Below the pieces are notes generated by a model that searched no databases, was not told the DNA's origin, and saw only the letters and a program-made list of their open reading frames with translations. A stretch of DNA of 64,000 nucleotides, taken from positions 2,271,804 through 2,335,803 of the forward strand of contig NZ_CP030032.1 in NCBI RefSeq assembly GCF_003258315.1, in the 5' to 3' direction. A program made the translations under genes and the position numbers. Source of the stretch: Bradymonas sediminis. Lineage in GTDB: Bacteria > Myxococcota_A > Bradymonadia > Bradymonadales > Bradymonadaceae. Shown in pieces: positions 1 to 64,000 of this stretch (position 1 is the first letter of the stretch; the number at the start of each line of letters is the position of its first letter).

Positions 1-746
1 ACGACTCCGACGCGTCGAAGACCGCGCCCGCGCCGAATCCGCAAGCGCCCGCGGCGCCTCAAGGCGGCAAGAAGGAAGATCTCATCTCCTGGGCGCTTAC
101 CCGCGTGGGCGATGCGCCCGAAAAACCGGCCACGCCCGGCGATGCACCCGTCGCGCTCGCCCTGGACCTGCTGAGCCTGTCGGGCAACCAGGTCATCGCC
201 GAGGGCATCACCCCGGAGACGCCCGACGCGCTCGGACCGCTCAGCCCGGACGCGCCCGAGATCGCGCTCTTGCCCGACCAAATCGTGCACTACGATAACG
301 CCCAAAAAGAGCAGCTCCTGCTGCGCGCTCAAGGCCCGGCGACCTTCTACCATTTGAGGCAACTCAACCCTCAAAATCAGAATCAGGACGAACAGGAGAA
401 CCAGGACGAGCAGCAAGACGAAAACGAGGAGAAGAACGAGGACCAGGACCAGAACGAGGACTCCGAGCAGGACGGCGACAACGAGGATGAGAGCGACGAG
501 GAAGACAAAGACGAGTCCTCCGACGAGAGCGATAAGGACGAAGAGTCTTCCGAAGACGACGACTCCAAGGACTCCGAAGATAAGGAGCAGGACGACGCCG
601 CCGAGGACTCCGAGGAAGAGGCGATGACGCCCGAGGAGCGGCGCATGGATGATATTTTGCGCGCGCTCGAAGAAAGCGATGATAATTTTCAGATGAAAAA
701 AGCGCTCGAGAATATGCCTCGCCGCCATATCGAGAAGGATTGGTGA
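1..746 (+). CDS. BatC-like acidic protein, 3' part (5' end outside window)
   Basis: The reading frame is open from base 3 to the stop at 744-746, so the gene begins upstream of the window. The visible part has a Pro/Ala-rich stretch, a short ordered section (about bases 150-360), then a very acidic Glu/Asp/Ser/Gln tract from about base 375 to 620, and a conserved-looking basic tail that includes MTPEERRMDDILRALEESD and ends in RRHIEKDW. Tails of this kind are typical of BatC proteins, TPR proteins of the Bacteroides aerotolerance (Bat) clusters. The next gene, 4 bp downstream, is BatD-like, which supports this. BatA/BatB-type von Willebrand genes would be expected upstream. A GTG at 105 could serve as an internal start but has no good ribosome binding site. 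Family assignment rests on the tail and the neighbour only. Confidence 0.6.
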   Translation, partial: DSDASKTAPAPNPQAPAAPQGGKKEDLISWALTRVGDAPEKPATPGDAPVALALDLLSLSGNQVIAEGITPETPDALGPLSPDAPEIALLPDQIVHYDNAQKEQLLLRAQGPATFYHLRQLNPQNQNQDEQENQDEQQDENEEKNEDQDQNEDSEQDGDNEDESDEEDKDESSDESDKDEESSEDDDSKDSEDKEQDDAAEDSEEEAMTPEERRMDDILRALEESDDNFQMKKALENMPRRHIEKDW

Positions 747-750
747 TATC

Positions 751-3522
751 ATGAGGATGCTACGCTCAAACCACCCCATCGCCCTCTTTCGGATCGGTTT
801 CTTTTTGGCGCTCGCGTATCTGTCACTGGCAACGCTCGCGCCGGCGAACGCGCAGGCTGCGCAAGGCGTGAGCGTGAGCGTCGAGCCCGAAGAGGTCGGC
901 GTTGGGGGCGTGATTACCTATACGGTGTCGGCTCGAAGCGAGGGCAATCGTGCCATCTCAGTGATTCGCGATCCCGAATTCGACAACTCCTTTCGCATTC
1001 AATTCACCAGCGATTCCCCGGGCATCACGATCGTCAACGGCCACGCGCAGCGCAGCCTGACGCGCGTCTACCGGCTGCGCGTGAGTCGCGAGGGCGAGTT
1101 CGAGATCAAGCCACCTCAGCTTCGGCTGGGCGACCAGGTGGTGACGCCCGAGTCCACGCGCGTCAAAGTCGTCGAAGCCTCCGCGGCACCGCGAAAATCG
1201 GGTCGCTCCCAAAACTCAAACCGCGGCCAGCGCCCCCGCGGGGCGCGCTCGAGCAGCGAGGCGTTTATCGAGTATCAACTCGAACCCACCGAGAAGCCGT
1301 ATCTGGGCCAACAGATCACGCTGAGCTATGCCCTTTTCTCCGACGCATTTCGCAACAACCTCAGCCCCCACCCACCCGATGAGCCCAGCTTTGACGACTT
1401 CTGGGTCGACGACCTGAGCGAGAATTTCGCCGGTCAACGCCAGACAATTCGGCGAAATGGGGAACTCATGACCCAGACAAATCTGCGCGCCTACGCCCTC
1501 TTTCCGCTCAAGGCCGGCGCCGCGAAGATCGAGGCATTTCAGCTGGATGCCGTCGAAGGCGGCGTCTTTGGACGCCGCCAACTTATTCGACTCGGCACCG
1601 ACCCCATCGACATCGAAGTGCGCCCCCTGCCGCCCGAGCCGCCCGCATCATTCCGCGAAGGAAACGTCGGGCAATGGACCTTCGAGGTCACCACCGACCG
1701 CATGCACGCCAAGATGGGCGACCCGATCACGGTTCGTGTGCGCGCCAAAGGCAACGGCCAGGTGCGCCGGGTCTCATTGCCCGAGCTGCCCCAGATCGAC
1801 GGCGCCAAGATCGCAAATAAACGCTCAAAAACCGACCCGACGATCGTCAACGGCGTCGTAGGCGGGCGGCTCACCGACGAATATACGCTCATCGCCCAGC
1901 GCGAAGGCGAGGTCGTGATTCCGGCCCTTGAATTCGGCTATTTTGACCCGATTGAGGAGCGCTATAAAACGCATCGAAGCGCCGAGACGCCCATCAAGAT
2001 CGCCGGCGGCGCCGCGCCCCAGGAGCCTCAGGCCGCCCAGGCACCGGTCGATCGCGTCAATCCCTCCGGCGAAGAGGAAGAAGGCGCCACGGCTGCCATC
2101 TTAAAGACCCTCGACGCCCCGCGCGACACCATCTCCGCCGACTCGCCGCGCGCCCCGGTCGCGTCGCATCCAGCGTTTTGGGTGCTGATCGCCTTTCCCT
2201 TGCTCGGCCTGCTTGGGCTTGGACTTGAGCGTCCGCTTCGCAGAGTCATCAACGCACGAACGCCTCGCCAGGGACGCGCGCGAGCCTACCAACGCGCCCT
2301 CGCCCGGCTCGGCGAACCCGGGCCGAACGCCGGCAGCGCCGACGCGTTTGACGCGATCCGCGACGCCGTCAATATCTACGCCGCCGAGGTTGCGCAGGTC
2401 CCCAGCGGCGACATCTCCGCGGCCAAACTCCCCGGGCACCTGAAGAAGCGAGGCGTCTCCGACGCCCTGGCCGAGCGCCTCGGCGAGGTTCTTCAGGAGG
2501 TCCAAAATGTGCGCTATTCACCGCAGCATCAGTCCGCTCATACCTCCCAAGAATGGGTCGACATCTGCAAAACCTGCCTGGAGCAAATCGAAAGAGAGCG
2601 CCAGTCCAAGGGATGGAGCGTCAACGCGGCGCTGCTGGTCCTAAATATTTTGCTCATCGCCACCACCCTCGGCACGCCCGCCCTTTCGTTCGCCCAGGCC
2701 GACGCGCCGAATCAGCCGGCAAACGCCGAGACGAGCGCCGCGGCCGACCTCCACGCCAAAGCCCTCGCCGCCCAGGAAGCGCAGGATTGGAAGGCCGCCT
2801 CGGCCTATTGGTCCCAGGCACTTCAGGCACACCCCGAATCGGTCGATATCCTCTATAACCTTGCGCTCGCCCACGCCCAAAATAGTGACTTCGGCCTGGC
2901 GCGCCTCTATATGGAGCGCGCGTCGATCTTCGCCCCAGGCGACCGGCAAATCTCGAGGAATCTCGAGCGTCTTCAACAACTTATCACCCTGCAGCAAATC
3001 GAAGAGGTGCGCGACTCGGCGACCCAATCGGATCGCATCAACAGCAGCACCGGAGGGCTCTTCTGGTGGTCCCTGCTGACCAGCACCACCCCGAATTCGC
3101 TGGCGGTCACCGTCGTCATCCTCCTCTGGCTGCTGCTCGTCGCCCAGATCATTCGACGCTTCGTGGATATCCCGCTCGCCCGGCAGGCCGCAAAATACGC
3201 CTCCGGAGCGTTCGCAGTGGGCATTTTATGCTGCGGCGCGACCTGGCTTGCCCGCGCGCAGGTCGTGTCTACCATTAGGCCAGCCGTAATTATCAACGCC
3301 GATATTTCGCTGCGCGATGGCCCGAGCCAACACGCCGGAATCACCCGACTCGACACCATCGTCGTCCCCGGCCTGCTGGTCCCCACCAGCGCCGAAAACG
3401 ACGGATGGGTGAAGCTGGACTTCGACGATGAGTCGAGCGCCTGGACCCGCGCCGAAAATATCCGCTACGTCATGCCCCACTCGGGTCAAAACAACGCCCT
3501 TTCAAATGGACTAGTCAAATGA
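751..3522 (+). CDS. BatD-BatE fusion protein (oxygen-tolerance protein + TPR + SH3)
   Basis: 923 residues. An N-terminal signal peptide (about 1-35, ending ANAQA) is followed by a BatD-type extracytoplasmic region (about 38-430, with the typical EAFIEYQLEPTEKPYLGQQI stretch) and a membrane helix at about 473-492. After a cytoplasmic helical region comes a second hydrophobic segment at about 624-645 ending ALSFAQA, which looks like a signal peptide. It is followed by TPR-like helices (about 666-730), two more membrane helices (about 778-803 and 817-836) and an SH3-like domain (about 843-907, containing LRDGPS and DGWVKLDF). BatD is usually one protein of about 500-600 residues, and BatE is a separate TPR-SH3 protein with its own signal peptide. 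This gene therefore reads as a batD-batE fusion. Bat proteins are thought to act at the membrane in stress or oxygen tolerance with a MoxR ATPase. The stop overlaps the next start (ATGA). Confidence 0.85.
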   Translation: MRMLRSNHPIALFRIGFFLALAYLSLATLAPANAQAAQGVSVSVEPEEVGVGGVITYTVSARSEGNRAISVIRDPEFDNSFRIQFTSDSPGITIVNGHAQRSLTRVYRLRVSREGEFEIKPPQLRLGDQVVTPESTRVKVVEASAAPRKSGRSQNSNRGQRPRGARSSSEAFIEYQLEPTEKPYLGQQITLSYALFSDAFRNNLSPHPPDEPSFDDFWVDDLSENFAGQRQTIRRNGELMTQTNLRAYALFPLKAGAAKIEAFQLDAVEGGVFGRRQLIRLGTDPIDIEVRPLPPEPPASFREGNVGQWTFEVTTDRMHAKMGDPITVRVRAKGNGQVRRVSLPELPQIDGAKIANKRSKTDPTIVNGVVGGRLTDEYTLIAQREGEVVIPALEFGYFDPIEERYKTHRSAETPIKIAGGAAPQEPQAAQAPVDRVNPSGEEEEGATAAILKTLDAPRDTISADSPRAPVASHPAFWVLIAFPLLGLLGLGLERPLRRVINARTPRQGRARAYQRALARLGEPGPNAGSADAFDAIRDAVNIYAAEVAQVPSGDISAAKLPGHLKKRGVSDALAERLGEVLQEVQNVRYSPQHQSAHTSQEWVDICKTCLEQIERERQSKGWSVNAALLVLNILLIATTLGTPALSFAQADAPNQPANAETSAAADLHAKALAAQEAQDWKAASAYWSQALQAHPESVDILYNLALAHAQNSDFGLARLYMERASIFAPGDRQISRNLERLQQLITLQQIEEVRDSATQSDRINSSTGGLFWWSLLTSTTPNSLAVTVVILLWLLLVAQIIRRFVDIPLARQAAKYASGAFAVGILCCGATWLARAQVVSTIRPAVIINADISLRDGPSQHAGITRLDTIVVPGLLVPTSAENDGWVKLDFDDESSAWTRAENIRYVMPHSGQNNALSNGLVK

Positions 3523-3929
3523 CCACGAAGCGAAGCGAACCATCCGAGCGCCTGCGCGCCCACCCCGCCGAGCGATTCGCCGACGACGAGCGAATCCTCG
3601 ACCTGGCTCAATGCACCCAGACGCTGTTAAGCGAGGACCATAAAGCGGTCGACGGGCATCGCCAATATACGCTCAGTCGCAGCGACACCCACACCACCAT
3701 CCTCTTTCATTTTGAGAAAGGCAGCCGCATCCCGGAGCATATGGTTCGCGGCGACGTCAGCATTCATGTGTTGGACGGCCAGCTTGAGGTCGAGACTCCC
3801 AGCCAGACCCATCGGCTTAAGGCCGAGCAAATCCTGGTGCTCGCCGCCGGCGTCAAGCACGATGTCCACGCGCTCAGCGAGACCCGCATGCTCCTGACGG
3901 TCCAGCTTACCCCGAAGCAGAAGAACTAA
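3519..3929 (+). CDS. single-domain cupin protein
   Basis: 136 residues, starting at an ATG that overlaps the stop of the BatD-E gene by 4 bp (ATGA), so it is probably translationally coupled to it. Residues about 60-125 form one cupin barrel: motif 1 around GSRIPEHMVRGDVSIHVLDG and motif 2 around EQILVLAAGVKHDVHAL. Only one histidine of the usual HxH pair is present in motif 1 (PEH), so the metal site may be incomplete. Small cupins of this kind are often sensors or isomerases. No specific substrate can be read from the sequence. There is no signal peptide, so it should be cytoplasmic. Confidence 0.75.
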   Translation: MTTKRSEPSERLRAHPAERFADDERILDLAQCTQTLLSEDHKAVDGHRQYTLSRSDTHTTILFHFEKGSRIPEHMVRGDVSIHVLDGQLEVETPSQTHRLKAEQILVLAAGVKHDVHALSETRMLLTVQLTPKQKN

Positions 3930-3943
3930 CTGCCCCACTTCTG

Positions 3944-3980
3944 GATCCTGCAGTTTCAGCGACTTCGAAATTGCAGGATC
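3944..3980. terminator. 14-bp stem hairpin downstream of the cupin gene
   Basis: GATCCTGCAGTTTC pairs with GAAATTGCAGGATC (one G/A mismatch) around a 9-nt loop, 15 nt after the cupin stop codon. No T-run follows, so it is a weak intrinsic terminator at best. It could instead be an mRNA 3' end stabiliser. The pairing is read directly from the sequence. Confidence 0.5.
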
Positions 3981-4041
3981 ACCGAATCTGAGATACGTAG
4001 GCACTTCAAAGCGGCGCAATTTCGAGCGCCGCGTCTTTTAA

Positions 4042-4287
4042 TTGAGGGCCCCCGCCATCGCACACTCCATCACAGCCCCCGCTCATTGCCCGGAATGCGG
4101 CAGCGACAGCGTCCACACCCGACGCTCCATCATCGGCGTCGTCTTCGGTTGGATCTTGGTCACCGTCGGCTTTTTAGCCGCGTTCCCCACCATGTGCATC
4201 AGCTTCATCCTGTCGATCTGGGGGGTCTTCCTGATCATGCCCAAGCACCGCTGCAAAGACTGCCGCTGGAAGACCCGCGCACGCTGA
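4042..4287 (+). CDS. small zinc-ribbon membrane protein
   Basis: 81 residues from a TTG start. An N-terminal CPECGSD knuckle and a C-terminal CKDC knuckle flank two hydrophobic stretches (about 29-48 and 50-68). This gives a zinc-ribbon split by a membrane hairpin, a layout seen in small uncharacterised bacterial membrane proteins. The ribosome binding site is not clear and the start could be slightly different. The four cysteines and the hydrophobic core make chance coding unlikely. Function unknown. It lies between the Bat/cupin operon and the convergent symporter gene. Confidence 0.6.
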   Translation: MRAPAIAHSITAPAHCPECGSDSVHTRRSIIGVVFGWILVTVGFLAAFPTMCISFILSIWGVFLIMPKHRCKDCRWKTRAR

Positions 4288-4301
4288 GCCGCCCCCCTGC
4301 C

Positions 4302-5741
4302 TCAGCCATCCAGGTGACGCACTCGCTGCGCCAATATCGAAAAATCAAAGCGCCCGGCGACCGGCAATAAGAGCAGGACGAGCGAGAGCACCACGGGCGT
4401 CAGCGACGCCAAGAGAAACGACTCCAGCAGGTATTCGGTCGGCGCGCCGGGCGCAGGGAACACGATCAACCCCGCGACTAGTCCGCCCAGGGTGCTGATG
4501 ACCGCGTTATAGCTCTGGTAGCGCCCGCTATAGAATCCAAAGAACACCGGGAACGCCGCCGCGCAACACAGCAGATCGGCCAGCAGGAAAAGATAGAGCA
4601 CGCTATATCCCTGGGCCGCCACAATCAGCACGGGCACCGACAGCACGACGATCACCCCGCGCGACAGCGACAACAGCCCCTGGCTGCTGAGCCGAGGCAG
4701 TAGCCGGCGCAGGTCGACCACCAGGATGCTCGACAGCCCGCTGATGGTCGAGTCGGCGCTGCTCATGATCAGCGCCAACCCAAAGGGCAACAGGCTGATC
4801 GCAAACCAGAGCGGGACTGTGTCCAGGAGCACGCTAAACAACGCCACCGAGCCGTCCCCCGGCAACTCCAACCCCACGAAAGCCAGCCCGAATAGCCCCA
4901 TGATGAAGATAATGGGCGCGCTCAGCAGACCGCTGATAAGAAACCCGTTGCGAATCACCTTCTGGTCGCGCGCCGCGAAGATGCGCTGCCAGGTCCCCTG
5001 GTAAAAAAGGCCGGTCAGCACCACCGCGATAAAGAAGGTTAGCCCGGACTTCAATCCATTGACATCGAGGGGATTGAGCAGGTGCGGCGCGTTGTTCTGC
5101 AACCCGTCAATGACGGGCCCAAGGCCGCCCACCGCTTGCCACCCGAAGCCAATCAGCACGACCAGAAACGGCAAGATCAGCAGCATCTGCAGCCGGTCGG
5201 TGAAGATGGTCACCCGAAGTCCGCCGTACAGGGTATAAAAGAGGGTCGCGACCATCACAATGCTCGCCGTCAGCCACAGCGGGACCGGGGCGAGCAACGC
5301 GACCATCTGGGCGATGGCGGTTAGCCCCGCGGTCAGGCTGATAAATAGGTAGAACACCATGATGACCAGCACAAAACCGTACATCACCCGCCCGTAGCGC
5401 CCGAGGACAAACTCGGTAAGCGTATGTCCCTCGGGCATCAGGCTGCGGATGCGATTGGCCAGCGGAATCATCATCAGCCGCGGCGCCATCGACCCCAGCG
5501 CGTAGCCGATGATCGCGCCGATCCCGCCCCAGGTCGCGGCCTGGGCGGGACCAAATAGAATCCAGGTCCCCAGCGTGGTCGCCAACAAGGTGAGCAGCGT
5601 GGCCAGACTATTCTGGCTATTTCGGGCGACCAGAAAGTCGTCCAGCCCATCCTGCGCCCGGCGCGCATATATCAAGCCAGGAACGGCGAAGAGCGCCGCG
5701 AAGAAGACCAAATAAACAACAGCGCTGATGGGGCTTAGCAT
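4302..5741 (-). CDS. sodium:solute symporter (SSS family)
   Basis: 479 residues from the ATG at 5741, chosen because AAGGAAAG lies upstream and the protein then begins directly with the first membrane helix (MLSPISAVVYLVFFAALFAV). Twelve to thirteen hydrophobic helices run through the protein. Features typical of the SSS family include GTWILFGPAQAATWGGIGAIIGYALG near residues 60-85, SADSTISGLSSILVVDL near 340-355 (the conserved helix with SxxDS-like residues that contributes to the Na+ site) and YTLYGGLRVTIFTDRLQ near 165-180. It should be an inner-membrane Na+-coupled importer. The substrate (sugar, amino acid, organic acid or similar) cannot be assigned. Convergent with the small zinc-ribbon gene. 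Confidence 0.88.
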   Translation of the reverse strand: MLSPISAVVYLVFFAALFAVPGLIYARRAQDGLDDFLVARNSQNSLATLLTLLATTLGTWILFGPAQAATWGGIGAIIGYALGSMAPRLMMIPLANRIRSLMPEGHTLTEFVLGRYGRVMYGFVLVIMVFYLFISLTAGLTAIAQMVALLAPVPLWLTASIVMVATLFYTLYGGLRVTIFTDRLQMLLILPFLVVLIGFGWQAVGGLGPVIDGLQNNAPHLLNPLDVNGLKSGLTFFIAVVLTGLFYQGTWQRIFAARDQKVIRNGFLISGLLSAPIIFIMGLFGLAFVGLELPGDGSVALFSVLLDTVPLWFAISLLPFGLALIMSSADSTISGLSSILVVDLRRLLPRLSSQGLLSLSRGVIVVLSVPVLIVAAQGYSVLYLFLLADLLCCAAAFPVFFGFYSGRYQSYNAVISTLGGLVAGLIVFPAPGAPTEYLLESFLLASLTPVVLSLVLLLLPVAGRFDFSILAQRVRHLDG

Positions 5742-5848
5742 TCGTGAGTCTTTCCTTAACGGCGGACCAGCAGGCTGGTCAAAAAGAGGCGCGCGCGCGA
5801 AACAGCGGTTCAAAAAGGCGCGCGCCCCTGCGGCATTTGTCGGTTAAA

Positions 5849-7483
5849 TCAGTCTAATTTATCGCCATTATACCCCAACTCGCTGCCGATGTCGGCGAGC
5901 ATCTGGCGGGCGAAATCACCGTATTCCCAATCGTCCGGGGCGAGCTCGAGCGCCTGGTGCAGGTCCTGCGCGGCCTCGGCGTGCTGGTCCAGGATATTCC
6001 ACACGCCGGCGCGCTTGGCGTAGGGCATCGGGTTATAGGGGTCGATCTCAATGGCGCGATTCCAATCGTCGATGGCCCCGTTGAAGTCCTGGTTCTTCAG
6101 GCGCGCCAGGCCCCGGTTGAGGTGCGACTGAACATCTTCGGCGTCCAGCTCGATGGCCTTGGTATAGTCCTCGACCGCCTTCTCGTATTGCTCCAGGCCA
6201 ACCCGGGCGTTCCCCCGGTTATAATAGTGCTCGCCGGCGTAGGGCTGCAGCTCGATGGCGTTTCCGAGGTACTCGATGGCCTCCTCAAAATACTCGGTGC
6301 TCAGGTAAATAAACCCGAGCGCGGACCAGGCCTCGGCGTAATTCGCGTCGAGCTCGGTTGCCTTCTTATAGTCCAAAATCGCCTCGCGAAGGTCGCCGCG
6401 CGCGCGGTGCACCATCGCGCGGTTTGAGTGCGCGATCACCGAGGTCGGGTCGAGCTCAAGCGCCCGCGTGAAGTCTTCTTCGGCGCCGGTATAATCTTCG
6501 AGGATGCAGCGGATGATGCCGCGATTGGTGAAGACCTCGGGGGATTCGGGGTCGGTCTCAGCCGCCAGATCCAGGTCGACCACCGCCTGCATGAAGGATT
6601 TCTGGGCGTAATAGGCAAGCGCCCGGTTCAGGAGCGCCGCGACGTTGGTCGGCTCGCGCTCAAGCGCCAGGTCGAAGTCGGCGATGGCCTCGTCGACGTG
6701 GTCGTGCGCGGCGCGGGCGATGCCGCGCTGCAAATAGGCGTCGATGAAGTTGGCGTCCAGGGCGAGCGCGGCGTCGCAGTCCTCGATAGCCCCGTGGAGG
6801 TCGCCGCGCGAAAAGCGCTCTTCGGCGCGGGCCAGATACGCCTCGGCGTCCTCAAGCGGGGGCGCGTCGACCGCCTCGTGGTGATGATGGTGCGCGTCGT
6901 CGTCCTGGTGGCCGTGCATCGTCTCGGCGAAGGCCCCGGAGCGGGCAAGCTCGTCGAACTCTTCCATAAACTCCGAGGTGAGCGTGGCGTAGAGCTTACG
7001 GAACGCCTCTTGATGCGCGCGCAAGGTCTCCATCGACTCGGTGATCGGCTTCAAGAGGTCGCGCTGGCCGAGTGTGTCGACGCGATCGACGAGCTTTGCG
7101 TGCTGGCGAAAGACCTGAAGTTGCGCGTCGACGCCCAGCTTCGCGGGCAGCGGATCTTCGCCCAGCGTGCAGGCCTGCTCAAGCTGGCGAAGCTCGTCGA
7201 GCACCTCTTCGAGCGTGCGGTCCTCGCGAATCACGAGGTCCAGGCTCATCGGTCCCACCAGCAAATAACGCGCATCCAACGCCGCCGCGCGCACGTAGAT
7301 CCACCAGGCCAGCCGAAAGATCACGTCCACATGGTCAGACTCGGCGCTCAACGGCGCGGGAACCTGCTGGCGAACCCCGGCGCTACGAATCGCCTCGGCG
7401 ATGGTACGATCGCTGATTCGGTCACTGTCTCGCAATTGGTTGAGTTGCGCGGCAACGGCGTCAAGTCTTGATAGAGAGGTCAT
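5849..7483 (-). CDS. TPR-repeat protein with His-rich linker
   Basis: 544 residues from the ATG at 7483 (MTSLSRLDAVAAQ). The longer in-frame extension upstream is basic and featureless and was not used. The N-terminal 180 residues are helical with no recognised family. A linker near residue 185-200 carries HGHQDDDAHHHHHEAV, which could bind a metal ion. From about residue 210 to the end there are nine or ten tandem tetratricopeptide repeats, each with the A-x-x-x-x-x-R-G / P-x-x-x-x-A-Y spacing (for example YAEAWSALGFIYLSTEYFEEAIEYLGNAIELQP). There is no signal peptide, so it is probably a cytoplasmic scaffold. The sequence shows no catalytic domain and no partner. Confidence 0.8.
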   Translation of the reverse strand: MTSLSRLDAVAAQLNQLRDSDRISDRTIAEAIRSAGVRQQVPAPLSAESDHVDVIFRLAWWIYVRAAALDARYLLVGPMSLDLVIREDRTLEEVLDELRQLEQACTLGEDPLPAKLGVDAQLQVFRQHAKLVDRVDTLGQRDLLKPITESMETLRAHQEAFRKLYATLTSEFMEEFDELARSGAFAETMHGHQDDDAHHHHHEAVDAPPLEDAEAYLARAEERFSRGDLHGAIEDCDAALALDANFIDAYLQRGIARAAHDHVDEAIADFDLALEREPTNVAALLNRALAYYAQKSFMQAVVDLDLAAETDPESPEVFTNRGIIRCILEDYTGAEEDFTRALELDPTSVIAHSNRAMVHRARGDLREAILDYKKATELDANYAEAWSALGFIYLSTEYFEEAIEYLGNAIELQPYAGEHYYNRGNARVGLEQYEKAVEDYTKAIELDAEDVQSHLNRGLARLKNQDFNGAIDDWNRAIEIDPYNPMPYAKRAGVWNILDQHAEAAQDLHQALELAPDDWEYGDFARQMLADIGSELGYNGDKLD

Positions 7484-7756
7484 AGCATCGTCCGGGACTG
7501 AATGGCTGGTTAAATGGGTGACTCGGTGCGTGATGCGCACATTATCGATGTTTTGGCTGTGTATTCTGGGCAACTTTGGCAGCGCGAGTTCGGGTCCAAA
7601 ACGCAACCGTCCGAACTCGCGACGGCTCTTCTTTACCCCGACTCGCTTGCGCGTCAAACCCCTCACTGCTAATTCAATGATATCGATTTAGAAAATAACG
7701 CGCGCTGCCCCGCCGGCGAGGTCCTTCGGGGCAAGCGAGTCATCCTTCACCACGGA

Positions 7757-10099
7757 ATGACCATGTCTACGCTCAAAGAACTCATCACCCACGAGCACCT
7801 CCTCCCGGTCGCGCCCATGATCTACGCCGCCTGGGCCGACGGTGTTCTTAGCGATACCGAGATGACCAGCCTTCGGGCCTACGCCACCGGTCAAGACTGG
7901 CTCGACGCCGATGCTCAGGCGGCCCTTGGCGCCTGGCTGGACCCCGAAGATCCGCCGTCGGCGACGACGCTGACGCGGCTGCGCGCGGCGATAAGCACAA
8001 GCGCCGGAGACCTGAGTCAGTGCCATCAAATGACGCTCGCCGCGCTCGGCGAGCGCATCGCCACGCGGGAGAACGGCCAGCACCCGCCGGCCTGGTATAG
8101 CGACGACGTCCGCGCCCATATTGAGGCGATTGAGAAGAACCTCGGCTTTGCCCCCAAGGATGCCGCCAGCGCGATTCTCCTGCGCGAGGGTGCCCTCCCC
8201 GCGGCTCAGCGCTTCGAGGAACCTGAGGCGGACTTCGACATTGACGCGATGACCCGCCTGCTCGATGGCCCCTGGCGCGAGACCTGGAAGTCGGTGCGCG
8301 CGTTGCTGGCCAGCGATGCCTTCGAATATGTCGACGATGTCTCGACCGATGCGTACCGAGAACAAGTCCTGGACTGGCTAAAGGTCGTGGCCCGTCACGG
8401 GTTTGGCGACATCGCCCCGAAGTCGAAGGATCCGAGCATGGAAGAAATCGGCGCGTCGATGGGCCGATTTATGGCCTCATTTGAGGCGCTGGGGATGTTC
8501 GACCTGAGCCTGGCCATCAAATTTGGCGTGCAATTTGGCCTATTTGGCGGGAGCATCCTCTTTTTGGGGACGCCGAAGCACCACGAAAAATACCTCGCCG
8601 ACGTGGGAAGCGCCCGCCTGCTCGGCGGCTTCGCGATGACCGAGCGCGGCCACGGCTCCAACGTCCAGGACCTTCAGACGACGGCGACTTTCGACCCGGA
8701 GCGCGACGAATTCGTCATCCACACCCCGACCGACCAGGCCCAAAAGGAATGGATCGGCAACGCGGCGGTCCACGGGCAAATGATGACGGTCTTTGCCCAA
8801 TTGCATACCGCCGGCGAGCAATACGGCGTGCACGCGTTTCTGGTGCCCGTTCGCGACGCAGATGGCCAACCTGCCCCGGGCGTGCGCCTCAAAGACTGCG
8901 GCCACAAGATGGGGCTCAACGGGGTCGACAACGGGCGCATCTGGTTTGACCAGGTGCGCATTCCCCGCGAGAACCTTTTGGACCGCTACGCGAGCGTGTC
9001 GCCCCAGGGCGAGTATTCCAGCCCAATCGCCAGCGGCGGCAAGCGCTTCTTCACGATGCTTGGGACGCTGGTCGCCGGGCGCATCAGCGTCGCCGCCTGC
9101 GGGCTCACCGCCTCGAAGTCCGCCCTGGCCATCGCCACACGCTACGGCGCGATGCGCCGGCAATTCGGCCCCGCCGGCAAGCCCGAGTCACCGATCCTCA
9201 ACTACCCGACCCATCAGCAGCGCCTGATGCCGCGCATCGCGACCGCCTATGGCCTGCATTTTGCGGTCGAAAAGTTGCGCCAGCGCTATATCGAAACCCG
9301 CGGCAACGAGGATAATCGCGAGGTCGAGGCCATGGCCGCGGCGCTGAAATCCTTCAGTTCGTGGCACGCGATTGAGGCGACCCAGGCGGCGCGCGAATGC
9401 TGCGGCGGGATGGGCTATTTGAGCGAGAACCGCATCAGCCCCAACCGGGTCGACGTCGACATCTTCGCGACCTTCGAGGGCGATAATACCGTGCTGATGA
9501 TGCTCGTCGCCCGAAGCCTGTTGAGCCAATATCGCCAGCAATTTGAGAACGCGTCGATCTTTACGCTCGCGCGTTTTGTCGCCGGCCAGGCCGCCAGCGC
9601 GATCCAAAAGCGCAACCCGCTGGTGACCCGTGACACGGCGCCCGAGCATCTGCGCGACGCGGACTTCCAATTGCGGGTATTTCGCACGCGCGAAGATGAT
9701 CTTCTCGGCTCCGCCGCGCAGCGCCTCAAACGTCGCCTGGACAATGACATGGACGCCTTCGACGCCTTCAACGAGGTTCAGCCGCACCTGCTCTCGCTGG
9801 CCAACGCCCACGCCGAGCGCGTCGTGATGGAGTGTTTCGCCGAGGGCGTCGACGCCGCCCAAGACCCCGCGCTCAAACGCACGCTCACCATGCTGCGCGA
9901 CCTCTATGCGATGGAATATCTGCACCGCGATATCGGCTGGTTCCTGGAGAACGGCTATGTCGAACCTCAAAAGTCCCGGGCGATTCGAGACCTTCGCAAT
10001 CAACTCTGCGCCGACGCGCGCCAGCAAGCGCTCCCGCTGGTGAACGCCTGGGGAATCCCCGACGGCGTGCTGAGCGCGCCGATCGCTTTCCCCCGATAA
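7757..10099 (+). CDS. acyl-CoA oxidase with N-terminal TerB-like domain
   Basis: 780 residues; start ATG at 7757 (a second ATG lies 6 bp on). Residues about 10-80 resemble the TerB helical fold (YAAWADGVLSDTEMTSLRAYA). The rest matches the acyl-CoA oxidase/dehydrogenase fold. It has a flavin-binding middle domain with TERGHGSNVQDLQTTATFD, a substrate region with KDCGHKMGLNGVDNGRIWFD, and C-terminal helices with the conserved TFEGDNTVLMMLVA. The Glu in TFEGDN is the usual catalytic base. Length and the HGSNV...GLNGVDN pattern are closer to peroxisomal-type oxidases (ACOX) than to ordinary acyl-CoA dehydrogenases. It would oxidise acyl-CoA to enoyl-CoA and pass electrons to O2, giving H2O2. The TerB fusion is unusual. 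Convergent with the 326-aa membrane protein gene across a shared terminator. Confidence 0.9.
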   Translation: MTMSTLKELITHEHLLPVAPMIYAAWADGVLSDTEMTSLRAYATGQDWLDADAQAALGAWLDPEDPPSATTLTRLRAAISTSAGDLSQCHQMTLAALGERIATRENGQHPPAWYSDDVRAHIEAIEKNLGFAPKDAASAILLREGALPAAQRFEEPEADFDIDAMTRLLDGPWRETWKSVRALLASDAFEYVDDVSTDAYREQVLDWLKVVARHGFGDIAPKSKDPSMEEIGASMGRFMASFEALGMFDLSLAIKFGVQFGLFGGSILFLGTPKHHEKYLADVGSARLLGGFAMTERGHGSNVQDLQTTATFDPERDEFVIHTPTDQAQKEWIGNAAVHGQMMTVFAQLHTAGEQYGVHAFLVPVRDADGQPAPGVRLKDCGHKMGLNGVDNGRIWFDQVRIPRENLLDRYASVSPQGEYSSPIASGGKRFFTMLGTLVAGRISVAACGLTASKSALAIATRYGAMRRQFGPAGKPESPILNYPTHQQRLMPRIATAYGLHFAVEKLRQRYIETRGNEDNREVEAMAAALKSFSSWHAIEATQAARECCGGMGYLSENRISPNRVDVDIFATFEGDNTVLMMLVARSLLSQYRQQFENASIFTLARFVAGQAASAIQKRNPLVTRDTAPEHLRDADFQLRVFRTREDDLLGSAAQRLKRRLDNDMDAFDAFNEVQPHLLSLANAHAERVVMECFAEGVDAAQDPALKRTLTMLRDLYAMEYLHRDIGWFLENGYVEPQKSRAIRDLRNQLCADARQQALPLVNAWGIPDGVLSAPIAFPR

Positions 10100-10132
10100 G
10101 CGAAGTCTTGTAACGGAGCGAGGACGAACAAA

Positions 10133-10169
10133 AACCGCCCGGGCGCCTTCAGTTGGCGTCCGGGCGGTT
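10133..10169. terminator. bidirectional intrinsic terminator
   Basis: A 15-bp stem AACCGCCCGGGCGCC / GGCGTCCGGGCGGTT (one mismatch) with a 7-nt loop lies between two convergent genes. The run of A residues before it on the + strand becomes a T-run after the hairpin on the - strand, so it best terminates the gene at 10190-11170. It may also stop acyl-CoA oxidase transcription. Confidence 0.85.
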
Positions 10170-10189
10170 CATTTGTTTGCTGCGCTGAC

Positions 10190-11170
10190 TTACTCCGAGT
10201 CGACCGCTTCGGATTCAGCTGAATCGACGGCTTCCTCGCCCGCGGCCTCAACTTCCGCAGCTTCGTCCACCTCTAAATCAGCGTCGCCTTCTTCTGTTGG
10301 CGCGACGTTAAGGTAGGTGGGAATAACCTTGCGAATCTCGAGCTTGCCGACCGATGCGCGCGACGGCCCAAGCTCGTACTCGACCTGAAGGCGCTCGGCT
10401 CCATCGGGCCCAACCAAAATATAGACGGTCGAGCGGTCGTGGCGATTCTCAACCGACTTGATCTTCACCTCGCCCTCGCGAAAGACCGGCTTCTGGTCCG
10501 CCAAAAAGGTGCGAAATGCCGCCATCTCGGGGAAGCGCGATGCGACGAGCGCATACGCCGTTTCGTCATTGCCGCTGCGCAGCGCCCGGTGAAAATCCAA
10601 CACGACGACCGCCGCGGGCTCGGCGCGAAGGTCGCGGCTTCGCTGCTCGAACAGGAGCGAGTCCAGCGTCAATACGGGTTCTTCGGAGTCCGCCACCGGC
10701 TGGGCGTCGATGCCCAAAATCATGACGAGCTTCTGGGAACTCTCCGGCGGCGTAAACTCGACGCTGATATCCCAGTGACCGTCGGCGGTCATGGTAGAAC
10801 CCATGATATTTGGCAGCGCCCCGTCGATAAGGCTGGCGTACTCGTCGCGCTGAAGGCTGAGCTGGTCGACCGAAATCTTCGCCGCCAAATCCTCAGACAT
10901 CTTGGCGCGAATCGCCTCGAGCTTATTTGCCTTGAGGTCACTGGCGACCTCCGTGGCCATCTTCTGTGCGGCGACTTCCTGGACAATAAACTCTTTGAAC
11001 GATCCGCAGCAGGAGACCGTCTGCCAGGCGCCAAACGCCAGCGCGACACCGAATAGAATAAGAATGACCAGGCACCCGATGCCCAGAATCTTCCAGACTT
11101 TTTTGCCCCCGCCTGAGCCGGAGTCACCGCTGACAAAATCACTGGGCGGCTTAAATTCGATGCGCGACAT
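10190..11170 (-). CDS. membrane-anchored protein of unknown function
   Basis: 326 residues; start ATG at 11170 preceded by GAGGAAG. A Gly/Lys-rich N-terminus leads to one membrane helix (about 27-50, WKILGIGCLVILILFGVALAF) followed by CC at about 54-55. The soluble part has a helical segment (about 60-115), a beta-rich segment (about 120-190), an NTF2-like-looking region with LDFHRALRSGNDETAYALVASRFPEM, and an acidic C-terminal tail (about 285-326, Glu/Ala/Asp/Ser repeats). Topology suggests a single-pass protein with a periplasmic domain. The NTF2-like reading is weak. It is the last gene of a possible group starting with the ECF sigma gene. Confidence 0.7.
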   Translation of the reverse strand: MSRIEFKPPSDFVSGDSGSGGGKKVWKILGIGCLVILILFGVALAFGAWQTVSCCGSFKEFIVQEVAAQKMATEVASDLKANKLEAIRAKMSEDLAAKISVDQLSLQRDEYASLIDGALPNIMGSTMTADGHWDISVEFTPPESSQKLVMILGIDAQPVADSEEPVLTLDSLLFEQRSRDLRAEPAAVVVLDFHRALRSGNDETAYALVASRFPEMAAFRTFLADQKPVFREGEVKIKSVENRHDRSTVYILVGPDGAERLQVEYELGPSRASVGKLEIRKVIPTYLNVAPTEEGDADLEVDEAAEVEAAGEEAVDSAESEAVDSE

Positions 11171-11224
11171 AATGGGTCTTCCTCGAGGAGCTGACCGCAG
11201 GATAACTGCGGGAGCGTGTCGTCT

Positions 11225-12217
11225 TTAGAGCGAGTAGAATACCGCCGGCGCGGCCGGCTCAATCTGCAATATATAGGGTTTATCGGGGTCGTAGAGTTCC
11301 CCGTCAAGCACATATCCGGCGCTGCCGTCGATATGAATGCGCCTAAAACCGGCGTTCGGCTTCGAAGCCGTGCCGCCCAGCGCGCGCAAAAAGTCCGGCT
11401 TTAGCCGGCTCTGCGTGACCTGCGACAATAGCTCCCTGGGCGTGTCACCGCTTCGAAAGCTTGGATGCTCCGACGCCAGATGCAGCCCAAACCAGCTCGA
11501 CTCAAGGCTGCCGGCCAACCAGAATCCGAAGGACTCGGCGTGCGGCTTTCCGTCCACGCTGATACGCGCCTGCACCAATTTAGGCGCAGCGCTTCCGCTC
11601 ATCACCAGGCGCTTCGCCATGCCGCTGAGCACCGACCCGGCGGCGATCACGCTGCTTGAGCGCTCCCCTGCGCCCCGGTGAAATCCCTCGAAAATATCGT
11701 AAAAAAGTCCCGCGCCGCAGGCAAACCCGTATTGGGACGCGGGCAACGCCGACGATGTGATTTTGAGCATCGGCAGCCGGCGACGCTTAAGCCCACCGGC
11801 TCGATGCGCCCGGCTCAACTGTTTGAGCGCCTTCGGGCTCGGCGCGCCCGCGCCGAGGGCGTCGGCCACGGTATGCACGGCCCCTACCGCCATCACCGCG
11901 AGGTTCAACGGGGTGCGATGCGCGCTAAAGTGGCGGCGATGCAAGGTCAAAATCTCGGCGACCACGGCATCCGACCCGAGCACCAGGATCAAATCCGCGC
12001 CCTCATCGAGGAAGCGCTCGAGAGCATCCCGACGACTCTCGTCGTGGGCTTCCGTGAGGAAATGCGCCGACTCCAACGCCGCGGAGTCGAGCTCCGAGCG
12101 CGCTTTTGCGCTCGCGAAAACCCCGATCAGCCCAGAGGACTGCTCGCCTGGGCTCGAGCCTTGAGACGCGTCACTGGCGTCGTTGTTTCTGCGTTTCTTT
12201 TTTGAAAATATCGACAT
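11225..12217 (-). CDS. probable catalytically inactive diacylglycerol/sphingosine-kinase-fold protein
   Basis: 331 residues from the ATG at 12217, preceded by TATGGAG at good spacing; an earlier in-frame start was not used. The order of conserved blocks follows the DAGK/lipid kinase fold. LILVLGSDAVVAEIL (about 76-90) sits where GGDGTxNEVL is expected. PLNLAVMAVGAVHTVADALG (103-122) sits where the PxGTxNDFAxxLG block is expected. FACGAGLFYDIFEGF falls at the usual GxGFDA position, and YVLDGELYDPDKPYILQI is very like the C-terminal vqiDGE block. The nucleotide-binding GGDGT and GTxND residues are replaced, so phosphotransfer is unlikely. It may bind lipid or act as a regulator. The basic N-terminus (FSKKKRR) could contact membranes. 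The family call is inference from motif order. Confidence 0.6.
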   Translation of the reverse strand: MSIFSKKKRRNNDASDASQGSSPGEQSSGLIGVFASAKARSELDSAALESAHFLTEAHDESRRDALERFLDEGADLILVLGSDAVVAEILTLHRRHFSAHRTPLNLAVMAVGAVHTVADALGAGAPSPKALKQLSRAHRAGGLKRRRLPMLKITSSALPASQYGFACGAGLFYDIFEGFHRGAGERSSSVIAAGSVLSGMAKRLVMSGSAAPKLVQARISVDGKPHAESFGFWLAGSLESSWFGLHLASEHPSFRSGDTPRELLSQVTQSRLKPDFLRALGGTASKPNAGFRRIHIDGSAGYVLDGELYDPDKPYILQIEPAAPAVFYSL

Positions 12218-12365
12218 TAAAACTCCATACGATGTTGGCGCATACCTTACGCCAAAAAAGCTCTGAAGCAAGCGACACCGCCCGATGGCGACGCAACTTG
12301 CGACAGAGCTTCGATGGAGTAGCCGGTATGAAGGAGGCCACCTTCGGCGCTCACCAGCCCCAGGG

Positions 12366-13157
12366 TTATTTCTGAAGCGAGGAGCCGACCAACTCGAGCA
12401 TCTCCTGCTCGGGCAGATCGCTGGTCATCGTATAAGTAATGCCGTTGCTCTGAAGGACCGCGACCTCGTAGCCGTGGCTGTTGAGCACCGCGATCTCGCG
12501 GCCGTTGACCGTGCGAATCTTATCGCTGGGGACCTTGAAATCTTTGCTATGGAACATCATGACGCTCAGGCGCGCGCCGTCGATATCGTAGAGGGCGTAG
12601 GCCGCCCGGTGGTCTTTGATATGTGCGATACGACCGCCGATGAGCCGGACTCGGTCGGACTGAAAGGTAGGAAGGCGCACGGGGAAGTCGACCTTACCGC
12701 GGAACCAACGCGTGACGTTCTGATTCTCGGGGCCGGTAACTTCGACCGGCAAATCGCCCTTATGCCAGTCGATGGTATTCTCGACCACCGGCACCTGCTC
12801 ACTGGACGCCGGCATGACCGTAAGTTTGGGCATAAAGACGAAGATCATCATCACAGACGCCGCCAGCGGCGCTCCGATGACCGCGGCCCGCACAAATGGG
12901 CTGCGGCGGCGGCGAGCGCGGCGGTCTTGGCGCTCAACGTCTTTGATTTGTTCGGTGATACGCAGGTGCAAGGACTGCGGGGCTTTCTGGCCGCCGAGCA
13001 CTTCGCGGAAGCGCTTTTTGAATTGGAATCTCATCTCCGCCTGTGCCCGGCAATCGGAGCAGGCGCGCAGATGAGCTTCGATCTCCGCCCTTTCGCGCTC
13101 CTCAAACTCGCCGTCGACATACGCGTCGCTAAAAAGTTGAAATTCCTGACAATTCAT
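12366..13157 (-). CDS. anti-sigma factor with zinc-finger (ZAS) domain
   Basis: 263 residues. The N-terminal region has MNCQEFQLFSDAYVDGEFEERERAEIEAHLRACSDC in register with the putative zinc finger of ZAS anti-sigma factors (C3, then HLRACSDC, the H-x3-C-x2-C signature). A membrane helix lies at about 91-112 (VIGAPLAASVMMIFVFM). The C-terminal part is extracytoplasmic with beta-rich character, and a segment (FRGKVDFPVRLPTF) recalls sensor domains of this class. It lies 67 bp downstream of the ECF sigma gene, the classic arrangement. It should hold that sigma factor at the membrane or in the cytoplasm and release it on a signal such as thiol oxidation or envelope stress. The signal itself is not visible. 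Confidence 0.88.
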   Translation of the reverse strand: MNCQEFQLFSDAYVDGEFEERERAEIEAHLRACSDCRAQAEMRFQFKKRFREVLGGQKAPQSLHLRITEQIKDVERQDRRARRRRSPFVRAAVIGAPLAASVMMIFVFMPKLTVMPASSEQVPVVENTIDWHKGDLPVEVTGPENQNVTRWFRGKVDFPVRLPTFQSDRVRLIGGRIAHIKDHRAAYALYDIDGARLSVMMFHSKDFKVPSDKIRTVNGREIAVLNSHGYEVAVLQSNGITYTMTSDLPEQEMLELVGSSLQK

Positions 13158-13224
13158 CTCGGTCCTCGTAAAAAAGTGATATTACAGCACGCCTGGATAG
13201 GCAGCGAAGCACATAACCTGCCTA

Positions 13225-13890
13225 TCAGGCTTGGGCGCGTTTGAGTCGATATTCTTCGAGAACCGTCGTGTTCTCACCCTGAGCCGCGTCTTCTTCGGCG
13301 GCGTCCTCCGCGGCGATATAGCCTTCCTTGCGGGCGTATTCTTCCAGGCCCGCCTGAAGCATGCGCCGCCCACGGTAGAGTCGGCTCATCACCGTGCCGA
13401 TGGGGCAGTCCATGATCTCGGCGATCTCTTTATAGGCGAAGTCCTGCAGGTCAGCCAAGAGAACGACCATGCGGAAGTCCACCGGCATTGCCTCAAGCGC
13501 GGCCTTCACCTCGTCGCCGAACACCTTGAAATAGAGACGCTCTTCGTCTTCGCCGAAGTCGTCCACGAACGGGTTGGTCGGCGGCGCCTCGGCACGCTCC
13601 TGGAGCGGGCGATAATCGTCGTCGACCAGAAACTCACGGCTCTTCTTGGACTTACGATACCGGTTGATGAAGGTATTCGTCATGATCTTGAAGAGCCACG
13701 CCTTGCAATTCGTGCCGCTCTCGTAGCGGTCGAAATAGCGATAGGCCTTCAGCATAGCCTCTTGCACGAGATCCTCGGCGTCCTGCTCATCTTTGGTCAT
13801 CCGTAGAGCGGTGCCATATAGAGCGTCGAGGTGGGGGACCGCTTCGCGTTCAAACCCGATATCCTTTTCGCTGCGCTTTTTGCCGAACAT
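13225..13890 (-). CDS. ECF-family RNA polymerase sigma factor
   Basis: 221 residues from the ATG at 13890, chosen because AGAGGCG sits just before it (an ATG 18 bp earlier lacks this). Region 2 is clear (ALRMTKDEQDAEDLVQEAMLKAYRYFDRYE, then NCKAWLFKIMTNTFINRYRK). Region 4 follows (RMVVLLADLQDFAYKEIAEIMDCPIGTVMSRLYRGRRML), with the helix-turn-helix that reads the -35 element. The central linker and the acidic C-terminal tail (about 190-215) are longer than in minimal ECF factors. The pairing with the ZAS anti-sigma gene downstream is typical of the SigR/RpoE-like groups. Likely self-regulated, but I could not find a convincing ECF promoter upstream. Confidence 0.92.
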   Translation of the reverse strand: MFGKKRSEKDIGFEREAVPHLDALYGTALRMTKDEQDAEDLVQEAMLKAYRYFDRYESGTNCKAWLFKIMTNTFINRYRKSKKSREFLVDDDYRPLQERAEAPPTNPFVDDFGEDEERLYFKVFGDEVKAALEAMPVDFRMVVLLADLQDFAYKEIAEIMDCPIGTVMSRLYRGRRMLQAGLEEYARKEGYIAAEDAAEEDAAQGENTTVLEEYRLKRAQA

Positions 13891-14214
13891 ATCGCCTCTT
13901 TCTTTCAAATTGAGTCAAATGGTTACTCGCGAAGACAAAGCTTCGAATTTAATCAATCAAACTCACGAAGTCTTGCGTTCACCTATTACAACAATAGGCT
14001 CCTCGCATTCTATTTCATAAGACTTCAAGATCACGGGATTTATTCTAATGCGACGCACTCCGTGAAATCCAAAGGCGCCAAAACAAGCAAACAAAACCCA
14101 ACAAATTCAACGACATGCAACCAATTAAGGAGCTGAACGCGCGCGTTCGCCCCGCCGAAGAACTTTCGATCGCGCGCAAAGCTCAAGCGCCCGTGCGCCT
14201 ACCCGGCGTGGCCA
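13891..14214. other. AT-rich intergenic region upstream of the ECF sigma gene
   Basis: 324 bp, clearly more AT-rich than its surroundings. It should hold the promoter of the sigma operon (minus strand) and the 3' end of the alanine dehydrogenase mRNA. A 6-bp hairpin (CCTATT-ACAAC-AATAGG) lies at 13982-13998. No gene, no convincing -35/-10 pair and no T-tract terminator were found. Confidence 0.5.
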
Positions 14215-15336
14215 TCAGGGGCGCCCCACCGCATCAAGCGCCGGGGTATACTCAAGCTCGAGCGAGGCCGCGACGGCCGGATGCGTGACGCAACCCGCGT
14301 AGGTATTCAGCCCTTTGGCCAGCGCCGAGTCTGAGCGCACCGCCACCTCGATCCCCCGCTGCGCAATCGCCAACCCGTCGCGCAGCGTCGTGTTGCCCAG
14401 CGCAAAGGTCGAGGTGCGCGGCACCGCGCCGGGCATATTTGCGACGCAATAATGCACGATATCATCGATCACATAGGTCGGATGGGCGTGGGTGGTCGGC
14501 TTGCAGGTCTCGATACACCCGCCCTGGTCGACCGCCACGTCCACGACCACGCTGCCCGGCTGCATCTCCTTGAGCAGCGAGCGCGGCACCAGGTTTGGCG
14601 CGCGCGCGCCGGCCAGCAGCACCGCGCCCACCACCAAATCGGCGCCCCGCACCGCCACGGCGATATTCTCGGCGTTCGAATAAAGGGTCTGAATGCGATT
14701 ATTAAACATCTCGTTCAGGTCGCGCAGCCGGTAGAGGTTGACGTCAAAAATCGTGACGTCCGCCCCCATGCCGACGGCCATCGTCGCCGCGTTGGTGCCG
14801 ACGGTTCCGCCGCCGAGGATGACGACCTTGCCGCGCAAGACCCCCGGCACGCCGCCGAGCAGCACGCCTTTGCCCCCGGCGCTGCGCTCCAGGCTGCGCG
14901 CGCCGACCTGAATCGACATCCGCCCGGCGACCTCGCTCATCGGCTCGAGCAGCGGCAGTCGCCCGTCGGCCAACTCGATGGTCTCGTAGGCCACCGCCGA
15001 CACCTTCTTCTCAAGCAACACCTGCGCCAACTCCGGCACCGCCGCCAGGTGCAAATAGGTGTAGAGAATCTGGTTGGGCTGCATCAGATCATATTCGGAG
15101 GGAAGCGGCTCCTTCACCTTGACGATCATGTCGGAGTTTTCCCAAATATCGCGCGGGTTATCCAAGATCTGCGCGCCCGAGTCGTGATATTCGGCGTCGG
15201 AGATGCCGCTGCCCTCCCCGGCCCCCTTCTGGATACGAACCTGGTGCCCTCGCGACACATATTCGCGCACGGAAGCCGGAATCAACCCGACACGATACTC
15301 GTTATCTTTGATCTCGGTTGGAACGCCGATTCTCAT
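14215..15336 (-). CDS. ald: alanine dehydrogenase
   Basis: 373 residues, the usual length for the family; ATG at 15336 preceded by GGAG. Conserved points visible are MRIGVPTEIKDNEYRVGL at the N-terminus (R15, substrate carboxylate), KVKEPL (K75, pyruvate contact), YLHLAA (H96, general acid/base) and the NAD-binding GGGTVGTNAATMAVGMGADV at about 173-195. MPGAVPRTSTFALGNTTL near residue 300 is also typical. It interconverts L-alanine with pyruvate and ammonia using NAD+, linking amino-acid use to central metabolism. It stands alone on the minus strand, divergent from the nitroreductase gene. Confidence 0.96.
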   Translation of the reverse strand: MRIGVPTEIKDNEYRVGLIPASVREYVSRGHQVRIQKGAGEGSGISDAEYHDSGAQILDNPRDIWENSDMIVKVKEPLPSEYDLMQPNQILYTYLHLAAVPELAQVLLEKKVSAVAYETIELADGRLPLLEPMSEVAGRMSIQVGARSLERSAGGKGVLLGGVPGVLRGKVVILGGGTVGTNAATMAVGMGADVTIFDVNLYRLRDLNEMFNNRIQTLYSNAENIAVAVRGADLVVGAVLLAGARAPNLVPRSLLKEMQPGSVVVDVAVDQGGCIETCKPTTHAHPTYVIDDIVHYCVANMPGAVPRTSTFALGNTTLRDGLAIAQRGIEVAVRSDSALAKGLNTYAGCVTHPAVAASLELEYTPALDAVGRP

Positions 15337-15539
15337 CTTCTAACTCCGAATCCTGGGGAATTTTGGCGGAAGTTTGACTCGAATTGAGCTCGACTTCTGG
15401 GGGTGCTCAGTTGCAATACTGCGCACTGAGCATATATAGCGACCCTGATGGAGCCGCGCAACGCGCTGCCTCAGCGCTCGCACAGCCCCATGCCAATTGT
15501 ATGTCACTCAATGCATCCCATAAAACCTTTGAGGGCTCA

Positions 15540-16112
15540 ATGAACACACGCGAAGCCATTCTCACCCGCCGCACCGTCCAAAAATTCAGCACCGACCCGG
15601 TCCCCGAGGGCTGTGTTGAACGCGCCGTGGAATGCGCGCTGCGCGCCCCAAACCACAAGCTCACGAACCCCTGGCGCTTCCGGCGCGCGGGGCCTGAGAC
15701 CCGCGAAAAATTGCTCAATATCGTGCTCGATATCAAACGGGCTGACGCCGCGGCCAAGGGGCGCGAGCTCAAGCAGCAGAGCATCGATATGATTCAGGCC
15801 AAAGCCGGCAACTCGCCCGAATTGCTCGTGGTCACCCAGATTCGCAATGATGAGGACGCCTTTCGCAGCCGCGAGGACTACGCCGCGATTGCCTGCGCGA
15901 TCCAGAATATCTCGCTGTCGCTGTGGTCCGAAGGCGTGGGCAGCAAGTGGGCGACCGGCGGGCCGACCCGCCACCCGGACACCTATAAGCTATTGGGGAT
16001 TGACCCGGCGAGTGAGGAGATCGTCGGATTCGTCCGCATCGGTCACCCCATGGTGGAGCCCATGGAGTCGCCGCGCCTGCCGCTCAAAGATGTCTACTCG
16101 GAGCTCCCCTGA
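15540..16112 (+). CDS. nitroreductase-family flavoprotein
   Basis: 190 residues from the ATG at 15540, preceded by GAGGG. The longer upstream frame was discarded because the nitroreductase fold starts at REAILTRRTVQKFSTDPVP. Other family features are ALRAPNHKLTNPWRF (FMN/N-terminal block), ELLVVTQIRND, and a C-terminal block GFVRIGHPMVEP (usually GFxxxG). Such enzymes use FMN and NAD(P)H to reduce nitro compounds, quinones or flavins. The substrate is unknown. Divergent from ald, so the 200-bp region between them should contain two promoters. Confidence 0.88.
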   Translation: MNTREAILTRRTVQKFSTDPVPEGCVERAVECALRAPNHKLTNPWRFRRAGPETREKLLNIVLDIKRADAAAKGRELKQQSIDMIQAKAGNSPELLVVTQIRNDEDAFRSREDYAAIACAIQNISLSLWSEGVGSKWATGGPTRHPDTYKLLGIDPASEEIVGFVRIGHPMVEPMESPRLPLKDVYSELP

Positions 16113-16127
16113 GCCCACGCGGGCGCG

Positions 16128-17168
16128 TTAATTCTGGGTATCATGCGCCTCGGAGATGACCTGCGGAAAGGTCTGCACCGAGGCGTCTTCCATCCATTCA
16201 GTCATGCGCGCGACGAGCTCCTTATGCCGCGCCTGGCGCTCGACCTGGGCGCGGGCGACCTCGCTCAATTGCTGCTCATCGGGCAACGCGGCCGGATAGA
16301 GCTTCTCGGCCATCAGCAGATGCCAGCCGAAGTTGGATTTTACCGGGTCCGAGAGCTGCCCGAAGTTATCCGCGCGCGCCATATCCGTCGCGGCCTGGCC
16401 GAACTCGGGCACCACCGGCCGCCAGGTCTCGGGCAGCGCGCGACCGTATTGGGGCGCGTCGGCGGCACCCTTCTCATCGGCCAGGTACGCGTCGATGGGA
16501 AACATAAGATGGGCGTTCACGTGAATCTCAAGCGGCTTCGGAAGCTCGTCCCGATACCGGGCCCGAACCTCGTAGAGGTCGGGGATGGTCGGCCGGTCCG
16601 GCAGGTCGTCGCGCAACACCGCCAGCCACTCTTTGGCCTGCGCGAACCACTTCTCAACATCTTCTTTGGCCGCGTCCTTTTGGGCGTCTGGCGGCACGCT
16701 CACCAGAATATGCGAGGCTTGCAGCCCCGGCGGATGCCCCACCTGCTGGCGCAAGGCGTCTTCTGCCTTTTTGAGCGCATCCGCGTCGAGCGTGTCGACC
16801 TTCACCGGCCCCTCAACCTCCTGGGCCAATAACTGCTGGACCATCGCCTGTTTGCGCGCGTGCTGCAGCGTCGGGCGCGTGTGATATTTACGCTTGACGG
16901 CCTCAGCGACGAGCAACTCTCGCTCGAGCAATTGCTCGAGCGTTGCGCCGCTGGCGTCCCCGACGCGTTGCGACGCGCTGAGCTCCTCGGCGGAGATCGG
17001 GCGCCCGTCGACCTCGGCGACGACCGCGCTCACCGGCTTGGACTGCAAGTCCAGAAACGCCGCCTCCACCGAAGGATGCCCGCCGCCAGAGTCCGCACAG
17101 CCCACAAGGCTCGCCCAAATCGCGACACCAACCCCGGCCGAAAAAACCCTGCGATAATTCCAACTCAT
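16128..17168 (-). CDS. lipoprotein peptidyl-prolyl isomerase (parvulin/SurA-PrsA type)
   Basis: 346 residues. A signal peptide ends in the lipobox-like LVGC at residue 24, so it is probably a lipoprotein. Residues about 50-110 resemble the SurA N-terminal chaperone helices (VVAEVDGRPISAEELSAS... LLERELLVAEAVKRKY). The parvulin domain spans about 140-310, with QASHILVSVPPDAQ at its start and DNFGQLSDPVKSNFGWHLLMAEKLYP at its end. The expected role is folding of exported proteins in the periplasm. The start overlaps the stop of the small membrane gene upstream (4 bp), so they share an operon. Possible alternatives are PpiD-like or PrsA-like, but the lipobox favours the PrsA style. Confidence 0.85.
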   Translation of the reverse strand: MSWNYRRVFSAGVGVAIWASLVGCADSGGGHPSVEAAFLDLQSKPVSAVVAEVDGRPISAEELSASQRVGDASGATLEQLLERELLVAEAVKRKYHTRPTLQHARKQAMVQQLLAQEVEGPVKVDTLDADALKKAEDALRQQVGHPPGLQASHILVSVPPDAQKDAAKEDVEKWFAQAKEWLAVLRDDLPDRPTIPDLYEVRARYRDELPKPLEIHVNAHLMFPIDAYLADEKGAADAPQYGRALPETWRPVVPEFGQAATDMARADNFGQLSDPVKSNFGWHLLMAEKLYPAALPDEQQLSEVARAQVERQARHKELVARMTEWMEDASVQTFPQVISEAHDTQN

Positions 17169-17365
17169 GCCGATCGCTCCCGGCGCAACAGCAGCGCCAT
17201 CTTCCCCATCTCAATCCCGCCGCGCAGCACGATAAAACCGATGGCAAGCGTCGCGAAACCGGCGATATAATCCTTCTCGGCCAGGAACATGATGCATTGG
17301 TAAAAAAAGACCATCGTGCTGGCGACGAATATCAGGCCCAGAATTTCGTAGATCAACGCTCTCAT
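17165..17365 (-). CDS. small two-helix membrane protein
   Basis: 66 residues starting at the second ATG (17365), which has GCAGG at normal spacing; the ATG 6 bp earlier is too close to it. It holds two hydrophobic segments, about 3-26 and 33-52, and a basic tail (LLLRRERSA). Its stop overlaps the PPIase start and it sits 12 bp after the 272-aa membrane gene, so it is co-transcribed with both. No family recognised. Confidence 0.65.
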   Translation of the reverse strand: MRALIYEILGLIFVASTMVFFYQCIMFLAEKDYIAGFATLAIGFIVLRGGIEMGKMALLLRRERSA

Positions 17366-17377
17366 AGCCATGCCTGC

Positions 17378-18196
17378 TTAAATGACAAAATTCAAAAACC
17401 AACCAGTCGCGCTCGCCAAAATCGCCAACCCGCCCCAGAGCGCGACCCGCAGGCGCCGCGCGCGCCCGGGCGTCTCCAGGGTTGCGTTGACCTCGCGCTC
17501 AAGCCGGCGGGCGGCGTATTCGAGATTCATCAGCGGCACAAAAAATAGCGAATAAGCCGCCACGCACCAGGCAAAAAACGAAAAGATGCCGATAAAGGTG
17601 GCCGCCGCCTCGGGGCGCGTCGGATAGGACTGCGCCAATTTTTGGGCGACCACCGGGTCCCTAAAAATCGCGTATTGAATGACGAATAATAACGCGAACA
17701 GCAGCAACCCGCGCAGCGCGAAATAGAAAGGATAGACCCCGTCGACCCGCCGGGTGGGTTGCGGCTTCGACACGGCAGATTCTGCCCCATCGATGCGCCG
17801 CCCGAGCGTCTGCGTCGGCCCGACGCCGGCCGCGGCCGTCGCGACATAGGCCGCCAGGGTCACCCCGATGCGCACCATACTCCAGGGCTGCTCAATCGCG
17901 CTGAGCGCCGACGGTGAGAGCCACAGAATCCCGGGCACAAACGCCACGGTAAACGCGAGTAGGGTCAGAAACCCCGCCCGCAAAATCCCGCCGACCAACA
18001 ACGCCGCCAGCGGCGCAAGATACGCCAGCATCCGCAGCATGCTCGGCTCGGCGAAGCGTAACTCGTCGCTCAGCGGCAAATAAAAAACCTGCGCCCACAG
18101 CGACAGGCCGAGCCCGCCGATCAGAAGCGCCCACAACCCACTCTGCGACGCGCGCGTCTGGCCCAGCCCCAAGATTTGCAGATGATTTGAGTGCAT
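17378..18196 (-). CDS. polytopic membrane protein of unknown function
   Basis: 272 residues with about seven hydrophobic helices: about 21-40, 52-72, 74-98, 107-127, 156-178, 196-222 and 250-270. A charged cytoplasmic stretch containing RRLEREVNATLETPGRARRLR precedes the last helix. No conserved catalytic motif seen. It lies 47 bp after the PDZ lipoprotein gene and 12 bp before the small membrane gene, in a run of five minus-strand genes with redox and protein-folding neighbours. Its role is probably in the cell envelope, but this is guilt by position only. Confidence 0.75.
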   Translation of the reverse strand: MHSNHLQILGLGQTRASQSGLWALLIGGLGLSLWAQVFYLPLSDELRFAEPSMLRMLAYLAPLAALLVGGILRAGFLTLLAFTVAFVPGILWLSPSALSAIEQPWSMVRIGVTLAAYVATAAAGVGPTQTLGRRIDGAESAVSKPQPTRRVDGVYPFYFALRGLLLFALLFVIQYAIFRDPVVAQKLAQSYPTRPEAAATFIGIFSFFAWCVAAYSLFFVPLMNLEYAARRLEREVNATLETPGRARRLRVALWGGLAILASATGWFLNFVI

Positions 18197-18243
18197 TCTT
18201 AGAAACCCAATGGGCGAGGCGAAATGACCGAACTAGCGGGCTC

Positions 18244-18819
18244 CTACTGAACCTGCCAGGCCGAGTAACTGGCTTGGCCGTCGCGCACAAAGTCGATGCG
18301 CACGGTCGTGATACCCGCCAACAACTTCCAGGCGTTAAGATAATCGTCGGGCTTCTCGACGCGCACGCCGTTAAGATGGGTGATGATATCACCTTTGCCC
18401 AGGCGCCCTTGCAGCGTGGGTTGCGCGACCGGCGAAATGGCGATGACGCGGTATCCGACAAATTTCGACCCCTCGCGTGCCGGCTCGACCTCGACCATTG
18501 AGAGCGGAAACGACGGCCCTTTGAGGATAAATTGCTTGAGCTCGGCACGCGTCACCGACGCGTCAGCCGACACCTCGGCCTGGCCGCTGGCGGACGGTTG
18601 AGCCGCCGCGCCGGTTGAGCCGGTCAGCACATCGGGCCCGCGCGGCAGTCCGCGCCGCACATCTTCATCAGCCGACGGCGGCTGGCCAGAGACCCGCTCG
18701 TCGGCCGCGTCGCGCTCCGCGGTCGAGCTCGACGCGCAACCCACGGAAAACAGTGAGACGGCCCCGACGAGCACAAAAGCGGTCAAACGGACACGGGAAA
18801 ATAGCGTATTTTGAGTCAT
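18244..18819 (-). CDS. lipoprotein with C-terminal PDZ domain (GspC-like)
   Basis: 191 residues from the ATG at 18819 (MTQNTLFSRVRL), chosen so that the signal peptide and lipobox (LFSVGC, Cys about 29) start the protein. A low-complexity linker (about 30-85) leads to a region of 100 residues like the end of type II secretion protein C. It has a short strand-rich HR-like segment (AELKQFILKGPSFPLSMVEVEP), then a PDZ fold (YRVIAISPVAQPTLQGRLGKGDIITHLNGVRV). PDZ domains bind peptide C-termini. No other type II secretion genes are nearby, so it may be a stand-alone adaptor. It follows the flavin reductase gene by 62 bp. Confidence 0.75.
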   Translation of the reverse strand: MTQNTLFSRVRLTAFVLVGAVSLFSVGCASSSTAERDAADERVSGQPPSADEDVRRGLPRGPDVLTGSTGAAAQPSASGQAEVSADASVTRAELKQFILKGPSFPLSMVEVEPAREGSKFVGYRVIAISPVAQPTLQGRLGKGDIITHLNGVRVEKPDDYLNAWKLLAGITTVRIDFVRDGQASYSAWQVQ

Positions 18820-18881
18820 CGGGGATCTTCTCTGGAGACGATAAAATAAAGGTTGAGCGTCGTCGATAAGCCGCGCGCGCA

Positions 18882-20255
18882 TCACGCGCCGGGCGGATAG
18901 ACCATCTCGAGCATGTCTTTTTGGGTGGAGAACTTAAACTCTTCGAGCTCTAGCTCCTCGGCTCTCTGCTGCTCGACCGCTTCAATCTGGCGGACATTGT
19001 CATAATCGACAACCTGAATCTGGCGGCTGGCCAGAAAATTAAGCAGATTCTCCAGGATTTCGGGGGTCTCAAGCTCCGATTCCGGCCCCTTCTCAAACTC
19101 ACCGTCGAGGTAGGCCAGGATCTCGTCGCAACCTTGCTCACCGTCGGCCTTGGCCTTGCCAACGAGCCCGTCGGAGGCCTCGCGCGCCCAACCGATGACG
19201 AATGTCCCCCACAACGGCTGGTTTTGGGTAGGGTCGGCGACCATATAGCGCGGGCGATCCGGGTGCGCCTCCCAGGGCTCAACCACCGTGGCGAAGCTGC
19301 TACTCCAGCGCGAATCCAGCGGCAGTCCGAGCGAGGGCTCGATGCTATCGCCGATGGCGAAGACCACCGTATCGCAGGGAAGCACCTCCTCTTCTTCGAG
19401 GGTTTCGAGCTGGGTGCCGCCATCTTCGCGGGGAACCAGGCGGGTCTTCTTGCAGACAAGCCCGGTCACCTCACCGCTCGCGTCGCGCTCGATGCGGCTG
19501 GGGGTGCGGAAGAAGCGCATATTGAATTTGGTGTCAGACTCGGTCTCCAGCGGGGTTCCGGCAAAGCGGGTCAGCTCGCCGAAGACCTTCTCGGGCTCCT
19601 GGCCGACGCCGACCATGCTGGGCGTAATCGTGTCGAATTCGGCGCGCAATTGCTCGACGTCGAGCGCCCCGCTGACCAGGCGCAACTCTTTGCGCGTGGT
19701 CTTTCGCTCGGCGGGGCCGCGCCGCGCGACCGAAGTGACGCGCTCGACCTTCTTCTCGCAGGCGAGCCAATGCACGATGTCCAGGCTGACATTACCCAGC
19801 CCGATGACGCAGACATTCTCCCCAATGGCGAACTCCCGCTCGCTATAGGGCGGCAGCGCATTATAGTGGTAGACCAGATCCTTGGCGTGAAAGACCGACT
19901 CGGCATCCTCGCCCTCAAGACCGAGCCATTTCGTCCCCTGGGCGCCGACCGCCACGACGATGGCGTCAAAGCCCATCTCGCGGATCTCGTCGATGCTGAT
20001 ATCGGCGTCTTGCCCAACACTCACGTTGCCCAAATAGGTGACGCGCGGGTTCGACAGAATCTTTCGAAAGATCGTGCGCAGGCCGCGTTTCATCTTATAT
20101 TTATTGGGATAAATCCCGAACTCAGCCAAGCCCCCAGGCTTAATATCGCGGTTAATAATCACAACATTATGCCCGGCATTGACGAGCTTGTCGGTGGAAT
20201 ACAGGGCGGCGGGGCCGGCCCCAATCATGGCGATGGTATAGTTCTTTGAAGACAC
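18882..20255 (-). CDS. ferredoxin/adrenodoxin-NADP+ reductase-like flavoprotein
   Basis: 457 residues, ATG at 20255. An N-terminal FAD-binding Rossmann motif, IAMIGAGPAALYSTDKLV (about 8-25), is followed by the PGGLAEFGIYPNKYKMKRGLR block typical of adrenodoxin reductase/FprA-type enzymes. A second dinucleotide-binding motif, CVIGLGNVSLDIVHWL, lies at about 149-165. CDTVVFAIGD comes near 300, and FVIGWAREASDGLVGKAKADGE is close to the usual GWxxRGPxGxIGTNK block. The C-terminal extension (about 395-457) is acidic and longer than usual. It should shuttle electrons between NAD(P)H and a ferredoxin. Possible first gene of the five-gene operon down to the PPIase. Confidence 0.88.
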   Translation of the reverse strand: MSSKNYTIAMIGAGPAALYSTDKLVNAGHNVVIINRDIKPGGLAEFGIYPNKYKMKRGLRTIFRKILSNPRVTYLGNVSVGQDADISIDEIREMGFDAIVVAVGAQGTKWLGLEGEDAESVFHAKDLVYHYNALPPYSEREFAIGENVCVIGLGNVSLDIVHWLACEKKVERVTSVARRGPAERKTTRKELRLVSGALDVEQLRAEFDTITPSMVGVGQEPEKVFGELTRFAGTPLETESDTKFNMRFFRTPSRIERDASGEVTGLVCKKTRLVPREDGGTQLETLEEEEVLPCDTVVFAIGDSIEPSLGLPLDSRWSSSFATVVEPWEAHPDRPRYMVADPTQNQPLWGTFVIGWAREASDGLVGKAKADGEQGCDEILAYLDGEFEKGPESELETPEILENLLNFLASRQIQVVDYDNVRQIEAVEQQRAEELELEEFKFSTQKDMLEMVYPPGA

Positions 20256-20361
20256 TGCTTTCTCTCCAATCCGTCGGCTTTATGTCGAATTAAAAATCGT
20301 TACGCGTTGCTATTTTGTGCTCGTAGCACATCAGTTGCAGACAAAACACCAGCGACGTCAA

Positions 20362-20391
20362 AACATTCCGGGGCCCAGCGGCGCCCCGGAA
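20362..20391 (-). terminator. terminator of the 358-aa membrane protein gene
   Basis: TTCCGGGGC pairs with GCCCCGGAA around an 8-nt loop. On the minus strand the hairpin is followed by TGTTTTGACG, a short T-rich run. It lies 20 nt past the stop codon at 20412. Confidence 0.65.
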
Positions 20392-20411
20392 CGCTCGGCG
20401 AGGCGAGCGCA

Positions 20412-21488
20412 TTAGTCTTCGGATAATTCCTGCAACTCAGACATCGTCGCGCTGACGAGCAGCGCGGCCGGATTGACCGAAAACAAGCCAAACCACCCGC
20501 CATATCCGGCCTTGGGCTGCATGGAGTCGCGCACCGCCTTTCGCTCCTTTGTCGACAGCGCAGCCCAGGTCTTAAAGGACTGCTCGGGCATCCGCGCCAA
20601 GGCGACGGTGCCGGGCCCCTGTGCCAGCGACATCAGCGCAGCCGCGCCGGCGCCGGCGCTCTCGGTTCCGGACTTTTTCGCCTGAGCGATCTCCTTTTTC
20701 GCGTCCTCGAAATTCTTACGATACTCATTCGCGATCTCCGGGCGCTCCTTAAGCATCTGCTTGGCGACCGCGTCGGAGTCGGGGTCCTTAAGCTTCTTAT
20801 TCGCCCCCACCACGGTCTGCGACGCGGCGACCACCCCGCCGATGCGAATCACCCGGCTATAGTATTTTTCGTAGCCCCCGCTCTTGCGAATATGCTCGTC
20901 GAACGCCGTCGTGACCTTGTTCATGGAGTTGAGAATCTTCGCGCCCGCGTTCACGTTTCTCAGGTTCCCGGTGATCGAGCCCTCCTTGCCCTCTTGCTCT
21001 TTTTTGAGCTTCTCCACGTTCTCCAGCGACTTCACATACTCCTGCTGAACCGGGTTCTTCTCCCATTCACTTAAGAATTTCTGCTGCTCGCGGATATCCT
21101 TCTTGGTAAGCGGCGTCTTCATATAGGAGCGAATTTTCTCGGGAGAGATGGCGGCCTCCATCTCGTCTTTCGCCTCCTGCACAGCCCCCTTGTCGCCCTT
21201 CTTCCCGCGCGTTGTCGTCTGGCTCTTACTCTTCTTGGCGGCGTCGCCGGTCGGGCCGTCCGAAATCGTCTCGATCAACTCCGTGATCCCGCCGACCTCC
21301 GAGGAGACCGTCGAGTACATAAAGAAGCCCCCGACGCCCAGCGCGACGAGCAGGATAAGCGTGAGGCAGCCGCAACCTGCGGCGATCAGCCCGCAGGGTA
21401 GGCCGCTCTTCTTCTTTTGGCCCTGGCCCATCGGGACGCCCGGAGCCGGCTGGTTATATTGCTGATTCTGATTATTTGGTGTGCTCAT
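20412..21488 (-). CDS. single-pass membrane protein, unknown function
   Basis: 358 residues. An Asn/Gln/Pro-rich cytoplasmic N-terminus (about 1-28) leads into a Cys-containing membrane helix (about 30-57, LPCGLIAAGCGCLTLILLVALGVGGFF). The rest is hydrophilic: a Lys/Thr-rich linker, then mostly helical regions rich in Lys and Glu (about 110-270), and a C-terminal part with YGGWFGLFSVNPAALLVSA. The N-terminal layout, a short polar start followed by a G/C-rich helix, is also seen in the 326-aa protein at 10190-11170. The two may be distant relatives. Function unknown. It lies 93 bp after the M3 peptidase gene. Confidence 0.7.
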   Translation of the reverse strand: MSTPNNQNQQYNQPAPGVPMGQGQKKKSGLPCGLIAAGCGCLTLILLVALGVGGFFMYSTVSSEVGGITELIETISDGPTGDAAKKSKSQTTTRGKKGDKGAVQEAKDEMEAAISPEKIRSYMKTPLTKKDIREQQKFLSEWEKNPVQQEYVKSLENVEKLKKEQEGKEGSITGNLRNVNAGAKILNSMNKVTTAFDEHIRKSGGYEKYYSRVIRIGGVVAASQTVVGANKKLKDPDSDAVAKQMLKERPEIANEYRKNFEDAKKEIAQAKKSGTESAGAGAAALMSLAQGPGTVALARMPEQSFKTWAALSTKERKAVRDSMQPKAGYGGWFGLFSVNPAALLVSATMSELQELSED

Positions 21489-21581
21489 CTCAATCTACCC
21501 CATTCTACTGCTGCAAATAACGATATTGGAGGCCCCAGAGGGCATGTCTTTCGATAAATATTCAGCGCTCCCAAAATCATA

Positions 21582-23411
21582 TCACACGCCGAGCAATTGC
21601 TTGAACTCGCGCACGTCCTCGTGCAGCGATTGCGCGGCGGCGCGCCAGAACGCGCTGTCGCCCAAATCGGCGTCCAGATAGCGTCGCCCGATCTCCTCGG
21701 CCGTGAGGCGCCCGGTGTCGACCAATAATTGGTCGACCACGCCCGCATAGCTCGGCCCTTCTGCCTGGGCGCGCTCATAGACCGCCTTGGAGAAGAGATA
21801 TCCGAAGGTATAGGGGAAATTATAAAAGGGTTCGCGCGTGATATAAAAATGCAGCTTCGAGGCCCAGAAGGTCGGGTCGACCGAGGTCAGCCCCGCGCCG
21901 TAGGCTTTGCCGAAGATCTCGGTGGTCATCTCGGTGAGCTTCTCGGCGTTCAATTCGCCCGTCGCCCGCTCGGCGTGCATCGCCCGCTCGAGGCGAAAGC
22001 GTGCCGGGATATTAATCAAAAACGCGGTGGCTCGCTGAAGTCGCTCGTCAAGCAGGCGCAACTTCTGGTCGCCCTCGACGCGCGCAAGCGCCGCCGACTC
22101 CACCAAAGCCTCCGACAGGGTGCTGGCCGTCTCGGCGAGCCCCATCGGAACCCGGCGCTCAAACGCGCCCAGGTCGCGCATCAGCCACCCATGATAAGCG
22201 TGGCCCAGCTCGTGAGCCAGGGTCTGCACGCCCGAGGCGGTGCCCCCGTAGGTCATAAAGATGCGGATTTCCTTGGACACCGGCATCCCGGTACAAAAGC
22301 CGCCTTGGGCCTTGCCGGGTCGGTCTTCGACCTCGACCCAGCGATTCGCCAGCGCCCGGCGGTAAAACTCACCCATCGGCGCGGAGAACTTCTGCGCCTG
22401 CTCCACGATAAACTCCTGCGCTTCGACATAGGAGATCTTCTTATTATCGAGCTTCCCAAGCGGCGCCTCGCGGTCGTACCAGGCCATGCCCTCGTCGAGG
22501 CCCAGGGCCTTCGACTTGGTCTGCATATAATCGATAAGCAGGGGGCGGAAGGCATCGGCCGCCTCCATCATCGCCTCGATGGTCTGTCGCTCGACCCGGT
22601 TATTATTGAGCGCATCGCTCAACTCATCGCCCCCGCGGCGGGTATAGAGCGTGCGCTCCGATCCGACAATCGCGTTGAGCGTCGTGGCGAGCGTCGTAGA
22701 CTGGGCGCCCCAGGCCTTTTGCAATCCCTCAAACGCGCGCTTTCGCTTCGCGGGGTCCGCGTCCGAAAAAAGGTTACTCGCCTGGCCCACCGACATCTTC
22801 TTGGCGTCTTCGCCCTCCCCGATCTCGACTTCGATTTGCGCGCTGATCTGGTCGTATAATTGCCCCCAGGTGTGCAGACCGTCCCGGTTTAACTCAACGG
22901 CGAGCCGCTCGAGTTCCGGGTCCATCTTGCCATTGGCGTCGCGGCGCAATTCGCGCAAAAACAGCCCGCAATGAGCGAGCTTCGGATGCTCGGTGAAGCG
23001 CGCAAAGACCGCGTCCTCAATCCCGCGAAACTGCGCTTCGATGCCGACCCAGAGCGTCGCCATCCGCGCGCGCACGTCATTTAGCCTGGACGGCAGGAGC
23101 AGCGCGCGCGGGTTATCGGTGTGAGTCACCGACATACAACCGGCCCAGGCCCCGGCCTCGCGCGCCTGATCGGACAAGGTCTCAAGCTGCGCCAAAAACG
23201 CCGCCCAATCGTCGAGGCCCTGGGCCGAGAGTCCGGCGCCGCCGCTGATCGCACCCAGCGACTCAAGCGCGTCGAGCATCTTCCCGAGATCGCGCTCGAG
23301 CCCCTGGACGGCGTCCTCAAACGCCTGGGAATCGACCCCGCCGCCAAAGATACTATCGAGCTCCCAGGATGGGTTTTGGACCGGAAAGGCTGCTGTATTG
23401 GAATGACTCAT
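21582..23411 (-). CDS. M3-family oligoendopeptidase (PepF-like)
   Basis: 609 residues from the ATG at 23411 with GAGGG upstream. A 61-residue upstream extension in frame was not used because the family start (NPSWELDSIFGGG) lies just after this ATG. The zinc motif HELGH (about 399-403) is in LAHELGHAYHG, and a downstream Glu (about 425-430, LAETASTLSEALVESAAL) matches the third ligand region. The N-terminal helical part contains the typical oligoendopeptidase F layout. It should be a cytoplasmic metallopeptidase that trims short peptides. Confidence 0.93.
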   Translation of the reverse strand: MSHSNTAAFPVQNPSWELDSIFGGGVDSQAFEDAVQGLERDLGKMLDALESLGAISGGAGLSAQGLDDWAAFLAQLETLSDQAREAGAWAGCMSVTHTDNPRALLLPSRLNDVRARMATLWVGIEAQFRGIEDAVFARFTEHPKLAHCGLFLRELRRDANGKMDPELERLAVELNRDGLHTWGQLYDQISAQIEVEIGEGEDAKKMSVGQASNLFSDADPAKRKRAFEGLQKAWGAQSTTLATTLNAIVGSERTLYTRRGGDELSDALNNNRVERQTIEAMMEAADAFRPLLIDYMQTKSKALGLDEGMAWYDREAPLGKLDNKKISYVEAQEFIVEQAQKFSAPMGEFYRRALANRWVEVEDRPGKAQGGFCTGMPVSKEIRIFMTYGGTASGVQTLAHELGHAYHGWLMRDLGAFERRVPMGLAETASTLSEALVESAALARVEGDQKLRLLDERLQRATAFLINIPARFRLERAMHAERATGELNAEKLTEMTTEIFGKAYGAGLTSVDPTFWASKLHFYITREPFYNFPYTFGYLFSKAVYERAQAEGPSYAGVVDQLLVDTGRLTAEEIGRRYLDADLGDSAFWRAAAQSLHEDVREFKQLLGV

Positions 23412-24103
23412 CGTTGCCCTCAATATTTGAATGTTCGGAAAATGAAACGCGAAGATAGCGCACCTTATCGAGCGGGCCCGAGCGTGGCAACGCCGCGCGC
23501 AGCCAGAAAGGTGGCGAGTGATTAATAAGCGCCCGGCCGAGCCCGTCAATCGATTCACCGCTCCCTCCCCGGTTGTGTCAGGCAGCCCGCACACCTCGCC
23601 CCCGCCCCCTCAGCCCGGGCCGCGTATTGCTTGCGCTTGCGCGGTGGGCGCAGTTCCTATATTGAATGGCTGACACTCATGGGTCTAACTGCCGGGTCGC
23701 CACGTTTTGATTGAGTACCCGCGCGATAACCAGCCAGTTCGCAGCCATGAACGTCATTGAATGTGTGCAGCAATTGCCGGGTCCTGACCACTGACTTAAT
23801 AACCAAGGGATTGACGCCCGTATTAGTCATTTCGGGCGCGTTCTAGCAAAACGCCTGGTCAGGCCTCGTCACACGCTACAGCAAAGTATAGGTGTTATTT
23901 AACGGACGCAGTTGGGCACAACGCCCCGAGAACGCAATCAAACCAGGCGCATTACACGCGAATGCCGCCCCACTCTCGGGCCCCAGATAATTGGGCCAGC
24001 TGCCATCGTCTCAATCCGCGCCCTCCAAAACGATGGGCGCACACTAGATGTCCACCAAATAGCACTTTCTAATGATCTATGACCTAATCGCGAATGTGAG
24101 AGC
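23412..24103. other. long intergenic region / possible structured 5' leader of the DEAD-box gene
   Basis: 692 bp between divergent genes (M3 peptidase and DEAD-box helicase), unusually long for this window. It contains a hairpin CGCCCG-12 nt-CGGGCG at 23815-23838 and several G/C-rich short repeats. No ORF with a credible start, codon bias or ribosome binding site was found. Long structured leaders are known for cold-inducible DEAD-box helicase mRNAs. An ncRNA here is possible but not shown. Confidence 0.4.
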
Positions 24104-26392
<2,289 letters not shown>

Positions 26393-26432
26393 TTTGCGCC
26401 CCGCAAATGCCTTAACTCAAGGAGATCGCGCA

Positions 26433-27005
26433 ATGAGTGTTGAGATGAATACCTTTGCTAAACCAGGCTTTAGCCGCCGCGTTTTAATCGGAGCGTTTAC
26501 CCTGCTGCTGTGCTTCGCGATGGCGTGTAGCTCCGAGGAATCCGAGAAGCCGACGGAGGAGGTCGATCCGAATCTTCCGCCGGCCCAGGTCGACCTTCCG
26601 TCGCCGCCCCCGGCCTCCGCGTTTAATATCGCCGAGACCAATCAAGACGGAACCCTGCGCGTCGAGGGGCTTATCCAATACCAGGATAAACACCTGGACA
26701 AGCCGGTGCGCGTCAAAGGCGTGGTCACCCAGATCTTGGGCGATTGCGACCCGAAGAAGGCCAAAAAAGCCAACACCTTCTGCCCCGAGCCTCACTTCAT
26801 CATCAAAGATGAGTCGAGCGCCGAGAAAGAATTAATGGTCGTTGGCTTCGAGCGTGACTTCTTCAAAAAGTCGAAGACCAAGGTCGGCGAAGCGCACGTA
26901 TTTGAGGGTGATTATCGCAAGATGTCCCAGCAATTCGTCAACTCCGAGAGCGGCTTGATCGCGTTGACCAAGGTCGACGATATCTCGGTGCGCGACGAGG
27001 ACTAA
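26433..27005 (+). CDS. lipoprotein with OB-fold-like domain, unknown function
   Basis: 190 residues from the ATG at 26433 with AAGGAG upstream; the longer frame start at 26394 is not supported. The signal peptide ends in the lipobox-like AMAC. The exported part starts with a Pro/Glu-rich linker, then a region (LIQYQDKHLDKPVRVKGVVTQI, FIIKDES, ELMVVGFERDFFKKSK, HVFEGDYRKMS) that reads as an OB-fold of beta strands, similar to tRNA_anti-like lipoproteins of deltaproteobacteria. 41 bp after the helicase, so possibly in its operon. Function unknown. Confidence 0.7.
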   Translation: MSVEMNTFAKPGFSRRVLIGAFTLLLCFAMACSSEESEKPTEEVDPNLPPAQVDLPSPPPASAFNIAETNQDGTLRVEGLIQYQDKHLDKPVRVKGVVTQILGDCDPKKAKKANTFCPEPHFIIKDESSAEKELMVVGFERDFFKKSKTKVGEAHVFEGDYRKMSQQFVNSESGLIALTKVDDISVRDED

Positions 27006-27030
27006 GCCTCAACGCCAAATCGCCGAACCC

Positions 27031-27090
27031 AAAAACCGCCGCCGTCCTGGAAACCTCTACGAGGCAAATCCGGGACGGCGGCGGTTTTTT
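27031..27090. terminator. strong bidirectional terminator
   Basis: CCGCCGCCGTCC pairs with GGACGGCGGCGG (12 bp) and the stem is flanked by AAAAA and TTTTTT. The 25-nt loop holds a second small hairpin (CCTC/GAGG). It lies between convergent genes. Confidence 0.92.
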
Positions 27091-27144
27091 AGGTGGGCGG
27101 AGCGCCTCCCCCGAAGCCGAATCGCCGCGGGAAAGGCGCGTGTT

Positions 27145-29133
27145 CTATTGCTGCGGAGCGCCCTGCTGAGGCCCGCGCTTCTTGGCGCGCATCACGACCC
27201 GCGTGCTCGCCGCCCCGAGGAATTGACCGCGATGGTGCAGCTCGCCGCTGAGCTCGAGCACCGTGAATCCGGCGGCGTGCAGCAAATGACGCAGCTCGTG
27301 GGGCGAGTAGAGACGAATATAAAAACTCTGCTCAAGCGGCGGCGTCCCATCTTCGTAGATAAAGGAGCGCTTGGTATGCAGCACGCTGGTGCGATGGTCG
27401 AGGTCGACCTCTTCGAGGAAGACGCAATTCACGCCCTCCCACCAGAGCCGATGCGGCATGCGCGACGCGATATGGTCGCGGTTAACCACCTCGATCAGCA
27501 ACTCGCCGCCCGGGCGAAGCGCGCGGTGAATCCCGCGCAGCACCCGGAAATTCGTCTGGTCGTCGAAGAAGCCAAACGAGGTCTGCCATAAGAGGCAATC
27601 GCTAAAGATGCCCTCAAATTGCAGGTCGCGCATATCGCCGTGGATAAACTTGATCGACAACCCCTGGCGTTGCCCCTCGTTGAGCGCTTTTTGGAGCATA
27701 TGCATCGACAGGTCGAGGCCGACGACTTCATGGCCGCGCCGCGACAACTCGATGGAATGGCGCCCGAAACCGCAGGCCAGGTCGAGCAATCGGTCGCCCT
27801 CCTGCAGGTTCAACGAAGCCTCGATAAAGTCCGCTTCACGGCGGGTTTGGCGGTGAATATCGCTGGGTAGCGTGCGGAAATATTCGTCGGTAAAGACCTT
27901 CTGAAACCAGGTATCGCGCGGGGAGCGCGGTCGATTGCGCGCGCGTTTTTGCCGGCTCTGCGCCGGATGCGAGCCCGAAGTTGAGGCCTGCCCGGCGTCC
28001 GAGGTGTCCTCCAGAATCTCCTGGAGCAACCCGCCCAACTCTGTTTCGGGCGCGGGCTCGCCGCTGTCGGCCAGCGGCGCACTGGTGGACGGCAATTTGG
28101 GAGGAGGTCCCGAGCGCGCGCCGGCCGGCTGGGGCGGCGGGGTTGGGTCGAGAGGGTCGACATCGCTGGGCTCTTCGAGCTCCATTTCGATCGAATCCGG
28201 GTCCAACTCCGGCAGGTCATCTTCGTCGAAGTCATGAATCTCTCGATTCTCGTCGAGGTCATCGAGCGAGGTGATCTCCCGGATCGTGGCGGTTCCATCA
28301 AACGGGGCTTGCGCCTCAGAATCATGCGGCGCGTCGAGCGGGACTACCGCGTCGGCCGCCAGGTCAAGGGGCTCGGAGGTCGCGTCGAGGCCGGCATCAT
28401 GATGCGGGGCGGCGAGTCGCGCGCGCCTTAGGGGGCCGCCATCTTGCCATTCAAAGGTCAAAAGCCGCGGCGGTGCGATCAGCACATCCGGCGCGAAGCG
28501 ATGGTCGTCGAGCACCACGGCCTCTCGGAGGCGCTCACTAAAATAGTGACGCTCCATCTCGTCGCGGCTTACCGCCGTGAGTTGAAGTGTCTCACCGCCG
28601 AAGACGCGCTCGCGCCCGTCAGATGCGGACCCGCCCTCTCGGGAGTCATCTTCCTGAGATGCGTCGAGCTGTGAGTCGTCCAACTGGGAAGCATCGAATT
28701 GCGAGGCGTCAAGCTGAGACGCATCGAATTGGGCCTCTTCCAAGCCTGTGGATGCCGGGGCATCGCCCTGCGGCTCGGAGTCGCCCGAGACAGCCGCGCT
28801 CTCGGCACTATCGTCACCCGCGTTGGCAACATTGGTCCGACGTCGACCCGAAATAATCGCCGCGCCCGGCGCGTCGCCAGAAGCCACGCCACCGTCGGCG
28901 TCGCCGATGGTGTCGGGGACGCGGAACTCGGGCATCTCACGGGTTAAAGCGTCAAATTCGTCTTCCATAACTTCGTCGTCGCCATCTTGGTGCGCGTCGG
29001 GGCGCGGCTCAACCGGGGGCTCTAAACTCGAGGCACCTCGATTGGACTCTACCTCGTCGGTAAGTTCAATAACTTCACTCTTTTCGCCTAACCCATTCCC
29101 CGGCGCTGCACTTTCATCCACGGACTTCGTCAC
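27145..29133 (-). CDS. SAM-dependent methyltransferase with a very long acidic N-terminal extension
   Basis: 662 residues if it starts at the GTG at 29133, which has AGGAG 9 nt before it. ATG 29184 and TTG 29256 are in frame alternatives without such a site. The C-terminal 240 residues are a class I methyltransferase (LLDLACGFGRHSIELSRRGHEVVGLDLS for motif I and post-I, then FIHGDMRDL and ALRPGGELLIEVVN). The first 420 residues are Asp/Glu/Ser/Pro-rich with no fold. A run of six five-residue repeats (LDASQ/FDASQ type) lies at about 130-158. The enzyme's substrate is unknown. The extension suggests a surface or scaffold role. The long tail makes the start uncertain. Confidence 0.75.
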   Translation of the reverse strand: MTKSVDESAAPGNGLGEKSEVIELTDEVESNRGASSLEPPVEPRPDAHQDGDDEVMEDEFDALTREMPEFRVPDTIGDADGGVASGDAPGAAIISGRRRTNVANAGDDSAESAAVSGDSEPQGDAPASTGLEEAQFDASQLDASQFDASQLDDSQLDASQEDDSREGGSASDGRERVFGGETLQLTAVSRDEMERHYFSERLREAVVLDDHRFAPDVLIAPPRLLTFEWQDGGPLRRARLAAPHHDAGLDATSEPLDLAADAVVPLDAPHDSEAQAPFDGTATIREITSLDDLDENREIHDFDEDDLPELDPDSIEMELEEPSDVDPLDPTPPPQPAGARSGPPPKLPSTSAPLADSGEPAPETELGGLLQEILEDTSDAGQASTSGSHPAQSRQKRARNRPRSPRDTWFQKVFTDEYFRTLPSDIHRQTRREADFIEASLNLQEGDRLLDLACGFGRHSIELSRRGHEVVGLDLSMHMLQKALNEGQRQGLSIKFIHGDMRDLQFEGIFSDCLLWQTSFGFFDDQTNFRVLRGIHRALRPGGELLIEVVNRDHIASRMPHRLWWEGVNCVFLEEVDLDHRTSVLHTKRSFIYEDGTPPLEQSFYIRLYSPHELRHLLHAAGFTVLELSGELHHRGQFLGAASTRVVMRAKKRGPQQGAPQQ

Positions 29134-29381
29134 AGATTTAGGCTCCTCGCTCGCACGCGGGACGAGTGTTGAAAAAATGATCATCCATCGGGACAACCCA
29201 TGCGCGCGCGGGGTAAAACCCGCCGAAGCATGGGATGCCTGAGTTCGATGCGCCAATTAACAGCGTTTTCATACTGACTTCATCGGTCAAAAAGACGACT
29301 TGAATACCGACAAAGTGTAGCGCACCCCCGCGCGATCGACAAGTTATCCGAACCCGGTCTGCGCGAGGGCCTAGAGCGCGA

Positions 29382-30239
29382 TCAGCTCACTATTTCGCCG
29401 AGGAATTGCCCCATCTTAAGATGCTGGCCCTGAGTCAGCGTCGGGTCGAATTGGAAGTCCGGGTGCTCAATGAGGACGATGACGGTCGAGCCGAGGTTAA
29501 AGAGGCCGAGCTCGTCGCCATGGGCGACCTCGATGGGCGTCTCCATCTCGATCTCACGGCGGCGGCGAAATTTAAGATTGGTCTCGACTTCGTGAAAGGA
29601 CACGCCGATGCGCCCGACACAGGTCGCGCCCACCTTCACCACGCCGACCCGCCCCATCTTCGGGTTCTCCATATAGGAGATGAGTCGCTCGTTGACCGCG
29701 AAGAGCTCGTCGATATTGCGCACCGCCAGGGAGTTCACCGGGAACAGATGCCCCGGGATATAGCTGACGCGGGTGACGCTGCCGCTGGTGGGGCTGTGGA
29801 TCCGGTGATAATCGCGCGGGGAAAGATAGATGGTCGCGTAGTGACCGCCCTCAAAGACCTTGCGCTGGGCGCCGCTGTCGACCAGGTCGCCGAGCCGATA
29901 CTCGCGCCCTTTGGCCTGAATCAGCGTGTCATTGACGATCGGGCCGAAATTGCTCAACACGCCGTCGACCGGGCTGACCGCGGCCGACGGGTCGTCGGTG
30001 CTCACCGGGCGCACGCCATCGCGAAGCTTGCGGGTAAAGAAGGAGTTCAGGCTGGGATACGCGTTGGGCTCTTGCTCGGACTCGCTCAAATCGGCGCCCA
30101 CGAGATCGGCGAAGACCCGATTGACGGTCGTCTGAAAAGGCGCCGGGAATTCGACGTCGGAGACGGCGCCGAACGCGCGACTCACGAAGTTCTTGGGGAG
30201 CAATTTTAGCGCTTGCACAGCGACTCGTTCCATGACCAT
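29382..30239 (-). CDS. psd: phosphatidylserine decarboxylase
   Basis: 285 residues; ATG at 30239 preceded by AAGGA. The LGST self-cleavage motif (FNLGSTVIVLIEHP, about residue 248-251), which forms the pyruvoyl group, is intact. The catalytic Asp (SPVDGVLS) and the His pair (DYHRIHSP) of the self-processing triad are present, as is the N-terminal FFTRKLRDGVRP block. The enzyme makes phosphatidylethanolamine from phosphatidylserine at the inner membrane. Its length and N-terminus suit the single-gene bacterial form. It stands alone, about 250 bp from the methyltransferase gene. Confidence 0.97.
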   Translation of the reverse strand: MVMERVAVQALKLLPKNFVSRAFGAVSDVEFPAPFQTTVNRVFADLVGADLSESEQEPNAYPSLNSFFTRKLRDGVRPVSTDDPSAAVSPVDGVLSNFGPIVNDTLIQAKGREYRLGDLVDSGAQRKVFEGGHYATIYLSPRDYHRIHSPTSGSVTRVSYIPGHLFPVNSLAVRNIDELFAVNERLISYMENPKMGRVGVVKVGATCVGRIGVSFHEVETNLKFRRRREIEMETPIEVAHGDELGLFNLGSTVIVLIEHPDFQFDPTLTQGQHLKMGQFLGEIVS

Positions 30240-30632
30240 TTTAATTCCTTAATCTACGTTAAAGGGCGCCATTATCTGGGGATATTTATTCCAGCTTGAC
30301 CGCGGTCGTCGCCGCAGCCAAGCTTGCCTTCGGCGACCTTGCATCCGCAGCCGAATATTGTCAATTCGCGCCACCTATGCGGCCCTGGATAGGCAACGCT
30401 GCGCGGGCGTCATCGGCGGTTGTCGGCCGCGGCCACGCCGGGGAATATTCGCCGGCCGCGGCGCCGTTATTAGGCCACCTTGGGCGCCCCTGCACCTTGA
30501 CGCGAACCACGCGGTACTGACAATGCGTAGAGATACTATGTCCCATTGATCGGGCTGGTCGGGCGATGGCAGCGCCCTAACATGCCTCAATTATCCAAAT
30601 AGAAACGCCCAGATTATTCGAAGGAGAGTTTT
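30240..30632. other. intergenic region with a G/C-rich inverted repeat
   Basis: 393 bp between psd and a small membrane gene in divergent orientation. It holds an 8-bp perfect inverted repeat CCGCGGCC / GGCCGCGG at 30427-30461 with a 19-nt spacer. Short open frames here lack ribosome binding sites and codon bias. Promoters for both genes must lie here, but no convincing pair was found. Confidence 0.4.
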
Positions 30633-30818
30633 ATGCGACGCACTGAATTGACCAAACAAACCGCCCGTAAAAAGGGCATGGCGGCCGCCGGCTCGGCCGC
30701 CCTGACGATGCTATTTGTGCTCTTCTCCCCCTACTTCTTGCTCGCCGGCATCCCGGCGACCACCTGGCTGACCTACCGTTGGCTTCGCTACCGCGCCGAG
30801 TGGGGCCTGCGTTTTTGA
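30633..30818 (+). CDS. small membrane protein (61 aa)
   Basis: ATG at 30633 with GAAGGAG at 9 nt. The polar, basic N-terminus (RRTELTKQTARKKG) leads to a 28-residue hydrophobic helix (about 17-45) and a C-terminal aromatic/basic part (WLTYRWLRYRAEW). The clear ribosome binding site and hydrophobic core support it as real. No family recognised. Confidence 0.6.
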   Translation: MRRTELTKQTARKKGMAAAGSAALTMLFVLFSPYFLLAGIPATTWLTYRWLRYRAEWGLRF

Positions 30819-30865
30819 GGGCCACGCCGGCCCCGGCGCGCTTGCCCGCGGCGCAGCGGCGTTGA

Positions 30866-30895
30866 TTGCCAAAAATCATCGCGTCTGCCTATAAT
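30866..30895 (+). promoter_or_regulatory. sigma-70-like promoter for the methyltransferase at 31041
   Basis: TTGCCA (-35, one mismatch to TTGACA), 18-nt spacer, TATAAT (-10, perfect). It is 145 bp upstream of the start codon. No experimental support. Confidence 0.5.
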
Positions 30896-31040
30896 CGGGC
30901 GACCCGATCGGCGGTTGGCCGATTCCTTAAAATTTAGTGGGCGCGCCCGCTCCCGACTGCTCTTCATTGTTATCTTGAACCGCGCAAATCTGCGCCGTTC
31001 TCTCCTGGCACGGGCGCCCCGATGACTCCTGCAGTGCTCA

Positions 31041-32732
31041 ATGCCCATGAATCGATATTTCGGCACGCATACCCTTGGCGGGGAATGGCACGCCCTGATT
31101 CCTCGCTATCTTCTCCTCGGTGACCGCGTTCGCGGCAAACGCATCCTCGACATTGGCTGCGGCACCGGCATTGGCTCCTCTCTCTTATTGGAGATGGGCG
31201 CCGAGTCCGTACGCGGGGTCGACCATCGCCCCGAAGTGGTCGATCTGGCCCGCATCAAACACGACAAAATCGGCCTGGATTTTCACGTGATGTTCTGGGA
31301 AAGCCTCGAATTCGAGGATGACTCCTTCGACATCGTGGTCTGCCTGGACCCCTCATCACCGGTCACCGACCACAACCTCCTGCTGGAGGTGCGGCGGGTG
31401 CTCAAGGATAACGGCGAATATATCTGCGCGCTGGAGCGCACCAAGATCGTCGGCATGGAGTCGCTGCTGCCGCGCTACGGCTACGACAGCCCGAGCAATC
31501 AGATCACGCTGAATCAGGCGAGCGAGCGCGTGCCTCAGATCGGCGAGTTTTCGGCGCATTTCGAGACGGTCTTTAACCTCGTCCAGCGCCCGCACCTCAG
31601 CTATCTTTTCGAGCCGCAATCCCCCAAAAGCGCAAGCGACGCCGCGCTCAAGACCCACCGACACCTCCCCGAGGGGTATCGCGCGGGGGTCTTGCGTACC
31701 GAAGGCGACACCCCACCGGCGGACGACACGGGCGGACAGTGGCTGCCAACCGACGATCAACTCCTGCTCGACCAGAATAGTGTGGGGGGCGTGGAGCTCT
31801 TCTTTTGCGGGGCTGCAGACCTGGCGCCGCCCCCGGCCGCCGAGATTCGCCTGCCCTATTATAATATCATGGAGCGGCTCAGCCAGGTGATTGAGAACCT
31901 TCAATCTCGCCAGTCGCTGGGCGGCGAAACCTCGGTCTTCGATGAGGTCTTGGACCACCCGGACCTGGGCCCGGACGTTCGCACCACCCAGGAGTATATC
32001 AGCACCCCCAAGGGCTATGAGCATCCGCTGGACGACGCGCCCACCGGTGTGCGCCCGCGCCCGACGATGCCGGACCCGGTGCGCAACTTCCCCAGCGCCG
32101 CCGCGCTTTTCCAGAACGACGCCCTTGAGTCTTATCGCGATAAGATCAGCGAGCATTATCGCCAGATTCGCCATGAGCTCGACACGCTCCAACACCACAC
32201 CCGCGCGGCGCTTATCGAGCGCGACGATTATATCAATCACCTGGTGAACACGATCCACGCGCGGGAGTCCGGCGGCGAGTGGGGCGCGCCCCCGCAACCA
32301 GCGACACCCGGCTCAACCTGGCGCGAGGAGACAACGCAGGTCTTCAAGATCGCCAGCATTGGCAAGAATCCCGAGGGGAATACCCTCGACGAGTTGGCCG
32401 AGCTTGAGGTGCCGGATCGGGCCAAAGAGCTCGAGAAGCAGATCGCCTCGCTGCGCGATGAGCGCCAGCGCCTCGACGACCTGCTGGCTGCCCATGAGCA
32501 ACGCCTGGTCAAAATCGCGCCGGCCCCGAGTGACGCGCACGCGAATACCTCCGAGCCCGAGGAACCCGCAGGCACCACCACCATCTCCGAGGCCGGGCCC
32601 GACGAGATTGGCTCAGAGGCCTCCGACGCAAATGGCTTGGATGCGCCGGCGGCGCAGCAAGCCGACGACGAGTCGCCCGAGACCGAATCCGACGCCCCCG
32701 ATGCGGAGAAGAAAACCGGCGATAATAAATAG
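31041..32732 (+). CDS. SAM-dependent methyltransferase with coiled-coil and acidic C-terminal extension
   Basis: 563 residues (ATG 31041; another ATG is 6 bp on; no strong ribosome binding site). The N-terminal 200 residues form a class I methyltransferase: ILDIGCGTGIGSSLLLEMGAESVRGVDHR, then SLEFEDDSFDIVVCLDPSS and VRRVLKDNGEYICALE. The remaining 360 residues are not part of the fold. They hold two helical segments (about 340-400, and the coiled-coil-like KELEKQIASLRDERQRLDDLLAAHEQRL near 455-490) and an acidic Ser/Asp/Glu tail. The substrate is unknown. This is the second methyltransferase in the window with a large low-complexity arm; the arm is at the other end of the protein. Confidence 0.8.
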   Translation: MPMNRYFGTHTLGGEWHALIPRYLLLGDRVRGKRILDIGCGTGIGSSLLLEMGAESVRGVDHRPEVVDLARIKHDKIGLDFHVMFWESLEFEDDSFDIVVCLDPSSPVTDHNLLLEVRRVLKDNGEYICALERTKIVGMESLLPRYGYDSPSNQITLNQASERVPQIGEFSAHFETVFNLVQRPHLSYLFEPQSPKSASDAALKTHRHLPEGYRAGVLRTEGDTPPADDTGGQWLPTDDQLLLDQNSVGGVELFFCGAADLAPPPAAEIRLPYYNIMERLSQVIENLQSRQSLGGETSVFDEVLDHPDLGPDVRTTQEYISTPKGYEHPLDDAPTGVRPRPTMPDPVRNFPSAAALFQNDALESYRDKISEHYRQIRHELDTLQHHTRAALIERDDYINHLVNTIHARESGGEWGAPPQPATPGSTWREETTQVFKIASIGKNPEGNTLDELAELEVPDRAKELEKQIASLRDERQRLDDLLAAHEQRLVKIAPAPSDAHANTSEPEEPAGTTTISEAGPDEIGSEASDANGLDAPAAQQADDESPETESDAPDAEKKTGDNK

Positions 32733-32745
32733 GTCGCCGTCCAAA

Positions 32746-32774
32746 TTGCTCAGTACCATTTGCTCTAATATACA
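32746..32774 (+). promoter_or_regulatory. promoter of the FadL-like gene
   Basis: TTGCTC, 17-nt spacer, TATACA, with the start codon 23 bp beyond the -10 element. It gives a short 5' leader that includes the GAGG ribosome binding site. Read from sequence only. Confidence 0.5.
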
Positions 32775-32796
32775 ATATTATTTTTGAGGCCTTCTC

Positions 32797-34341
32797 GTGA
32801 ACCAAGCCGATCAGTCCAGAGGCTATCCCTTTCATAACCCGCTCTCATCTCGCCGTCTGCGCGCACTCACTGGCGCAGCGACCGCGCTATTGCTCACCGT
32901 CGCGGGCACCCAATCGGTGCAGGCCGGCGGGTTCGAGATCCCCGAGAATACGACCAAATCCGTGGCCCGAGGCGGTACCGGCGTGGTGAATAAACGCGAC
33001 CCAAGCGCCCTCTACTTTAACCCGGCGCTGCTTCCACGCGCGCGCGGCTTCCAGGCGCTGGTTAACGTCAACTTCGTCAACCTCAACATCGACTTTCAAC
33101 GCGACCCGTTGATTCGAAACGCGGGCAAGCGAAACGAGCAGGTCATCGAATTTGACCCGGTCACCAACGAAGCGGGCTTCTTCCCGGCGCCCTTCTTGAG
33201 CCTGAGCTACGACTTCGGCATCAAAAACTTCGCGGCCGGCCTGGGTCTCTTCGGCCCGAGCGGCTACGGCGGGCGTTGCTACGGCGAGGTCAAGGACGGC
33301 GAATGCAAGGTGCGCACCGCCGACCCGAACGGCGTGGACGCCGCCGCGCGGTATATGATGGTTAACTCGAGCATGATCGAGGTCCTGGGTTCGCTGGGCG
33401 CCGGTTATACCTTCGAGGTGGGAGGCGGCGAGTTGAGCATCGGCGCCACCGGCATGCTGACCTATTTGGACGCCGACTTCATCCTGGCCGTCCACGGCAT
33501 CCCGGGCGAGGAGAAGCTCGAAGACCCGAGCAACGACGCCATCTTTTACGGCAAATCCCTCAGCGATCTGGCCATGACCGGCACCTTCGGCGTTGCCTAT
33601 GATTTCCAGGGTTGGCGCGCCGCGCTCTCCTACCGGCTGCCCATCGACTGGGAAGCCGAGGGCACCGTGTCGATGACGCCGGCGCCCTCCACCGGCCTCG
33701 GCGAGTTGACCGATGACCGCCTGACGCTGGCGACCGCGCAGGCCGGCAATCTGCGGGCGGGTATCGCCTACGAGGGCGGCGTGCACCCCGGCGACCCGGA
33801 GCTGCCGCGCTACGACATCGAGTTCAATATGGTGTGGGAAGACTGGTCGCGCCTGGAGCATTTCAAGATCGACCCGCGCGGCCAACTTCTGCTCGGCGGC
33901 GCCGAGATTGACCTCGGCACGCTCTATCAGGTCAAAAACTACAAGGACACCTATAGCTTTCGCCTCGGCGGCAGCTACGCCATCAACGAATGGCTCAGCG
34001 GCCACGCCGGCGGCTATTACGAGACAGGCGCCCAGAGCAATGAGTATACCAACGTCGACTTCGTCTCCTGGGACCGCTTCGCCAGCGGGCTGGGCGTGAC
34101 GTTTCGCCTCTTCGATATGCTGGACCTCGACCTGGCCTACCAGCACGTCTTCTCACCGGACCGCGTGGTCAAGAATGGCAAAGTCCACCAGCAGGTCCCC
34201 CTGGCCGACTGTAAGGGCCCGGATTATGACAACGAATATTGCAGCCCCCAGGGAACGCCGCCGGGCAATCCGCAGAATAACGGCACCTGGTCTTCGAGCT
34301 TTCAGACCGCGAGCGTGGGCCTGACCTTTTATTACGATTGA
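32797..34341 (+). CDS. FadL/OmpP1-family outer-membrane transport protein
   Basis: 514 residues from a GTG at 32797 (GAGG at 9 nt). Signal peptide (about 22-45, ending VQAG). The mature N-terminus GGFEIPENTTKSVARGGTGVVNKRDPSALYFNPALLPR is characteristic of the FadL/TodX family, with the plug-type start and the N-P-A motif. Beta-strand pattern runs to the end with a final aromatic residue (SVGLTFYYD). It should be a beta-barrel for hydrophobic compounds such as fatty acids. This would suit a lipid-degrading lifestyle with the acyl-CoA oxidase, but the two genes are not linked. Confidence 0.9.
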   Translation: MNQADQSRGYPFHNPLSSRRLRALTGAATALLLTVAGTQSVQAGGFEIPENTTKSVARGGTGVVNKRDPSALYFNPALLPRARGFQALVNVNFVNLNIDFQRDPLIRNAGKRNEQVIEFDPVTNEAGFFPAPFLSLSYDFGIKNFAAGLGLFGPSGYGGRCYGEVKDGECKVRTADPNGVDAAARYMMVNSSMIEVLGSLGAGYTFEVGGGELSIGATGMLTYLDADFILAVHGIPGEEKLEDPSNDAIFYGKSLSDLAMTGTFGVAYDFQGWRAALSYRLPIDWEAEGTVSMTPAPSTGLGELTDDRLTLATAQAGNLRAGIAYEGGVHPGDPELPRYDIEFNMVWEDWSRLEHFKIDPRGQLLLGGAEIDLGTLYQVKNYKDTYSFRLGGSYAINEWLSGHAGGYYETGAQSNEYTNVDFVSWDRFASGLGVTFRLFDMLDLDLAYQHVFSPDRVVKNGKVHQQVPLADCKGPDYDNEYCSPQGTPPGNPQNNGTWSSSFQTASVGLTFYYD

Positions 34342-35441
34342 TTTTGCCCGCAGGCCGCGATAATTCTGAGCTTATTCGCAAGACCACTGATGGCCAGTCG
34401 GACGATGAGACTTTGACTTCAAAACCACGAAATCCATTCCCGGGGGGCCTCCTGGTCCTCGGGCCAGACGGCCGAATCGTCGAAGCTCCAGCATTTTTCT
34501 ACGAAATCCTGGAGCTCGACCATCGCTCTGCCCCCTCCATCTATCATCTCTTTGACCCCGATGATCCGCCCTATATGAGCTTCGCGCGCGTGGTGCGCCG
34601 GGCCAACGGGGTGATCGAATACCATGTCGCGGTGAACGGGTGCCTGGGCGGGATCAAAGGCTTTCGCTATTGGGGCTTGCCGGCCGCGTCGGCGTCGCAG
34701 CGCGCGCGCGCGTCGACCTTCTATATCACCGACGAGAGCGCGGTGATCCAGGGCTATGAGTGGGAGCGGCGCCGGGTTCGCCGCGAGATTCTCCACGACG
34801 TCCAGACCACCGTGTCGGAATTTTTAAGTCAAAAACTCGCCGGCATTCGCGCCCTGGCCGAGGTGCTGCGCGATGTGCCCGACGCCGCCGAAGAAACCGG
34901 CGTGCGCATCGTCATGGGGCTCGACGGCTTGCGCGCAGCCCTGGCAAAAATGGGCAAGACCTCCATGGTCAACCTCTTTGGCCCCGCCTCCGACCAGCCG
35001 CTTCGCGTGCTCGAGATGGCCGATATCTTGTCGGTCTGGAGCAACGGAAAGGTCCCGATTCGCTGCACCGTGCGCTACGCCGACGAAGAAGCGTTTATCG
35101 CGGCCAGCTTGCTCGAGGGCGTGCTCCTGCCCGTGGTCACCAACGCCCTGGAGGCCACGCTCAACAATGACCCGGTGCGCATCGATATCACCCAGATCGA
35201 TGAGAATATGGTGGAGTTTCGGGTCAAAGACTCCGGGCCGGGCTTAACCCGCGCCGACCGCGACCGCTGCGAAGACCCCTTCTTTTCGACCAAATCCGGC
35301 CACCTTGGCCTGGGGCTCACTCACGCCAGTGAGATCCTGCAGCGGGTCGGCGGTGAGTGGTCCTTCGACGGCTCCGGCATGCGCGGCACGACGGTGGTCG
35401 TGCGCCTGCCGCTGACCTCCGGCGACCACTTCCTGAGCTAA
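34338..35441 (+). CDS. PAS-like sensor histidine kinase
   Basis: 367 residues from a TTG overlapping the FadL stop by 4 bp. This start is uncertain because no good ribosome binding site exists. Residues about 35-130 look like a PAS-type sensor (LVLGPDGRIVEAPAFFYEILELD). A phosphoacceptor helix follows with His at about 153 (REILHDVQTTVSEFLSQKLAGI). The HATPase domain has the N-box LLPVVTNALEATLNN, the G1 box DSGPGLT, an F-box FFSTKSG and the G2 box HLGLGLTHA. There are no membrane helices, so it is a cytoplasmic kinase. No response regulator is adjacent. The nearest are at 35994-37673 (opposite strand) and 41555. Confidence 0.82.
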   Translation: MILPAGRDNSELIRKTTDGQSDDETLTSKPRNPFPGGLLVLGPDGRIVEAPAFFYEILELDHRSAPSIYHLFDPDDPPYMSFARVVRRANGVIEYHVAVNGCLGGIKGFRYWGLPAASASQRARASTFYITDESAVIQGYEWERRRVRREILHDVQTTVSEFLSQKLAGIRALAEVLRDVPDAAEETGVRIVMGLDGLRAALAKMGKTSMVNLFGPASDQPLRVLEMADILSVWSNGKVPIRCTVRYADEEAFIAASLLEGVLLPVVTNALEATLNNDPVRIDITQIDENMVEFRVKDSGPGLTRADRDRCEDPFFSTKSGHLGLGLTHASEILQRVGGEWSFDGSGMRGTTVVVRLPLTSGDHFLS

Positions 35442-35469
35442 AAAAGAGGGGTATCGTCCGATACCCCTC
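35440..35469. terminator. terminator between the kinase and the Roadblock gene
   Basis: GAGGGGTATC pairs with GATACCCCTC around a 4-nt loop. AAAAAA precedes it on the + strand, which becomes a T-run on the - strand. It is best placed to end the Roadblock gene transcript, and may also end the kinase transcript. Confidence 0.75.
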
Positions 35470-35520
35470 GCCTAGTCCCTGCTCACCCCTCGTATTTTAT
35501 CAAAAGCCCAGCACCGCAGC

Positions 35521-35910
35521 TTAACCCATGCCGGTCAGCTCGTGCACGCTGTCAGTCACGCGCGCGCGAAACTTGCGCATAATCGCCTGTGTGAACCCGA
35601 GCGTCGTGCTGACGTCGGTCGCGATATGCCAAAAATACCCGCTCTGCCCGATCAACTCGGACACGAAGGTGGTCTGGTCACATTCCATCACCACAACCTC
35701 GGGGGCGCCCTCGGTGCCGAGCACCTCGACGAGGCCGTCAATGCGACGATAGAGCTCGCTTTGATACGCGTCTGCGCCCGCCGCCTGCGCGCTCAGCGCG
35801 CCCGCAACGCTCGCCAATTGCATCCCCGACTGAAGGTCGACGATGCTGGCCATTTTGCACCCGGGCAGTTGAGCGGCGAGTTCTTCGAGAACACTAAACA
35901 GGTCAGACAT
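35521..35910 (-). CDS. Roadblock/LC7-domain protein
   Basis: 129 residues spanning one Roadblock/LC7 fold: helix (LFSVLEELAAQLPGC), strand (KMASIVDLQSGMQLASV), strand (APEVVVMECDQTTFVSELI) and strand (GYFWHIATDVSTTLGFTQAIMRKFRARV). Such proteins regulate small GTPases, for example MglB acting on MglA in myxobacterial polarity. No MglA-type GTPase gene is in the window. It follows the response regulator gene at 35994 by 83 bp in the same direction, so the two probably function together. Start not supported by a strong ribosome binding site. Confidence 0.75.
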   Translation of the reverse strand: MSDLFSVLEELAAQLPGCKMASIVDLQSGMQLASVAGALSAQAAGADAYQSELYRRIDGLVEVLGTEGAPEVVVMECDQTTFVSELIGQSGYFWHIATDVSTTLGFTQAIMRKFRARVTDSVHELTGMG

Positions 35911-35993
35911 GGGCTTTTCGCAGGTTCGAGGGACGAATCATTCCGGTGACATTCAACCGTAGGTATAGTGAAAGACGCGGCGCGCCGGCGGCG

Positions 35994-37673
35994 CTAAACC
36001 GTCGCCTGCAACGCGGCCTCCAGGCGAGGGGCGAATTGGCGCATCACCACGAGCACCACCCCGAGGCTGGCGTCTCGCTCGACGAGCGCGAAATGAAAAT
36101 GCCCCGCCCCGCCGACCCGGCGAATGACGACATAGGCATCCTCAAAGGTCAGTTGAAGCCCGTTCACGCTGCTCGACGCGCTCAAGGAATTCGCCACCCG
36201 ATGCGCGCAATCGACGATGTCGAGCATGCGCTGCGACATCAGCGCGGGGTCGCGACTGCCCGCGCGTGAGGTCTCCACGAAGTTTGCCTCCGGCACCAGG
36301 CCGGGGCCGGTGAGCCCGGTGGCGCGAAGTCGTGCGCAATCGGTGACGAAGTCCTCTAAGGTCGCCAACACGCCCACAGATTGCGCGGGCTGCGGCGCCA
36401 CCGCGGCTTGCGGCGCCACGATCGCTTCCTGAGTCACGCGGGGTTGCTCGGCCAGCGGCGCCGGCGCATCGACCGCCTCGCCGCCATCGCGCATCAAGCC
36501 CTGAATGAGCGCTTCCTCGTCGGCGTCGTCATCGTCCGAGTCCACGAGCACCGCAGGAATCTGCGCGCTGGAATGCGGCCCGCGCCACGGATGCTCGCTG
36601 CGCCCCGAAACCGGCGCCTCATCGGCGTCATCGAAGCCCTGAGAGACCTGGTCGAACGCCCCTGAATCCTCCATCGCCACCGAGCTGGCCATGCTGATCT
36701 CTTGAAGCTCTGCTTCGGTGAAGAAGGAGTCCCCGTTTAAGCGATCGGTGTGCGCCCCGGGAGGAAACGCGTCTTCGTCCTCTTGCTCGAAACTCGGAGC
36801 GCCGCCGATGCGCGGGTTCTTCGAGGTGTTGGTGTCAACCGACGCGGCGTCGCCAAGCCCCGGCGAGGTGGCGCGGTCGCCGAGCTCGCTTTGATTCGTA
36901 TCGATCTCTGCGGATTCGCTGGTATGGAAGCTCGCGAAGGGAATGTTGTCCTGGGAGGACTCTTCCTTCTCGCGGGCGCGGGTCGCCTCGGCCAGGCGGG
37001 CCTCATCGTCGCGGCGCACCGCCTCGAGCAACAGGTCCTGCCAGCCCATCCGGATGGTGCGGGTGTGATAGTCGGCGTCGGACTCCATGAAGATATCGCC
37101 CTGGCGAAGCGCCAACATGCGATAGACCGCCACCGGCCCCTCCAGGGTGTCGAACTCCGCGTGCACCAGCTCGCCGCGGTCAAACACGATCTTGCCGCGG
37201 TGGTCGCGATGCTTTAAATGCAGCAGCGTGCTGCGCTTGGCCAAACAGAGCATCTGGATGATATCGGTGAGCTCCAGGTCCGACAGCATGCCCTGGAAGC
37301 CTTCACCTTCATCGAAGATGTCCAGCGCCATACTCCTCAACTCACTGATATTAAATGGCTTCTCAATATAGTGAGTGATACCCATGCGATCGGCGAAGCT
37401 CTCGATGCGCCCGGACCCAAAGGTCGTCATGATGACGACCCGGGCCTCCGGGGCGATCTCTTTGGCCCGCAGAATTAACTGGAAACCGTCGACCTTTCCG
37501 GGCATTTTGATATCCGAGACGAGCAGGTCAATATCGCCGCCCTTCAGGATTTCCATGCCCGCTTCGCCGTCCGACGCGGTCAGCACGTGCAGGTCGTCGC
37601 GTTCTGGGAACAGGTTCTTCTCAAGCGCCCAGAGCAAATGTTCGTCTTCGTCAACTATAAGGATGCGATGCAT
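35994..37673 (-). CDS. response regulator with DUF4388 (PATAN) domain and Roadblock-like C-terminus
   Basis: 559 residues. Residues 1-115 form a receiver domain (ILIVDEDEHL, VSDIKMPG with the phospho-Asp, IMTTFGSG with the conserved Thr, YIEKPF with the Lys). Next comes a DUF4388/PATAN module at about 125-205 (GFQGMLSDLELTDIIQMLCLAKRSTLLHL and KIVFDRGELVHAEF). A long Asp/Glu/Ser-rich linker (about 230-420) follows. The final 120 residues alternate helix and strand and look Roadblock-like (LEDFVTDCARLRA, SVNGLQLTFEDAYVVIRRVGGAGHFHFALVERDASLGVV). DUF4388 regulators are abundant in Myxococcota. Output is likely protein-protein, not DNA binding. Divergent from the peptidase gene at 37800. Confidence 0.85.
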   Translation of the reverse strand: MHRILIVDEDEHLLWALEKNLFPERDDLHVLTASDGEAGMEILKGGDIDLLVSDIKMPGKVDGFQLILRAKEIAPEARVVIMTTFGSGRIESFADRMGITHYIEKPFNISELRSMALDIFDEGEGFQGMLSDLELTDIIQMLCLAKRSTLLHLKHRDHRGKIVFDRGELVHAEFDTLEGPVAVYRMLALRQGDIFMESDADYHTRTIRMGWQDLLLEAVRRDDEARLAEATRAREKEESSQDNIPFASFHTSESAEIDTNQSELGDRATSPGLGDAASVDTNTSKNPRIGGAPSFEQEDEDAFPPGAHTDRLNGDSFFTEAELQEISMASSVAMEDSGAFDQVSQGFDDADEAPVSGRSEHPWRGPHSSAQIPAVLVDSDDDDADEEALIQGLMRDGGEAVDAPAPLAEQPRVTQEAIVAPQAAVAPQPAQSVGVLATLEDFVTDCARLRATGLTGPGLVPEANFVETSRAGSRDPALMSQRMLDIVDCAHRVANSLSASSSVNGLQLTFEDAYVVIRRVGGAGHFHFALVERDASLGVVLVVMRQFAPRLEAALQATV

Positions 37674-37799
37674 GTTTTAGTCGCCACGGTAACACGGTCA
37701 TCTTGGCCAAGGCTTTCGGCAAGAAAAGCTTGACAAGCACAGGTCATTAACTCGGATATATAACCACGGTTCCGCAGCACGAACAAGCGTCTATCGGTA

Positions 37800-39509
37800 A
37801 TGAGAAAATTTCCAAAAATCGAGTCGCCATCACGAGCTTCGGGCGCCGCGTTGCGCGCAGGCGCGCTGGTGTGCCTGCTGCTTATCGTGTGCGCCAGCGC
37901 GAGTTGCCGCGGCCTGCGCGGCGCCGATAGCCTGGACGCCCCGGCGCGCTTCGAGCCGATGGTTGGCCAGGCGCCCGGCCCCTCGGCGACCACCAGCACC
38001 GGCACCCTCTGGTACCAATTAGAAGTCGCGCCTCACCAGCTAACGGTGCATATTCGCCTGCTCAAGCCGCCGCATCATACGACGTTTTTTCTGCCCGCCC
38101 AGTGGGCCGGCCACGCGGACTATGCGCGCGCCATTGAGATCCACGGCGCCCAACTTCCAAGCGGCCCCACCGCCTATACCATCGACCGGGCGAGCGGGCG
38201 CATCGAGGTCGAATCCAAGCAGGCGAAGTGGGTGCAGCTGGATTATTCGGTCGCGCTGAGCACCCGCGCCGACCGCTTCGGCCGCTTCCACCCGCGCTAC
38301 GCCGACAGGACGTTCTTCGCCTACGGCCCGGCCTTCCTCATCCTGCCGAGCGCCCAGATCATCGACACGATTCGCGACATCCCGGTCGAGATTCGCGCCC
38401 CGGCCGATTGGAAGATCCTGAGCACGTGGAACGCGCGCAAAAGCGGGCCGTCAAAGACCTCGCCCGACACAACAGTCCACGGCTACCTGGCCGAGACGCC
38501 CGCGGCGCTTCGAGACGCCTTTGTGGTGGCCGGCGACGACCTGATTATCGAGCGCCAGGAGCCCGCCGAAGGTGCCCCCAATCACTCCGCGGTCACGCTG
38601 GCCTTCGACCCCGAAACCGGCATCGACCGAGCCTCCTTCGGGCGCTCGGTCGGCCAGATACTCGGGGTCTACCGCCAGCGCTTTGGCGACCTCGGCCCGG
38701 TCAGCGCCTATATGCGCCAGCTCATCTCCGAAGACGGGCAAGACCACCTCGGGGTGGGCCGCCACGCCGGCTTCGTCATCGAGATGCGCGACAGCGCCCC
38801 GGCCGGCGGCGACTCCTCCGCCCCCGCCGAGATCGACCCGCAGATCTCATTGCTCCTGGCCCACGAGGCGTTTCATATGTGGAACGGGCATTCGTTGACC
38901 CCGGCGCCGGAGTCTGAGCTTGGGACGCGCTGGTTTAAGGAGGGTTTTACTCACTATATGGCGCTAAAAACGCTGGCCGAACTGGGGCATTTTAGCCGCG
39001 AGGAGGTCCTGGCCGAGCTCGCCACCTCCGCCGACCACTATCTGCGAAACCCGGCCGCCCGCCCGGCCTCGCGGGCCAGCAGCAGCCCGGTGGACCGCGC
39101 GCGCCTCCCCTACGACCGCGGCGTTCTCCTGGCCCTGGCCATCGACACCTATTTAACCGACCACTCCCAGGGCCGCCTGAGCGTGCACGACTGGTTCCGC
39201 GCGCTGATGGATAACCTCGCCCGGCGCCACCAACCATACCGCGCCGGCCATCTGCGCGCCGCGTTTATCAGCACCGCCGAACAAGCCGGGGCGAGCGCCG
39301 GCGAGGCCGGTGAGTTCTGGCGCGCGCATGTGGAGACCTCGCGCCCGCTCCACCCAGAGACACTTTTTAAGCGCGCCGGCCTGCATTGGCTCAACTCGCC
39401 TCAACAAAATCAGCGCCGCCTGCTACGACTCAACGTGCCGAATAGCCCCTTCGAGCGGCTCTTCCCGGCCGCCCCAACCGCGCCCCCCACGGAGCCCCAT
39501 GTCCACTAA
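37800..39509 (+). CDS. M61-family (glycyl aminopeptidase-like) metallopeptidase, exported
   Basis: 569 residues. The N-terminal signal (about 18-37, ending CASASC) suggests export, possibly as a lipoprotein although the box is imperfect. The zinc motif HEAFH is at 355-359 (LLAHEAFHMWNGHSL), with the downstream Glu in WFKEGFTHY (E381), as in M61 and related gluzincins. An N-terminal beta-rich domain (about 65-260) precedes the thermolysin-like core. Predicted to cleave small or N-terminally exposed peptides in the periplasm. It is the first gene of a tight run of six. No ribosome binding site is obvious. Confidence 0.85.
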   Translation: MRKFPKIESPSRASGAALRAGALVCLLLIVCASASCRGLRGADSLDAPARFEPMVGQAPGPSATTSTGTLWYQLEVAPHQLTVHIRLLKPPHHTTFFLPAQWAGHADYARAIEIHGAQLPSGPTAYTIDRASGRIEVESKQAKWVQLDYSVALSTRADRFGRFHPRYADRTFFAYGPAFLILPSAQIIDTIRDIPVEIRAPADWKILSTWNARKSGPSKTSPDTTVHGYLAETPAALRDAFVVAGDDLIIERQEPAEGAPNHSAVTLAFDPETGIDRASFGRSVGQILGVYRQRFGDLGPVSAYMRQLISEDGQDHLGVGRHAGFVIEMRDSAPAGGDSSAPAEIDPQISLLLAHEAFHMWNGHSLTPAPESELGTRWFKEGFTHYMALKTLAELGHFSREEVLAELATSADHYLRNPAARPASRASSSPVDRARLPYDRGVLLALAIDTYLTDHSQGRLSVHDWFRALMDNLARRHQPYRAGHLRAAFISTAEQAGASAGEAGEFWRAHVETSRPLHPETLFKRAGLHWLNSPQQNQRRLLRLNVPNSPFERLFPAAPTAPPTEPHVH

Positions 39510-40185
39510 AAAGATCACCGCGCCCGCCGCCTCGATCGAAGACAATTATACCGAATACCTCGATGAGGAATGCGGCTTCGCCTACGATATCGCCGAGCAG
39601 ATGACCCGGCAGGATATCGCCACCCAAGACGCGATCATTCAGGCATCGCCCCAGGAGCTTCGGGCGCTCGAAGACGCGATGACAGCGCCTGTAAATGGGC
39701 TGCATTTATGGATGCTCGCGCGCGCCTGGGAGCAGGCCGGTGAGATGGGTCGCTATTTCGACCTCTGCGCCCGGCTCCTGGCAGCCGAAGAGGCGCATCC
39801 CCTTGTTATTTATCCAGAAATATCGCGCCGCGTCGCGCGTCAACACGCCCTTGCGGGCGACTTTGAGCGCGCCCAGCGGCGTCTTCGAGCGCACCAAGAG
39901 CGCTGGGCCGACGATGCCCAGGCGGCACAACTCGCCGCCCTCATCGGGTACCTGGCCAGCCCCGAAGCCAACGATTCGGCGCTGCGAACGCTCGTCGCGA
40001 AGTCTGCCGAAGACGCCGAAATACGCTTTGAGATCGCCGAAGACCTGTGGCTTTTCGAGCGCCCCGACGCGGCCGCCGCTTGGCTCGACGAGGCGGGCGA
40101 GGTCGCCCGTCAATTCGACCCGGCCACCCTGGTGGACGTCGAGCTATTGCGCGCGCGGATGGCGCGCGCGAGGACGACCGCATGA
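39499..40185 (+). CDS. unknown helical protein in the RegB/RegA operon
   Basis: 228 residues from the ATG at 39499 (GGAG just upstream), which overlaps the end of the peptidase gene by 11 bp. Its stop overlaps the next gene's ATG (ATGA), so all these genes are coupled. The protein is helix-rich (DAMTAPVNGLHLWMLARAWEQAGEMG, VARQHALAGDFERAQRRLRAHQERWADD), reminiscent of TPR-like helical pairs, but no family is recognised. No signal peptide or membrane helix. The position next to the kinase suggests a modulator, which is inference. Confidence 0.7.
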   Translation: MSTKKITAPAASIEDNYTEYLDEECGFAYDIAEQMTRQDIATQDAIIQASPQELRALEDAMTAPVNGLHLWMLARAWEQAGEMGRYFDLCARLLAAEEAHPLVIYPEISRRVARQHALAGDFERAQRRLRAHQERWADDAQAAQLAALIGYLASPEANDSALRTLVAKSAEDAEIRFEIAEDLWLFERPDAAAAWLDEAGEVARQFDPATLVDVELLRARMARARTTA

Positions 40186-41555
40186 CGGAAGTCTCGCTAG
40201 AGCGCCCCTCCCACGCCGCCGAGTTAATCCGGCTACGCTGGTTCGCGATCGCGGGGCAAACCCTGCTGCTCCTAGCCACCCATTTGCTCTTTGCCCTGCA
40301 GCTGCCGCTGCTGGCGGTTGGGGCAATCCTGGGCATTGAGATCGCCTTCAACTTCGCCGCGATCCGCCACGCCGCGCGCAGACAACCCGGCGAATCAGAG
40401 CACCTTGGCCTATTTATGGTCGTGGATATGCTCATCCTGACCGCCCTTCTATACCTCACCGGCGGCCCGTATAACCCGTTTAGCTTTATCTATCTGGTGC
40501 ATATCGCGCTGGCCGCCCTGGTGCTCGACTCGCGCGGCACCTGGCTTTTGGGGCTCTTCTCGATCGCGTGTTTCGGCTCGCTCTTTTTGGGCCACCTTCC
40601 GTTGCCTGGCCCCGCGGTGATGCCGGGCGGCGACCCGATGCATCATCACAGCAGCGAAGCCATGGATATGCACGTCCAGGGGATGTGGCTGGCCTTCGCG
40701 ATCGCCGCGCTGGCCATCACCTATTTTTTGGGGCGGGTCACCCGCGACCTTGACCAGCGAAACGCCCAGCTTCACCGGGCGCAGACCAAGGCGTATCGCA
40801 CCGAGAAAATCGCCGCGCTCGCGACCCTGGCCACCGGCGCGGCCCACGAGTTGGCCACGCCCCTGTCGACCATCGCCATCATCTCCAAGGACCTCGAGAG
40901 CGAAGTCAAGCGCCTCGCCCCGCATCCAGGCGAGCCGTCTGGGGAGCTCGTCGAGCTGGTCGAAGACGCGCGTCTTATCCGCGACCAGGTTGACCGCTGC
41001 CGCGACATCCTCGAGCAGCTCGCGGTCGACACCGGCCAGACGCTGGGCGAGTCAAACCAATCCTTCGCGCTGCGTGAGCTCATCGACGAAGCCATCGCGA
41101 TGATCGACACGCAGCAGCGCCTCGATATCGACATCGCCGATGAGCTGCTCGAGACCGTCTTTCTGGGCCCGCAGCGCACCCTCGCCCACGCGCTTCGCGC
41201 GCTGATAAAGAACGCGGTTCAGGCATCCAGCGGGGATCAACGCGTCACGATTCAGGCGCGGTACCGCGCGCAAACCCTGCGCTTTGAGGTCATCGACCGC
41301 GGGCCGGGAATCCCCGAAGCGTCTATTCAACGAGTGGTTGAGCCCTTCTATAGCACCAAGGCGGCTGGCCAAGGGGTGGGGCTCGGGTTATTTTTGGCCC
41401 AGAGCGTGGCCGACACCCTGGGCGGCTCGCTCGAACTCAGCGCGGCCGAGCCCCGGGGAACCCGCGCCCGCATCAACCTGCCGCTTCGGCGCCAGGTCGG
41501 CGAAAGTGCGCCGCCACCTCCCGCGCCGCGCACCACTGAACCCGAGGTCCGCTGA
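40182..41555 (+). CDS. RegB/PrrB-like sensor histidine kinase
   Basis: 457 residues from the ATG at 40182. Six membrane helices occupy about 20-205. The loop TGGPYNPFSFIYLVHIA (about 92-108) carries the GGPxNPF signature of RegB kinases, which sense redox through quinone. A periplasmic-side loop (about 143-168) is rich in His and Met (PMHHHSSEAMDMH), which is not usual for RegB and suggests metal binding. The H-box is ATGAAHELATPLSTIA (His222), followed by the N-box (LIKNAVQASS), G1 (DRGPGIP) and G2 (GVGLGLFLA). The partner is the RegA-like regulator immediately downstream. The Cys usually found near the RegB H-box is not seen. Redox-control role inferred from family. Confidence 0.9.
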   Translation: MTEVSLERPSHAAELIRLRWFAIAGQTLLLLATHLLFALQLPLLAVGAILGIEIAFNFAAIRHAARRQPGESEHLGLFMVVDMLILTALLYLTGGPYNPFSFIYLVHIALAALVLDSRGTWLLGLFSIACFGSLFLGHLPLPGPAVMPGGDPMHHHSSEAMDMHVQGMWLAFAIAALAITYFLGRVTRDLDQRNAQLHRAQTKAYRTEKIAALATLATGAAHELATPLSTIAIISKDLESEVKRLAPHPGEPSGELVELVEDARLIRDQVDRCRDILEQLAVDTGQTLGESNQSFALRELIDEAIAMIDTQQRLDIDIADELLETVFLGPQRTLAHALRALIKNAVQASSGDQRVTIQARYRAQTLRFEVIDRGPGIPEASIQRVVEPFYSTKAAGQGVGLGLFLAQSVADTLGGSLELSAAEPRGTRARINLPLRRQVGESAPPPPAPRTTEPEVR

Positions 41556-42103
41556 TGCCCGAAAAACCGACCGCTCATATCCTCATCGTCGACGACGACG
41601 CCGTCTTTTGCGAGCGCCTCGCCCGCTCAATGCGCCGACGGGGCTTCGCCACATCGCTCGCCACGAACCACGCTCAGGCCATCACGGTCACCGAAGAAAA
41701 CTCGGCCGATATGGCTGTCATCGATCTTCGCCTGGGCGCCGACAACGGACTCGAACTCATCCGTGACCTGCTCGCCATTGCCCCCAATATGCGCATCGTG
41801 ATGCTCACCGGCTACGGCAGCATCGCCACCGCGATTGACGCCACCCGCCTCGGCGCCGTGAACTTCATTCAGAAGCCGGCAGACGCCGACGATATCCTCG
41901 CCGCCTTTGAGCGCGGCGAGCGCCCACCGCTGTCGGAGGCGAAGATGGACTATACGCCGCCCAGCCTTGCGCGCGCGGAGTGGGAGCATATCCAACGCGT
42001 GCTCGCCGACTGCGGCGGCAATATCTCGCATACCGCCCGTGCCCTGGGAATCCACCGGCGCACCCTGCAGCGAAAGCTCGACGCATTCCCGCCAAACGAC
42101 TGA
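41555..42103 (+). CDS. RegA/PrrA-like response regulator
   Basis: 182 residues; the ATG shares one base with the kinase stop (TGATG). Receiver domain: ILIVDDDAVF, VIDLRLG (phospho-Asp57), MLTGYGSI, NFIQKPA. The C-terminal helix-turn-helix WEHIQRVLADCGGNISHTARALGIHRRTLQRKL is the Fis-type domain typical of the RegA family. It should bind DNA after phosphorylation by the RegB-like kinase and act in redox-linked gene control. The targets may include the two genes that follow. Confidence 0.92.
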   Translation: MPEKPTAHILIVDDDAVFCERLARSMRRRGFATSLATNHAQAITVTEENSADMAVIDLRLGADNGLELIRDLLAIAPNMRIVMLTGYGSIATAIDATRLGAVNFIQKPADADDILAAFERGERPPLSEAKMDYTPPSLARAEWEHIQRVLADCGGNISHTARALGIHRRTLQRKLDAFPPND

Positions 42104-42231
42104 CGCGCGCCTGCCGCCTCGCAGTCCTGCGACAATTTGCCACATTGGTGCCCCACCCAAAGCAGCTATGATTCAGGTCGAAATGAATCCCGGCCGCGGG
42201 CGCGGCCTCCCTGCCAATTGGAGCAAATTGC

Positions 42232-42690
42232 ATGAAAACGCTGACGCGAAGCCGCCTCTCTCGCATGACAATCACCCTCTTTTTTGCGCTCTTCGTCCTC
42301 GCCGGCCTCAGCGCCTGTGGCGGGGATGATGACGCCGACGCCGCGCAGCATGAACAGCACGACGACACCCTGCTCGTGTCGGCCAACGGGCATTTTCAGG
42401 CCGAGCTGCACGCCATGCCCGAAGCGCCCGTGACCGGCATCAATATGGTGCATCTGAAACTGCTGGACGCCCAGAATACGCCGGTAAGCGGCGCGACCAT
42501 TGAGGTTGAACCGTTTATGCCCGCCCACGGCCACGGCACGCCCGAGGCGCCGACCGTCGCCGAGGATGGCGAGGGGATGTATACGATTTCGAATATCAAA
42601 TACACGATGCCCGGCGCCTGGGAGCTTCGCATCGACGTGAGCGCCGGTGGCACCCAGGACCGGATCATCGCCGACTATGAAGTAAAATAA
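42232..42690 (+). CDS. YtkA/FixH-like lipoprotein
   Basis: 152 residues. Lipobox at LSAC (residues 26-29), then an Asp/His-rich stretch (DDDADAAQHEQHDD). The body resembles the YtkA-like fold (HFQAELHAMPEAPVTGINMVHLKLLDAQNTPVSGATIEVEPFMPAHGHG then EDGEGMYTISNIKYTMPGAWELRI). Such domains occur in proteins of copper or cytochrome-oxidase assembly. The surrounding genes (redox kinase pair with a His/Met-rich loop) fit a copper- or redox-related role. This is inference from context. Confidence 0.75.
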   Translation: MKTLTRSRLSRMTITLFFALFVLAGLSACGGDDDADAAQHEQHDDTLLVSANGHFQAELHAMPEAPVTGINMVHLKLLDAQNTPVSGATIEVEPFMPAHGHGTPEAPTVAEDGEGMYTISNIKYTMPGAWELRIDVSAGGTQDRIIADYEVK

Positions 42691-42746
42691 TGCGGGCTAA
42701 GCTCGCCCGGAGCGCCGTCGCGCTTCGGGCTTAAAGGAGGTACCTG

Positions 42747-43745
42747 ATGAAGTCGAGCCGAAGGAATCAACTCCGCCGCACAGGCATCTTAATGACAGCC
42801 TTCGCCGCGACCGCCCTGGCCACCGTAGCGTCCCCGGCCGAGGTCCAGGCGCAGGCATGCTGCGCGGCGACCGGCGCGGGCGAATTCGCGGTGGTTGGCC
42901 GCTGTCAATCCGCGGTGATTGGCACCCAAATAAGCGCGTTTCGTCCCACTGGAACCTATAGCGGCGAGGGAGACTATCGTAGCCTTAGCAACGCAGAAGT
43001 CGATGACTTTATCCTCTCGGTCGGCGGCGGATTTCGCCCCTTCTCGCCGAGTTGGCAGGTCTACGGCAGCGTGCCGATGCACCTGCAGTACCGGGCGTTC
43101 GCGGGCGAAGATGGCGAGGTCGGCGTGGGGCTTGGTGACGTGGCCGGGGGGCTGCGCTGGACGGCGTTTGAGGACACCATGGAGGGCATCGTGTGGGATA
43201 AGCCGGCCACGCTGATTCCCTTCGTCGACGTCTATATCGACGCCCTGGCGCCGACCGGGCGCGCGCCGGATGATAGCGAAAAGATGACCGGCGCCGATGT
43301 CACCGGCGGCGGGTTCTGGCAAGTCGCTGGCGGGCTGAAGATCACAAAATTCCTCTTGCCGAGCCACGCCCTCACCCTGAACACGACCTATACGCTGCCC
43401 TTTGCCCGCGAGGTCCCTCAATCAAGCGGCACGCCCATCGACTTCGCGCGCGGCCAGGCGTTAACCGTCCAATTTTCGTACCTCTATATCCACAACCTTT
43501 TCTGGTCATGGGGGCTGACCTCAAGCGTCAAGGTCGAGGGCGACGCGCGCATCGACGGCGCCGCGCTCAGTGATAGTGGCAGCCGAAGGCTGCGATTCGG
43601 CGGACATATGACCCATGAATTTGGCTTCCCATTTTGGGAGGCATCGCTGTCGGTGATGATGGATTCGGTCTGGCAAGACGGCGGCTCAAATATCCCCTAC
43701 GTCGGCCCGGCCGCGACGGTCGGCCTTCGGCGCAACTTTTTATAG
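42747..43745 (+). CDS. outer-membrane beta-barrel protein, unknown substrate
   Basis: 332 residues with AAAGGAGG at good spacing before the ATG. The signal peptide ends about residue 37 (VQAQA). A CC pair lies just after it (QACCAATGAGEF). The remainder alternates strands of a barrel (FILSVGGGFRPFSPSWQVYGSVPMHLQY; LTLNTTYTLPF; LTVQFSYLYIHNLFWSWGLTSSVKV) and ends in a terminal Arg-Asn-Phe-Leu. It follows the YtkA-like gene by 56 bp, so the two are probably co-regulated and may handle the same ligand. Confidence 0.75.
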   Translation: MKSSRRNQLRRTGILMTAFAATALATVASPAEVQAQACCAATGAGEFAVVGRCQSAVIGTQISAFRPTGTYSGEGDYRSLSNAEVDDFILSVGGGFRPFSPSWQVYGSVPMHLQYRAFAGEDGEVGVGLGDVAGGLRWTAFEDTMEGIVWDKPATLIPFVDVYIDALAPTGRAPDDSEKMTGADVTGGGFWQVAGGLKITKFLLPSHALTLNTTYTLPFAREVPQSSGTPIDFARGQALTVQFSYLYIHNLFWSWGLTSSVKVEGDARIDGAALSDSGSRRLRFGGHMTHEFGFPFWEASLSVMMDSVWQDGGSNIPYVGPAATVGLRRNFL

Positions 43746-43755
43746 CCGCCGCAGC

Positions 43756-44775
43756 TTAAGCCCAGGGCGCCGCGATAAATAGGAGCGAGGCCGACGCGAC
43801 GATGACCCATAACACCACGCCCTGCACAAGCGGGCGCGGGCTTAAGCCCGTGAGGGTCTCGCGGGTGAGACCGGCGCCGATCAAAAAGAGAATCAGCACC
43901 ATCGCTTTCTCGGCGACCTGGCTGACCACCTGGCCGGCGGGTCGAAGCGCGGGGAAGACCGTCACCATCGCGGCGACCAGCAAGAAGCCGAGGATAAACC
44001 AGGGCCGGCTGGGCTTGGCCGCGGCGCCGGCGCTTGCGGGCGGCTGCGACTCCGTGTCACGCGACCGCGCCACATACATCCCCAGGCCCACCGTCACCGG
44101 CACGATCCATAAGGCCCGGGTCAACTTAATCGTCGTACCAATCTTGAGGGCTTCCTGACCGTAGGTCATTGACGCGCCGACGACCGAGCTTGTGTCATGA
44201 ATCGCCAGCGCCGCCCACAGCCCAAAGTCGGCCTGCCCAAGCCCGAACGCGTGCCCGATGGGCGGGAAGATAAAGAGCGCCAACCCGTTGAGCAAAAACA
44301 CCGTCGCCAATGACACGGTCATCTGCTCGTCATCGGCCGCCAGCACCGGCGCGGCCGCCGCGATGGCGCTCCCGCCGCAGATCGCGGTCCCCACCGTGAT
44401 GAGCAGCCCGGTATTTCGTTGGACCCGCAACCAACGCGCAAGCCACACCCCTACAAGCAGGCTCGCGCCGATGCTCACGAAGGTATAGACAAACCCGCTG
44501 GCGCCCATGCGCGCGACCTCCACCAGATTCATCCCCGCCCCCAGGCCGACCACCGCCGCGGCCAGGAGCCGCTTGGTCAACTTACGGGTCGTGGCGATCC
44601 ACGGATTCCCCAGCAGCACGCCTAGAACGACTCCTCCCAACAGGGAGACGCCGCCCGACACGCCGCTGAGAAGCGCGATCGCCCCGCCCAGCGGAATCAC
44701 CCACCAGCCCGCCTGCGTCGTTAGTAGCGCTTTTATCGTATAATTCGAGGCTGCCTGGGAGTTCGAATCGTGCAT
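43756..44775 (-). CDS. YeiH-family putative sulfate exporter (UPF0324)
   Basis: 339 residues from the ATG at 44775; a GTG 48 bp upstream is an alternative. About ten membrane helices. Characteristic blocks are GLGAGMNLVEVARMGASGFVYT, TAICGGSAIAAAAPVLAADDEQMTVSLATVFLLNGLALFIFPPIGHAFGL and AIHDTSSVVGASMTYG, as in the YeiH/PSE family. Thought to export sulfate or related sulfur anions. Divergent from a LysR regulator with a clear operator between, matching the yeiE-yeiH arrangement of enterobacteria. Confidence 0.9.
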   Translation of the reverse strand: MHDSNSQAASNYTIKALLTTQAGWWVIPLGGAIALLSGVSGGVSLLGGVVLGVLLGNPWIATTRKLTKRLLAAAVVGLGAGMNLVEVARMGASGFVYTFVSIGASLLVGVWLARWLRVQRNTGLLITVGTAICGGSAIAAAAPVLAADDEQMTVSLATVFLLNGLALFIFPPIGHAFGLGQADFGLWAALAIHDTSSVVGASMTYGQEALKIGTTIKLTRALWIVPVTVGLGMYVARSRDTESQPPASAGAAAKPSRPWFILGFLLVAAMVTVFPALRPAGQVVSQVAEKAMVLILFLIGAGLTRETLTGLSPRPLVQGVVLWVIVASASLLFIAAPWA

Positions 44776-44899
44776 CGGATTGGTCTCGTCTGGGGTGATA
44801 TATGGCCATGGTTTATCAAACACGCTGCCGGCGCCATCTTCTGCGCCCGGCGCGCTTTACGCCCAGGACTATGGCGCTATGATATCGGCAGAACAAATC

Positions 44900-44922
44900 G
44901 CTTATCTCGATAACCCATAAGC
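44900..44922. promoter_or_regulatory. LysR-type operator (GCTTAT-N11-ATAAGC)
   Basis: A perfect 6-bp inverted repeat with 11-bp spacing, containing the T-N11-A core expected for LysR regulators. It is 14 bp before the LysR start codon and about 125 bp before the YeiH start. A second short palindrome, TTATC-TC-GATAA, overlaps it. Confidence 0.75.
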
Positions 44923-44936
44923 AAAACCGATACTTC

Positions 44937-45845
44937 ATGAGCGCAACGATGCCCCAATCCGCTTTTGACTCGCGCCGCCTGTCCATATTTCGCGCGGTGG
45001 CCGAGGCTGGTTCAATCTCAGCGGGCGCCCGGCGGGTATTCTTATCCCAGCCGGCCACCAGCGCGCAGATCCAACAGCTTGAGCAAAAGGTGGGGCGGGC
45101 GCTATTTGAGCGCAGCGCACGCGGCGTAAGGCTGACCGCGGCGGGGGCCGAGTTGCTGGACTATGCACGCCGCGTTGAGGCGCTCCTACAAGAGGCGGCG
45201 GCAGCGGTGATGCCAGAAAAGGCCCCGGTCGGGCCGCTCATCTTGGCGGCTAGCACCACGATTGCGACCTATATTATGCCGCAGCTTATCGCGGACTTCC
45301 TGAAGAGTGTCGGGCATTTCTCGGTGCGGCTGAAGGTCGGAAACTCGACGCAGGTCATCGAGTGGGTCGAGCAAGGCACGGTGCCGCTGGGGCTGGTGGA
45401 GGGACCCTCCGATCAGGGCCGAAGTCGGCTTGAGCCCTATTTGGATGATGAAATCGTCGCGGTCGTGGCCGCCAGACCTCAGAAATTTTGTCTACCCAAG
45501 AATGCGGCGGCCTTAGACGAAACGCCGATTATCTGGCGCGAGAGCAGCTCGGGCACGCGCAAGGTCGTCGAACGCGCCCTGCGCGAAAACACCGGTCGAC
45601 GCCCCGCTCCGCTAGACCTCGAATTCGGCAGCACCGGGGCAATCAAAGAAGCGGTTCTATTAGGGCTGGGGGTGGGATTTTTGCCGCGCCGCGCAATCCA
45701 AGCCGAGCTCGCCGAGCGCCAGATAGTGGCGCTTGAGATCGACGGACTGTGTTTCCAGAGAAATTACTCCTGGGTGATCCCAGGGCGCGACCTCAGCGGC
45801 CTCGCCCAGCGTTTCCATCGCTTTGCGATGCGTGGGCGAGTTTAA
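44937..45845 (+). CDS. LysR-family transcriptional regulator (YeiE-like)
   Basis: 302 residues. N-terminal helix-turn-helix (FRAVAEAGSISAGARRVFLSQPATSAQIQQLEQKVGRALFERSARGVRLTAAG) followed by a linker and a co-inducer binding domain (about 95-300, starting PVGPLILAASTTIATYIMPQLIADFLK). It is divergent from the YeiH transporter, suggesting control of that gene and of itself through the operator at 44900-44922. YeiE-like regulators respond to sulfite or other sulfur compounds, but the effector here is not visible. An ATG 12 bp downstream (MPQSAFDSRRL) could also start it. The 3' end is 6 bp from the convergent GltJ-like gene. Confidence 0.9.
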   Translation: MSATMPQSAFDSRRLSIFRAVAEAGSISAGARRVFLSQPATSAQIQQLEQKVGRALFERSARGVRLTAAGAELLDYARRVEALLQEAAAAVMPEKAPVGPLILAASTTIATYIMPQLIADFLKSVGHFSVRLKVGNSTQVIEWVEQGTVPLGLVEGPSDQGRSRLEPYLDDEIVAVVAARPQKFCLPKNAAALDETPIIWRESSSGTRKVVERALRENTGRRPAPLDLEFGSTGAIKEAVLLGLGVGFLPRRAIQAELAERQIVALEIDGLCFQRNYSWVIPGRDLSGLAQRFHRFAMRGRV

Positions 45846-45851
45846 GAGGTT

Positions 45852-48185
45852 TTAAAGAACGAAGGGAGCGCGCATCTTCTGCGGCGAACCCACGAAGGTT
45901 GGGAAGCGCCAGCGCGCGCGGTGAGAGTCCATACACTTGGCGAATTCGGTATGGGCGAGGCGGTCGGGCGCGAGCAGCGACTCGGTGACGCGGCCGTTGG
46001 GCGCGACCGTAATCGTGAGATAAATTTTGCGCACATCCAGGTCCATACCACGACGCGAATGGCGCTGGCGGCAGACGCTCACGCTCTGACGAATGGTGTC
46101 GACGCCCTGATTGATCTCTTTACGGCTCAGGGCCTGTCCCATGCCAGCGTTCTCGGTCTCGCGCTCCTTCAGGGCGGCCGTCGGGCTATAGACCGAATCA
46201 CTGCGCTCGGTGCGAATCGCGTTCATCGAGTTAAACGCCGGGTTGCTCTTGGCGATCGGCGAGTCCAGGTCGGCGCTAAGCAAAACGCCCTTATCGTCAC
46301 CGGACTTTATCGTCTTCGTGCTCGAGCCCTTTTTGGAGGAGGCGGCGAGCGCCTCGTCGAGCGAGGGCGCGGAGTCAACGATATTTCCACCGCGAAACAC
46401 ACTGGCGACTTCTTTGGGCTTCTTCGCCGGAGCGTCTTCTGCCGGCGCGGCTTCTTTCTGGGCGACGACTTCACCCTCGTCCTCGGCGGCCGGCGTGTCA
46501 GCACCCTCGTCGACCGGAGCTTCAGCCACAGCCTTTTCGTCCGCCGCAGGCGCAACGGGCTCTTCTTTTTTCTCCGTCTCGGCGGCTGCCGGGGTCGCCT
46601 CTTTGAGGTCGGGTTTCTCCACGACTTTCGGCTCGATGGACTCGTTATTCTTATTCACAAAGATCATCGCCCCGCCAATAAGGAGGCCGGCGAAAAGAAG
46701 TCCGACAAGGATCAAAAGACCCTTTTTCTTCTTTTCATCCTTCTCGATCTCATCGATACGGTCGATGAGTTCGGCGCCTACAGACTCCGGAGCATCCGGC
46801 GTCGGGACGGGTTTGGGGGTAGGCGCGCCGAAGCCGACCAGAGGAGCGTCGTTTGACGGGGTGGATTCGGGTCCGCCGAGGTCGAGCGCCGTGGGCATCT
46901 CGAGTTCCGGCTGCCCAGCCTCATCGCCCTTCGCCCCGATGGACACAGGCACGGCGCCGAAGGCCGCGTCTTCAGACGGCTCACCGCCGGACGCACCATC
47001 AACGCTTGACTGAGCCGAGCCACCATCGGCGGCCAATCCACCAGCCAGGATATCGGGCTCATCCTGCGCAGACGGCTCCTCGTTCGAGGCTTCGTCGGCG
47101 GCTTCAGCCTTGTCGTCGGAGCTCGGCGCGTTGAGACGCGCGCGCAAATTAGCGAGGCGGTCGGTCTGGGCCTTCTCGGCGCGCTCAGCCTCTTCCTTCT
47201 CGCGCGCTTTACGCGCCTCTTCGGCTTTCTTAGCCTTCTCGGCCGCCTTGCGCTCGCGCTCTTCTTCGGCCTTGCGCGCTTCTTCGGCTTTTCGCGCTTT
47301 CTCGGCGGCTTTGCGCTCGCGTTTTTCTTCGGCCTTGCGCGCCTTCTCGGCCTTGCGCGCCTCCTCGGCGGCTTCGCGCTCGCGCTTTTCCTGAGCCTTG
47401 CGTTCTTCGTCGGCCTTGCGCGCCGCCTCTGCCTTCTCGGCTTCTTCGGCTGCCTTGCGCGCGTCTTCTTCGGCCTTGCGTGCCTTCTCGGCTTCGGCTG
47501 CTTTGCGTGCCTTCTCGGCTTCTTCGGCAGCCTTGCGCTCTTCTGCTGCCTTCTCTGCTTCGGCGGCCTTACGCGCTTCTTCGGCCTTGCGCGCAGCTTC
47601 GGCTTCGGCTGCTTTGCGCGCCGCTTCTGCCTTCTCAGCCTCGGCTGCCTTACGCGCTTCTTCGGCCTTCTCGGCCTCTGCAGCCAGACGCGCCTTCTCC
47701 GCCTCTTGATGCTTGGCGACGTCCTCTGGGGTGATCGCCGCGATTCCCTGCGAAATCCCGATGGTGCGATTGCGCGGCTTAAGCTTCTGCCCCTTATTTA
47801 GCGCGGTGAGGAATTCGTCGGCTTCGCGCACCGGCTTCCAGCCCGCGTAGGAATCAGTCCAGACATAGCACTCATCGCCGAGCTCGCCCGACGCAAAACG
47901 CGCGCAGAGATCAGCGAAGGGAAACGGGCCATAACTCTGCCCGTTCACCGAGTAATGCCACGCGGCGCTTGCCGGGTCGAAGGCAGGCGCCTGTACCGCC
48001 GGCGGCCGCTGCTGACTGCGCGACGGTTTCGCCTGAGCCGGCTGCGCCGCACGCACCGGTTCGGTCGGCTCACGTACAGTGATGACGTTGTCGCACTTCT
48101 TGCAACGCACCTTGAGGACCTTGCCGCGAACCTTCTCGTCGGCAATTCCGTATTTTGTATGACACTTGTCGCAGTAAAATTTCAT
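45852..48185 (-). CDS. GltJ/AgmX-like motility/adhesion complex protein (zinc ribbon, GYF, TM, AgmX/PglI C-terminus)
   Basis: 777 residues. (1) Zinc ribbon at 1-40: CDKC and CKKC. (2) GYF domain at about 76-135 (WHYSVNGQSYGPFPFADLCARF). (3) A Glu/Ala/Lys/Arg-rich region at about 155-350 built from KAEEARKAAEAEK repeats, expected to be a long helix or coiled coil. (4) An acidic/Ser linker with a membrane helix at about 487-510 (KGLLILVGLLFAGLLIGGAMIFV). (5) A periplasmic part ending in an AgmX/PglI-type C-terminal domain (about 655-777, SRKEINQGVDTIRQSVSVCRQRHS then TITVAPNGRVTESLLAPD). In Myxococcus, GltJ uses the same order to build focal adhesions. No other motility genes are near. Role here is inference from architecture. 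Confidence 0.85.
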   Translation of the reverse strand: MKFYCDKCHTKYGIADEKVRGKVLKVRCKKCDNVITVREPTEPVRAAQPAQAKPSRSQQRPPAVQAPAFDPASAAWHYSVNGQSYGPFPFADLCARFASGELGDECYVWTDSYAGWKPVREADEFLTALNKGQKLKPRNRTIGISQGIAAITPEDVAKHQEAEKARLAAEAEKAEEARKAAEAEKAEAARKAAEAEAARKAEEARKAAEAEKAAEERKAAEEAEKARKAAEAEKARKAEEDARKAAEEAEKAEAARKADEERKAQEKREREAAEEARKAEKARKAEEKRERKAAEKARKAEEARKAEEERERKAAEKAKKAEEARKAREKEEAERAEKAQTDRLANLRARLNAPSSDDKAEAADEASNEEPSAQDEPDILAGGLAADGGSAQSSVDGASGGEPSEDAAFGAVPVSIGAKGDEAGQPELEMPTALDLGGPESTPSNDAPLVGFGAPTPKPVPTPDAPESVGAELIDRIDEIEKDEKKKKGLLILVGLLFAGLLIGGAMIFVNKNNESIEPKVVEKPDLKEATPAAAETEKKEEPVAPAADEKAVAEAPVDEGADTPAAEDEGEVVAQKEAAPAEDAPAKKPKEVASVFRGGNIVDSAPSLDEALAASSKKGSSTKTIKSGDDKGVLLSADLDSPIAKSNPAFNSMNAIRTERSDSVYSPTAALKERETENAGMGQALSRKEINQGVDTIRQSVSVCRQRHSRRGMDLDVRKIYLTITVAPNGRVTESLLAPDRLAHTEFAKCMDSHRARWRFPTFVGSPQKMRAPFVL

Positions 48186-48433
48186 ACGAGACTATAAAGC
48201 AGTTTGAAGGCGAGTTGACCGAAGACCGCAGCGAAAGTTTAGCCGTTTCGAACGTCTTATGACAAGGCTAAGCAAATGTTTATGCACATAAAAGAGACCC
48301 GTAGCGGCTTTTTTGACCGCGCTTCGAGGTCGAGGAATGATACGCACTTCCTCAAAGAAATAAACACCCGACTTATAAAGCAACAATTTGGCGAGTTAAA
48401 TCCAGCAAATAAAACGGCCGCGCCAGGCCGAAA

Positions 48434-48667
48434 TCACTCCCGCTCAGCGTCGGGTTCAGCCAAACCCTCAATAATCGCTTTAACCTGCATCTCGGTCTGC
48501 TCGATCTTTCCGCGACACATATTGATCAATTGCGACGCGCGCTCGACCTTAATCGCCAACTCATCGAGGTCGACTTCATTGCCGTCGATTTCATCAAGCA
48601 ACCCTTCAAGTTCCGCCATCGCGTCACCGTAGCGAATCTCGCTGATATCCTGTTGATTTTGCTCCAT
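48434..48667 (-). CDS. xseB: exodeoxyribonuclease VII small subunit
   Basis: 77 residues from the ATG at 48667 (GAGGG upstream); two earlier in-frame ATGs exist. The sequence YGDAMAELEGLLDEIDGNEVDLDELAIKVERASQLINMCRGKIEQTEMQV is the usual XseB coiled-coil core. It binds the XseA subunit to form exonuclease VII, which degrades single-stranded DNA. It follows xseA by 54 bp in the same direction. Confidence 0.93.
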   Translation of the reverse strand: MEQNQQDISEIRYGDAMAELEGLLDEIDGNEVDLDELAIKVERASQLINMCRGKIEQTEMQVKAIIEGLAEPDAERE

Positions 48668-48721
48668 TATACCCTCTTTATCCATCGGTAATTTCATCTT
48701 CAACAATTTCTAATCGCGACC

Positions 48722-50488
48722 TTAATCGACATCCGCCTCGGCGTCACCCTTGCGCGCGTCGGTGCGTCGCGCGCCGAATTCACCGTGGGCAAGTCGCACC
48801 CGGAACGCGGCGCCGGCCGGGATATCATCGGGCGAAAGCGCCACGCCGGCCTCGGTCGACACAATCGAAAACCCCCGCTCAAGTACACGTTGAGGGTCGA
48901 GCAGGCGCAGGCGCTGCCGGTGCATCTCGAGGCGGCGCGTCTGGTCGAGCACTAAGCCACTGGCGCGGCGATCCAGGCGCCGGGTGATGTCGGCGAGTCG
49001 CTTGGCCTGGCTGGAAAAATGCCGATTGATGCGTTGCAACGACAAGCGCGAGCGGGCGTAGTCGATCGCCTGAGACTGCGCCTTCAGCCGGTTCATCGCG
49101 GCCGCGGGGATCGCCCGCTCGACCCGGTCGACCCGGCGCGTCGCCTGCACCAGGCCGCGCTGAGCGGCGTAAGTCAGCGCGCCGCGCACCTGGGTGAGCC
49201 GGCGCGTCTCGATCTTGACGCGGCTATCGACCGCGCGCTCCAGCCGCGTCGACGCCCCGCGCAGCCGATGCAGCTCGGCCTCGTGGCGCTCGACGGCGCC
49301 AGCGGCGATGCCCTCAAATAACTTCTCGACCCGCTCCAAATACCCCTGCACCCGCGCGGCGCACGCCTGGGCGGCGGCGGTCGGCGTCTTCTGCGATTCG
49401 GCCACAAAATCGAGCACACATTGGTCCCGCTGGTGCCCCACCCCGACGATGATCTTCAGCGGATGCTCACACACCGCCTTGCCGATCGCTTCGGTGTCGA
49501 AATACGCGAGGTCCGAGCGCGACCCGCCGCCGCGCACGATCGCCAGGACATCATAATCCGCGGCGTGGCGCGCGAAATAATCCAGCGCCCGCAGCACCGA
49601 CGGCTCGGTCTGCGTGCCCTGAACCTTGGCGTTATGCACGTGCACTTCAAAGCCAAAACCCGTGCGCTCTAGCTCGTGCACGAAGTCATTATAGGCGTCG
49701 CTGCCGGCGCTGGTGATCAGCCCGACGCGCAGCGGACACGGCGCCCAGGGGCGGCGCTGGTTGCGCTCGCGAATCCCCATTTTATCGAGCATGGCGAGCA
49801 CCCGCTCGCGATTCTGGTGGATCTCACCGGTGGTATAGGTCGGATCCACATTATTGATGATGAATTGGTAGGAGCCGCTGGGCGCATATAAATCAATGCG
49901 CCCCGCCAGCCGCACCGCCAGCCCGTCGCGCAATCGTATCGCCTCGGGCGCGCCGGCCAGCGCGCGCTCGACCTTCTGGCGGTCATCGCGAAACATCACC
50001 ACCCGCAGGCGCGCGACCGGGTCCTCATTGGGCGCCAGGCGCTCGACCAGCTCAAAATAGGCGTGGCCGGTGGCGCGGTTTTTGTCGTAATTCTGAATCT
50101 CGCCGACCAGCCAGATATCGTCGCTGAATTTTTGGCGAAGCGCCTGGCGCGCTTCCTCATTGAGCTGGCTGATCGAATAAGTGCCCTCGGGGACCTTCAG
50201 CGCCCCGGCCGACGCGGGCGCGCCGGGGGCCTGCAGCGGCGCGCCGCCGTCGAGCGGCGTGCCGTTTTGCTCGCAATAATCGCGCAGCTCCGCCGACAGC
50301 TTAAAGTGGTGGGCCGATAATTTTGCGATCACCACCGCGACATGCTCCAGCGGGACGTACCAATCCTTGGAATTGCGGTCGAACCAGCGCCCCGGCAAGG
50401 TACGCACCACCGGCAAGAGGTCGCGATTATAGGGAAATTTCACGCAGACTCGTTTCTGCTCAATCTCGATATCAATCAGTCTCGACAT
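48722..50488 (-). CDS. xseA: exodeoxyribonuclease VII large subunit with HARP-like N-terminal domain
   Basis: 588 residues from the ATG at 50488 (GGGAG upstream). Residues about 1-70 (VKFPYNRDLLPVVRTLPGRWFDRNSKDWYVPLEHV) resemble the HARP domain of the SMARCAL1 helicase family, which binds DNA and is not usual in XseA. Then comes the OB-fold (YSISQLNEEARQALRQKFSDDIWLVGEIQNY, about 108-140) and the catalytic domain with VGLITSAGSDAYNDFVHEL, IVRGGGSRSDLAYFD and VGVGHQRDQCVLDFVAE. The C-terminal helical region is long and Arg-rich. With XseB it degrades single-stranded DNA. The HARP-like call is based on sequence pattern only. Confidence 0.9.
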   Translation of the reverse strand: MSRLIDIEIEQKRVCVKFPYNRDLLPVVRTLPGRWFDRNSKDWYVPLEHVAVVIAKLSAHHFKLSAELRDYCEQNGTPLDGGAPLQAPGAPASAGALKVPEGTYSISQLNEEARQALRQKFSDDIWLVGEIQNYDKNRATGHAYFELVERLAPNEDPVARLRVVMFRDDRQKVERALAGAPEAIRLRDGLAVRLAGRIDLYAPSGSYQFIINNVDPTYTTGEIHQNRERVLAMLDKMGIRERNQRRPWAPCPLRVGLITSAGSDAYNDFVHELERTGFGFEVHVHNAKVQGTQTEPSVLRALDYFARHAADYDVLAIVRGGGSRSDLAYFDTEAIGKAVCEHPLKIIVGVGHQRDQCVLDFVAESQKTPTAAAQACAARVQGYLERVEKLFEGIAAGAVERHEAELHRLRGASTRLERAVDSRVKIETRRLTQVRGALTYAAQRGLVQATRRVDRVERAIPAAAMNRLKAQSQAIDYARSRLSLQRINRHFSSQAKRLADITRRLDRRASGLVLDQTRRLEMHRQRLRLLDPQRVLERGFSIVSTEAGVALSPDDIPAGAAFRVRLAHGEFGARRTDARKGDAEADVD

Positions 50489-50535
50489 ACTCTCCCTTGC
50501 GCCACGAAATAGACCCGGGCGGCCCCTCCTAAGAC

Positions 50536-50928
50536 TTAGAGCGCCGCGCGCGCCACCACATACCAGCCAAATAGTAGCGACAGCAAACCGCCCACGACGC
50601 TCACGCCCAGGTAGACGCCGGCCATCGCGCGCTGGCCGGTCTGCCACAGCGCCACCGTGTCGGCCTCAAAGGTCGAAAAGGTCGTAAACGCGCCGAGAAA
50701 CCCGGCAAAAACAATCGTGCGAAGCTCCGGGCTCCCCCAATCGGCGATCTCGACGCCCGCGCGCGCCATGCCGATCAAAAAACACCCCAGAAGATTCACC
50801 GTGAGCGTCCCCCACGCGAACCCATCCTGGCCCATGCGCGCGTAAATCGCCTCGGCGATGCCCGTGCGAAACAGCGCGCCGAGCGCGCCCCCCGCCGCGA
50901 TGAGCCCAATTTTTGCCCATAAATTCAT
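50536..50928 (-). CDS. crcB: CrcB/Fluc fluoride channel
   Basis: 130 residues from the ATG at 50928, which overlaps the stop of the upstream Cys-rich gene (ATGA). Four membrane helices. The signature GGALGALFRTGI near the start, the pore-lining GTLTVNLLGCFLIG and the GFLGAFTTFSTFEAD segment are the hallmarks of Fluc channels, which export fluoride. They act as dual-topology dimers. 47 bp upstream of xseA. Confidence 0.95.
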   Translation of the reverse strand: MNLWAKIGLIAAGGALGALFRTGIAEAIYARMGQDGFAWGTLTVNLLGCFLIGMARAGVEIADWGSPELRTIVFAGFLGAFTTFSTFEADTVALWQTGQRAMAGVYLGVSVVGGLLSLLFGWYVVARAAL

Positions 50929-51278
50929 GAATTTTCGTCCACGCAGGCGCTCAGGTCGGCGCCGAAGCATTTACCCTGGTCGTGGGTGCCCGAGATGGTC
51001 TGACACGGAGAGCAGACCTGGTCGGCGGGGCATTGCGCCGCCGACTCACAGCGCGGGCGGCACTCATACTCGAAGCAGACCTCGCCGCCGGGACAGCTCA
51101 CCGTGGCGTTGCACTCGGCGGTGTCCACGCACGCCGGCGCGCCCAAAATCAGCAGCAAAAAAAGGAGCGCCCAGGCGCCCATAAAATAGGTGCGCCGCGC
51201 GGCCCGCGGCGCCGACGCCTCGACATCACCGGCGGGGCTGACTACATTGCGCCCCACCCGCTCTCGCGCCGAATCCAT
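50925..51278 (-). CDS. Cys-rich lipoprotein
   Basis: 117 residues from the ATG at 51278 (MDSARERVGRN), chosen because the longer reading frame would have a start codon overlapping that of the divergent SppA gene; other starts are possible (51182 or 51329). A membrane/signal segment (about 33-51, MGAWALLFLLLILGAPAC) ends in an APAC box. The mature part has about 12 cysteines in short spacings (SCPGGEVCFEYECRPRCESAAQCPADQVCSPCQ). Similar Cys-rich parts are seen at 54909 and 62610. Function unknown. Confidence 0.6.
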   Translation of the reverse strand: MDSARERVGRNVVSPAGDVEASAPRAARRTYFMGAWALLFLLLILGAPACVDTAECNATVSCPGGEVCFEYECRPRCESAAQCPADQVCSPCQTISGTHDQGKCFGADLSACVDENS

Positions 51279-51327
51279 CGCCCGCGCGGCGGGCTTCTTC
51301 GATGACTTATGCTCAGGAATATCGACC

Positions 51328-53139
51328 ATGCTACGCGCGCCTTTTGTGTTGCTGCGAAATCTCTTCATGCTCCTCGGCCACCTGTGGTCGAGCTTTTGGT
51401 TCAAGCTAGGTTATCTGTTTCGGCGCAAAAAGAAACTCTATATTCGCGTGGATTTAGAGAGCAGCTATCCCTTCGGCCCGCCGGAGGGGATCGCGCGATT
51501 CTTCCAGAGCGGCCCGTCTTTTATGGAGCTGCGCGAGAACCTGGCGCGCCTGCGCGACGCGAAAGAGGTCGACGGCATCGTGCTCATTCCGCAGGCAAGC
51601 GCGATGGGCCACGGGCAAAAGACCGAGCTCTACCGGCTGCTCGACGACCTTCGCGCCCACGGAAAAGACATCGTCGCGCACACCCAGATGCCCATGACCG
51701 CCGATTATATGACGCTCTTAAGCGCCGACTCCATCCTGATGAGCCCGGCGGGGCGCCTCTATTCTTTTGGCCCGCGCTTCGAGCAATATTTTGTGCACGA
51801 GGCGCTCCAGAAGCTGGGCATCGTCCCGCAATTTGTGCATATCGGCGAATTTAAGACCGCCTCGCACCGATTCTTGCACGAGTCGATGCCCCTGGCCCAA
51901 CGCCTGATGATGCAAAACCTCTACCGAAGCCTTAAAGATCTGCTGCTCGAGCGCATCGCCGAGCGCCGCGGCCTCACCCCGGCCCAGGCCGACCGCCTCT
52001 TTGAGCAGGCTCCGATGGACGCCCCCACGGCGCGCCGCGGCGGGTTTATCGACGGCGAGGTCTTCCGCGAGTCGGTCCGGGGCTGGCTGGAGGCGGGCGA
52101 GCTGGAGGCCGGCGAGTTGGAGGCGCCCGACGCAAAGGCGCCCAAAAACAGCTCAGATACGCTGATGCTCAACGCCGACGAATACCTCGCCTCAGCCCCG
52201 GAGCCCTACCGGTGGAAGCCGCTCTTTCGCCGGCCCAAGCGCTTCGCGGTGCTCGACCTCTCGGGCATGATCGTCATGCCGAATATGAATATCCCCGGGC
52301 AATCGGCGGTGACGATTGACCCGCACGAGGTCATCCCCGCGCTTCGGCGGGTTCGCGAGGACGCGCGCGTCGCCGGGGTGATCCTGCATATCAACTCCCC
52401 GGGCGGCAGCGCCCTGGCCAGCGATATCATCTGGCACGCCATCGAGGAGCTTCGCCGCACCAAACCGGTCATCGCCCAATGCTCGGATGTAGTGGGCAGC
52501 GGCGGGTATTATCTGGCGGTGGCCGCCGACGAGATTATCTGCGAGCGCTCCACGCTCACCGGCTCCATCGGCGTCATCACCGGCAAGATGTCGGCGCCGG
52601 GCGTGCCGGCCAAAATCGGCGTGAACTTCGAGGCCATCTTCGAGCACGACGCCGACAATTTCGCCAGCCTCACCGAGCCGCTCAGCCCCGAGATGATGGC
52701 GCGCATGGACGCCGACGCCCGCAGTTTTTATCGCCGCTTTTTGCAGCGGGTCGGCCAATCGCGCCAATTGTCGCGCCGCCGCCTGCACCGCTACGCCCGC
52801 GGCCGGGTCTACCTGGGCGAGGCCGCCCACAAGCGCGGCCTCGTCGACCATATCGGCGGCATGGACCTGGCCGTCGAGCGCCTGGCCAAGCTGTGCGTGA
52901 TGGACGCCAAGAAGACCGAATTGACCTATATCTCGCACCGCCAACAGGACCTGAAATCAGCGCTGCGCGGCTCGATTTTGCAGAGCCCGTCGATTCAGGC
53001 CGGCGCGCTCGGCGCGCTTGGCCAGGCCCTGGTGCCCCAGGCGAGCGACTGGCTCGACGCACTCGCCGAGCCGGCGATGCTCGCCAGCCTGCTCAAAAAA
53101 GACCCGATTCTCGCGCTGATGCCCTGGCGAGTGGGATGA
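51328..53139 (+). CDS. SppA-like signal peptide peptidase (S49)
   Basis: 603 residues from the ATG at 51328 (AGGAA at 9 nt). An N-terminal membrane helix lies at about 5-25. It is a two-domain SppA. The first half has GEFKTASHRFLHE with the catalytic Lys (K176). The second half has the nucleophile Ser (S391) in VVGSGGYYLAVAADEII, plus HINSPGGSALASD. A region of repeated ELEAGELEA and low-complexity sequence links them (about 255-275). It should cleave remnant signal peptides at the inner membrane. The start codon overlaps with a possible start of the divergent lipoprotein gene. Confidence 0.92.
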   Translation: MLRAPFVLLRNLFMLLGHLWSSFWFKLGYLFRRKKKLYIRVDLESSYPFGPPEGIARFFQSGPSFMELRENLARLRDAKEVDGIVLIPQASAMGHGQKTELYRLLDDLRAHGKDIVAHTQMPMTADYMTLLSADSILMSPAGRLYSFGPRFEQYFVHEALQKLGIVPQFVHIGEFKTASHRFLHESMPLAQRLMMQNLYRSLKDLLLERIAERRGLTPAQADRLFEQAPMDAPTARRGGFIDGEVFRESVRGWLEAGELEAGELEAPDAKAPKNSSDTLMLNADEYLASAPEPYRWKPLFRRPKRFAVLDLSGMIVMPNMNIPGQSAVTIDPHEVIPALRRVREDARVAGVILHINSPGGSALASDIIWHAIEELRRTKPVIAQCSDVVGSGGYYLAVAADEIICERSTLTGSIGVITGKMSAPGVPAKIGVNFEAIFEHDADNFASLTEPLSPEMMARMDADARSFYRRFLQRVGQSRQLSRRRLHRYARGRVYLGEAAHKRGLVDHIGGMDLAVERLAKLCVMDAKKTELTYISHRQQDLKSALRGSILQSPSIQAGALGALGQALVPQASDWLDALAEPAMLASLLKKDPILALMPWRVG

Positions 53140-53154
53140 GCTGCGTGGCGTAAT

Positions 53155-53600
53155 GTGTCGCCTTCAGGCCTCCCACACCCCTCCTCTCCCCATACCATCC
53201 CCCCCTCGCGCCCGGCTCGGCCCTCGCCGGGGGGATCCGATGGGGGTAAAAAAGCGTCATCGCGATCGATTTTGCGATCTTATGCCCCCCTGACCCCTCC
53301 CCCCCCTCCCCACCCCCGGTCCGGATCCCCCCCTCGTCGCTCCGGTAGGCCCGCCGAGGGGGATGCGTCCCCGTCCTAAAACCGCCAGTAACCGTCAAAA
53401 CGCCAGAATATGCCAGCCTTAGGCCCCTATGGGGTCCAGGGGGGGGATGGGATCCCCCTCTCTCGGGGAGGCTTCCCGCCCAAAGGGGGATACGAATGGG
53501 GGGGCTGGAGGGGTCAGGGGCCTAAAGCCGGCAGAAAATCCCATTCTCGTCTCGACGCGAAGGGCTTCCCCCCGGTTGGAGAGCAGACTGACCGCCAGCT
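53155..53600. repeat. G-run/C-run region with long inverted repeats
   Basis: 445 bp with many runs of 4-8 G or C, C-runs to the left (53157-53350) and G-runs to the right (53430-53580). TTAGGCCCCT at 53419-53428 is perfectly inverted at 53516-53525. No credible ORF: frames are low-complexity and lack ribosome binding sites. G-quadruplex or hairpin formation is possible. It abuts the 99-bp array. Confidence 0.5.
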
Positions 53601-53619
53601 TCAGCATTAAACGCTCGCC

Positions 53620-54878
53620 ACCCGGAGCCAGGTCATCTTGACCTGGTAGCGAAACGCCTATTCCCCCAGACCTGGAAGGTCTGGCTCCGATGTTAATGCG
53701 ACCCATTGAACGCTCGCCACCCGGAGCCAGGTCATCTTGACCTGGTAGCGAAACGCCTCTTTCCCAGACCTGGAAGGTCTGGCTCCGATGTTAATGAGAC
53801 CCATCGAACGCTCGCTACTCGGAGCTAGGTCATCTTGACCTGGTAGCGAAACGCCTATTCCCCCAGACCTGGAAGGTCTGGCTCCGGTTTTAATGAGACC
53901 CATCGAACGCTTGCCACTCGGAGCCAGGTCATCTTGACCTGGTAGCGAAACGCCTATTCCCCCAGACCTGGAAGGTCTGGCTCCGGTTTTAATGCGACCC
54001 ATTGAACGCTCGCTACTCGGAGCCAGGTCATCTTGACCTGGTAGCTACACGCCTTTCCCCAGACCTGGACGGTCTGGCTCCGATTTTAATGAGACCCATT
54101 GAACGCTTGCCACTCGGAGCCAGGTCATCTTGACCTGGTTGCGAAACGGCTATGCCCCCAGACCTGGAAGGTCTGGCTCCGATGTTAATGAGACCCATCG
54201 AACGCTCGCCACCCGGAGCCAGGTCATCTTGACCTGGTAGCAATAGCCCTGTCTTCCCAGACCTGGAAGGTCTGGCTCCGATGTTAATGAGACCCATTTA
54301 ACGCTTGCTACTCGGAGCCAGGTCATCTTGACCTGCTAGCTATACGCCTTTCCCCAGACCTGGACGGTCTGGCTCCGATGTTAATGAGACCCATTGAACG
54401 CTTGCTACTCGGAGCCAGGTCATCTTGACCTGGTAGCGAAACGCCTATTCCCCCAGACCTGGAAGGTCTGGCTCCGGTTTTAATGAGACCCATCGAACGC
54501 TCGCCACCCGGAGCCAGGTCATCTTGACCTGGTAGCAATAGCCCTGTCTTTCCAGACCTGGACGGTCTGGCTCCGATGTTAATGAGACCCATCGAACGCT
54601 TGCTACTCGGAGCCAGGTCATCTTGACCTGGTAGCGAAACGCCTCTTTCCCAGACCTGGAAGGTCTGGCTCCGATGTTAATGAGACCCATCGAACGCTTG
54701 CTACTCGGAGCCAGGTCATCTTGACCTGGTAGCGAAACGCCTATTCCCCCAGACCTGGAAGGTCTGGCTCCGGTTTTAATGAGACCCAGCGAACGCTCGC
54801 CACCCGGAGCCAGGTCATCTTGACCTGGTAGCAATAGCCCTGTCTTTCCAGACCTGGAAGGTCTGGCTCCGATATTAA
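53620..54878. repeat. tandem array of 13 copies of a 97-99-bp double-palindrome repeat
   Basis: The unit starts (GGAGCC) are at 53624, 53723, 53821, 53920, 54019, 54116, 54215, 54314, 54411, 54510, 54609, 54707 and 54806. Each unit has two palindromes, CCAGGTCATCTTGACCTGG and CCAGACCTGGAAGGTCTGG. Outside them, GGAGCCAG at the start can pair with CTGGCTCC at the end of the second. Between the two palindromes the spacer falls into about five classes (for example GCGAAACGCCTATTCCCC, GCAATAGCCCTGTCTT). Linkers of about 30 bp join the units. Most units are 99 bp, so the minus strand stays open for long stretches, but 97- and 98-bp units shift the frame. Not coding, and not CRISPR because no unique spacers occur. 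Confidence 0.9.
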
Positions 54879-54908
54879 AGAGCGATCAAAATCGACTGAC
54901 CGCCCGCA

Positions 54909-55706
54909 TCAATCCGGCGTGGGCCAGCACCCCGGCCCCATGCATCGGCAATAGTCGGCCTCATTGCAGGTATATGCGCCCCCGCAATCCTCGTCCTGGC
55001 AGGGATAATAATACTCAACGCAAGTCGTATCGTTGAGACATGCCACCTGGCACGAATTCGTGCCGCAATCGATCCCGCCGCTACAAGCGGTATCAACCTC
55101 TCCAACCTGTCCGCATTCAATATGGCACTCAGAGGAACCACATTGAATGGCCCCCTCACACGCGTTAAGGCCCAGGCAGCGCAACGTGCATTGCGGCGAA
55201 TCGCCGCAGTCGATGGGCCCCTGGCATGCCCATTCCCCCTCACACAGAACGGTGCATTTCCCATCACCGCATTTGACGGGGCGTCTACAACTCGAATCTC
55301 TCTCACAATGAACGACACACGCCAGACCATCCGGACATTCAATCGAACCCAATGATACACTCTTAATATGACATTCACCGTTTCGACAACCACCATTGCA
55401 TATATCCGGACAGATATTTACGTCGGCATCCGCATCTGAAACGTCCGAAACGGCATCATTAATGATATCTTCTGCGCCGCCATCATCTTGATCAATATCC
55501 TCGTCGACATCGTTGACAGCATTCCCATCTTTTGGAGGGGAGGCGTCGACATCCCGGTCTGTACACGCTCCATCCACGCAAACTCGCGTTCCCCGACAGT
55601 CATCTTGCGACTTACACCCGACAGAATTGGTGTCTGAACTGCATGCTGATAAAGTGGCAATTTGATATAAGAAAAAGCAAAGAATAAGTAGACGATTCAT
55701 AATCAT
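54909..55706 (-). CDS. Cys-rich lipoprotein with an Asp-rich linker
   Basis: 265 residues. Lipobox LSAC (about residues 19-22), then a short Cys pair block (VGCKSQDDCRGTRVCVDGACTD), an acidic Asp/Val/Ser linker (about 52-98), and a C-terminal half with repeats of the form C-G-D-x-x-C-T-x-x-C-x-G-x-x-x-C-x-G (for example KCGDGKCTVLCEGEWACQGPIDCGDSPQCTLRCLG). These likely form disulfides on the cell surface. Function unknown; such proteins are common in myxobacteria. An insertion sequence lies 65 bp upstream and has displaced its upstream region. Confidence 0.75.
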   Translation of the reverse strand: MIMNRLLILCFFLYQIATLSACSSDTNSVGCKSQDDCRGTRVCVDGACTDRDVDASPPKDGNAVNDVDEDIDQDDGGAEDIINDAVSDVSDADADVNICPDICNGGCRNGECHIKSVSLGSIECPDGLACVVHCERDSSCRRPVKCGDGKCTVLCEGEWACQGPIDCGDSPQCTLRCLGLNACEGAIQCGSSECHIECGQVGEVDTACSGGIDCGTNSCQVACLNDTTCVEYYYPCQDEDCGGAYTCNEADYCRCMGPGCWPTPD

Positions 55707-55790
55707 CTCGATTGAATATCAGCATCGTAAAAACAGGATAAAAGAGCACTTTAATCGCCTCGATGCCACCGGGTGTGAATCTCATATTGA

Positions 55791-57155
55791 TCACGCCGCC
55801 TGAGCTGCTGGCTCAACGCACCGCTTAAAGCTCGGCATCATCACCTGCATCGCGTCCTCCCATCTGGCGTCCGTCGCCAAGCTTCGCAGCGTCAAAATGG
55901 ACTGTCCTCCACGGGGCTTCCAGCGCTGCCCGTTTCGCTTCATTCCCGTCTGCACCAGTTGTTTACAGCAGGCCTCGACGTGTCCGCTGCCGATGGGATG
56001 GCCTTTGGCGCGCGCCTCGGCATAGTTCATTTGGGCCTTGTGATTCGCAATGTAGGTCAACGCCTGGTGGACCGGTTTTTGCCCGCCGACCTCGAGGTTC
56101 ACAGCTCGCCAGCGTTTGATCGTTCGCTCTATATTCTCAATGGCATTCGGTGTGTTGAGCAATTCGGTTTTCCATTTGGCCAATAGTTCCTTCGCCTTTT
56201 TCGACGTGGAGCGCTTATTGCAAAACGCAGTGAGGGCGGCCGAGAGCTTTTCGACAACGTGATAATAGTCGATATAGCGCGCCGCTTCGGGATAATCGGC
56301 ATCGAGGATGTTGCATAATTCGGCCGCCCCATCGCTTAAGGTGACGACCTCTAAATCCTCTCGGCGCCCGCCAATCGCCGCCACATCCCACTTCATCTGC
56401 TCGCGTAAAATATGGGCACCTTCGCCCGGCATACGCCCGTATCGAAGCGTTTTAAGTGGCTCGCCTGTGCCGTCGTAAAGAGTCAGCGTGCCGCAATACG
56501 CCATGCGCCAGTTCAGCTTCTGCTCTTCATCGATCAGCAGGCTCACTCGGTCGATGGACACCGCGAGTCGGGCGGCCGCATCGGGTATTTTAAAAGCTTG
56601 AATCGTGGCCTCTTCGTGCTGATCCCGGTCCGCTTCCCAGCGCGCCCCAAGGGTGCGCGCGACGCGCTTAAAGCTATTAAAGGAGTACGCCATTGCTCCC
56701 AATTTTTGGGCGACTTTTGAGGCCGCGCGCTCGGGAAGTTCCTGGGCGATATAGGCCATCGCCTCGGCGCAGCCGGGTGTCCACTCCCCGTGCACCATCC
56801 CGACCCTCGCCTCCAGTGGGCAGACAATCGCGCCGTTGTGCTCGCCGCTGGGACGATAGACATGGCGCGCCAGCCGAACCTCGCCGCGCTGTGTGTGGTA
56901 GGTTTTTTCGACGGGTTTGCTCATCCGATAATGACACGCCCCATCGACATTAATAAGTGATGCGTCGAGGTCATAGCCGAGTAACCATCGGCCGATTGCC
57001 TCAGCTCCGAGCCGGTCGCCCGCGCGGGCAATCTTTAGCTCGGTAATCCTTGGTTCCTCGCTGCTTCGAGCCTGGATGACCGTCTCGATCAGGTCTTCGA
57101 AAAACGGCTGAAGTTGCTTGCGAATCTCGTCTCGTTCATGCGATTGTTGGACCAT
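55791..57155 (-). CDS. ISKra4-like transposase
   Basis: 454 residues from the ATG at 57155, which has AAGGAGG at 6 nt; an in-frame start at 57227 is less likely. Blocks seen: GVHxxRMSKPVEKTYHTQRGEVRLARHVYR-like N-terminal region, AVSIDRVSLLIDEEQK, TLSDGAAELCNILDADYPEAARYIDYYHVVEKL, and GSGHVEACCKQLVQTGMKRNGQRWKPRGGQSILTLRSL. The order of D...D...H...E fits DDE-type transposases of the ISKra4 group. The stop codon lies inside the left terminal repeat. No frameshift or internal stop, so it may be active. Confidence 0.9.
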   Translation of the reverse strand: MVQQSHERDEIRKQLQPFFEDLIETVIQARSSEEPRITELKIARAGDRLGAEAIGRWLLGYDLDASLINVDGACHYRMSKPVEKTYHTQRGEVRLARHVYRPSGEHNGAIVCPLEARVGMVHGEWTPGCAEAMAYIAQELPERAASKVAQKLGAMAYSFNSFKRVARTLGARWEADRDQHEEATIQAFKIPDAAARLAVSIDRVSLLIDEEQKLNWRMAYCGTLTLYDGTGEPLKTLRYGRMPGEGAHILREQMKWDVAAIGGRREDLEVVTLSDGAAELCNILDADYPEAARYIDYYHVVEKLSAALTAFCNKRSTSKKAKELLAKWKTELLNTPNAIENIERTIKRWRAVNLEVGGQKPVHQALTYIANHKAQMNYAEARAKGHPIGSGHVEACCKQLVQTGMKRNGQRWKPRGGQSILTLRSLATDARWEDAMQVMMPSFKRCVEPAAQAA

Positions 57156-57207
57156 GGGGCGCCTCCTTGGCAGTAACTGAGTTCTTGGTCGAAAACAGTT
57201 TTGCCAT
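57136..57207 (-). CDS. 23-codon leader ORF of the insertion sequence
   Basis: ATG at 57207 preceded by AAAGGAG at 9 nt; the product starts MAKLFSTKNSV. It ends at 57136, overlapping the transposase start in another frame. The strong ribosome binding site of the transposase lies inside it. This looks like translational coupling or a control peptide. Small and unproven. Confidence 0.45.
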   Translation of the reverse strand: MAKLFSTKNSVTAKEAPHGPTIA

Positions 57208-57394
57208 AGACGGCGCTCCTTTTTCAATTCAACCGGCGGCGACTACGCGTTCAGGCCTTGATAAATACGAGATCCACACCCATGCCACCCAACACGCCGA
57301 GAAACTTTCGCGGCACGCAAGCCCCCTTCTGTCGCTTTTGGCGAGGCGCTTTGGGTGCGCTGTGTTTGGAGCACTCCGGGGGGCGCCGCGCAGA

Positions 57395-57419
57395 CACCAG
57401 CCGGCTTGCCCGGCTGGTG
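57395..57419. terminator. 10-bp perfect hairpin after the 80-aa gene
   Basis: CACCAGCCGG / CCGGCTGGTG around a 5-nt loop, just beyond the stop of the 57422-57664 gene (minus strand). No T-run follows, so it could be a non-canonical terminator. Confidence 0.5.
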
Positions 57420-57421
57420 AA

Positions 57422-57664
57422 TCAGACTGACCGCCTAATTCGTTCGACGGCGAACCAATAGACGCCCCGAGCATCTCTCCTCGCCTCACACCTGACCTGC
57501 TCGCCCGGCTGAAACATCCAACACTCATCGCCGGGCACGACAGTATCCTTGGGTATCTCGAAGCGATCTTGTCCTAATGAAATCGCATGGACAGGTCGCG
57601 CGACAGCGACGCCTTCGCCGATTAGAGGCATATAAATCAGAAGGTTAATTGCCACACCTACCAT
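57422..57664 (-). CDS. small protein, unknown function
   Basis: 80 residues; ATG at 57664 overlaps the end of the 226-aa gene in another frame. A later ATG (57631, MPLIGEGVAVARPVHAIS) is also possible. The sequence alternates short strands (VAVARPVHAISLGQDRFEIPKDTVVPGDECWMFQPGEQVRCEARRDARGVYWFAVERI), suggesting a small beta barrel. Not recognised. Likely in the same operon as the gene upstream. Confidence 0.5.
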   Translation of the reverse strand: MVGVAINLLIYMPLIGEGVAVARPVHAISLGQDRFEIPKDTVVPGDECWMFQPGEQVRCEARRDARGVYWFAVERIRRSV

Positions 57665-58325
57665 CTAAGCGCACATTATTCGCAAAATAGCGCAAATCAC
57701 CGTCATCGCTGGCCTCGAGGAGTTTCAATAAGCCAGATCGAGACTCCTCCTTATGAACAGCAATTAGTGCACCATACCGACGCAACAACGGACGGGCGCT
57801 CAAAATAAAGGACCGTGCCGTCTCCACAGAGAGTTGACTGGCGTTTACTAGACTCAGAAGCCCTTTAGCATGCTCACCGTCGGGCTCATGCGCTTGTAGA
57901 GCCTCAAGCGCCGGCACGAGGTATTTTGGCCGCTTTGTGGAGAGCAAAACCATCGCGCGCCGACGCAGAAACTCATTTTCTGAATCCATCGTGTGAGCTA
58001 TTTCCACCAGTGCCTCTGGGCACAAATGAGAGCCTATGATTGCAATATCTAACGCATAATAAACAAGCTCGGGGTCGGTTGAGGCAAAAACCGGAAGAAT
58101 ATCTTCTACCAATAAGGCGGCCTCAATCCCCAATTCGGAGGCAATACATAAGGCTGATTTACGCACATAATAATCATCGCTGGCTAACCACGGGCGAAGC
58201 GTTTCCACCGGATAACCATTGAAATACTGCTCAAGCAACGCACTCCACGCACCGGACTCAAAAAAGCGTTGGGGCGAGCTCTCGAGTCGGCGCGTAAGCA
58301 TTTCGGCCTTCGTATAATCGACCAT
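57645..58325 (-). CDS. HEAT-repeat-like protein (possible immunity protein)
   Basis: 226 residues from the ATG at 58325 (GGAG at 6 nt). Helical pairs with ALxxA-type hydrophobic patterns run along the length (YVRKSALCIASELGIEAALLVEDILPVFAS, ELVYYALDIAIIGSHLCPEALVEIAHTMDSENEFLRRRAMVLLSTK), consistent with a HEAT/ARM superhelix. HEAT-like cytoplasmic proteins of about this size occur as immunity proteins to polymorphic toxins, but no toxin gene is next to it. No signal peptide. Family not assigned. Confidence 0.6.
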   Translation of the reverse strand: MVDYTKAEMLTRRLESSPQRFFESGAWSALLEQYFNGYPVETLRPWLASDDYYVRKSALCIASELGIEAALLVEDILPVFASTDPELVYYALDIAIIGSHLCPEALVEIAHTMDSENEFLRRRAMVLLSTKRPKYLVPALEALQAHEPDGEHAKGLLSLVNASQLSVETARSFILSARPLLRRYGALIAVHKEESRSGLLKLLEASDDGDLRYFANNVRLDGRCGN

Positions 58326-58436
58326 TATTTCTCCGGATTTCGAACAGTGCAGCATTGGCAAATGTGTAAGGCCCCCATCACGGCCACAAAGATTGACGCG
58401 TGCGGACTCGACGGCGACACATCGGAATTTTGACGG

Positions 58437-58805
58437 CTATAAATCCAATCGACCACAAGTAAACTCAAACCAATCGCCCTCTTCGATCTCCCACGGAATG
58501 TCGGTGTCGAGCTCGATCAAGAGACCACCGACGTCTGCCAAGCTCGTCGAGGTATCAAGTAATCTGCCCACAAAGTTATAGCACCATGGGCCCAGGCTCT
58601 TTTGCCAATACGCCCGCGGCTCGCGCTCCTCTGTTGCGAAAGCGATCACATCGAGCGTGCCCAGCGGAAGTTCTACAGCATCGCCAACCGCAAAATCGCA
58701 GGGACAACAAAATGCCCACACTGCGAAGTCTCCGGTAGTAGACGCGACAAGAACCTCGGCTTCCGCCCCCGCTTTGCTCATCCATTTGAGTTGAGAGACA
58801 ATCAT
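58437..58805 (-). CDS. small acidic protein, unknown function
   Basis: 122 residues from an ATG at 58805 (another ATG three codons upstream). Beta-rich character with Cys/Trp (AEVLVASTTGDFAVWAFCCPCDFAVGDAVELPLGTLDVIAFATEE, then WCYNFVGRLLDTSTSLADVGGLLIELDTDIPWEIEEGDWFEF). Not recognised. It sits 111 bp from the HEAT-like gene in the same orientation and lies next to the solitary 99-bp repeat. Codon use is slightly less GC-biased than its core neighbours, in line with accessory DNA. Confidence 0.55.
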   Translation of the reverse strand: MIVSQLKWMSKAGAEAEVLVASTTGDFAVWAFCCPCDFAVGDAVELPLGTLDVIAFATEEREPRAYWQKSLGPWCYNFVGRLLDTSTSLADVGGLLIELDTDIPWEIEEGDWFEFTCGRLDL

Positions 58806-58877
58806 TGCAAACAATTCACCGTTATTGTGCCCTAAGCATTACCTGTAGTGTAGGCGTTCAGCGGGCATCAGATATTG

Positions 58878-58945
58878 GGGCCAGGTCATCTTGACCTGGT
58901 TGCGAAACGCCTATTCCCCCAGACCTGGAAGGTCTGGCTCCGATG
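58878..58945. repeat. solitary copy of the 99-bp array unit
   Basis: GGGGCCAGGTCATCTTGACCTGG, a GCGAAACGCCTATTCCCC spacer and CCAGACCTGGAAGGTCTGGCTCC, then the GATGTTAATG linker. It matches array units in class and orientation. It lies about 4 kb from the array in the 329-bp gap (58806-59134) before the UvrD-like gene. The rest of the gap shows no gene. Confidence 0.9.
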
Positions 58946-59134
58946 TTAATGCTACCCATTGAGCCCAAATAATCAATGCCTTAGCCCACCGAGGACGTGG
59001 CCGGCGCTCAGCAGCCCTGCAAATCTCGATTTGCAATTGCGACCGCCTCGAAGAACCATTAATCCTCTTGATATCGCCCCCGCCACCACGTAGCGGACGC
59101 ACCACTCGTATCTGCAAGACCGACGGAACCCACC

Positions 59135-61189
59135 ATGTTGAATCTCAACCTCGATCAGCTCAACCCCGAACAACGCCAGGCGACCACGCATATCGACGGG
59201 CCGCTGCTGATCCTCGCCGGCGCCGGGAGCGGCAAGACGCGCGTGATCACCACGCGCATCGCGTATCTGATCCAGCGCGGCATTAAGCCCGAGTCCATCC
59301 TGGCGGTGAGCTTTACCAATAAGGCGGCCACCGAGATGAAGGAGCGCGTGGCCGGGGTCACGGGGCCGAAGCTCGCAAAGCAGGTCTACCTGTCGACCTT
59401 CCACAGCCTGGGGGCCGATATTTTGCGCCGTGATATCGACGCGCTCGGGTATAAAAAACCCTTTGCCATTCTGGACCAGGGCGACCAGAACGCGATCATC
59501 CGCGACGCGCTTAAGGAGTTTCGCCTGGACCCCAAGATCGTCGACCCGGGGCGTATCTTAAGCATCATCAGCAAGGCGAAGATGGGGTTTTGCGAGCCCA
59601 AGGACCTCCCCGAGCTTCGCCATGACCCGCTGACCCAATACGCCCAGAAGATCGACGGATTCTATAAAAAAGCGCTCAAGGGCTTAAACGCGGTCGACTT
59701 CGACGACCTGATCTGCCTGCCGGTGCATATCTTCGAGCAGCACGAGAAGATCCGGCAAAAATACGCCAAAAAATTTCAATATGTCATGGTCGATGAGTAC
59801 CAGGACACCAATATGCTGCAGCTGCTCTTTTTGAACCACCTGGTCAAAGACCACCAGAACCTGTGCGTGGTGGGCGACGACGACCAGAGCATCTACGGGT
59901 TCCGCGGGGCGGTGGCCGAGAATATCCTCGAATTCGAGCGCCAATTCGAGGGCACCGTCATGGTCAAGCTCGAGCAGAATTACCGCTCGACCAACCTCAT
60001 CCTGGACGCCGCCAACGCGGTCATCGCCAATAACGAGGTGCGCAAAGACAAGGCCCTGTGGAGCGCGGCGGGCGACGGCGAGAAGCTGCGCTATATCGAG
60101 TGCGACGATGACCGCGAGGAGGCCGAATATGTGGCCGCCGAGATCGAGCGCTACAAGCTCGACTACGACCTCGACTACTCCGACTTCGCCATCCTCTACC
60201 GGGTCAACCCGCAGAGCCGCGTCTTCGAGGAGGCGCTGCGCACCTATAGCATCCCGTACACCGTGCTGGGCGGCCAGGAATTCTTCGACCGCAAAGAGGT
60301 CAAGGACTTCGTGGCCTACCTGCGCGCCTGCGCAAACCCCAACGACGAGGTCAGCATCCGGCGCATCGTCAACGTGCCGCCGCGCGGCATCGGCCCGACC
60401 CTGCTGGAGCGCATCAGCGAGTTCGCCCACGTCAACAAATGGACGTTTCGGCGCGCCCTCAACGAGCTCGCGCGCGACCCGTCGCGGGTCGAGGGCATCG
60501 GGCACAAGGTCAGCGACAAGCTCAGCGACCTGGTCGACATGCTGGATGACTTCGGCGACCGCTTCGAGGCCGCCGAGCAAGACCCGACGGTGCGCCTAGC
60601 CGAGCTTGGCCGCGACGTGCTCAAGCGCACCCATATGATCAACCATATTTTGAGCACCGAGAAGAACCCGCGCATCGCGCGCCGCCGGGTCGACAACGTC
60701 GAGGAGATCCTGTCGTCCCTGGCCTATTATCAGGACCGATCGGGCGGGACGCTGCAAAAATTCCTCACCCGCATCGCGCTGGACCGCTCCGATATGAACG
60801 ACAAATCCGAGGAGCAAAAAGGCGTCAAATTGATGACGCTGCACTCCTCAAAGGGCCTGGAGTTCCCCTGCGTGTTTTTGGTGGGCATGGAGGAGGAATA
60901 CCTGCCGCATATCCGCAGCATGAATAACCCGCAGGACCTCAGCGAGGAGCGCCGGCTGGCCTACGTCGGCATCACCCGCGCCAAGCGCCACCTCACGCTG
61001 ACCTCGGCGGCCACGCGCATGCGCTACGGCAAGGCCGAGGACCGCGAGCCGAGCCGGTTTTTGGCCGAGATTCCGCCCGAGACCATCGATATCCAGCGCG
61101 CCGGCGACGCGCAGAGCCTGGCCGACCAGCGCGAGGCCCAGAATCAAAAATACCTGTCGGCCCTCAAGGCCCAGATCTTCAAAAGTTAA
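59135..61189 (+). CDS. UvrD/Rep-type superfamily 1 DNA helicase
   Basis: 684 residues. Motif Ia/Walker A GAGSGKT (about 29-35), VDEYQDT (about 218, Walker B), GDDDQSIYGFRGA (motif III region), QNYRS, VRRIVNVPPRGIG, LMTLHSSKGLEFPCVFLVGMEE and EERRLAYVGITRAKRHL. Length and layout fit Rep/PcrA/UvrD. It should unwind DNA 3'-5' in replication restart or repair. Start supported by the family N-terminus (LNLDQLNPEQRQAT). It is the first core gene to the right of the accessory islet. Confidence 0.95.
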   Translation: MLNLNLDQLNPEQRQATTHIDGPLLILAGAGSGKTRVITTRIAYLIQRGIKPESILAVSFTNKAATEMKERVAGVTGPKLAKQVYLSTFHSLGADILRRDIDALGYKKPFAILDQGDQNAIIRDALKEFRLDPKIVDPGRILSIISKAKMGFCEPKDLPELRHDPLTQYAQKIDGFYKKALKGLNAVDFDDLICLPVHIFEQHEKIRQKYAKKFQYVMVDEYQDTNMLQLLFLNHLVKDHQNLCVVGDDDQSIYGFRGAVAENILEFERQFEGTVMVKLEQNYRSTNLILDAANAVIANNEVRKDKALWSAAGDGEKLRYIECDDDREEAEYVAAEIERYKLDYDLDYSDFAILYRVNPQSRVFEEALRTYSIPYTVLGGQEFFDRKEVKDFVAYLRACANPNDEVSIRRIVNVPPRGIGPTLLERISEFAHVNKWTFRRALNELARDPSRVEGIGHKVSDKLSDLVDMLDDFGDRFEAAEQDPTVRLAELGRDVLKRTHMINHILSTEKNPRIARRRVDNVEEILSSLAYYQDRSGGTLQKFLTRIALDRSDMNDKSEEQKGVKLMTLHSSKGLEFPCVFLVGMEEEYLPHIRSMNNPQDLSEERRLAYVGITRAKRHLTLTSAATRMRYGKAEDREPSRFLAEIPPETIDIQRAGDAQSLADQREAQNQKYLSALKAQIFKS

Positions 61190-61302
61190 GCCCGCCCTGC
61201 CCCGGCCGGTATCGCCGCTCGCTAAGGCGACGCGGGTGCGCTAGACTCGGGGCGTCATTTAAAATGAAATTCTACTCCCCCTAGCTATACGAGGCACCTG
61301 CG

Positions 61303-61773
61303 ATGAGTTCCGGAATGATCACGGCGTTAAGAAACCTCTTCTCGAACCGCTCTTTCTCAAAAATCAGCGACACCCAGGAGCTCGCGCTCGTCGACACGCT
61401 CGCCCTGGCGATGTCGGCCGACCACGACGTCTCGGCCGTGGAGCGCGAGGAGCTGACCTCCTTGCTGCGCGTGCTCGACTGGAATCAGTCGACCGCGCTT
61501 AAGAGCTATGTCGAAGAGTCGCTGGACAAGTCGAGGCGCTATCTGGCCGAGCCCGGTGGCGTGCTCAAATATTGCATGGATATCAGCGCGCGCCTGGAGG
61601 AAGATTGGCTGCGTGAAGAGGCCTATTATTACGCGGGGCGCATCTCCACCAGCGATAACCGCGTCGACACAAACGAGCACGAATTCCTGCAGGCGCTCGT
61701 GCAGGCGCTCGCCCTGGACAACGACGCACAGGCCCGCATCGCCGACCAATTGCTGCGCGAAACCTCGTTCTAA
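61303..61773 (+). CDS. TerB-like protein
   Basis: 156 residues; ATG preceded by GAGG. All-helical with the TerB pattern: ALALAMSADHDVSAVEREELTSLLRVLDW and AGRISTSDNRVDTNEHEFLQALVQALALDND. TerB proteins are linked to tellurite and other stress responses and act as scaffolds. No Ter operon neighbours. The acyl-CoA oxidase at 7757 carries a similar domain at its N-terminus. Confidence 0.75.
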   Translation: MSSGMITALRNLFSNRSFSKISDTQELALVDTLALAMSADHDVSAVEREELTSLLRVLDWNQSTALKSYVEESLDKSRRYLAEPGGVLKYCMDISARLEEDWLREEAYYYAGRISTSDNRVDTNEHEFLQALVQALALDNDAQARIADQLLRETSF

Positions 61774-61790
61774 GCAGGTCGTGCAGCCCC

Positions 61791-61823
61791 CTCAAAGGCG
61801 CGCCAATTCGACGCGCCTTTGAG
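61791..61823 (+). terminator. 12-bp perfect hairpin after the TerB-like gene
   Basis: CTCAAAGGCGCG / CGCGCCTTTGAG around a 9-nt loop, 17 nt past the stop codon. No long T-run follows. Probable transcript end. Confidence 0.65.
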
Positions 61824-61868
61824 CTTTGACCCGCTAATTCTAACGCTCCTCTATCTTTGGACCCCGGC

Positions 61869-62519
61869 ATGAAAATCAAAGCACTATTATTGGCGCCGCT
61901 TCTGGTCGCGAGCTTCGGCTGTGAGACCAAGTCCGCGCCGCAGGAAGAAGAGACGGCCGAAGTGAAGCCGGCCGAGGAGGCCCCCAAAGCCGAAGCGAAG
62001 CCCTCTACCGAGAAGTCGACCATCGATATCGTGTTGAGCAGCAGCGCCTTTAAGGATGGTGAGGCCATCCCGACGAAATATACCTGCGACGGCGACAACC
62101 TGTCGGTGCCGCTTACCTGGTCGAACCTCCCCGAGGGCACCGAGAGCGTGGCGGTCGTGATGCACGACCCCGACGCCCCCAACGGCACCGTATATCATTG
62201 GGGTATTTGGACGATCCCGGCCGCCGCCACCGGGCTCCCCGAGGGGCTCCCGCCGTCGGCCGAGGTCGCGCTGAGCATAAGCGCCGACACGAAGGTCGTC
62301 GCCTCGCAGAGCAGCAACATCGCCAAGACCGTCGGCTATACCGGCCCCTGCCCGCCCGAAGGCGACGACGCCCACCGCTATATCTTCGAGGTCTTCGCTC
62401 TGGACCATCCCGGCACCAGCTTCGCCAATACGCCGACCGCCGAAGCCCTGCTCAGTGAGTTACAGACGGACGCGAACGCGCACGGTACGCTCACCGGCAC
62501 CTACCAACGCCAGAAATAA
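61869..62519 (+). CDS. PEBP-family (YbhB/YbcL, Raf kinase inhibitor-like) lipoprotein
   Basis: 216 residues from the ATG at 61869. Lipobox FGC (about residue 16-18), a Glu/Pro/Ala-rich linker, then a full PEBP domain: AFKDGEAIPTKYTCDGDNLSVPLTWSNLP, VVMHDPDAPNGTVYHWGIWTIP, and GYTGPCPPEGDDAHRYIFEVFALD with the conserved GPCPP-H block. These proteins bind phospholipid-like anions; bacterial roles are not well defined. Envelope location is implied by the lipobox. Confidence 0.9.
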   Translation: MKIKALLLAPLLVASFGCETKSAPQEEETAEVKPAEEAPKAEAKPSTEKSTIDIVLSSSAFKDGEAIPTKYTCDGDNLSVPLTWSNLPEGTESVAVVMHDPDAPNGTVYHWGIWTIPAAATGLPEGLPPSAEVALSISADTKVVASQSSNIAKTVGYTGPCPPEGDDAHRYIFEVFALDHPGTSFANTPTAEALLSELQTDANAHGTLTGTYQRQK

Positions 62520-62535
62520 TCACGCGGTATCAGGC

Positions 62536-62576
62536 AAAAAAAGCCCCGACGCGAAGATTCGCGTCGGGGCTTTTTT
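62536..62576. terminator. strong bidirectional terminator
   Basis: AAGCCCCGACGCGAA pairs with TTCGCGTCGGGGCTT and is flanked by A- and T-runs. It lies between the PEBP gene and the convergent Cys-rich lipoprotein gene. Confidence 0.93.
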
Positions 62577-62609
62577 CAGCGTGGCTCGCAGGCTAAGGCG
62601 AGCGCGGCA

Positions 62610-63536
62610 TTATTCGCAGGGGAGTTGCACGCCCATATCGGCCGGTAAGCAAACGCCTTGTCCCATCAGGACGCAGCATTGATCTCCGCCACTGCACTCC
62701 GAATCCGCGGCGCAAGTGGTGATTTCACCACCGCCGGGCAGTCCACCGTCGCCGGGCAATCCACCGCTTCCGCCACACTCCGGTGCGCAATAATTACCGA
62801 GCGGACTCGGACAGCATTGGTCAGCGCTGCCGCATTGCTCGTCGACCTGGCAACCCTCGCCGCCGCCGGGCAATCCACCGCCGCCACAATCGGTCGCGCA
62901 ATAGTTGCCCAGGAAGCCGGAGCAGCATTGCTCAGCGCCAGCGCAATCCTGGTCCGCTTCGCAGGCGCCGCCACCGCCGTTGTCGCCGCCGCCGTCATCT
63001 GCGCAGAAGGTCGAGCAAAGCTTGGGAAGCCCCTGACCCAACTCACAGCAGCCCTCGCCCTCGCCGCATTCATCGGCGACCTCACAGATTCCGCCGCCGA
63101 CCTGGCAGGACGCTGCCGGCATGCACACCTGCTCACCCTGCATCCCGCTGATACAGCACACCTCGCCATTGCCGCACTCCGAATTGCTGGCGCACGTGCC
63201 ACCAGGGCCGGCGTCGACCGACCCAACATCCGCGGGACCTGCATCAACAGCGGGACCTGCATCAACAGCAGGGCCTGCATCCCCAGCGCCGTCACCATCC
63301 GGACCGGGCGAGATCGCATCGGTCAGACCTGGGTCCGTCGAGCCATCGGCGGTCCCTCCGCCATTATCAACGTCGGAGGCCGTGCCCGCGTCGGTTGCAT
63401 CCCCCTCGTCGAGCTGTCCGTCGGGGTCAATCCAACCTTCGCCGTTATTGCGATCGGCGACTGACTCGGTGCAAGCCGCGCCACCCATCAAAATAATCAG
63501 GCCAAGCGGAGCCATCCAGCGCAGTAAATTTCTCAT
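62610..63536 (-). CDS. Cys-rich lipoprotein with repeated CC modules
   Basis: 308 residues, ATG with AAGGA at 5 nt. Lipobox GGAAC (about residue 18-22), an Asp/Gly-rich linker with DAGPAVDAGPAVDAGP repeats (about 85-110), then six or more modules of the form C-x5-C-x5-CC-x6-12-C (CASNSECGNGEVCCISG, CEADQDCAGAEQCCSG, CQVDEQCGSADQCCPS, CAADSECSGGDQCCVL). Likely a disulfide-rich surface protein. Function unknown. Confidence 0.78.
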   Translation of the reverse strand: MRNLLRWMAPLGLIILMGGAACTESVADRNNGEGWIDPDGQLDEGDATDAGTASDVDNGGGTADGSTDPGLTDAISPGPDGDGAGDAGPAVDAGPAVDAGPADVGSVDAGPGGTCASNSECGNGEVCCISGMQGEQVCMPAASCQVGGGICEVADECGEGEGCCELGQGLPKLCSTFCADDGGGDNGGGGACEADQDCAGAEQCCSGFLGNYCATDCGGGGLPGGGEGCQVDEQCGSADQCCPSPLGNYCAPECGGSGGLPGDGGLPGGGEITTCAADSECSGGDQCCVLMGQGVCLPADMGVQLPCE

Positions 63537-63869
63537 TCTCTATCCTTATTATTTGAGGCGATTCATCGATTAGAATCGCCATCGGGATGCAAAATACTTC
63601 CAACAATTGACATCGGTCACGCAAAAAATAACGCATTAGATTTCAAGGCGCACTCTGGCAAAAAAGACGCGCAAATTCAACTCGCCAACGCCCATAAAAT
63701 CCGGGCGCGCACCCTCTCGTCTACATCGTATACCACGACCTACTTCGGGCTTAATTGCGATTTTCGCCGTTTTAAGGTAGTTAGAGCGCTCACATACGCT
63801 TATTTGGCCGGCCACGACGCTCGCCAATCGCGGCTTTAAGTCCGGCCTTTTCTCCCAAGGAATCCATCG
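63537..63869. other. intergenic region before the thioredoxin gene
   Basis: 333 bp with divergent promoters presumed for the lipoprotein (minus) and thioredoxin (plus). It is more AT-rich than the window average. Short minus-strand frames here look like chance. No terminator or repeat noticed. Confidence 0.4.
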
Positions 63870-64000
63870 ATGAAACCTGCCAGCATGGAGCTGAACACCG
63901 ATAATTTTGAGCAAGAAGTCCTCGAGTCTGACCTGCCCGTCGCCGCCTATTTTTGGGCCGAGTGGTGCGGACTCTGCAAGACACTTACCCCCGTGCTCGA
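63870..64000 (+). CDS. thioredoxin-like protein, 5' part (3' end outside window)
   Basis: The first 43 codons. ATG at 63870 has AAGGA at 9 nt. The sequence MKPASMELNTDNFEQEVLES then AAYFWAEWCGLCKTLTPVL shows the thioredoxin fold start and the active site WCGLC. The usual motif is WCGPC, so Pro is replaced by Leu, which would change redox potential. A second in-frame ATG at 63885 is possible. Rest of the gene lies beyond the window. Confidence 0.85.
   Translation, partial: MKPASMELNTDNFEQEVLESDLPVAAYFWAEWCGLCKTLTPVL

Follow-up and report, generated by a model that had tools for sequence, protein, structure and literature searches.

We propose that an array of thirteen repeat units in Bradymonas sediminis arose by amplifying a mobile REP dimer (BIME/REPIN) in tandem, and that it belongs to the REPtron whose RAYT gene lies at G000:C1:2524653-2525255. 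We consider this reading highly likely. The array lies in a window of 64,000 nucleotides, the whole stretch of DNA analysed here (contig NZ_CP030032.1, positions 2,271,804 to 2,335,803; coordinates without a prefix refer to the window), and is probably served by a single-strand-DNA transposase gene located elsewhere in the genome. Its hairpins carry the tag GGAG, which falls outside the published REP tetranucleotide, GT[A/G]G (PMC3686654, PMC6006769). Consequently, we file the element as a REP variant and not as a plain member.

Tandem Repeats Finder and an alignment of the units bear out the thirteen copies of 97-99 bp that an earlier note on this DNA had described. The program delimits the array at 53610-54882, with a period of 99, 12.9 copies and 89% matches, yet a 295-bp period, equal to three units, fits better (93% matches). 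The units start at 53624, 53723, 53821, 53920, 54019, 54116, 54215, 54314, 54411, 54510, 54609, 54707 and 54806, and the thirteenth is truncated. Each is built of two convergent (head-to-head) hairpins, with GGAG positioned 5′ of each hairpin on its own strand. The array and the parts of its first unit are as follows.

53624..54882, plus strand: tandem BIME array of 13 units (outer limits by Tandem Repeats Finder, 53610-54882)
53624..53646, plus strand: REP1 of unit 1, GGAG-CCAGGTC-ATCTT-GACCTGG; a REP1 opens every unit
53647..53665, no strand: inner spacer of unit 1; 17-19 nt over all units, in four classes
53666..53688, minus strand: REP2 of unit 1, GGAG-CCAGACC-TTCCA-GGTCTGG; a REP2 is present in every unit
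53689..53722, no strand: outer spacer of unit 1, 34 nt, GATGTTAATG...GAACGCTCGCCACCC

REP elements are defined by a short palindrome that a conserved tetranucleotide directly precedes on one strand; here, GGAG abuts the hairpin. The two perfect 8-bp stems that had been ascribed to every unit are found in nine of the thirteen. The remainder carry substitutions: one in the first hairpin of units 3 and 8, and, in units 5, 8 and 10, a second hairpin with TGGAC, not TGGAA. An outer pairing, GGAGCC...GGCTCC, would enclose both hairpins in a three-way junction. For unit 1, folding of either strand predicts this nested structure, also noted earlier, as the state of lowest energy (DNA z about -5). For units 7 and 10, folded without the 4 upstream bases, two hairpins alone remain in the prediction.

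The array is bordered by two genes that read towards it and lie outside the element.

51190..53139, plus strand: S49 peptidase (SppA-like) gene, left neighbour
54909..55706, minus strand: gene for a cysteine-rich putative secreted protein, right neighbour

Several other features of the surroundings were recorded. A C-rich and then G-rich block with long inverted repeats adjoins the array on its left (53160-53560). Copies of GACTGACCGC lie to the left and to the right of the array (53586-53595 and 54894-54903), with another further right (57425-57434), always on the plus strand; about 0.2 occurrences would be expected by chance. Further away, a low-complexity coding repeat rich in Ala, Glu and Lys (47212-47698) lies within a 777-aa ORF at 45852-48185. 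No tRNA was found in the window.

The spacers record how the array may have grown. The inner spacers of units 1, 3, 4, 9 and 12 share one class, of which unit 6 carries a variant; the other classes comprise units 2 and 11, units 5 and 8, and units 7, 10 and 13. These make four classes and one variant, where the earlier note had counted about five reused classes. Reuse of spacers in classes sets the array apart from CRISPR, as had been recognised, and no Cas-like domain was found in the neighbouring genes scanned. The pair of units suspected of being recent duplicates are units 9 and 12, which differ at one position, as do units 2 and 11.

54411..54509, plus strand: unit 9, a single difference from unit 12
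54707..54805, plus strand: unit 12, a single difference from unit 9

Units three apart resemble each other more than expected by chance (permutation p = 0.00065), in agreement with the better fit of the 295-bp period. Within the array, the mean pairwise difference is 1.3% and 1.7% for the two REPs, compared with 25% for inner spacers of equal length and 11% for outer spacers. Near-invariant hairpins alongside divergent spacers argue against a decaying duplication. The hairpins have been held constant by homogenisation or selection, either of which would fit.

REPs were censused across the genome by pattern, BLAST and covariance searches. The GGAG-plus-hairpin pattern has 103 exact matches in the B. 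sediminis genome and a reversed control pattern has 0, whereas 20 other genomes of the family have 0-1 matches each. Within the family, the exact pattern is thus essentially confined to B. sediminis. A covariance model of the dimer also found matches across the genome (102 rows at E up to 0.1, many being the same place counted on both strands). Overall, the genome holds about 100 REPs, both as single copies and in at least five further arrays; the first four listed are 96-100% homogeneous.

124 bp x 12.7 copies, 99%
85 bp x 6.6 copies
44 bp x 7.6 copies, 100%
108 bp x 8.3 copies
Four to five units near 948.6-949.0 kb

Two other repeats were noted. A 178-bp x 10.7 array near 3.035 Mb (G000:C1:3034800-3036675; L170 801-2675) reads, on its minus strand, GGAG, then C, then AAGAGC-ATCCT-GCTCTTG, with the tag and loop style of the window array and a different stem. 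At G000:C1:4091269-4091890 (L047), the tagged strand of the hairpin CCAGCGC-TTCAA-GC[A/T]CTGG contains a mismatch, in most copies C-A, to which a G-T wobble corresponds on the opposite strand.

Dimers like those of the array occur at about ten other places, each with different neighbours. The copies are nearly all intergenic by a simple ORF test, as is expected of REP elements, which have many dispersed and mostly intergenic copies. Dispersed single dimers resemble each other beyond their hairpins, where left-hand CGTTCAG and right-hand CTGAACG form an outer inverted repeat. Further, the outer-spacer motifs GATGTTAA and GAACGCT recur downstream of dispersed copies, indicating that part of the outer spacer belongs to the element. 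One such dimer lies in an intergenic gap to the right of the array.

58877..58962, plus strand: dispersed single dimer, 3 differences from unit 1 over 86 nt; the match starts at the tag, here GGGG

Dispersed dimers align over REP1, spacer and REP2 and have common flanking motifs. An inverted REP pair with a short spacer, behaving as one unit, is what defines a BIME or REPIN, and we infer that the BIME moves as such.

A candidate enzyme for this movement is encoded about 198 kb from the window array.

G000:C1:2524653-2525255, minus strand: RAYT gene, 201 aa

The protein matches the NCBIfam profile REP_Tyr_transpos with E 9.5e-19 and 67.7 bits, short of the curated cut-off of 80; its relatives score 61-97 bits on the same profile. 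It exceeds the cut-off for Pfam Y1_Tnp. Like other RAYTs, which are Y1 HuH transposases with two catalytic histidines and one tyrosine, it has H122 and H124 (HuH) and Y182, all invariant in 18 relatives. A profile of its relatives has a single match among solved structures, 4ER8, the TnpA_REP of E. coli; phmmer with the single RAYT sequence found no match in the PDB.

The RAYT gene lies between two of the further tandem arrays, with 8 REPs on one side and 8-9 on the other. These read GGAG-CCAGACC-ATCTT-GGTCTGG, together with an inverted partner. Judged from sequence, the gene and its flanking arrays are a REPtron, defined as a RAYT gene with cognate REPs on either side. Compared with the RAYT-flanking REP, REP1 of the window keeps the loop and has a compensated change of the stem, from CCAGACC/GGTCTGG to CCAGGTC/GACCTGG (AC/GT to GT/AC). 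The exact REP1 variant, with its CCAGGTC stem, is absent beside the RAYT gene, where the stem is CCAGACC, and at least one further RAYT of the genome lies near GGAG-tagged REPs, so the cognate assignment rests on likeness of stem and loop. The same arrangement recurs in a second genus. There, genome G010 encodes a RAYT ortholog 54% identical to that of B. sediminis, with GGAG-tagged arrays on both sides and the hairpins GCAGCGC-TTCGA-GCGCTGG and GGAG-GCAGACC-ATCTT-GGTCTGG.

Other Y1 transposase genes were considered. To either side of the second RAYT-like gene (L042 / L077, G000:C1:1511583-1511948) lie GGAG-tagged REPs with a different stem, GGAG-C-GCGGGCC-TCCC-GGCCCGC, in both orientations. 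PF01797 genes at 3846158, 1279828 and 710935 are weaker matches that have different REPs or no clear ones, and were left unassigned to the window array. The four strongest PF01797 matches were set aside, having the size and score of ordinary IS200 transposases. Within the window, a hairpin at 57375-57440, CCAGCCGG-CTTGC-CCGGCTGG followed by TGAATCAGACTGACCGCC, resembles hairpins around the Y1_Tnp gene at G000:C1:710935 (L041), and suggests a second REP class.

REPs are known to serve their hosts as terminators and mRNA-stabilising structures. The array might therefore be a functional terminator, or an mRNA-stabilising or attenuating RNA structure, kept between convergent genes for that role and mobile only in the past. 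Indeed, the window array and the arrays near 861 kb and 4091 kb all lie between convergent genes, the folded unit is predicted to be very stable as RNA, and the hairpins are conserved far more than the spacers. However, a scan of the array found neither a U-tract terminator nor a promoter-like site, copies are also found where the neighbouring genes diverge or share a strand, one or two hairpins would be enough for such a function, and the copies flanking the RAYT gene would be left unexplained. We regard this explanation as unlikely. The suggestion of a dedicated multi-hairpin RNA found no support, with no promoter-like site in the array and no relevant match to Rfam families. The position of the array between convergent genes would still permit its hairpins, as RNA, to act secondarily as a block where transcripts end.

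A frozen tandem duplication with no transposase link would account for the duplicated three-unit blocks, such as ordinary recombination makes, but is very improbable. The earlier note had tied this outcome to a unit found only here, in degraded copies; instead, the genome-wide census, which disfavours it, found the same dimers dispersed among different neighbours and other arrays of near-complete homogeneity, and the RAYT gene is itself flanked by near-identical REPs. The remaining readings fare worse still. Tandem paired inverted repeats folding from one strand recall the substrate of a site-specific recombinase, as had also been suggested, or a folded integron/attC-like site; cassette genes are absent between units, no recombinase gene adjoins the array among the ORFs examined, and the strand-specific GGAG tag and loop fit RAYT substrates instead, making this highly implausible. 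Least credible of all is that the array arose passively from the transposase gene 0.9 kb to its right, a reading favoured by position alone: repeats of these families are found at many further sites, the transposase that they flank is of the Y1 type, and no REP hairpins were seen as termini of the DDE element.

55791-57227, minus strand: full-length gene for a DDE transposase, ISL3-like according to a Pfam match below threshold

How a RAYT might disperse REP dimers can be outlined by analogy with the REP/RAYT systems of E. coli, Stenotrophomonas and Marinomonas, from which the presumed enzymology is drawn (PMC8266576). When the region becomes single-stranded, for example as lagging-strand template, the tagged strand of each REP would form an 8-bp hairpin closed by a TCY loop. 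A RAYT dimer would recognise the loop and the GGAG guide at the foot of the hairpin, and would cut at a short dinucleotide nearby using its HuH/Tyr site. The published guide rule predicts a cut at CT through A3/G4, or at CC through G2/G4. Rejoining of the single strand by the RAYT would then disperse dimers into intergenic gaps. After a dimer has settled there, one to three units at a time may be multiplied through unequal recombination or slippage during replication.

The hairpins near RAYT relatives in several phyla were compared. The loop type of the window units, TCY or TCCY, is found at 42 of the 46 loci having any qualifying hairpin near the gene. By hairpin, its share is 73% at less than 500 bp from the RAYT gene and 33% at more than 1200 bp; the distant set still contains REPs, and the control is therefore conservative. 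Of 119 distinct hairpins, 98 show a tag-like motif on the strand with the TCY loop, and 9 show one on the other flank. Tags at these loci are mostly GTAG, GTAC or GTGG, with GG tags (GGAG, GGAC) in Bradymonadales and scattered others.

The type of tag corresponds with one residue of the transposase. At the position aligned to His101 of E. coli TnpA_REP, a mapping confirmed by alignment to 4ER8, RAYTs have Arg with GG tags and His with GT tags. The paper that lists His101 as a contact of the GTAG guide also notes that Arg takes its place in some cases (PMC6006769). Tags were called first by eye and then by a fixed rule on all loci, including Myxococcota loci added after the idea arose. Residue and tag are concordant at 48 of 51 scorable loci (Arg/GG 16, Arg/GT 3, His/GT 32, His/GG 0; Fisher p = 1.4e-10, with relatedness ignored). 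The later-added loci, too few for significance, give Arg/GG 4, Arg/GT 1, His/GT 3 and His/GG 0 (Fisher p = 0.14).

A tree built without this residue requires 4 changes to account for Arg and 5 to account for GG. The combination of Arg and GG arises in three places: one large clade, the pair of B. sediminis and G010, and one Bacteroidales entry, the latter two each nested in a His/GT clade. L136 is the one clear exception, having Arg with GT; the Arg/GT calls at L066 and L073 read GGTG and are ambiguous under the fixed rule. Relatedness would thus account for part of the association, leaving about three apparent co-changes and the one exception. We speculate that this residue sets RAYT guide specificity in part, with His reading GT and Arg reading GG, and that residue and tag have changed in concert on three or more occasions, one of them in the lineage from which the window array comes. 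This is a tentative proposal, which we hold to be slightly less likely than not. It offers a single-residue hypothesis for hairpin choice by domesticated single-strand transposases, an open question in the REP literature (PMC8266576). Among the open-access main texts searched, the correlation is provisionally new.

Of the three readings that the earlier note offered, a REP/BIME-like array is the one borne out, by the genome-wide dispersal of the tagged hairpins and by the RAYT gene between them. The earlier statement that no described family has this form does not hold as to kind, since REP dimers reiterated in tandem with flanking DNA have already been described (PMC3733652). It is defensible for the GGAG tag alone: in the open-access main texts of the REP/RAYT literature searched, GGAG is unmentioned as a tag and no paper was found to contain the words RAYT and GGAG together, making the tag provisionally novel. 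In other respects, the B. sediminis elements closely resemble GTAG-tagged REP dimers, BIMEs and REPINs (PMC3733652, PMC3686654, PMC3116915). Both are short tagged palindromes in head-to-head dimers, with spacer classes, intergenic dispersal, tandem reiteration with flanking DNA, and a RAYT flanked by cognate REPs. They differ in tag (GTAG/GTGG there, GGAG here), in the TCY loops with A-T or T-A closing of B. sediminis, and in that much of its copy number lies in long tandem arrays. REPs tagged CGTC (PMC3733652) show that tags besides GTAG exist, but theirs is another tag and not the class seen here.

Among described transposases, TnpA_REP subclass 2.4 / RAYT group 4 (PMC6006769) shares the motifs NH[V/I]H, WQ and YIxNP with most of the relatives, and a distribution over Bacteroidota and various phyla. 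Its "double foot" REPs have a counterpart in the GGAG-hairpin-CTCC of the B. sediminis 948 kb array. The B. sediminis RAYT itself has THIH and YVWANP, and its subclass is assigned by motif only. GG tags fall outside the GT[AG]G search rule of that survey. The E. coli REPtron (4ER8) aligns at residue level, including the catalytic region and the tag-contacting segment W94-Q95-...-R104. It differs from that of B. sediminis in having His101 where the latter has Arg, GTAG where the latter has GGAG, and a bulged stem where the latter has a perfect stem and TCY loop.

On this reading, an unexplained repeat becomes part of a REP/RAYT system, of which we found no earlier report in this predatory lineage of Myxococcota, and the definition of REPs is widened to GG tags. 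Published searches that require GT[A/G]G cannot detect the B. sediminis elements. If the proposed role of the His101 position is true, surveys that sought GT[A/G]G alone have overlooked a class of GG-tagged REPs, and REP families would have an evolvable, rewritable protein-to-guide code.
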